Assembly: GCA_012521755.1 (NCBI GenBank)
Contig: JAAYLV010000071.1
Span: 1-32,157, forward strand
Length of the DNA: 32,157 nt
Direction: 5' to 3'
Origin: Bacillota bacterium
GTDB taxonomy: Bacteria; Bacillota; Limnochordia; JAAZLZ01
Positions 1 through 32,157 of this stretch are shown in pieces. The stretch's first letter is position 1; each line of letters opens with the position of its first letter. The notes below the pieces were generated by a model. That model was not told the origin of the DNA, ran no database searches, and saw nothing but the letters and a program-made list of their open reading frames with translations. The translations under genes were made by a program, and so were the position numbers.

Positions 1-6
1 ATAAGG

Positions 7-26
7 GGGGCGGGCGATGCCGCCCC
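7..26 (-). terminator. Putative terminator hairpin downstream of the Mn-catalase gene
   Basis: Inverted repeat ggggcgg(7-13)/ccgcccc(20-26), 7 bp with 6-nt loop, immediately 3' of the minus-strand gene ending at 29; weak T content after it (CCTTAT) and close to the window edge. Confidence 0.5.
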
Positions 27-28
27 GA

Positions 29-703
29 TTATCCTCGCCTTGCTGGTTCGAACGTGGGTGCTGTTGGCTTTGGATCGGAGAAGTAGCGGCCGGGGGTGGA
101 TAGATCAAAATATAACCGGGCTGATTCATCGACTCCAAAATCCCGCATGGAGCCGGTGTCCTGGATTTTGCTCAGGGCCTCGCGGAAAAGGGCGTTATGG
201 GCTTCTTCTCGGTTGAGGAGGAAGTCGATGGTTTCCCGAACATACTTGTCGTTGATTTGCCGGTACAGGTACTCATAAACCACTTTAGCCCGCATTTCCG
301 CGGAGATGTTGGATAAGAGATCTGCCGGCAAGTCTCCTGTAACCTCAACATAGGATGCTGTCCACGGGTATCCCGAGGCGTTTGTGAGCATCGGGCACAG
401 TCCGGACACCACGTGGGGCTCGATGGTTCCTGCTTCCACCCCTTCCACATCGAGGTCGTGACCGTTGAGGAGATTGATGGTGGTGGCGACGATCTCCATG
501 TGGCTTAGTTCCTCAGCGCCGATATCCAGGAATAGGTCCCTTATCTCTTGATCTCTAATCCGGAAGCTTTGGGAAATGTACTGCATAGCCGCTTTCAGTT
601 CTCCATGGGGGCCGCCTAGCTGGTCCAATAGCATATTGGCATAGGTTGGGTTGGGTTTTTCCACCTTCACCGGGTGGAGGAGTTGTTTATCATGTGTGAA
701 CAA
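29..703 (-). CDS. Manganese catalase family protein (CotJC-like)
   Basis: 224 aa; ferritin-like Mn-catalase motifs (GGPHGELKAAMQYISQSF, DIGAEELSHMEIVATTINLL, NREEAHNALFREAL). TTG start at 703 preceded by AAAGGAGG. Confidence 0.9.
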   Translation of the reverse strand: MFTHDKQLLHPVKVEKPNPTYANMLLDQLGGPHGELKAAMQYISQSFRIRDQEIRDLFLDIGAEELSHMEIVATTINLLNGHDLDVEGVEAGTIEPHVVSGLCPMLTNASGYPWTASYVEVTGDLPADLLSNISAEMRAKVVYEYLYRQINDKYVRETIDFLLNREEAHNALFREALSKIQDTGSMRDFGVDESARLYFDLSTPGRYFSDPKPTAPTFEPARRG

Positions 704-795
704 AGTGGTTTACCTCCTTTCCCTGCTAGTGTGCACCTCACTTCAGGGGGATATGTAAAGGAGGCCCGTGGGCATACTATCCTTGGGAGGTTCGC

Positions 796-1494
796 ATGCT
801 TATCACCTTCGGTAGGACCATAATCCTATATATTCTCGTTCTGATCATTATTCGCATCATGGGGAAAAGACAGCTTGGCCAATTGCAGCCCTTTGAACTG
901 GTTGTTACCCTAATGCTCGCGGAGCTGGCCACGGTGCCCATGGAAGATAAGGACATTCCCCTAATCGACGGCATCATCCCATTAGTTACCATCTTGCTGG
1001 CCCAACTCCTCTTGTCCTACATCTCCCTCAACAGTCAACGGGCACGCCGGATCATTTGTGGGACGCCCAGCATCGTCATCCGTGATGGCCAGATCCAGGA
1101 AGGGGAACTGCGAAAGCTGCGCTTTAATCTAAATGACTTGTTGGAGCAGCTGCGGATCAAGAATGTGACCAATATTGCGGATGTGGAGTTTGCCATCTTC
1201 GAGACAAATGGGAGCCTCAGCGTCATCTTGAAATCCCAAAAACGCCCCGTGACACCTGCCGACATGTCCTTGCCAACTTCCTATGAGGGCTTGCCTACGC
1301 CCCTCATCATCGACGGCAAGCTGCAGAAGACGAATCTCGACCAGCTTAATCTGAGCACAGCCTGGCTGCGAAATGAGCTGCGCAAGCTTGGGTATCGAGA
1401 CCCGGGAGATGTCCTCTTTGCCAGCCTCGATTCCCAAGGGAACCTGTTTCACCAAGGAAGGGAAGCAGCCGGCAAAACAAGGGGGAAGCCATGA
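796..1494 (+). CDS. DUF421 (YetF-like) membrane protein
   Basis: N-terminal TM helices, MGKRQLGQLQPFELVVTLMLAELATVPMED, and RKLRFNLNDLLEQLRIKNVTNIADVEFAIFETNGSLSVILK typical of DUF421; RBS gggagg. Confidence 0.9.
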   Translation: MLITFGRTIILYILVLIIIRIMGKRQLGQLQPFELVVTLMLAELATVPMEDKDIPLIDGIIPLVTILLAQLLLSYISLNSQRARRIICGTPSIVIRDGQIQEGELRKLRFNLNDLLEQLRIKNVTNIADVEFAIFETNGSLSVILKSQKRPVTPADMSLPTSYEGLPTPLIIDGKLQKTNLDQLNLSTAWLRNELRKLGYRDPGDVLFASLDSQGNLFHQGREAAGKTRGKP

Positions 1495-1871
1495 AAGTCT
1501 TGATTGCTACGATACTCCTTGTCATCACCATCATTTGCGCAGGCATCATGGGCCAGCGTTACTTGACGACGACGCGGGAGGAGCTTTATGATGCCCTGGC
1601 GGAGGTGGAAGCGGCTTTGCTCTCGGATGACTGGGCACTGTCCGAGGCAAGGGTCCGCAAACTGCAGGATTCCTGGAATAGAATCCACCATAAGTGGGCC
1701 CTTCTTATTTCCCAAACGGAAACGGAACGATTAGAACTGGCCATTGTCCGTCTGGCCAGCCGCGTCAAGACAAGGGAAAAGGGAGAGGCCCTAACGGAAA
1801 TTGCTGTGGGCCGCTCCCTGCTCCATGCGACTATCGAGAAAGAGCTGCTCAGTCTCCTTAATCTTCTATAG
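1491..1871 (+). CDS. DUF4363-like small membrane-anchored protein
   Basis: 126 aa, N-terminal TM plus helical domain ([67 protein letters not shown]); overlaps the DUF421 stop by 4 nt, the usual pairing. Confidence 0.75.
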
Positions 1872-3867
1872 CGTCGTTCTTGACATCGAGGCGGAACCGA
1901 CCAATGGTGTCCCTGAGGGTCTGGGCCATCCCGGCCAGTTCTTCAGCGGAAGCGGCCGTTTCCTCAGCCCCGGAGGCCGTCTCTTCGGTGATGCTCGAGA
2001 CAGTCTCGACGGCTCGCACTGCATCGCTCGTATTGGTCGCTTGCCGGGTGGCAGCTTGGGCGATGTCTTCGACGAGCCTAGAGGTGTTCTCAACTACTTC
2101 GATGATGGTCCGCAGTGCCTCACCAGCCTTATTGGCGATTTCAACGCCCTCTTCAACGGCTTTGACGGCGCTTACGGTGTTGCCCTGGATGCCGCTGACC
2201 AAATTGGAGATTTCCTTAGTTGCCTGACCGGACCGTTCGGCAAGCTTGCGCACCTCTTCCGCAACGACAGCAAATCCGCGGCCCTCATCTCCTGCCCGGG
2301 CGGCCTCAATAGCCGCATTCAGAGCCAAGAGATTCGTCTGCTCAGCGATTTCCTCGATCATGGCCACGATTTCACCGATTTGCCGTGAGCTCTGGCCTAG
2401 CTCCGTTACGGTGGTCTTGATGTTGTTCATGGCTTCAGCGGCTTGGACAACGGCTTCCCCGCCCTCTTGGGCGGAGCGGGATGCCTTGTCCGACTCTTCG
2501 GCGGCATTGCGGGCCCCGGAGGCCATCTGCTGCAGAGCTGCCGCTATTTCATTAACCAGCTCAACGGTCTTTTGCACCTCATGGGCCTGATTCTGGTTGC
2601 CCGCGGCGATTTCCTCGGAGCTGGCCGAGATCTGCTCGGAGGCAAAGGCTACCTGGGATGCTGCTTGCTGCACTTGCATGAGCAGGCGACGCAAGTCTTT
2701 GGTCATTGTGTTGAAGGCTTCGGTGAGGGTGCCTACTTCATCGTTGCTCCTTACTTGCAGCTCGTCATGGGTTAGATCCCCAGAAGCAACGGCTTGGACT
2801 CGTTCGGCCACCTCAGCGACGGGACGGCTGATGGTGGAGGCCAGGTAGTAGGCTATCAAGGTGGTAAGGGCGGCGGCCACCAGGGCGATGGCGAAGATAG
2901 TCTGCCGCAGTCGCGCAGTGGCTCCTAGGGCGATGCTCTTCGGCTGGGCGACGGTCATCGACCAGCCCAACTGCGTAAGGGCGCCTTCCTCCTGCGCACC
3001 GCTGACATGGGCGATGATCGACTCGAGGCCTTCGAAATTCTTGCCCCAACTCCAAACGCCATCGGTCAGACCGCCGATGTCCAATTTGTGGGCCCTAGCT
3101 TCATTGCCAGTCAGGATCTCCACCTCTGCACCACGGTTGATGGCGCATACGAGGGGATTCCCCTGCCGGTCGAGGAGCTGCACTTCGCCTCCGGGAATAG
3201 CCCATGCGATCTTTTCGACGAGGTCGGTCACTTCGCTAAAGTCTTTGAACCCCATCATGACCCCGGCAGGCTCGCTAGTCATGCTGTGATGCACCACAAC
3301 GGCCAGCTGCAGTCCGTACAACTCCTTCAGGTCATGTTGGACTGGATCGCTGATGTAAGATCCCTTCGTTATTGCCTCCTGCCACCAGCGAGTATTCTTC
3401 TGAATGAAACGGGGAGGACGGTCGGACACGACAACGTTGTGACCTTCATGGTCGGTGATGACAATGTCAGAAAAGCCCCCAAAATCCCGTATGTAATCCT
3501 GCAGAAAAGCAGTCACCCGGGGACTCACGTCAAGGGAGCGGGTTTCCTCCATGCGTCGCTCCTTCTCTTGGTCGGAAAGATCAGTTAGACCTAAGATGTT
3601 GAGGTGTGCCGCAGCGCCTTGAGCCGCCGAAGTTATCAGGGGCGTGCGGGCCATTAGTTCTAGCTTGGCCATTTCCTGGGTCAAGGCTCCATTGATCTCG
3701 TCTAGTGATTGCTGGGCGAAATCAACGAATTTCTGTCCTGCGGTGTCGGCCACCGCGGATTCGCCAAGGGTAGCAGCCAAATAACCTAGGACGACTAGGG
3801 GGACCAAAGCGGCAAACAGCATATAGATCAGAATTCGACCCCTTAGGCTCTTGCCTAGTTTAAACAT
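1858..3867 (-). CDS. Methyl-accepting chemotaxis protein (extracellular Cache-type sensor, HAMP, MCP signalling domain)
   Basis: N-terminal TM, periplasmic sensor, HAMP ([23 protein letters not shown]), and the MCP hairpin tip [48 protein letters not shown]. Confidence 0.95.
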
Positions 3868-3908
3868 AAGACATTCCTCCTTGAACTTGAGTCCCTCCGA
3901 TGGGGGTG

Positions 3909-3940
3909 AAAAATGGGCCCCAGCTTGCCAGGACTAGGGC
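3909..3940 (-). terminator. Riboswitch expression-platform terminator
   Basis: On the minus strand: GCCCTAG-TCCTGGCAAG-CTGGGGC followed by CCATTTTTC; 7-bp stem with one G-U, between the GEMM aptamer and the MCP start. Confidence 0.65.
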
Positions 3941-3945
3941 GACGA

Positions 3946-4024
3946 TGGCAACTGGCTGTCTTGGTGCTTCTGCACGGTAGACCCTGTAGCTTTGCGACAC
4001 CACCTTTCGATGGCTGTGCCCTTT
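3946..4024 (-). ncRNA. Cyclic di-GMP-I riboswitch aptamer (GEMM-I)
   Basis: Minus strand AAAGGGCACAGCCATCGAAAGGTGGTGTCGCAAAGCTACAGGGTCTACCGTGCAGAAGCACCAAGACAGCCAGTTGCCA. It has the GAAA-capped P1b stem (GCCATC/GGTGGT), the conserved CGCAAAGC, a second helix with GUCU/AGAC and GUGC/GCAC, and closing GGGCA/TTGCC. It lies directly upstream of an MCP gene, a known regulon member. Confidence 0.9.
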
Positions 4025-4158
4025 ACGGTATTGACTTTTATCGAAATACATGTTCCCCATTATTCAACTAATTTCCTGCCGTACCAGGTAATTTAACAAA
4101 GTGTAGGAAGGGCCTTCGACACCGGAACTTGCTAGGCTGTCCCCTCTTACAGTAATGC

Positions 4159-4164
4159 TATAAT
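4159..4164 (+). promoter_or_regulatory. Putative extended -10 promoter element for the LysM gene
   Basis: TGCTATAAT (extended -10, perfect TATAAT); no convincing -35 at 17 bp. Confidence 0.5.
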
Positions 4165-4202
4165 GGCCTCAGAGAGTCTATGGAAAGGGGTTGGCGAGCT
4201 CA

Positions 4203-4556
4203 ATGCGCCGAAAAACCATCGCAATCTTTCTCGTTTTTCTTTGCTTGAGTGCCTTTGTGTTGCCTGTTGCAGCCGAAACTCGCACCTATACTGTTAGGAA
4301 CGGAGATACTGTCTATCTAATAGCCAAGCGTTTTGGGTTGACTACTCAGCAGCTAATCGCCATGAACGGTCTCGAGGCCCCGTATGAAATCTACCCTGGT
4401 CAAGTGCTGGTCCTGGGAATGGAGGAAGGTCCTGAGGCCCAGTCGGCTTCGCCGGAGAAGGGCGGCGGGTTGTTCGGGCTCAACTGGGGCGATGTGACTC
4501 AAAGCTACGGTTGGCTTGCCCTATTTGCCATCTTGAAGCTACTAGGCGTCATGTAG
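4203..4556 (+). CDS. Secreted LysM-domain protein with C-terminal hydrophobic helix
   Basis: Signal peptide MRRKTIAIFLVFLCLSAFVLPVAAE; LysM YTVRNGDTVYLIAKRFGLTTQQLIAMNGLEAPYEIYPGQVLVL; C-terminal YGWLALFAILKLLGVM. The ORF track begins at TTG 4191, but ATG 4203 fits the RBS and signal peptide better. Confidence 0.85.
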   Translation: MRRKTIAIFLVFLCLSAFVLPVAAETRTYTVRNGDTVYLIAKRFGLTTQQLIAMNGLEAPYEIYPGQVLVLGMEEGPEAQSASPEKGGGLFGLNWGDVTQSYGWLALFAILKLLGVM

Positions 4557-4603
4557 TCCCAGCACATGCCAGTATCAAACCGTCAGGCGGGATCACACTC
4601 TAA

Positions 4604-4819
4604 ATGGGGGTGTGGGAGCCTGTGGCTACCGCGTATCGAATCGGAGGGAGGCAACTCCAAGAGACGCCCGCATCGCCAGAAGCAATGGGATATGCTGCTG
4701 GCCTCTTGGTCCGGGATATGATGAAGGCAGCTGAGGACTATGTCTGCGAGTTGGTTGTCCTGAAGGTTCGGCGGGGATTCCAGGAAGCCCTCAAGGAACG
4801 AAACGGGGAAAGGCCGTAG
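4604..4819 (+). CDS. Small hypothetical protein
   Basis: 71-aa ORF in an otherwise empty interval before a strong hairpin; no recognised domain and weak RBS support. Confidence 0.35.
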   Translation: MGVWEPVATAYRIGGRQLQETPASPEAMGYAAGLLVRDMMKAAEDYVCELVVLKVRRGFQEALKERNGERP

Positions 4820-4834
4820 AAGACCTTTCCCCGT
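4803..4834 (-). terminator. Terminator hairpin at the 3' end of the TonB/SLH operon
   Basis: Perfect 11-bp inverted repeat acggggaaagg(4803-4813)/cctttccccgt(4824-4834), 10-nt loop; the minus-strand read continues into TTTCGTTCCTTG; 6 bp from the SLH gene stop. Confidence 0.7.
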
Positions 4835-4840
4835 CTGTGA

Positions 4841-6337
4841 CTAGTTCATTAATCCCAACACCATGCCGAGCAGCGCGGCTACCCCAAGGAATGTGCTCGT
4901 ATTCTTGAGCCCCTTAAGCTCTTTGTCCGTCCTATCGCGGTAGTTGGCAAAATCCTGTTGCAGATCCTGCAATTGCCGTTCCAGCTTCTTCTCCCGCATC
5001 ATGGAAGCTGCTAGCTGGGCGGAGATTTCATCGCCGATCCTAAGTTCGGAATCACCTAAGCGGGCCTGCAAACTGGCCACCTGTTCCTGGAGAGCCGAAC
5101 CCATGGCCTGGAGGCTTTCCTCCATCAAGATGGCCTGTTCGTTGAGGTTGACTACCTGCTGCCTGAGCTGGGCCAGCTGTTCATCGGTTTGCCGCCGCTG
5201 GGCCGCCTCCGTCTGCAGGCCCTGGGCCAGTTCCGCAAGTCCCTTATCCAGCCGGCCAATACTGTCCTGGTGCTCGTTTAGCTGCCTTACCAGCTGTCCA
5301 TCGGCCCGCGCGAGGGCCTCTCCCTGGGCCTTGAGGGCATCGGCTAGCTCTGCAATGGACTGCTGCAACAGGGCTGCTTCCTGGGCCCTTTGGTCCAGTT
5401 CGTCCTGTTGTTGGGCAATGTCCGCACTAAGCTTGTCGCTCGCGGCCAGGAGGGATTGAGTCTTTTCATTCAAGGAGCTGATCTGTTCACCGTAAAGGCT
5501 CAGCTGCTGCTCTTGCTGGCGCAGCTGGGATTCAAGGAGTCCAATGGCCACTGCCTTCTCTTCCAATCCAAGCTCTAGATCCCGGCTCAGCTTAGCAACG
5601 GCACTTTCCAGGGAGGCAGACACATCTTGCTCTTGTCGCGCTAGTTCACCGGTGATATCCTGCTCCAGGGCGGCGAGGCGTTGTCCCAACCGCTGCAATT
5701 CTTGTTCGAGATTCTCCTGCCGCTCCGATGTTTGGGTCAATTCCTCTCTGGTTGCCACGGTTTCCCTGGTGGCCGCTGCGTTTTCTTCTAAGGCTTTGAC
5801 TCGAGCGATTAGATCGCTTGTGTCGACGCCGAGTTGGTCTAGGGCCTCTTTGTGGGCCTCCAAGAGACTGCCAAGGTCATAGGCCTTCTCCTCCAACTGG
5901 GTCGCCAGGGCGATGAGCTGGGTGATCTTCTCTTGACGTACTGCCCCTTCTTCCTCAAGGAAGACGAGTCGCTGGTCTAGTTCCTCTACCGACGCGTATA
6001 CCTTCACCAAGTCATCGCGAAACTCGGTGGATAGCCGTCGCAGCAGTTGCAAATCGGATTCGGTCACCGTTGCCCTTTCTTGTTCCATGTTTTCGAGGAG
6101 TTTCGCCACCGTTGCTGCAAAGGTGAACCGATCGACGGACCTGGTTCCGTCAAAGGTGCCATCTTCGTAGACGGCCAGATAGCCTTTCTCGATTAGGGTG
6201 GTGACTGCTTCGTAAGCCCAATGGTCTGGAGGTACATCTTTCACCTGCAAATTCTGGGCAGAAGCTGCCCCTGTTCCCATCAGCCCTGACAGGGTGAGAA
6301 TAATCAGCCAAGCCAACAACATCCTGCATCTTTTCAT
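4841..6337 (-). CDS. SLH-domain, long coiled-coil envelope protein with C-terminal TM (Omp-alpha-like)
   Basis: Signal peptide; one SLH domain (VKDVPPDHWAYEAVTTLIEKGYLAVYEDGTFDGTRSVDRFTFAATVAKLLENM); about 350 aa of Gln/Glu/Leu heptad-rich coiled coil; C-terminal hydrophobic TFLGVAALLGMVLGLMN. Confidence 0.85.
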   Translation of the reverse strand: MKRCRMLLAWLIILTLSGLMGTGAASAQNLQVKDVPPDHWAYEAVTTLIEKGYLAVYEDGTFDGTRSVDRFTFAATVAKLLENMEQERATVTESDLQLLRRLSTEFRDDLVKVYASVEELDQRLVFLEEEGAVRQEKITQLIALATQLEEKAYDLGSLLEAHKEALDQLGVDTSDLIARVKALEENAAATRETVATREELTQTSERQENLEQELQRLGQRLAALEQDITGELARQEQDVSASLESAVAKLSRDLELGLEEKAVAIGLLESQLRQQEQQLSLYGEQISSLNEKTQSLLAASDKLSADIAQQQDELDQRAQEAALLQQSIAELADALKAQGEALARADGQLVRQLNEHQDSIGRLDKGLAELAQGLQTEAAQRRQTDEQLAQLRQQVVNLNEQAILMEESLQAMGSALQEQVASLQARLGDSELRIGDEISAQLAASMMREKKLERQLQDLQQDFANYRDRTDKELKGLKNTSTFLGVAALLGMVLGLMN

Positions 6338-6349
6338 CTGTCTTCCCCC

Positions 6350-8371
6350 TCAATGATCCGACTGTACTTTAATATCGACAAGGGTCCCTGCGGCTTCGAC
6401 TTTGATCGGGTTGCCATCAACATCCTGGACAATCAGATTATTGATGGAGATGGGCGTATTCGTTGCCTCGCGCTTTGCCCGAAAGCGTATGGTGGCTACC
6501 GTTCCCGAGGCCCTCTGCTGCGGGCCTAGAGGATGACGATTGCCAGCGATGGCAGCCTCGCCTACCCCTGGATCGACCAAGGGGGGCGCCCAATCCAGAT
6601 ACTGGAGCCTCTCCCCCTCCTCCTTATGGACAAAGAGGGTGCCCCGGTCGATGCCCAAGGGACCGCCTACAATTTGGAGAGCATCCGGGTCGTAGACAAT
6701 ATCCAGGGAAATGCTGAAGAAGTCGGGGATGTTCGTTGCCAAGACATCGACGGTGAAGAAATCACCGGCATTGATTTCACCGTCTGGAGGCTGCACCCAC
6801 ACCCGGGGTTTGAGAAGGGGAACGAGAATGAAGTTGTTGGCCACGACCGCGTCGGCATTGTAGGCCTCTGTCTTGACAGAATAAGGCAGATGGCCTGTGA
6901 AGCCAATGGGCCGCAATGACCAGCTCACCTGGGATTCTTCGTCCGGTCCCAAGTTGCCTACGTACTTGCCCCCTCCCTCACCGCCGGCGAGCCCCAAGAC
7001 AGGGCTGCTAAACTCTGCTTTGACCCGGTAAGCGTCGGCTCCCCCGGTATTGCGAATTCTGGCCGTGATCCGGAACGGCACCGGATCCCAGCGCTCGAAC
7101 TTGACTCCCAGGCCGAGGGGCCCTTCCAAGGAGGTCTCCAGCTTAGGCGGGGCAACGACCGTAATCTTCCTGACGACGGAGTTGGGCTCACTGTTGGTCG
7201 AGCGGACGTGGACAGTGAAGGTCAGCTCCGCCGGTGTGTCGGAAGTGGGCACCAACATCCATTGGGCCTGGGCGGTAACCTTAGAGGAGAGATGTCCAAG
7301 CTCCTTCTCCATCTCGCCGGCGACTAGCCGCAGTCCCTCGCCGGGTTCGATGCTCGCCACCACATCCCGGGCTTCGCCCGTGCCGGTGTTTTCAACGTAG
7401 GCGACAACGGGGAAGGGTTCCACTCCCCTCCTGCCGGCGACCACTGAAGCCGGTGAGGTGACTCCCAAGGACAGCTCCCCTGGAGCGATGGTGATCCCGC
7501 CAAGACCATAGTAAGCCACATAAACCCGTTCTTCCCCGGGGGCCAGGACGACTGGCTCCCACCTTAAGGCCAAGGCGCTGTCCAGTTCAAACTCGCCCTT
7601 GCGGGTGAAGTCCCGGGCAGGCTGCACGTCGAATTCCCACAAGGAATCGGCCAGGCTTCCCCAGTTGGTGAAAAAGGCCAGGTCCGGGACGGTGACATCG
7701 CCGCCTTTCAATGTACCTTGGGCCATGACGCGAGGGTCGCTCAAGGAGTCAAAGGCCTGCCAAAACACTGGCATTTGCGCCGCGCGATATAACCGGTCCG
7801 TCAACACTTCTGCTTCCTCAACACGAAAGGGTGCGCCATCGTTTGCTCCGAGCATCGTATCTAAAACAATCCGGAGCCCCACCTGGCGGCCACGCTCGGA
7901 GACATTCTTGATGGTATATACAATGCGCGCAGTGTCCGCGAGTCCCGTCGTCGGACTCTTGGTGAACCCCAGGGCCTGTTGCACCTCGATACCGTTCAGT
8001 TCACAAACAGTATGTATCTCATTGCCCTTGATTGTAGGAGGAGTGACTATCCTCCCGTAGCGGCCGGTCCGTCCCGCCCTGGTTTCCGTTGGACCGCCAA
8101 AGACGAAATTCACCCCGTCGATCCTGACTGTTGTGTAGGAAGTCCAGGGGTTGTCGCCCCCGTAAATCAGGGGTTTGCTTTCATCACCTGGCCGATAGGG
8201 ATCTCCCCCGGTGGTGTTCACCGAAAAGCGACCGGTATTCTGTTCCCGGGCGTTAACGACGATCGCGATGTAGTCGTTGGACAGGGTCACGGTGTTGTTT
8301 TCTGCAATAGCCGGCGCAGCCCCCAAACACAGGCATAGCAGAAGGGTGAGGGCAATCAATTTGGGTCGCAT
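6350..8371 (-). CDS. Secreted multidomain protein with C-terminal cohesin-like domain
   Basis: Signal peptide MRPKLIALTLLLCLCLGAAPAIAE; middle beta-sandwich/CARDB-like repeats (VVAYVENTGTGEARDVVASI; FRITARIRNTGGADAYRVKAEF); C-terminal INAGDFFTVDVLATNIPDFFSISLDIVYDPDALQIVGG...SGTVATIRFRAKREA resembles cohesin domains. Confidence 0.75.
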   Translation of the reverse strand: MRPKLIALTLLLCLCLGAAPAIAENNTVTLSNDYIAIVVNAREQNTGRFSVNTTGGDPYRPGDESKPLIYGGDNPWTSYTTVRIDGVNFVFGGPTETRAGRTGRYGRIVTPPTIKGNEIHTVCELNGIEVQQALGFTKSPTTGLADTARIVYTIKNVSERGRQVGLRIVLDTMLGANDGAPFRVEEAEVLTDRLYRAAQMPVFWQAFDSLSDPRVMAQGTLKGGDVTVPDLAFFTNWGSLADSLWEFDVQPARDFTRKGEFELDSALALRWEPVVLAPGEERVYVAYYGLGGITIAPGELSLGVTSPASVVAGRRGVEPFPVVAYVENTGTGEARDVVASIEPGEGLRLVAGEMEKELGHLSSKVTAQAQWMLVPTSDTPAELTFTVHVRSTNSEPNSVVRKITVVAPPKLETSLEGPLGLGVKFERWDPVPFRITARIRNTGGADAYRVKAEFSSPVLGLAGGEGGGKYVGNLGPDEESQVSWSLRPIGFTGHLPYSVKTEAYNADAVVANNFILVPLLKPRVWVQPPDGEINAGDFFTVDVLATNIPDFFSISLDIVYDPDALQIVGGPLGIDRGTLFVHKEEGERLQYLDWAPPLVDPGVGEAAIAGNRHPLGPQQRASGTVATIRFRAKREATNTPISINNLIVQDVDGNPIKVEAAGTLVDIKVQSDH

Positions 8372-8394
8372 CTCCTATCCAACCTCCCGCATGT

Positions 8395-9435
8395 TCATAG
8401 CACATACTCGATGTCCTCAAAGTGTACGTCTACATGGTAAGCTTCGCCGCTGATCGGATCCTCTCGCTTGTCAAAAACGATGGTCACCTTAACCTTATAG
8501 GGTCTCGGAGCTGACCGGAAGGCCCAGCTTTCCGCGATAGTGCGCCTGGCGACCTGGTCCAAACGCGAGTCCGAAGAAGGAGAGGCGATCTCCACCTGGG
8601 AGATGCGTCCCCGTTCATCCACATGGACGAGAAGCTCCACCCTTCCCGTCACACCTTCGTGCTGGGCATTCTTGGGATAGACCGGTACACCTCCGGCGTG
8701 CCACATATCACTCCCTGAGGGGGGCGGCCCCAATTCCGGCTCCTCTCTCCCTTTCGGGGTTTCAGTCGCTCCTCCGTCACCTGGTACGGAAGTGTCCGGC
8801 TGCGGGTCCGCTTCCTCAACCCTCTCTTCCGTAGCCTTGGCCTCCTGGATCTCCTGGCTAGGCTGCGCGGGAGGCGGCTGGACCGGCGGCGTCGGCGCCT
8901 GTTCTGGTCTTGCCTGGGTATCTACCAAGGGCACCTCTGTTCCCCGATCGCTGGTGAGAAGCTCCTGCTCGCCTGTCCGCTCCGCGGTTGTTGGAGTCTC
9001 TGCGGGCGTTGGTGGCTTTTCTTCAACGGGTGGTTCAACCTTTGGTCTTTCCTCCGGCTCTGGCACTACCTCCCTCGTTGGGGGCTCCTCCTTAACTTCC
9101 ACCGGCTTGTCCACCTTGGGCGGTTGTGGCTGCTCTGCTTGTTGTTTGGCGGCCGGTTCTTGGGGTTTAGGCGGCGTTGGCTCAGGCTTAGGTTGGGGCT
9201 GGGGCGGCGGTGAAGGCCGCACAGCCTGAGGCGTTCCCCGGGGTTGAGCCGGCTGCGGTGCACTTACATTAATGACTTGTACCACGCCGCCATGCTCCAG
9301 TGAGGGGTGGCCGATGGATAGATCCCATGCCAAATAGGGATACAGTATGAAAAGCAATACATGCAGAAGGATGGATATGAGAAAAAACGGACTCAGAGCT
9401 TGCTCTGACTCGTCATAAATGTACATGTCGCTCAC
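8395..9435 (-). CDS. tonB: TonB-family energy transducer
   Basis: N-terminal TM (FFLISILLHVLLFILYPYLAW), long Pro/Glu-rich spacer, C-terminal VPVYPKNAQHEGVTGRVELLVHVDERGRISQVEIASPSSDSRLDQVARRTIAESWAFRSAPRPYKVKVTIVF; GTG start with GGAGG RBS. Confidence 0.88.
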   Translation of the reverse strand: MSDMYIYDESEQALSPFFLISILLHVLLFILYPYLAWDLSIGHPSLEHGGVVQVINVSAPQPAQPRGTPQAVRPSPPPQPQPKPEPTPPKPQEPAAKQQAEQPQPPKVDKPVEVKEEPPTREVVPEPEERPKVEPPVEEKPPTPAETPTTAERTGEQELLTSDRGTEVPLVDTQARPEQAPTPPVQPPPAQPSQEIQEAKATEERVEEADPQPDTSVPGDGGATETPKGREEPELGPPPSGSDMWHAGGVPVYPKNAQHEGVTGRVELLVHVDERGRISQVEIASPSSDSRLDQVARRTIAESWAFRSAPRPYKVKVTIVFDKREDPISGEAYHVDVHFEDIEYVL

Positions 9436-9457
9436 CTATCCGTTCCTCCAGCGGGAT

Positions 9458-9865
9458 TCAATTAACACGATCCCTCTCAACAGCTAGGCCGAGCCGAAAT
9501 CCGCCCCCGGCCCGCACTTCATCCATAGCTTTGACTATATGTTCGTAGCGGGTCTCTTTATCAGCTTTGATGATTACAAACAGATCCGGCCTACGCTGCA
9601 GGGCTTCCCTAACCCGACCCTGGATGTCCTTCGTTGCTACCGCTTTACCGTCAATGTACATAGTTCCAGTCTTCGCAATAGTGATAGTGATGCTGCTGGG
9701 CTGCCTCTCGGTGGCCGTTACTGCCTTGGGCAGCTCTACATTCAGTCCCGCCGGGTTGATTTCAAAGGAGGTAAAGATCATGAAAAAAACCAAGATGGAA
9801 AAAATGACGTCAATCAAAGGGGTGATCTCTAACCGGGGATTCCGCTTGCGGCGTGTGACGAACAT
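9458..9865 (-). CDS. exbD: ExbD/TolR family biopolymer transporter
   Basis: RNPRLEITPLIDVIFSILVFFMIFTSF with the conserved TM Asp, then a periplasmic ExbD domain; 1-nt TGATG overlap with exbB. Confidence 0.93.
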   Translation of the reverse strand: MFVTRRKRNPRLEITPLIDVIFSILVFFMIFTSFEINPAGLNVELPKAVTATERQPSSITITIAKTGTMYIDGKAVATKDIQGRVREALQRRPDLFVIIKADKETRYEHIVKAMDEVRAGGGFRLGLAVERDRVN

Positions 9866-10479
9866 CAGCCCTCACCCCGTTTTTCCAGGAAATACAAAAG
9901 GTCAGCGGAGCGACGATTCATTTCCGCAACGTTGCGATCGATGAGGCTTGAGAGATAATAATACAGGGCCATGGTGGGGATGGCGATAATCAGCCCTGCT
10001 GCGGTCGTGATCAACGCTTCGGCAATTCCTAAACTAAGCTCTTCCGGAGTGTGTGCGCCTTGCATGTAGGCAAGGACGTTGAAGCTCCTAATGATCCCCG
10101 TCACCGTCCCCAGCAGGCCAAGCAACGGTGCGATGGTGACGATGCTGTCTAGGACAACCATGCGTCGCTCCATCTTGTAAAGTTCGTGGGCGCCCACTTC
10201 CTCTAGATGCTGGCGTATTTCCTCACGGGGGCGATCATAATGGGCGATACCTGCCGCCAAGATGGCGGCCACCGGACCGCGGGACTTCTTGGCGATCTGC
10301 ATAGCTTCAAGTACCTTCCCTTGCTGCAAGGAAAGCTTGATGTCGTCCATGAGATCTTCCGTATCGACCCTCGACCGCCATAAATAAATGAACCGTTCAA
10401 GACCGACGGCCAAGGCCACGACAGACGAGAGAACTAGTGGAATCATTACGGGGCCGCCTTTAATTACGATATCCATCAT
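9865..10479 (-). CDS. exbB: ExbB/TolQ/MotA proton-channel family protein
   Basis: MMDIVIKGGPVMIPLVLSSVVALAVGLERFIYLWR...IAPLLGLLGTVTGIIRSFNVLA...GIAEALITTAAGLIIAIPTMALYYYL. Start moved from 10545 to ATG 10479, preceded by GGAGGGAATGCCC. Confidence 0.93.
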   Translation of the reverse strand: MMDIVIKGGPVMIPLVLSSVVALAVGLERFIYLWRSRVDTEDLMDDIKLSLQQGKVLEAMQIAKKSRGPVAAILAAGIAHYDRPREEIRQHLEEVGAHELYKMERRMVVLDSIVTIAPLLGLLGTVTGIIRSFNVLAYMQGAHTPEELSLGIAEALITTAAGLIIAIPTMALYYYLSSLIDRNVAEMNRRSADLLYFLEKRGEG

Positions 10480-10681
10480 GGGCATTCCCTCCGTTGCGAC
10501 GCGTAAGCTGCGATTGCCCCTTAGGGCACTACTCGAGGAAAGCATTCGACGCGCCCCGACGATTTCCTTTTTTGAAAAAGGATATCTCTACTGGAGCAAA
10601 ATGCCATTAGGCCCTCTAGAAGGCCTCCGAAGCATAGATGATGTTAATCGAGAAAAAACTAAGAGTGGAGGTGGGAGAGTC

Positions 10682-10900
10682 ATGAAAGGGAAAAAACGTT
10701 CTCTGACTCCCTTCGAATGGGAGCTGGAGCGATATAAATACGAAGTTGCGGCAAAGCTGGGATTGAAGGAGAAGGTTGAGGAACTGGGATGGAAAAACTT
10801 GACTGCTCGAGAGTGCGGCCGGGTAGGGGGCAAGATGGGCGGGAAGATCGGCGGCCGGACAGTGCTCGAAAGAATCAAGAAGCTTAAACGGCAGGACTAG
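10682..10900 (+). CDS. Alpha/beta-type small acid-soluble spore protein
   Basis: 72 aa from ATG 10682 (RBS GGAGGTGGGAGAGTC). YKYEVAAKLGLKEKVEELGWKNLTARECGRVGGKMGGKIG matches the SASP alpha/beta pattern (YE.A..LG...G.LTAR..G.VGG.M). The longer supplied ORF start at 10388 is unlikely. Confidence 0.85.
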   Translation: MKGKKRSLTPFEWELERYKYEVAAKLGLKEKVEELGWKNLTARECGRVGGKMGGKIGGRTVLERIKKLKRQD

Positions 10901-11423
10901 TGGACCGCGAAGGTAGGCATTCCGAACGGAGCACTTCCATTAGAATGATTTCGTGCTCTCTGTCATTTGGTCGCCGGAGCCGTCCTTCTTTCCTGAAGCC
11001 GCACTTGGTGTAGCAGCGGATGGCCCTCTTGTTGAAGCTGTAGACGCGAAGGTAAACCCGTTCGAGATGGAGGCTAGAAAAAGCATACAATAACATCGTC
11101 ATTATTGCATCCGTCCCATGACCCTGATTGCGGTCCTCTTCTTTGCCAATGCGGATCCGAAGTTCACACTCCCGTCGCCGCCAGCTGATATGTACTAGCT
11201 CGATTTCACCGATGAGCCTGTCGTCTTTGGTGACGATGGCCAGCAGCTTGGTTCCCCGGTCAGCCCTGGCCTCCCTCAGCCATCGGTGGGCCTCACCTAG
11301 ATCCTGCGGATATTCTCCGTCCATCAAGTACTGGAGCTGCCGATTCTGGCCCCACCTAATCAGCTCAGGCAAGTCTTCCTCCTGGATTGGGCGCAGGTCC
11401 ACCTTCTCACCGATCAGCCTCAT
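10884..11423 (-). CDS. GNAT-family N-acetyltransferase (RimJ/RimL-like)
   Basis: MRLIGEKVDLRPIQEEDLPELIRWGQN...ELRIRIGKEEDRNQGHGTDAIMTMLLYAF...RVYSFNKRAIRCYTKCGFRKEGRLR. Start at M13 of the supplied ORF. Confidence 0.88.
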   Translation of the reverse strand: MRLIGEKVDLRPIQEEDLPELIRWGQNRQLQYLMDGEYPQDLGEAHRWLREARADRGTKLLAIVTKDDRLIGEIELVHISWRRRECELRIRIGKEEDRNQGHGTDAIMTMLLYAFSSLHLERVYLRVYSFNKRAIRCYTKCGFRKEGRLRRPNDREHEIILMEVLRSECLPSRSTSPAV

Positions 11424-11509
11424 CCGTTGCCACTCTCCCTGGTGTGAACATTGCTGCATCTGGCGGTTTAGCTTGTGTATCCTATTCTACTGAAGGGGAG
11501 TGAACCCTC

Positions 11510-12373
11510 CTAGTAGTTCTGTCCACTAATGGAGAGCTTAAGGCCTTTAGACTGATACAGCCTTGCCAGTTCGGATCTGCTGATGCCCTTTGATCCAAGT
11601 TGGGCTCCTTCCCTAGCCCCGGGACCATGGAAGTCCGATCCACCGGTGGTCAAAAGCCCTTTCCTTTCGCAAAGCTCCCGATAATAGGTCGCTTGTTCCT
11701 CTGTATGATCCGGGTGGTAGACTTCGAGGCCGGCGACTCCCAGTTCGCAAAGCTTCACGACCAGCTCCTCGTCACCCAGAAGGCCCGGATGGGCCAAGAT
11801 GGGAATGCCGCCGCTTTGCTCAATGAGCTCAATGGCCTCCTCTACCGACAGCTTGTAGCGGGGAACGTAAGCTGGACGACCCCGACCGAGCAGTCTACGA
11901 AAGGCCTCCGTCACCGATGGGACGACGCCCCTTTCCACCAGGCAGCGGGCCACGTGCAACCGCCCGACACTGCCATTGCCGGCTAGCTCCATGACCCTCG
12001 TCAAGGGAATGGGATAGCCCATTTGATTGAGGATGCGGACCATCTCTTCGACCCTTTCCAAGCGCTCTTCCCGGAGGAGCTTGAGGGTTCGAAGCAGCGG
12101 TGGGTGACGGTGGTCCAACAGGTAGCCGAGCAAGTGAATCTCTGCACCTTGCCGATCGATGCTTAGCTCGAGTCCTGGGATGACCAACAGGTCCAGGGAT
12201 GAAGCTGCTGCCTGGGCTTCATCGACGCCGGCTACGCTGTCATGGTCGGTGATGCTGATGGCTTCAAGGTTGAGATGGGCTGCTAACTTGACAACTGCTC
12301 GGGGACTGAGGGTGCCATCGGAGGCGGTCGTATGTACGTGGAGATCAATTGGTGCGGCGACAGGATGGGGCAT
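11510..12373 (-). CDS. PHP-domain phosphoesterase (TrpH/YciV-like)
   Basis: IDLHVHTTASDGTLSPRAVVKLA, ISITDHDSVAGV, LAHPG, GGSDFHG; start ATG 12373 with GAAGGAG RBS. Confidence 0.88.
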   Translation of the reverse strand: MPHPVAAPIDLHVHTTASDGTLSPRAVVKLAAHLNLEAISITDHDSVAGVDEAQAAASSLDLLVIPGLELSIDRQGAEIHLLGYLLDHRHPPLLRTLKLLREERLERVEEMVRILNQMGYPIPLTRVMELAGNGSVGRLHVARCLVERGVVPSVTEAFRRLLGRGRPAYVPRYKLSVEEAIELIEQSGGIPILAHPGLLGDEELVVKLCELGVAGLEVYHPDHTEEQATYYRELCERKGLLTTGGSDFHGPGAREGAQLGSKGISRSELARLYQSKGLKLSISGQNY

Positions 12374-12390
12374 TAGGCAAAGACTCCTTC

Positions 12391-13161
12391 TCAACTTAAC
12401 ATTTGACGCAAGGTCCTGAGGATGGTCTTTTCGATCCGGGAGACCTGGGCCTGGGAGATCCCCAGTTCATTTGCTATTTGCGTTTGCGTCTTCTCCTGGA
12501 GAAAGCGCCAGATGAGGATCTTTTGCTCCCGGGGTGCTAGGCGAGTGATTACCTGTCTTAAGGCGAGGCCCTCCACCGTCTGCTCTCCCTCATCGGCAAT
12601 AACACCCTCTAGATGAATAGGTTGTCCTTCATCTTCCTTGATCACATCTTGCAGGGAACTAACCGGTTGGGTGCTGGCGAGGGCAACGGCTACTTCTTCC
12701 CTATCCACGCCCATCGCTTGACTGATTTCGCTAATTGTGGGCGACCGGTTCAGGGTCTGGGTCAAATCGTCCCGAGTCTTGATCGCCTGGGAGGCTAGAT
12801 CCTGCAGAGCCCGGCCAACGGTGATAGGCCCTTCCTTCCGCAAGTATTGTCTGATCTCCCCCATGATCAACGGAACGGCATAGGTGGAAAAGCGTACATC
12901 ATAGCTTAGGTCAAAATTATCGATGGCTTTGAGCAGTCCTAAACAGCCAATCTGGAACAAGTCCTCAATGTCCCGACCCCGTCCGGCGTAGCGTCGGGCG
13001 ATGCTGAGGACCAGGCGCAAGTTGTGTTGCACGAGGGTGTCCCTAGCTTCCCGATCGCCTCCTTGGGCTTGCTCCAACAGCAAACGGGTCTTTTCATCCC
13101 CGAGCAACGGCCTTTGGGGCAGGCTAATATCGGCGCGAGCTTCGTCTACCACCGGCTTCAC
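12391..13161 (-). CDS. sigF: RNA polymerase sporulation sigma factor SigF
   Basis: Sigma-70 regions 2, 3 and 4 (RYAGRGRDIEDLFQIGCLGLLKAIDNFDLSYDVRFSTYAVPLIMGEIRQYLR...ANELGISQAQVSRIEK); position after spoIIAA-spoIIAB. Confidence 0.95.
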   Translation of the reverse strand: MKPVVDEARADISLPQRPLLGDEKTRLLLEQAQGGDREARDTLVQHNLRLVLSIARRYAGRGRDIEDLFQIGCLGLLKAIDNFDLSYDVRFSTYAVPLIMGEIRQYLRKEGPITVGRALQDLASQAIKTRDDLTQTLNRSPTISEISQAMGVDREEVAVALASTQPVSSLQDVIKEDEGQPIHLEGVIADEGEQTVEGLALRQVITRLAPREQKILIWRFLQEKTQTQIANELGISQAQVSRIEKTILRTLRQMLS

Positions 13162-13619
13162 ACCCCGTCCGGTCTTGGGGCTCTTACGTATTTGACCATG
13201 TGGATTTTGGTGCCTTGTCCCGGTTGAGATTGAATGGCAAGGGCATCCATGTATTCATTGATAAATACCAGACCAAGGCCCATGCGTTCCTCCGGGACAG
13301 TAGTATAGGCCGGCTCTAAGGCCTTTTCTACATCTTCAATGCCGACGCCCTCATCGGTCACTTCAATCTCTAGTCGGTCCGGGAAGATTTGACAGCACAC
13401 AACTACCTGGCCAGTCCCTTTGCCGTAAGCGTGGATCACTGTATTGGATACTGCCTCCGATGTCGCCACCTTGATCTCATCCAATTCATCCAAGGTAAAA
13501 TCTAGCTGGGAGGCAAAGACGGCCACGGTGGTGCGGGCAAAGGCCACATTCTCCGGGAGATTCGGAAACTCCATCCGCATATAGTTTCGAGCTGCCGACA
13601 CGGTCCTATCCCCTCTCAT
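13158..13619 (-). CDS. spoIIAB: Anti-sigma F factor SpoIIAB
   Basis: HATPase_c/GHKL (KVATSEAVSNTVIHAYGKG...VTDEGVGIEDVEKALEPAYTTVPEERMGLGLVFINEYMD) and genomic context. Confidence 0.95.
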   Translation of the reverse strand: MRGDRTVSAARNYMRMEFPNLPENVAFARTTVAVFASQLDFTLDELDEIKVATSEAVSNTVIHAYGKGTGQVVVCCQIFPDRLEIEVTDEGVGIEDVEKALEPAYTTVPEERMGLGLVFINEYMDALAIQSQPGQGTKIHMVKYVRAPRPDGV

Positions 13620-13954
13620 AGGTGTTCCAGCGCCCTTTCCGCATTGGGAAAGAGTGGCATGATTTTGTCCAAGCCGGACAACTCGAGGATCCTTTGCACT
13701 TGGGGCTGGGCATTGACCAACAGCAGCTTGCCTCCCCGCTCCCTAATCCGTTTGTAGCGGCCTAAGATGGCCCCTAAGCCAGAACTATCGATGAAGTCCA
13801 CCTCGCTCAGGTCTAAAATGAGGTTAGCCAGACGTTCATAGGTTTCCAATTCCTGGTCCACCTGTGCCCGGAAAATAGGGGCCGTCAGCAAGTCCAGTTC
13901 TCCCTTCATTGTAACCAGGAGAGCGGTTCCACGCCTTTGGTGATAGATCTCCAA
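13616..13954 (-). CDS. spoIIAA: Anti-sigma F factor antagonist SpoIIAA
   Basis: STAS domain (GELDLLTAPIFRAQVDQELETYERLANLILDLSEVDFIDSSGLGAILGRYKRI). Start re-placed from TTG 14002 to TTG 13954 (RBS GGGGGT, 6-nt spacing) because the upstream part overlaps a sigma-H promoter. Confidence 0.9.
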   Translation of the reverse strand: MEIYHQRRGTALLVTMKGELDLLTAPIFRAQVDQELETYERLANLILDLSEVDFIDSSGLGAILGRYKRIRERGGKLLLVNAQPQVQRILELSGLDKIMPLFPNAERALEHL

Positions 13955-13992
13955 AGAATTACCCCCTGCCTTTTGATGTAAAACTTCCCCAA

Positions 13993-14021
13993 TATTCGCC
14001 AAATTAGATCCGAATTCCTGC
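13993..14021 (-). promoter_or_regulatory. Sigma-H-type promoter of the spoIIA operon
   Basis: Minus strand GCAGGAATT-N12-GGCGAATA fits the sigma-H consensus RnAGGAWWW-N11/12-RnnGAAWW. Confidence 0.8.
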
Positions 14022-14026
14022 TGGGA

Positions 14027-15220
14027 CTAATCCTTGTTGGCAAACAGGCTACGGAGCAAGTCGCGTCCCGTCCCGCGGATGATTTGCCATAGGCTGCCCC
14101 GGGGAACGTCTTCGCCGGCGACCAGGTCTATCCGGCCCAGCTCTTCCCCTTGATAGAGAGCGATGAGGGTTCCAATTACTTGGTCTTTGGACAGGGGGGC
14201 GGTGAGATCCTCTTCCAGAAGGAGCTGCCTTTCAACGCTATCGCCAGCAGCCCGAGGCAAGGCTACCTTGAGGGATTGGGCGGCGACGATGGACACCTGT
14301 TCCGCTCTCCCCCGCTTGACCTTGGCTTGGCCCAAGACTTCCCCTTCCCTTGCGACCACTTCCGCTCGGTAGACTCGAAAACCGTAGTCGAGGAGGGTCC
14401 GGATGTCTTCTTCCCGCTTGGCGCTCGACTCTGCCCCCAACACAACGGCAATGAGGCGCAGATCCGACCTTTCGGCGGTGGCCGCAAGGCAATAGCCGGC
14501 TTCCGTGGTGCTGCCGGTCTTGATGCCGTCCAGCCCGGGATATCCGTAGCTGCGCCCAGTCGCGGACATGGTTCGTTCAAGCATGCGGTTGTAATTCCAG
14601 AGGACCACTTCGTTTTTCCGTCCTGGTCTGATGACATAATGGTAGGTGCTCACCAGGTCCATCAATAGCGGTACGCGGAGGGCGTGTCGGGACAAGGTGG
14701 CTATGTCGTAGGCGGTGGAGTAGTGCTCTCCTTTGCTTGAGGGTAGTCCATTGCTATTGACAAAGTGAGTGTTTTGCAGCCCCAACTGGACGGCCCGTTC
14801 ATTCATGCGCTTGACGAAGGCTTCTTCAGAACCTGCCATGAACTCGGCCAAGGCCACCGATGCATCGTTGGCTGAACCGACGGCGATCGCGTACAAGGCA
14901 TCCTTGAGGGGCATGTGTTCCCCCGCTTCCCACCAGATTTGTGAACCGCCCATGGAACTTGCATAGGGGCTGGCTACAATGGGATCGTCTAGGTGGAGTC
15001 GGCCGGCCGCCAGTTCCTCCAAAGCCAATACCAAGGTCATGATCTTCACCAGACTAGCCACAGGCTGGCGGCGATGGGGCTCCTTCTCATAGAGAACCCG
15101 GCCGCTAGCGGCCTCTATGAGGATGGCCGAGGGCGCTGAAAGGTCCAGCTCCTGGGCAAATGCCAGTCCGGCACCAAGCAAACAGACCAACAGGCCGGCC
15201 AAAGGTTTACGCCAGTCCAT
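14027..15220 (-). CDS. dacF: D-alanyl-D-alanine carboxypeptidase (DacF-type)
   Basis: Signal peptide; SLVKIMT (SxxK), SAND (SxN), KTG motif (GIKTGSTTEAGYCLAATAER); C-terminal PBP5-C-like domain; adjacent to spoIIA. Confidence 0.92.
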   Translation of the reverse strand: MDWRKPLAGLLVCLLGAGLAFAQELDLSAPSAILIEAASGRVLYEKEPHRRQPVASLVKIMTLVLALEELAAGRLHLDDPIVASPYASSMGGSQIWWEAGEHMPLKDALYAIAVGSANDASVALAEFMAGSEEAFVKRMNERAVQLGLQNTHFVNSNGLPSSKGEHYSTAYDIATLSRHALRVPLLMDLVSTYHYVIRPGRKNEVVLWNYNRMLERTMSATGRSYGYPGLDGIKTGSTTEAGYCLAATAERSDLRLIAVVLGAESSAKREEDIRTLLDYGFRVYRAEVVAREGEVLGQAKVKRGRAEQVSIVAAQSLKVALPRAAGDSVERQLLLEEDLTAPLSKDQVIGTLIALYQGEELGRIDLVAGEDVPRGSLWQIIRGTGRDLLRSLFANKD

Positions 15221-15271
15221 CTGCCTCCCCCCTTTTTCTATTCAACAAAAAATATTCCTAGTTGGGCGGGG

Positions 15272-16591
15272 TTATGCCGGTGGGTTGGAACTGGCTGGTA
15301 TTCGTCCTAAGATCAGGGGCATTGGCCCGGGACGGCCGCCAATCTGGAAAGATCCCTGGACGGTGTGGATCTGGTCTTGATTGATGGTGCTGTTGTTTTG
15401 CAGGGTGGCCAACACTTCCCCCGCCTCCACATAATCGCCGATCTTCTTCGCGAGGACGATGCCCGCGGTCGGATCGATGGGGGCATCCTTGGTGGCCCTC
15501 CCCGCCCCGAGTCCCATGGCGACCATGGCTAGCTCCCTGGCATTAAGGGCGGTTACGTAGCCGGCTTGGGGTGCCTTGACGTCGACTACTGTTGCCGGTT
15601 GGGGAACTAGCTTAGGATCGTCGACGACCTTTGGGTTGCCGCCCTGGGCCTTTAACCACTGGACCATTTTCGCCAAAGCCGCTCCCGAATCGAGAAGCCG
15701 TGCTAAGGTTGCCTGTCCTTCCTCGGGATCTGTTGCTTTGCCGGCAAGATACAGCATCTCGCCGCCCAAAGCCAAACACAACTCCCTGAGATCCCTAGGC
15801 CCTTCGCCCTTCAAGGTGGCGATGGCTTCCTGGACTTCAAGGGCATTGCCTATTGTCCGTCCCAAGGGCTGGTCCATGGCTGTAAGGAGGGCACAAGCGC
15901 GTCGACCCGCCTTGCGGCAACTCTCCACCAGCAATTCCGCCAAAGCTCGCCCCTTCTCCTCATCCTCCATGAAGGCTCCTAGGCCGCACTTAACATCAAA
16001 AACGATGGCGTCAGCCCCGCCCGCGAGCTTCTTCGACAAGATGCTAGCGGCAATGAGGGGTATGGATTCGACGGTAGCGGTGGCGTCCCTGAGGGCGTAG
16101 AGCTTCTTGTCGGCCGGGGCTAGGGACTGTGTTGCGGAAGCCACGGCAAGGCCGATCTCCTCCACCGTTTGGATGAATTCCTCGGTGGAAAGTTCAGTGC
16201 GAAACCCGGGGATTGACTCGAGTTTGTCGATGGTGCCGCCGGTGTGGCCAAGTCCTCGCCCTGACAGCTTCGCTACCGGGATGCCAGCCGCCGCGACGAG
16301 GGGCGCCAGCACCAGGGTCGTCTTGTCACCGACGCCGCCGGTGGAGTGCTTGTCCACCTTGATGCCGGGAATAGAGCTTAGATCGAGCCTCGGGCCCGAG
16401 TCGGCCATGGCCATGGTCAACGCCGCCGTTTCTGCAGCTGACATGCCTTGAAAGAAAACGGCCATGGCCCAGGCAGCCATTTGGTAATCGGGGACCGCAC
16501 CTTGTGTGTAGCCGTCGATCAACCACTTGATCTCCTCTGGGGAAAGCTCCGCTCCCTGCCTCTTCCTCAGCAAGATGTCATAAGCTCGCAT
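15272..16591 (-). CDS. pdp: Pyrimidine-nucleoside phosphorylase / thymidine phosphorylase
   Basis: MRAYDILLRKRQGAELSPEEIKWLIDGYTQGAVPDYQMAAWAMAVFFQGM; KVDKHSTGGVGDKTTLVLAPLVAAAGIPVAKLSGRGLGHTGGTIDKLESIPG. Start M7 of the supplied ORF with GAGGGGGA RBS. Confidence 0.95.
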   Translation of the reverse strand: MRAYDILLRKRQGAELSPEEIKWLIDGYTQGAVPDYQMAAWAMAVFFQGMSAAETAALTMAMADSGPRLDLSSIPGIKVDKHSTGGVGDKTTLVLAPLVAAAGIPVAKLSGRGLGHTGGTIDKLESIPGFRTELSTEEFIQTVEEIGLAVASATQSLAPADKKLYALRDATATVESIPLIAASILSKKLAGGADAIVFDVKCGLGAFMEDEEKGRALAELLVESCRKAGRRACALLTAMDQPLGRTIGNALEVQEAIATLKGEGPRDLRELCLALGGEMLYLAGKATDPEEGQATLARLLDSGAALAKMVQWLKAQGGNPKVVDDPKLVPQPATVVDVKAPQAGYVTALNARELAMVAMGLGAGRATKDAPIDPTAGIVLAKKIGDYVEAGEVLATLQNNSTINQDQIHTVQGSFQIGGRPGPMPLILGRIPASSNPPA

Positions 16592-16605
16592 AGTATCGTT
16601 CCCCC

Positions 16606-17484
16606 TCACTTGGCCCGCGGATGGGCCAGATCATACACTTCCCTAAGGCGCGTCCGTGTCAGATGGGTGTAAATCTGGGTGGTGGAAATATCAGCATGAC
16701 CCAACATTTCTTGTACGGAGCGAAGGTCGGCCCCATTCTCCAACAGATGGGTGGCAAAGCTGTGTCTTAGGGTATGGGGAGTGATGGATCGTGAGATGCC
16801 TCCGCGGGCAGCATACTCTTTGATCAACTTCCACACCCCTTGGCGGGTTAGGCGTTTGCCCCGTCGATTAACGAATAGGGGTGAATCACTGGTCACCGAC
16901 GGTCGGGAGGCCAAGTACCTTTCTAGCCAATAAACGGCCACCTCCCCTAGGGGGACAATGCGCTCCTTGCCTCCTTTGCCATGGCAGCGCAGGTACCCCA
17001 AGTCGAGCTTGACATGATCGCAATCCAGTCCCACCAGCTCAGATACCCGCAGGCCCGTCGCGTACATTACTTCCAACAGGGCCTTATCCCGCAACCCCAA
17101 AGGGGTGTCCACATTGGGTTGGGCCAGCAGGGTCTCAACTTCATCGGGGGAGAGGACCCCTGGGAGCTTCCACTCGCCGCCTGGGCTTTCCAGGGTTCGG
17201 GTCGGGTTGCTCTCTAGATGCCCCTCCCGCACCAAGAAGGAAAAAAAAGATCTGATGGCAGCCAGCTGACGGCAGATGGTGCTATTGGCTTTGCCTTGGC
17301 TGCGCAGGACTAACAGGTACTTGCTGATATCCTCCGCCGTGATCCTGTCTGGCGGCATCGGCAGGAAATCCGCGAGCTGACTGAGATCCCGCTGGTAGGA
17401 CTCGACGGTATTGGCCGCCAGGCCCTTTTCTACGGCAATGTGGTGGATGAATTCCTGAATGAGTAGATTGAGGGTTTCTGCCAT
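16606..17484 (-). CDS. xerD: Site-specific tyrosine recombinase XerD
   Basis: N-terminal SAM-like core domain; TPHTLRHSFATHLLENGADLRSVQEMLGHADISTTQIYTHLT catalytic R..H..R..Y. Confidence 0.93.
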   Translation of the reverse strand: MAETLNLLIQEFIHHIAVEKGLAANTVESYQRDLSQLADFLPMPPDRITAEDISKYLLVLRSQGKANSTICRQLAAIRSFFSFLVREGHLESNPTRTLESPGGEWKLPGVLSPDEVETLLAQPNVDTPLGLRDKALLEVMYATGLRVSELVGLDCDHVKLDLGYLRCHGKGGKERIVPLGEVAVYWLERYLASRPSVTSDSPLFVNRRGKRLTRQGVWKLIKEYAARGGISRSITPHTLRHSFATHLLENGADLRSVQEMLGHADISTTQIYTHLTRTRLREVYDLAHPRAK

Positions 17485-17537
17485 TATTCTCCTCTCCTTG
17501 CCCGATCCTTCGACGCGAGGGTCCCCATCCCTGCCCG

Positions 17538-18155
17538 TTAAATGAGGTAGGTATTGACTAGATCGATGAGCACGGGAGTGATGTAAGCCTCGATGAAGGC
17601 TGCGCCGACCAACAAACCCGCGGCCAGGAGATTGGTGGAGGTAGTGATGAGGAACTGTTGGTAGACGTTGATGCTGCGATTTCCAGCTAAGACCCGCAGG
17701 ACGGACCAGGAGAAGCCCATCGCTGCCGCCCCGGCAATTATTATGGCCGGCAGGATGATGATGTTATGCGGCAGGATTGAGGCCAAGGCCACGACTATTC
17801 CTCGCAGGAACATCTCCTGCACAAGAAAGCCCAAGGTAAAGCCGAAGGTAAACCCTCTGATGAAGATGATTACCAACACTAGGGGCGCTCCCAGGAGGGA
17901 AAGCCCCAGCAGCCACATCAACCCTACGGTCTTGACCACATTATCCATGATGGAGCGACGGGCAAGGGCTTCCTTGGACAGAGTTGTGCCCGGATCGAAG
18001 GTCTGGAAGAAGCTCGAAAGATAGTGGCTCAACTCCTCCCTTTGTTCCACGGCCACATGTCTGACGGCTAAGCTGCCGAAGACCATCCCCATGACAAAAA
18101 TGGTGCACACGAAAAAGTAAGCCACGACCCGCCGGTGAAAATGGCGCCTGAACAT
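17538..18155 (-). CDS. spoIIM: Stage II sporulation protein M
   Basis: Multi-TM SpoIIM family: FVMGMVFGSLAVRHV...RGFTFGFTLGFLVQEM...ILPHNIIILPAIIIAGAAAMGFS. Confidence 0.93.
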   Translation of the reverse strand: MFRRHFHRRVVAYFFVCTIFVMGMVFGSLAVRHVAVEQREELSHYLSSFFQTFDPGTTLSKEALARRSIMDNVVKTVGLMWLLGLSLLGAPLVLVIIFIRGFTFGFTLGFLVQEMFLRGIVVALASILPHNIIILPAIIIAGAAAMGFSWSVLRVLAGNRSINVYQQFLITTSTNLLAAGLLVGAAFIEAYITPVLIDLVNTYLI

Positions 18156-18190
18156 CCCATCAACTCCCCCGCAAGGGCTTTGTCCAATAG

Positions 18191-18219
18191 AATATATGCT
18201 CCGGGGGGAATGGTTATTC
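18191..18219 (-). promoter_or_regulatory. Sigma-E-like promoter upstream of spoIIM
   Basis: Minus strand GAATAAC-N14-CATATATT versus consensus KMATATT-N14-CATACAHT (5/7 and 7/8 matches); predicted TSS about 25-30 nt before the spoIIM ATG. Confidence 0.55.
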
Positions 18220-18874
18220 AGACTTCGTAGCCGCCTCCCTCAGGCGGTGTTGGCAGATGACAATGGTCGTTCATGCCCAGGAGGAGCCAGCGGCCCTTGG
18301 CCTTTTTGATGGTGGTGATGGCCCCGTTGTCGATGGGAATAAGGTAGCGGTTTCGCAAATCGAGGCCCAGGATGGTGGCAGCAATCAACCGGATCGGACC
18401 TCCATGCAAGACGACGATGCCTCTTTGATTTGGATAGAGGGCGGCGATTTCATCTAAGCACTCCATTACCCTTGCGACTACCTCGAGCAGGGTCTCCCCC
18501 CCTGGGACGTGGGCTGTTTCGGGTTCTGTTCGCCATTTCGTCAGTTCTTCGGGCCAAATCTCCCTGATCTCCTGGGGACTTCGGCCTTCCCATTGGCCGA
18601 AGGCGATCTCCCGCAAGCGGCGGTCCTCATGGACCGCAAGATCGGCAATCTGACCGATGATCTGGGCTGTCTCCCGCGCCCGGCTCAAGTCGCTGCTCCA
18701 AAGAAAATGGCACCTCGCCTCCTTGAGCTTTTCCCCAACCAACCTGGCTTGTTGTCGACCCCTATCGTTGAGGGGAATATCCTGGTGTCCCTGGTATATC
18801 CCGCGGTGGTTGAATGAGGTTTCGCCGTGGCGTACCAAGAACAACGTGGTGCTAACTGCGGACAACTCTTCCAT
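18218..18874 (-). CDS. Histidine phosphatase (phosphoglycerate mutase-like/CobC-like)
   Basis: FLVRHGETSFNHRGIYQGHQDIPLNDRGRQQA...SSDLSRARETAQII...VLHGGPIR. Start M22 of the supplied ORF with GGAGGAGG RBS. Confidence 0.9.
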   Translation of the reverse strand: MEELSAVSTTLFLVRHGETSFNHRGIYQGHQDIPLNDRGRQQARLVGEKLKEARCHFLWSSDLSRARETAQIIGQIADLAVHEDRRLREIAFGQWEGRSPQEIREIWPEELTKWRTEPETAHVPGGETLLEVVARVMECLDEIAALYPNQRGIVVLHGGPIRLIAATILGLDLRNRYLIPIDNGAITTIKKAKGRWLLLGMNDHCHLPTPPEGGGYEV

Positions 18875-20000
18875 AACGGCCTCCTCCGCCGGGCTCGATG
18901 GGCAACTCGCCCTGCCTTGCCGCGATGATGATTTCAACTATCTGATGGCTTGCTACCCGCCGCAGGTCTTCGGCTGGGACGTGGTGCAAGATGTTCATCT
19001 CTGTCCCAAAGGCCCTGAGAAGTCCCTCGATGGTGCGGGGTCCACACCCTGGCACAAAGCTCAAAGGCACTTGGTGGTAATAAGGTGGGCGGTGGCTCGG
19101 GGAAGAAGGAGCTCCGAGCTGCACGATGCGATCGAGGACCCCGGCGACGACCTTCTTGCCGCAAAGGCTGCAAACACTTACGGGCGGCGGCTCCTTCGTT
19201 TGACCGCAATCGGGACAGTAGCTGCGGTAGTACTTGCCCAAACGAGGGTCTAATCCATAATTAGCCAACAGCCGACAATTCCCTTCACCTTTCAAGGCGG
19301 CCAGGAGGGCCGCAAAGGAAAGCTCCTCGAGTTGGAACGCGTTATGTTCTCTGGCGATCCGGTCCAAAGAGTGGGCATCAGAATTTGACAAGAAGGTCGT
19401 TCTTGCCAATTCTCGAAGCCTTCCCGCCAGGGAAGCATCGGCGCTGAGCCCCAGTTCGATGGCCAAAGGTCTCGCCGCGAAGGCCTCCCTCCAGCTGTCG
19501 ACACAGCTGCCGTAAAGGCCCCGGTGGGGAGTGAAAGCGTGAGCGGGCACCAAGAGGCCGTTCAGGCTTGCGGTAGTCTCCCATAAGGTTTCAGGAGAGA
19601 GGTCTACCCTTTGGGAGCTCAAGTTGATGTTGGTCAGATGCTTCGCCAGGAATTGACTGTACTTTGTCACCGCCTGGAGGGTGGGAAAGTAGCTGACGAA
19701 ATGGCAGCGGCCCCTTCCAACGGCCGCCTCCACTTCACAAGCCGGGATGAGCAGCCCCTGGGACTTCCAGATTAGGCCTCCACCGGGGGCCGGAGTCAAC
19801 TCTCTTCCTTGGACCATAGCCTCGAGCTCCGCAAGCACCCCTGGAGCCGCGCAGTCAACGGGCGCGATAATATGGAGACCCTTTGGTCCAAAGGCTTCCC
19901 GCAGGATGGCTGGCAGGGTCAACCGCCGTGAGGCGGTGATCTTGACTGGCTTGTCGTTGTATGCTCGACCGATATGGATGTGAAGATCGGCGTAATACAA
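18852..20000 (-). CDS. EndoQ-like PHP-domain endonuclease
   Basis: PHP N-terminus (YYADLHIHIGRAYN; NSDAHS); Zn ribbon CPDCGQ...CSLCGKK; C-terminal helix-hairpin-helix-like VPGCGPRTIEGLLRAFGTEMNILHHV. Confidence 0.82.
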   Translation of the reverse strand: MYYADLHIHIGRAYNDKPVKITASRRLTLPAILREAFGPKGLHIIAPVDCAAPGVLAELEAMVQGRELTPAPGGGLIWKSQGLLIPACEVEAAVGRGRCHFVSYFPTLQAVTKYSQFLAKHLTNINLSSQRVDLSPETLWETTASLNGLLVPAHAFTPHRGLYGSCVDSWREAFAARPLAIELGLSADASLAGRLRELARTTFLSNSDAHSLDRIAREHNAFQLEELSFAALLAALKGEGNCRLLANYGLDPRLGKYYRSYCPDCGQTKEPPPVSVCSLCGKKVVAGVLDRIVQLGAPSSPSHRPPYYHQVPLSFVPGCGPRTIEGLLRAFGTEMNILHHVPAEDLRRVASHQIVEIIIAARQGELPIEPGGGGRYGRVVRS

Positions 20001-20004
20001 AGGA

Positions 20005-21087
20005 TCACTCCTTGGGGTCTAAGCAATGGGCCGCATAGGAGCCGGCGGCGCAGGCTGAGAGGAAAAACTCCCTATCCTCGTCGATGCCTCGTCCCATGGT
20101 CGTCGGCTGCAAGTCGTAAGCGCGAAGGGCCTCCAAGCCGGGATCGCCGTCCCACTCAACTACCTGATGCTTGGCAGCGATTCGGCTCAACTTCAGCTGA
20201 TCCGCAATGTACTCTTGCATCGCCCTCGGCAGCTTTGGCACCACAACCGTCGTCGGCAGCTGGGTCAAGGTGCCCAAGGCCGTCAGACAGTGATGGCTGA
20301 CCCCGCGATGACGAGGCCGCTCATCGGCAAAACTGATCCTAAGGAGGGCGATCCCCCTTCCTCCCAACGCGCTTACCCCATCGAGGATCGGGCCTTGCTC
20401 CAAAGAGGTGCTCCCTAGGGGAGTAGCGGTGCCCACCGTCCCTGGGCCCATGGTCACGATGGTTAGATCTGCCTTCAGGACCCAACGGGCAGCGATTAGA
20501 CCGCTATAGATGCTGACTGCTTCTAGATCCCCCCCAAAGGCATGGCCCACGGTGATTGAACCGCAAAGGAGTCCCCGCTTTTGGAGATGACTCAGGGTGT
20601 CGCTGAAGGGAGCAGGCAGACACGCCCCATCGGTCATCACGTAGGCAATTCGAGCCTGAGGCTGCACTTTCCTGGCTGCTGCCGCGGCGGGCAGGAGTTG
20701 GCTATGGAGGGTCCCCACCACCACCGGCATGCCATCTAGGTCTTGGTGTTGGGTCATGATCCGATGATAGGGGCTGGCCGGTTCTTCGACGCTTGGCACT
20801 TTGATCTGCAATGGGGTGTAGCGCAGCTTCATGATGTGGCCTGGCGTCTTAGGATCGAGCTCTTGACCCTCCCCCACCTGGATGACAAAATGCCACCCGC
20901 CGGTGCCTAGTCGCAAGTGGACCGCGGTGGTATTCAGGGTCACCCAATCACCGACCTTGACAGGGCCCGTCAGCCAGTCGTAGCTGATGGCCTTGGCTTC
21001 TCCACCCTCGACTTCGACCTTGAGGAACTTGATCCCTGGCCGCTCCCCCAGGATCCCCAGCACCCGTCCCCGTCTTATCTGGATCAA
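20005..21087 (-). CDS. DUF3866 family protein
   Basis: MIQIRRGRVLGILGERPGIKFLKVEVEGGEAKAISYDWLTGPVKVGDWVTLNTTAVHLRLGTGGWHFVI...MKLRYTPLQ, recalled as DUF3866; function unknown. Confidence 0.78.
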   Translation of the reverse strand: MIQIRRGRVLGILGERPGIKFLKVEVEGGEAKAISYDWLTGPVKVGDWVTLNTTAVHLRLGTGGWHFVIQVGEGQELDPKTPGHIMKLRYTPLQIKVPSVEEPASPYHRIMTQHQDLDGMPVVVGTLHSQLLPAAAAARKVQPQARIAYVMTDGACLPAPFSDTLSHLQKRGLLCGSITVGHAFGGDLEAVSIYSGLIAARWVLKADLTIVTMGPGTVGTATPLGSTSLEQGPILDGVSALGGRGIALLRISFADERPRHRGVSHHCLTALGTLTQLPTTVVVPKLPRAMQEYIADQLKLSRIAAKHQVVEWDGDPGLEALRAYDLQPTTMGRGIDEDREFFLSACAAGSYAAHCLDPKE

Positions 21088-21409
21088 TTCATTTCCCCCT
21101 CCCCCACTATCTTCCGCAGGGACGGGAGAAGTTATTTGCTTGGTCCCTGGGAGATGCGCTCTTGCCTTAGCCAGGATTCGGCTAGAACGCCCATGCTAAT
21201 TGGTCGCCAGGTTGCTTTCGGCCTGCAACAAATAAATACCCCCTACCTCTGGAATGCGTGTAGGCAGGGAGTTCGTTCTGGGAAATGATGCGGGCCTAAC
21301 CTTTAGCGATGGTCCGAGTGGCTAACCGCAGGGCTTCCGGGGACGTGGGAGCATCCCTTGCACCGTTCCGCGTGGACCTGGACGTCAGCCACCCGTTGAC
21401 CACTACCAT

Positions 21410-23596
21410 CTAAGAGGGACTATGTCGGACACGCCTTTTTGGTCGCTCACGGTGCCGGCCGCCTCGCTCGCCCTTTCCCTCGCCCGGGTCGCCGTCCTTC
21501 TCCGGCGGCGGGAGGACTTCTTTGCGGGACAGGTTGATCCGGCCTTGGCTGTCAATCTCGATGACCTTTACCAGGATCTCATCGCCGATGTTGACCACAT
21601 CTTCCACTTTGCTGACCCGGTTGTGGTCCAATTGGGAGATATGGACCAACCCTTCTTTGCCTGGGAGAACCTCAACAAAAGCGCCGAAGTTGGTTATCCG
21701 CCGCACTTTGCCCATGTAGGTCTCCCCTACTTCCACTTCCTTCACTAGATTCTCGATGATGTCCATGGCTTTCGACGCCGAAGCGCTATCGACCGAGGCG
21801 ATATAAACCCGGCCATCATCTTCAATGTCGATGGAAACGCCGGTTTCGTCGATGATCTTGCGGATCACCTTGCCGCCAGGTCCGATGACATCACGGATCT
21901 TGTCGACCGGGATCTCCATGGTCATGATGCGCGGCGCATAGGGCGACAGCTCGGCCCTTGGCTCAGGTATGGCCTCCAGCATCCGCTCTAAAACGAACAG
22001 ACGGGCTCGCCGGGCTTGTTCAAGGGCCTGCTTGAGGATCTCACTAGTAACACCGCTAATCTTGATATCCATCTGGAGGGCGGTGATGCCGTCGGCAGTG
22101 CCGGCCACCTTGAAATCCATATCGCCGAGGGCATCTTCGAGGCCTTGGATATCCGTCAGGATGGCAAACCTCTCACCATATTTCACCAAGCCCATGGCGA
22201 TGCCGGCAACAGGCTTTTTGATCGGCACGCCGGCATCCATCAAGGCCAAGGTGCTTCCACAGACGCTGGCCTGGGAGGAAGAACCATTAGACTCCAGGAC
22301 TTCCGAGACCAAGCGGATGGTGTAGGGGAACTCCTCTTCCGAGGGAATCATCGGCAAGAGGGCCCTCTCCGCCAACGCGCCGTGCCCGATTTCCCGTCGG
22401 CCGGGCGACCGCATTGGCCGCACTTCCCCTACGCAGAAGGGTGGGAAATTGTAATGATGGATATAGCGTTTGCTGTCTTCTTCCCGCAAATCATCCAGGA
22501 GCTGTTCGTCGGACTTGACGCCTAGGGTGCACACGGTCAGAACCTGGGTTTGTCCCCGGGTGAAAAGCCCTGAGCCGTGGGTGCGGGGCAAAATCCCCAC
22601 TTCACAGGAGATGGGCCGGATTTCATCGAGTCCCCGGCCGTCGACCCTGGTTCTCTCCTCCGTCACCAGGCGCCGGACCTCCTCCTTGACCAGTCCATCG
22701 AAGATGGCCCCAAGCATCGGCAACTTTGCGACGTAGGCATCCTCTCCCAGCGTTTCGGCGAAGCGGGCGAGGACTTCTTCCTTCACGGCGACCACCGCGG
22801 CCTCCCGGCTTTGCTTGTCATCGCTGCGGATGGCCGTCCCAATAGCTTCCTCAGCCAGCTCCTTCATTTGTGCTACCAATTCGGGGTCTTCTGTGGCCTC
22901 GGGGACCTCAACCTTGGGTTTGCCCACCTCGGCGACGATCTGTTCCTGAAGGGCGACGATGCGCTGGATTTCCCGATGACCAAGTTCGATGGCCTCGAGG
23001 ATGACGTCTTCGGGCACCTCTTTGGCCCCTGCCTCCACCATCATCACGGCATCTTTAGTGCCCGCCACCACCAGCTCCAGTTCACTACGGGCCGCTTGCT
23101 CCAGATCGGGGTTGATGATCAACTGGCCATCCACCCTGCCCACGACGACGCCGGCAATGGGTCCCTGGAAGGGAATGTCGGAGATGCTCAGGGCTACCGA
23201 AGCGCCGAGCATGGCCGGTATGGGCGGGGGATTGTTCCTGTCGACGGACAAGACGGTGGCAATCACTTGCACATCGTTGCGAAAACCGTCGGGGAACAAA
23301 GGTCTAATCGCCCGGTCGATCATCCTGGCCGATAGGATGCCCACTTCACCTGGGCGCCCTTCCCGGCGGATCCAGCCGCCGGGGATCTTCCCGATTGAAT
23401 ACAGTTTCTCTTCATAATCCACGATCAAGGGGAAAAAGTCGATCCCCTCCCGTGGTTCTTTGCTCATGGTTGCCGTCACTAGGACCACCGTGTCGCCGTA
23501 GTGGACTAGGACAGAACCATTGGCTTGTTTGGCCACCCGTCCCACTTCAAAAGTCAAGGGCCGGCCGGCCACCTCCATCGTATAAGATCTTCCCAT
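21410..23596 (-). CDS. pnp: Polyribonucleotide nucleotidyltransferase
   Basis: Two RNase PH domains, [17 protein letters not shown] ([26 protein letters not shown]) and S1 ([31 protein letters not shown]). Confidence 0.98.
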
Positions 23597-23685
23597 GGAC
23601 TTACCTCCTAGATGTAAAAAACGATTCTTCCTTGCCCGCGCTAGTATGCCTCATCTTGAGGCTGAGTGATTCCCGATTGCCAAAA

Positions 23686-23705
23686 GGAGCGGGTCGCCCC
23701 GCTCC
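23686..23705 (-). terminator. Intercistronic terminator between rpsO and pnp
   Basis: Minus strand GGAGCGGG-GCGA-CCCGCTCC-TTTTG: 8-bp GC stem, GNRA loop, U-tract, directly after the rpsO stop. Confidence 0.75.
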
Positions 23706-23708
23706 CTT

Positions 23709-23978
23709 CTAACGTCGTAGACCTAGTCGCTCAATCAGATTACGATAACGCTCAATATCCTTTTTCTGCAGGTAATTGAGCAAACCTCTCCGCTGTCCGA
23801 TCATTTTGTAGAGCCCTCGCCGTGAGTGGTGATCACGTTTGTGGACCTTGAGGTGTTCCGTCAGTTCATTGATCCTCTTGGTCAAAATCGCGATCTGCAC
23901 TTCGGGAGAGCCAGTGTCCGATTCGTGGGTCTTGTAATCGTTGATAATCTCTTGCTTTGTCTCTTTTGACAGGCTCAT
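23709..23978 (-). CDS. rpsO: 30S ribosomal protein S15
   Basis: [72 protein letters not shown]. Confidence 0.98.
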
Positions 23979-24068
23979 AATTCCTCCTCCTTACGTTGAC
24001 AACCGCCTAAAGCCAAGAAAACCGTGGAGGCAGTCGGAATTCCTAGCCTAAGGCTTACTTCCTAAGTC

Positions 24069-24097
24069 ATTCTAGCATAAATGCCATTGGATGTAAA
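24069..24097 (-). promoter_or_regulatory. Sigma-A promoter for rpsO
   Basis: Minus strand TTTACA-N17-TAGAAT with TGC upstream of the -10 (extended -10). Confidence 0.75.
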
Positions 24098-24101
24098 CGG
24101 A

Positions 24102-25034
24102 CTAGCGCAGGATCTGCCTCGCGGCTAGCCGATCCTTTTCCATCTGCTCCTTCAGGGCGTTGGCTGAAGGAAATCGGTAAATCCCCCGTAAACGCTCCAG
24201 CAGCCTTACTTCGACTATCTCATCGTACAAATCCCCATCGAACTCGTCAATGAAAAGCTCGACGCTCACATCCCCTCGGCCTGTGAAGGTTGGCCGGTCG
24301 CTGATGGCCAACAGTCCAAGGAAAAGGCCGCCACGGACACTGGCCTCAACGGCATAGACGCCCGCTCCGGGGATCAGCTTCCCCGGAGGAGTGGCTAAGT
24401 TGGCCGTGGGAAAACCTAGTTGCCGTCCCCGCCCTTCCCCAGGTATGACCCGACCGCGTAGGAAAAAAGGATATCCCAATAGTTCATTTGCCCGACGAAC
24501 ATCGCCCGTGAGGAGTAGATTGCGGATCGCGGTGCTGGAAATCACGGTGGCCCCTGAGGTGACGGGTTGGACGACGATTAGCTCAAATTGATGCTGATTT
24601 GCTAAGGACTGCAACAGATCAACCTTTCCCGCGGCCAGATGGCCGAAGGAAAAGTCGAATCCGACCACCACTCCTTTGGCTTGGAACCGTTGGACGAGAC
24701 ACTCCGCAACGAACTGGGCCGGAGTCATCGCTGCAAACTCCCGGTTGAAGGAAATGAGACAGACTTCCTCGATGCCATGACGGCGGATGAGTTCTGCCTT
24801 TTCCTCCGTGGTGGTGATGAGAGGCGGGCACTTGGCTGGGTTTAGCACTGCCAGGGGGTGGCGGTCAAAGGTGAAGGCCACAGCCCGGCCGCCCATCTGT
24901 TCTGCCAGGTCTAGTGCTGTTGATAGAATAACTTGGTGTCCCCGGTGCACGCCATCGAAAGTGCCCAGGGCGAGCACAGTCGGTTTTCCCCTTGACAATC
25001 CTGCAATCCTCCCATCTTCATGATCAAGGATCAA
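24102..25034 (-). CDS. ribF: Bifunctional riboflavin kinase / FAD synthetase
   Basis: VLALGTFDGVHRGHQVIL...FDFSFGHLAAGKVDLL...GRGRQLGFPTANL. Confidence 0.95.
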   Translation of the reverse strand: MILDHEDGRIAGLSRGKPTVLALGTFDGVHRGHQVILSTALDLAEQMGGRAVAFTFDRHPLAVLNPAKCPPLITTTEEKAELIRRHGIEEVCLISFNREFAAMTPAQFVAECLVQRFQAKGVVVGFDFSFGHLAAGKVDLLQSLANQHQFELIVVQPVTSGATVISSTAIRNLLLTGDVRRANELLGYPFFLRGRVIPGEGRGRQLGFPTANLATPPGKLIPGAGVYAVEASVRGGLFLGLLAISDRPTFTGRGDVSVELFIDEFDGDLYDEIVEVRLLERLRGIYRFPSANALKEQMEKDRLAARQILR

Positions 25035-25914
25035 CTAACACCTTGACCGGTCGACAATACTTGGTTTTCCCTTTTTTGTCAACTTGCCCGACTCCCAAGA
25101 AGCCCTTCGGTCCATAGACGCGGACAAGTCCATCTTCCTCGGCTGCTACGGGGACGACTCCCCCGTGGATGAACCGGTCTGCTTCCCCCTCGGCGAGGGT
25201 CAGGGGCGGAAAGTCGAGTGGGGCATCCATGGGCAAAAGACGAGCTTCCCCGTGCTCCGCGAGCTCCTCGAGGGTGATGGCGTCATCGAGATTGAAGGTC
25301 CCACTGCGAGTCCGCAGCAGGAAGGAGAGATAGGCGCCGCACCCTAAGAGCTCGCCGAGGTCGTGGACAGCCGTTCGCACATAAGTCCCCTTGGAACAAT
25401 GGATATCGAACATCACGCGGCTGTTTTTCGTCAAGGACCCTTGTTTTGGGAAAAAGCGCCAGGAAAAGATGTGGATCGATCTTGGCGTCCTGGCAACCTC
25501 CTGGCCCCTCCGGGCCAGCTCATAAAGCCGTTTTCCCTTGACCTTCACCGCTGAGGCCATGGGAGGAAGCTGCTTGCTGGGGCCTTGGAGTTTGCGGGAG
25601 GCTTCGATGAGCTCCTCCCATGAAATGGCAAAATCGTCCGCTTCGCGGATGATCGTTCCCGTCCCATCCTGGGTGTCGGTGACTATTCCAAAGGTGATTT
25701 CGCCCCGGTACACCTTGTCTTGCTCCTGCAAGAATTCCACCAGTCGGGCGGCCCGGCCGACGCACAAGGGCAGCACCCCTGCCGCCGCGGGGTCCAATGT
25801 GCCTGTGTGCCCGATCCTCTTGATGCCTAGAATGCGGCGGGCTGCGACGACTACATCATGGGAAGTCATACCTGGGGGCTTCAAGATATTCAACACACCG
25901 TGCATACGCGTCAT
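25024..25914 (-). CDS. truB: tRNA pseudouridine(55) synthase TruB
   Basis: GVLNILKPPGMTSHDVVVAARRILGIKRIGHTGTLDPAAAGVLPLCVGRAARL; SKGTYVRTAVHDLGELLGCGA. Confidence 0.97.
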   Translation of the reverse strand: MTRMHGVLNILKPPGMTSHDVVVAARRILGIKRIGHTGTLDPAAAGVLPLCVGRAARLVEFLQEQDKVYRGEITFGIVTDTQDGTGTIIREADDFAISWEELIEASRKLQGPSKQLPPMASAVKVKGKRLYELARRGQEVARTPRSIHIFSWRFFPKQGSLTKNSRVMFDIHCSKGTYVRTAVHDLGELLGCGAYLSFLLRTRSGTFNLDDAITLEELAEHGEARLLPMDAPLDFPPLTLAEGEADRFIHGGVVPVAAEEDGLVRVYGPKGFLGVGQVDKKGKTKYCRPVKVLVDP

Positions 25915-25923
25915 TCCTCTGGA

Positions 25924-26880
25924 CTACAGGCTGCCTAGGGCCAAGGCCGTCACCTTGGGGACAACTTGGTCAAGGCTGCCGGCTAAGGTGCAGCCGGCCG
26001 CGCGAGGATGTCCTCCTCCCCCCAGCTGGGCGGCCAGGTCGGCCACATTGACCATCTCCCGGGACCGCAAACTGACTTTGACCTCACCGTCCAAGGTGCT
26101 TTGGAACAAAATGGCTATCTCCACTCCCTTGATCATGCGCAAATAGTGGACGAATCCATCGAGGTCCGATGGATGGAGGGAATAGCTCTCGATGAGCTCG
26201 CCTGGCAACACGGACCAAGCCACCCGTCCCGAGGGGTCCAAGGAAATCGACGATAGCACATGTCCAAGCAGAAGCAAGTAAGGAAAGGGCCTTTCTTCAT
26301 ACAAGGCCTGGGCGATGCCCGCGGGACTGGCCCCTAGCTCCACCAGTCGGGAGGCGATGGCTAGAGTATCGGCCGACGTGTTGCTGAAGCGAAATCCCCC
26401 CGTATCGGACATCAACGCCGTGTAAAGACATGTGGCACAAGCCTCATCAGGCTCAAGGTCCAGCTGGTCGATTATCCTAAAGACGAGCTCCCCTGCGGCC
26501 GCAGCGGAGGGGACGACCCAACGAATGCCCGGTCCGTCGATGTTGCTTTGATGATGGTCAATATTCACGATGGTCTTGTCCTTAATGAGATCGTAGACGG
26601 GGCCGGTTCGTTCTGGTTCACAGTCGACGATCACGGCCCGGTCAAAGGGTTCTCGCCACTGGTCATACCTCACTAACCTGTCCGCGCCGGGCAGAAAAGC
26701 CAGACAGCTTGGCAGTTCATCGGGAACGACGCAAAAGGCTTCCTTCCCCATTTTAGTAAGGAGCCACGCGACGGCCAACATGGACCCCAGGCAGTCGCCG
26801 TCGATATGGGTATGACCCGTGATGAGCCACCGCTCCCCATCCTGGAGGGCAGTAATCACCCGTTCCAGCTCCGGGCTCAC
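25924..26880 (-). CDS. nrnA: DHH-family bifunctional oligoribonuclease/pAp phosphatase (NrnA)
   Basis: [54 protein letters not shown]. Confidence 0.92.
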
Positions 26881-27263
26881 TGGGGCTCACCCTCCTGGGA
26901 TGGAGCAACTTCCTTCAGGATGCGAAAGATGCGTTCACTCCGCTCCATGGAATCATCGAAATGGAAGCTGATCTCTGGTGTGTGGCGCAAGCGGATTCGT
27001 TTTCCGATCTCTGTTCGGATGAAGCCTTTAGCCCGCTCTAGGGCTTCCATAGACTCCTTCTTGCTTTCTTCGGAGCCGTAAACGCTCACATAGACATTAA
27101 CGTAACGAAGGTCCTTTGATACCTCTACATCAGTCAGGGTGACGAAGCCTATGCCAGGGTCCTTTATTTCCCGCTGGAGAATATCGCTGATTTCTTTTTT
27201 CATGGCTTCCTTGACCCTAGCTGCCCGCTTTGTACCCATAGGCAAAAGCCTCCTTGCGATCAT
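26877..27263 (-). CDS. rbfA: 30S ribosome-binding factor RbfA
   Basis: [75 protein letters not shown]. Confidence 0.95.
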
Positions 27264-27550
27264 AAGAAATCGATGGTGCAGTTGGTAATCTCCGTGGCGG
27301 CATTATTGGCGACTGAACGGACTACGGTCTGCAAGACTTCGTCGACGTAGTGCTTCTCATTGCCTACGCAAGCAACCCCGATGCTGGTCCGCTGCCACAG
27401 GTCGTGATGGTCCACTTCAGCGACGGATACGTTGTAGCGGGCTTTCAGCTGATCGATAATGCTTCTGACCGTCCGACGCTTGCACTTGAGGGAATTGCTT
27501 TCCATCAGCCAAAGATCGATGCGACACACCCCGATTACCATACTCATCAC
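27260..27550 (-). CDS. ylxP: DUF503 domain protein (YlxP-like)
   Basis: [58 protein letters not shown]; position between infB and rbfA. Confidence 0.92.
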
Positions 27551-27559
27551 CTATTCGGG

Positions 27560-29608
27560 CTAGCTCCGCTTGACTTCTTCAATGCGGAAGGCCTCCAAGA
27601 TGTCTCCTTCCTTGAGGTCCTGGAACTTCTCTACACCGATGCCGCATTCGTAGCCGCTGGCCACTTCCCGCACATCGTCTTTGAATCGCTTCAGTGATGA
27701 TATGTTGCCCTCGTAGATAACGACATTATCACGAATGACCCGGATCTGGGCCGAGCGCAGGATCTTGCCTTCGGTGACGTAACAGCCGGCCACAACGCCC
27801 ACATTCGGCACCTTAAACAAAGCTCGCACCTCGGCTTGACCCAACACCACTTCCTGATACTCCGGCTCCAGCATTCCTTCCATGGCCGCCTTGATGTCGT
27901 CGATGGCCTCGTAAATCACTCGGTACAGCAGGATCTCAATCCCCAGGGACTCGGCAAGCTTCCGGGCTGTTGGATCAGGTCGCACATTAAAACCGATGAT
28001 AATAGCCTCTGAAGCATAGGCAAGGTTCACATCGCTCTTGGATACTCCGCCCACGGCCCCATGGATGACGTTGATCCTCACCTCGGGCGTGCTTAGCTTC
28101 TCCAAAGACTGGCGCAATGCTTCAACTGATCCTTGCACATCTCCCTTGACGACTAGGTTCAGCTGTTTGACTTCCCCCGCTTTGATCCGCAGGTTGAGGT
28201 CGTCAAGGGTCAGACGGCTTGCTCTCGTCCAGCCTTCCTGCCGGGTTGTTTCTGCATACTGTTCCGCAATGGTCCTGGCCTCGCGCTCATCCTCAACGGC
28301 AAGCAGGATTTCGCCAGCCGTGGGAACATCGTTGAAACCCAATACTTCAACGGGGGTGCTTGGGCCGGCTTCATCAACCCGTTCTCCCTTTGCATCGAAC
28401 ATTGCCCGCACCCTGCCATGAACAGGTCCAGCAACAATGGGATCCCCTATTCTCAGGACGCCTTGTTGAACTAGGACGGTGGCCACGGGTCCGCGTCCTC
28501 GGTCCAATTGGGCTTCCACGATGGTCCCCTTGGCCAAGCGATGGGGGTTTGCCTTCAGGTCCTGCATCTCGGCGACCAGCAGGATCATCTCCAGCAAATC
28601 ATCCAGCCCTTCCTTGCGCAAGGCGGAAATCGGCACGCAAATGGTGTCGCCGCCCCACTCCTCCGGGATGAGACCACGTTCGGCCAGCTGCTGTTTGACC
28701 CGATCGATGTTGGCCTGGGGTCGGTCGATTTTGTTAATAGCCACCAAAATCGGCACATTGGCCGCGCGAGCGTGGTTTATAGCTTCAACGGTCTGGGGCA
28801 TCACGCCGTCGTCGGCAGCCACCACCAAGACGGCCAAGTCCGTTACTTGCGCGCCCCGAGAGCGCATCGCGGTGAATGCTTCGTGGCCAGGGGTGTCGAG
28901 GAAGGTAATCTTCTTGCCCTTGACCTCAACTTGGTAAGCGCCAATATGTTGGGTGATACCTCCCGCCTCACTGGCAGCCACTTTGGTTTCCCGAATGGCA
29001 TCGAGGAGGGTCGTCTTGCCGTGGTCCACGTGACCCATGATGGTGACCACAGGGGCCCTCTCTTCCAATAGTCCTTCGTCAGCTTCCTCCACGTCGATAC
29101 CCATGGTTGCCGGCTCGTATGCCTTAACGGTAAAGCCAAGCTTCTCCGCAACCATCCGGGCGGCTTGTTGGTCCACATTCTGATTAATGCCCGCCATAAT
29201 GCCTTGGGCCATCAGCTGCTTGATGAGTTCCGTGGCCGGTATCTGGCAAAGCTCAGCTAATTCGCGAACGGTGATGGTCTCTGGAATCTCAATAATCTTT
29301 TTATCCCCCTTCCCCTTGCCAGGGGATGGCGTCTTGTCCCGCCGGGATGTACTCTTCTTGGCCTTGGCTTTGCTTGCTGGCGGTGGCTTTGGCGGCGATT
29401 CCTTAGGAGTTGGCTTCACCTTAGGGACCAACTTTTCATCCTCATCTTCATCCTCGGCGAAATGGTCCTTTACCAAAAGGGCAATATCTTCATCAATGGT
29501 GCTCATGTGATTCTTCACATCGGCACCTAGATCAATCAAAAAGCTAACCATGGCTTTGCTGGAGATGTTAAGCTCCTTAGCCAATTCATAAACTCGCACT
29601 TTGGCCAT
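27560..29608 (-). CDS. infB: Translation initiation factor IF-2
   Basis: [52 protein letters not shown]. Start adjusted to [14 protein letters not shown] (29608, GAGGTGA RBS). Confidence 0.98.
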
Positions 29609-29619
29609 ACACATCACCT

Positions 29620-29940
29620 CTACAAAGTCTTGGCCCGTTCCTCGTGTTGTACACCCTGTTCAATTAGCCGGGCAAATTCGTGCCGCGTCAGGCCCACCAC
29701 TGCGCGCATGCCTTTACCGATGCATTTGCCCAATTCGTCCTTACTTGCCGGTATGACGAGAAGGGGCACTTGAAATCGTCGGGCCAGATTCCGAAAACGT
29801 TTCGTCGTATTGCTGCTCGCATCCGATGCCAACAGAAGGAGTCGAACCCGGCTCTTGCGCAAGGCCGCTTCCACCGCGCCTTCGCCTGCCACGACGGCAC
29901 CGGCTGCCTGGGCTAAACCCAGCATGTTCAAGTAGCTCAC
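29620..29940 (-). CDS. ylxQ: L7Ae/L30e family ribosome-associated protein (YlxQ-like)
   Basis: [46 protein letters not shown]. Probable GTG start at 29940 overlapping the ylxR stop (GTGA). Confidence 0.85.
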
Positions 29941-30209
29941 CCTTCTCCCCTCAGCCGGCTTTGTAGTTCTTCCCACACCTCGTCGGGAATGTCCTTTTCT
30001 AGCGATCGCTGCAAAGCCTTTGACTTAACGGCTGCGTCCAGGCAGTCCACCACCGGACAGATATAAGCGCCGCGTCCGGATGCCTTGCCTGTTTCATCCA
30101 GGTCGATCTCTCCAGTGGGCCTGCGAACGATACGGATCATGTCTCGCTTGGGGCGCACCGTTCGGCAACCCACACAGGTCCGCATCGGGATCCGTTTCTG
30201 TCTGGGCAT
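29937..30209 (-). CDS. ylxR: YlxR/RnpM-family RNA-binding protein
   Basis: MPRQKRIPMRTCVGCRTVRPKRDMIRIVRRPTGEIDLDETGKASGRGAYIC. Start M11 of the supplied ORF, after the nusA stop. Confidence 0.93.
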   Translation of the reverse strand: MPRQKRIPMRTCVGCRTVRPKRDMIRIVRRPTGEIDLDETGKASGRGAYICPVVDCLDAAVKSKALQRSLEKDIPDEVWEELQSRLRGEG

Positions 30210-30222
30210 GGCAACACCCCGC

Positions 30223-31530
30223 CTACTCGTCAAAGTCAAAATCGATCAGTGTCAGCTCCGAAAGGTCCCGGAGCACCCGGCGCTTTTCCTTGCGTCCTTC
30301 TTTCCGTGGGCTGTGAGCATGTCGGGACTCCCGCTCTTCCCATTCCTCATCCTTTTTCTTGTGGCTGTCCGCCGGCTCCGGCGGGGGGATTTCCTCCTCG
30401 TGCCCGAGGATCGGCTCCTCCTCCACAACAGGCTCTTCCTCTTCCTTGGCTGTCTTAGAGGACCTATCTTGCCAATCTTCACCGGAAAGGACTAGCGCGG
30501 CCATTTGCGTTTCGCTCTTGATGTCGATCTTCCAACCGGTGAGTCTAGCCGCCAGCCGCGCGTTTTGACCTTCTTTGCCGATGGCCAGGGAGAGCTGATC
30601 ATCAGGCACGACGACGCGCGCGATCTTTTCGTCCTCGTCCAAGAAGACCCGGACCACTTTCGCCGGACTAAGGGCATTGGCCACGTACTTCTTTGGATCG
30701 GGATCCCAGGGAATGATATCGATCTTTTCCCCCCGCAGCTCTCGCACTACGCTTTGGACCCGCATGCCCCGGGGTCCGACGCAAGCTCCTACCGGATCGA
30801 TGTTTTCCTCCTTACAGTATACACTTATCTTGGCCCGGTTGCCGGGTTCTCTGCTGATTCCCTTGATCTCCACCGTTCCGTCATGGATCTCGGGAACCTC
30901 CAGCTCGAAGAGGCGTTTCAGCAAAGTCGGATGGGTTCGGGAAACGAGGACCTGGGGTCCTTTCGTTGTCTTGCGCACTTCAGTGATGTATACCTTAAGC
31001 CGCACGCCGTGGGCATAGGACTCGTTGGGAATCTGCTCAGAAGGCAAGAGCAATGCTTCTACTTTGCCCAGATCCACCAAGACGTTTCTGTTTTCCCTCC
31101 GTTGGACGATGCCGGTGACAACGTCTCCTTCTCTGTTGCTATATTCCTCATAGATCAAGGCCCGCTCAGCTTCCCGGATCCTTTGGATGACCACCTGCTT
31201 GGCTGTCTGCGCAGCGATCCGTCCGAAATCCGCAGGTGTGACTTCGACCTCGATGATATCTCCCACTTGGTACTTGGGATCGATGGTCTTGGCTTCTTCT
31301 AGGGCCATTTCTGTCGAATCATCAGTGACGTCTTCGACGACTGTCTTCCGGGAGAAGACAGCGATCTCTCCGGTACTGCCATCGATGTGCACCCTTACAT
31401 TTTGCGCGGAGCCATAATTGCGCTTGTAGGCGGACACAATCGCTGCTTCGATAGCTTCCAGCAGGATCTCCCGGGCTATTCCCCGATCCCTTTCCAATTC
31501 TTTCAGAGCTCCGATTAGCTCAAGGTTCAC
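30223..31530 (-). CDS. nusA: Transcription termination/antitermination protein NusA with charged C-terminal extension
   Basis: NusA N domain, S1 (EGDVVTGIVQRRENRNVLVDLGKVEALLPSEQIP-like), KH (GACVGPRGMRVQSVVRELRGEKIDIIPWDPDPKKYVANALSPAKV). Confidence 0.98.
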   Translation of the reverse strand: MNLELIGALKELERDRGIAREILLEAIEAAIVSAYKRNYGSAQNVRVHIDGSTGEIAVFSRKTVVEDVTDDSTEMALEEAKTIDPKYQVGDIIEVEVTPADFGRIAAQTAKQVVIQRIREAERALIYEEYSNREGDVVTGIVQRRENRNVLVDLGKVEALLLPSEQIPNESYAHGVRLKVYITEVRKTTKGPQVLVSRTHPTLLKRLFELEVPEIHDGTVEIKGISREPGNRAKISVYCKEENIDPVGACVGPRGMRVQSVVRELRGEKIDIIPWDPDPKKYVANALSPAKVVRVFLDEDEKIARVVVPDDQLSLAIGKEGQNARLAARLTGWKIDIKSETQMAALVLSGEDWQDRSSKTAKEEEEPVVEEEPILGHEEEIPPPEPADSHKKKDEEWEERESRHAHSPRKEGRKEKRRVLRDLSELTLIDFDFDE

Positions 31531-31565
31531 GCTGACCTTTCCCTTCCCTGTGTTGTTGCTAGCGT

Positions 31566-32027
31566 CTAAAACTCAGGGGACAAAGCGGCCTTGGCAACTT
31601 TGTCCCGGGGTATGCGCACTAATCGATCGTCAACTGTCAGCTCAATAACGCCGTCCCTGTATCCTACCAACTGTCCACGCCATTTCTTCCGTCCGTCGAT
31701 CGGAGCATAGGTCTTAACTTCAATCAGTTCTCCGTTGAAACGTTGAAAATCGCCGTCTTTCTTCAACGGCCTGTTTAGTCCAGGAGAGGATACCTCCAGC
31801 AGATAACTGCCGGGAATCGGGTCTTCTTCGTCGAGTTTCGCGCTCAGGACCTGGTTAAACAAGGTGCAATCCTCCAGGGTGACGCCTCCTGGTTTGTCTA
31901 TGTACACCCTTAGGTACCGCTGGGGACCTTCTTTGACGTACTCCACATCGACAAGCTCCAGCTGCATCTGGACAGCCAAGGAATCGGCTAGTTCCGTCGT
32001 GATGGCTTCAACCGAACGGCCCTGCAA
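31566..32027 (-). CDS. rimP: Ribosome maturation factor RimP
   Basis: LADSLAVQMQLELVDVEYVKEGPQRYLRVYIDKPGGVTLEDCTLFNQVLSAKLDEEDPIPGSYLLEVSSPGLNRPLKK. Start uncertain; in-frame TTG near 32027 preferred over 32096, which lies in a leader hairpin. Confidence 0.88.
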   Translation of the reverse strand: MQGRSVEAITTELADSLAVQMQLELVDVEYVKEGPQRYLRVYIDKPGGVTLEDCTLFNQVLSAKLDEEDPIPGSYLLEVSSPGLNRPLKKDGDFQRFNGELIEVKTYAPIDGRKKWRGQLVGYRDGVIELTVDDRLVRIPRDKVAKAALSPEF

Positions 32028-32049
32028 CCTCCTCCCCCCTTTCCAACAG

Positions 32050-32077
32050 TACAAAAGAGTGGGCGGCACCCACTCTT
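32050..32077 (-). terminator. Attenuator/terminator-like hairpin in the rimP-nusA operon leader
   Basis: Minus strand AAGAGTGGG-TGCCG-CCCACTCTT-TTGT: perfect 9-bp stem plus short U-tract, just downstream of a strong promoter. Confidence 0.65.
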
Positions 32078-32110
32078 CGGTCGACAACTCATCCAAGCTT
32101 CTTTACGTGC

Positions 32111-32139
32111 ATTATATCATGGGAAAGTTGATTTGGCAA
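32111..32139 (-). promoter_or_regulatory. Sigma-A promoter of the rimP-nusA-infB operon
   Basis: Minus strand TTGCCA-N17-TATAAT, near-consensus. Confidence 0.85.
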
Positions 32140-32157
32140 GGGAAATGCGCATTTTGG

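Follow-up and report, generated by a model that had tools for sequence, protein, structure and literature searches.

What does a TonB-type motor act on when its genes are followed by those of a cohesin-bearing secreted protein and of an SLH/coiled-coil protein? The question is raised by exbB-exbD-tonB-COH-SLHcc, a five-gene operon found in a 32,157-nucleotide stretch of DNA from a Limnochordia genome (hereafter, the window). A sequence-only reading of the window had proposed that the operon encodes a self-contained, energy-driven envelope apparatus. Our data support this proposal through the universal linkage of the five genes, the presence of BamA/Omp85 and the separateness of receptor-linked TonBs.

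The operon and its surroundings

All five minus-strand ORFs were confirmed in the window by an ORF check of the sequence, and their coordinates agree with the short gaps and 1-nt overlap described earlier (Table 1); each product has a Pfam match. The perfect 11-bp hairpin reported at the 3' end was found too. It is likely a transcription terminator, judging from its letters and unscored: it does not figure in our terminator scan because the scanner accepts loops of 3-8 nt and this one measures 10 nt.

The operon lies on contig C71 of a 1.96-Mb genome that is 93% complete. The genes from which a spore-former had been deduced (SigF, SpoIIAB, SpoIIAA, SpoIIM and alpha/beta SASP) were all confirmed. 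An alpha/beta-type SASP gene (10682-10900, plus strand) is the immediate upstream neighbor of exbB, on the other strand, and the minus-strand block upstream of the operon (11510-18155) encodes SpoIIM, XerD, pyrimidine-nucleoside phosphorylase, D-Ala-D-Ala carboxypeptidase, SpoIIAA, SpoIIAB, SigF and a PHP-type phosphatase. Much of this sporulation neighborhood, along with a GNAT gene, remains beside the operon in related members of the class. A small LysM protein with a signal-like N-terminus (4191-4556, plus strand) is encoded convergently with the operon end.

Table 1. Features of the operon, and related loci and genomes. Positions are those of the window unless a locus (L) is named.
Feature	Position	Strand	Remarks
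exbB	9865-10476 or from 10479	-	ORF open from ATG 10545; likely start 10479 or 10476
exbD	9458-9865	-	1-nt overlap with exbB
tonB	8395-9435	-	GTG start; 22-nt gap after exbD
Extra C-terminal segment of operon-type TonB, past the canonical domain	8398-8460	-	predicted strand
COH	6350-8371	-	23-nt gap after tonB
COH domain 1	7472-8293	-	residues 27-300; beta-supersandwich type
COH domains 2-3, Ig/CARDB-like spacers	6815-7471	-	CARDB just below Pfam cut-off; strands in model
COH cohesin domain	6413-6772	-	residues 534-653; Pfam Cohesin 4.9e-9
SLHcc	4841-6337	-	12-nt gap after COH
SLHcc SLH domain	6116-6241	-	Pfam SLH 7e-7
SLHcc C-terminal hydrophobic helix	4847-4891	-	116 homologues
Hairpin 3' of SLHcc	4803-4834	-	perfect 11-bp inverted repeat, 10-nt loop, then TTCGTT
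COH N-terminal region in giant RHS, lipase/RCC1 or SLH proteins	L183 3954-10169; L185 4030-8487; L186 3571-10305; L188 3-3698
COH and Omp85 carriers without detected LpxC			G000 (the window's genome), G062, G101, G137, G167, G242, G036, G299
COH and Omp85 carriers without detected LpxC, remainder			G078, G150, G177, G227, G251, G275, G116, G074

Linkage among relatives, outer membrane and nutrient receptors

A phylum sample of 301 genomes was searched with COH, yielding 81 matches, 66 of which were full-length-type operon proteins. Forty of these 66 loci were retrieved, and every one of them carried exbB-exbD-(tonB)-COH-SLHcc on one strand and in this order. A scan of GTDB contigs gave 259 relatives, with 80 loci among the matches listed; no phylum other than Bacillota was named among these 80 of 259. 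Carriers among the matches listed were Halanaerobium, Halanaerobacter, Orenia, Natroniella, Fuchsiella, Halonatronum, Candidatus Frackibacter, Limnochordaceae and many Limnochordia or Bacillota MAGs, and the nearest relatives were MAGs labelled Bacillota or Limnochordia. The sequence-only reading had set linkage among relatives as a test of its proposal, and linkage proved universal: once duplicates were removed, the order and strand of the five genes were kept in all 85 distinct loci with enough flank, hence the arrangement is not due to chance. It spans about 30 family-level groups and is present in both Limnochordia-type and Halanaerobiales genomes. TonB was recognized by phmmer in 74 of the 85 loci, and an ORF of suitable length fills the gap in the other 11, for which the transmembrane-motif pattern applied was loose and the assignment is based mainly on position and length.

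The operon is tied to the outer membrane. Omp85 was present in 66 of 66 genomes with full-length COH, while full-length COH was found in none of the 224 genomes lacking an Omp85 match over the family cut-off. Eleven genomes bear Omp85 and no COH: one is 84% complete, and the other ten come from three families (f34, f65 and f77) that seem to resemble Negativicutes by their receptor content. The window's own genome encodes an Omp85 of the BamA type, with an OmpH-like gene adjoining, and therefore possesses outer-membrane machinery; BamA was among the genes for which a check of the same genome had been called for. Electron microscopy has revealed outer membranes in cultivated Limnochordia (PMC11456536). 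No LpxC was detected in 16 of the 66 COH carriers; the window's genome is one of these, as are all five genomes of family f3 of its class in the sample. This suggests that carriers with Omp85 and without LpxC are diderm Firmicutes devoid of LPS. As a practical aside, full-length COH makes a strong marker, every sampled genome that has it also having Omp85.

The operon is not tied to nutrient receptors. No TonB-dependent receptor was detected in 42 of the 66 carriers, and 14 had neither a detected LpxC nor a detected receptor. A second tonB outside the operon was present in 21 of 24 receptor-bearing carriers vs 1 of 42 receptor-less ones (these genomes are not independent of each other), and most of the receptor loci inspected have exbB and exbD, and usually tonB as well, beside the receptor. 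The window's genome is a case in point: in agreement with the earlier remark that no receptor barrel is encoded in the window, the sole receptor detected in this genome is on contig C40 (locus L157, 1240-9906) and has its own motor, in a block TBDR-exbB-exbD-tonB, behind which lie genes for a periplasmic binding protein and a FecCD-type permease (these two recognized by eye). Nitrogenase-like genes (NifH/NifD-type, by eye) come after this block. The receptor-less majority of carriers and the separate receptor-linked TonB systems strengthen the previous claim that the operon motor works on something other than a nutrient receptor. Being tied to Omp85 and independent of both receptors and LpxC, the operon follows the outer membrane itself. 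These data demonstrate its conservation and, on genomic grounds, argue for its independence from nutrient uptake.

Motor, transducer and the two envelope proteins

ExbB and ExbD matched Pfam MotA_ExbB (E 4.8e-32) and ExbD (E 6e-30), respectively. The pore threonines of ExbB (T148 and T181 in E. coli) and the proton-binding aspartate of ExbD (D25 in E. coli) were the same in all 41 operon copies compared. Family and catalytic residues establish, at the level of sequence, that ExbB-ExbD is an inner-membrane proton motor. In a tree of ExbB, with incomplete clade support, operon copies fell mostly apart from receptor-linked ones, seven of which grouped by the Negativicute-type, yet they did not form one clean clade (3 changes). 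The operon motor scored higher for tolQ than for exbB in NCBIfam, but below cut-off; we rejected TolQ/TolR scores as a Tol signature, since motors linked to receptors in this phylum score alike.

The tonB product has a transmembrane helix with the SxxxH motif (the motor-binding helix), a proline-rich linker and a C-terminal domain (Pfam TonB_C, E 1.3e-13, residues 251-321). It continues past this domain: a median of 18 residues follow it in 102 operon TonBs, vs 0-4 in 12 receptor-linked or Negativicute-type ones. The additional segment looks like a strand by its sequence, with a consensus near VxVxFGxVxF. TonB boxes dock on TonB by strand addition. Partners of the TolA domain likewise dock by strand addition, at its last strand (PMC7391070), so the extra strand of the operon TonB may change its partner. 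The trio exbB-exbD-tonB is common, and an ordinary TonB motor could lie merely beside unrelated envelope genes. We consider this very improbable in view of the 85/85 linkage over so many families, the second, dedicated TonB beside receptors and the operon-specific C-terminus of TonB.

COH is a secreted four-domain beta protein (AF2 model, mean pLDDT 89). Its cohesin domain was matched by Foldseek to the A. fulgidus cohesin 2xdh (TMt 0.79). When the whole protein was submitted, the top matches were multi-domain beta proteins at a TM of about 0.2, which are meaningless save for the cohesin match. A type I dockerin (Dockerin_1) was found in none of 26 carriers tested, which argues that this cohesin is not cellulosomal and sets COH apart from cellulosome scaffoldins. 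Domain 1 is the most conserved part of the protein (mean column identity 65%). A PDB sequence search with it gave no match, and no Pfam family was reported over the N-terminal region of COH. PHROGs gave no match. By structure, at a TM of about 0.5, it resembles GH94 N-terminal domains, galactose mutarotase-like proteins and the periplasmic domain of YidC. Large surface proteins (RHS, SLH or lipase) from genomes that have no Omp85 contain it too (Table 1), and hence it is not a fold exclusive to outer-membrane bearers.

The resemblance of domain 1 to beta-supersandwich domains of sugar enzymes, together with the classical role of TonB as an uptake protein, could suggest an uptake machine in which COH captures a glycan or another ligand by this domain and TonB energizes its passage via some non-receptor porin. 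Yet the periplasmic domain of YidC, which is no sugar enzyme, fits the fold about equally, the conserved block contains neither porin nor receptor, and the operon is independent of receptor presence. Uptake is, on balance, decidedly unlikely.

SLHcc comprises a signal peptide, one SLH domain, a long coiled coil and a C-terminal hydrophobic helix. All but a few of 116 homologues share the hydrophobic C-terminus, and those few are truncated or masked at contig ends. Lengths ranged from about 220-250 residues in Halanaerobiales to mostly 350-530 in Limnochordia-type genomes, with widely varying coiled coils. Residues 13-131 matched Veillonella OmpM1 (8bys, phmmer 3e-12) and residues 21-226 Deinococcus SlpA (7zgx, phmmer 1e-11); further matches were the OmpM/SlpA-type tether entry 8bz2 and the stalk of the SomB porin family. 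The predicted stalk of SLHcc is, by these alignments, homologous to those of outer-membrane tethers. The likeness to Thermotoga Omp-alpha noticed earlier holds as well: SLH domain, coiled coil and C-terminal anchor are found in the same layout (PMC3387000; PMC9388160), to which the OmpM/SlpA-like stalk is now added. OmpM-like SLH proteins separate from SLHcc are encoded near bamA in relatives, hence SLHcc is not the sole tether there; no OmpM-like protein was found in the window's genome. The other SLH gene detected in that genome (contig C10, locus L180, 529-1806) has at least 2 SLH repeats and no evident barrel.

In which membrane does the SLHcc tail sit? In the chief rival to an outer-membrane tether, the C-terminal helix fixes SLHcc to the inner membrane, SLHcc binds the wall, and the motor moves or loads wall, S-layer or a secreted glycoprotein (COH), while the outer membrane is not acted on; gliding or export machines would be the parallel. 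A C-terminal hydrophobic helix could indeed be an inner-membrane one, and COH domain 1 is found in surface proteins of Omp85-less genomes. A positive-inside analysis was attempted to place the tail and set aside for its ambiguous charge flanks: 35 of 94 homologues were positive after the helix, as this rival would have it, while 59 of 94 had no net charge after it and 77 of 94 were net positive before it, the opposite of positive-inside for an N-out/C-in protein. The perfect co-occurrence of COH and Omp85, the homology of the stalk to outer-membrane tethers and the precedent of Omp-alpha (PMC3387000) also speak against the inner membrane, making this alternative unlikely in our view.

A proposed force system and its known counterparts

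The reading that we favor, and consider somewhat more likely than not, is of a trans-envelope force system, powered by protons, that works on a tether between outer membrane and wall; it would be Ton-derived and Tol-Pal-like, yet without TolB or Pal among its parts. The TolA-TolB-Pal cycle has been proposed to work by the transducer detaching a soluble protein from a tether that binds the wall (PMC7391070). In our model COH would take the place of TolB, and SLHcc that of Pal. The ExbB-ExbD motor would drive the TonB-type transducer, whose C-terminal domain and extra strand would reach COH, a periplasmic rod. SLHcc would bind the wall, or its polymer, by the SLH domain and span the periplasm by the coiled coil, with the C-terminal helix probably sitting in the outer membrane, as proposed for Thermotoga Omp-alpha. 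COH may link TonB with SLHcc or with a different envelope partner, possibly via the cohesin domain. By analogy with the way TolA detaches TolB from Pal, a pull on COH would free the SLHcc tether, re-seat it or shift it, and the outer membrane would thereby stay attached and be drawn in at division or growth sites.

We are evenly divided on a broader proposal: that this is a third kind of force machine at the outer membrane, powered by protons like Ton and Tol-Pal but pulling an SLH-type tether, ancestral to Limnochordia-/Halanaerobiales-type diderm Firmicutes, kept in carriers devoid of LPS synthesis and of nutrient receptors, and confined in our sample to genomes with an outer membrane. TolB (TolB_N) was found in none of 76 diderm genomes. 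Negativicute-type genomes have Omp85 and neither TolB nor COH, so the system is not required by every diderm Firmicute. No Pal was found in the window's genome, in which the only OmpA-family match is MotB; in relatives, PF00691 was uninformative as a test for Pal, most matches being MotB-sized.

The five-gene set is apparently undescribed, and would represent a Ton/Tol-family motor with new effectors. The earlier statement that no such system was known is in line with our searches of the literature on Limnochordia/Halanaerobium motors and on TonB/cohesin/SLH, which gave nothing relevant; a prior mention is possible in Taib 2020, Witwinowski 2022, a 2025 Terrabacteria review or supplements. The main text of the 2016 study of diderm Firmicutes mentions neither ExbB, TonB, TolQ nor Tol-Pal. 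A 2025 survey of force transducers places Tol-Pal in Gracilicutes only and, among diderm Firmicutes, Ton in Negativicutes only, and predicts further outer-membrane-stabilizing systems (PMC12204202). The operon is a concrete candidate for how Tol-Pal-less diderm Firmicutes keep and constrict their outer membrane, and may do in these diderm spore-formers what Tol-Pal does in E. coli. Should the effectors act as proposed, there would be a third outer-membrane force machine, and Ton-type motors would have been recruited to membrane tethering more than once. The operon also bears on the debate over the diderm ancestry of Firmicutes.

Among known systems, PorE and the vWA force transducers of Bacteroidota have also been proposed to be Tol-Pal-like or motor-driven, but their effector domains and taxa are unrelated (PMC12204202). 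Thermotoga Omp-alpha (OmpA1) shares with SLHcc the SLH domain, long coiled coil and C-terminal hydrophobic anchor, a likeness of layout; its gene neighbors that of the porin Omp-beta, where no motor has been described (PMC3387000). OmpM and SlpA tie the outer membrane to peptidoglycan (PMC10628300, PMC9388160), and their SLH domain and adjacent stalk are homologous to those of SLHcc (E about 1e-12), which instead of their C-terminal beta-barrel has a hydrophobic helix and is encoded with a motor. The Ton system has a homologous motor and transducer, yet the operon is not receptor-linked, most of its carriers are receptor-less and its TonB has an additional C-terminal strand. The closest functional analogue is Tol-Pal (TolQ-TolR-TolA-TolB-Pal-CpoB). 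The operon lacks the TolB propeller and Pal, its middle protein is a cohesin-ended beta rod, its tether an SLH-coiled-coil-transmembrane protein, and TonB_C replaces the TolA domain. Both comprise an ExbB/TolQ and ExbD/TolR motor, a TonB/TolA-type transducer, a secreted beta-rich protein and a wall-binding tether; the gene order, from motor to transducer, beta protein and wall tether in one operon, parallels tolQ-tolR-tolA-tolB-pal; and, like Tol-Pal, the operon tracks the outer membrane.
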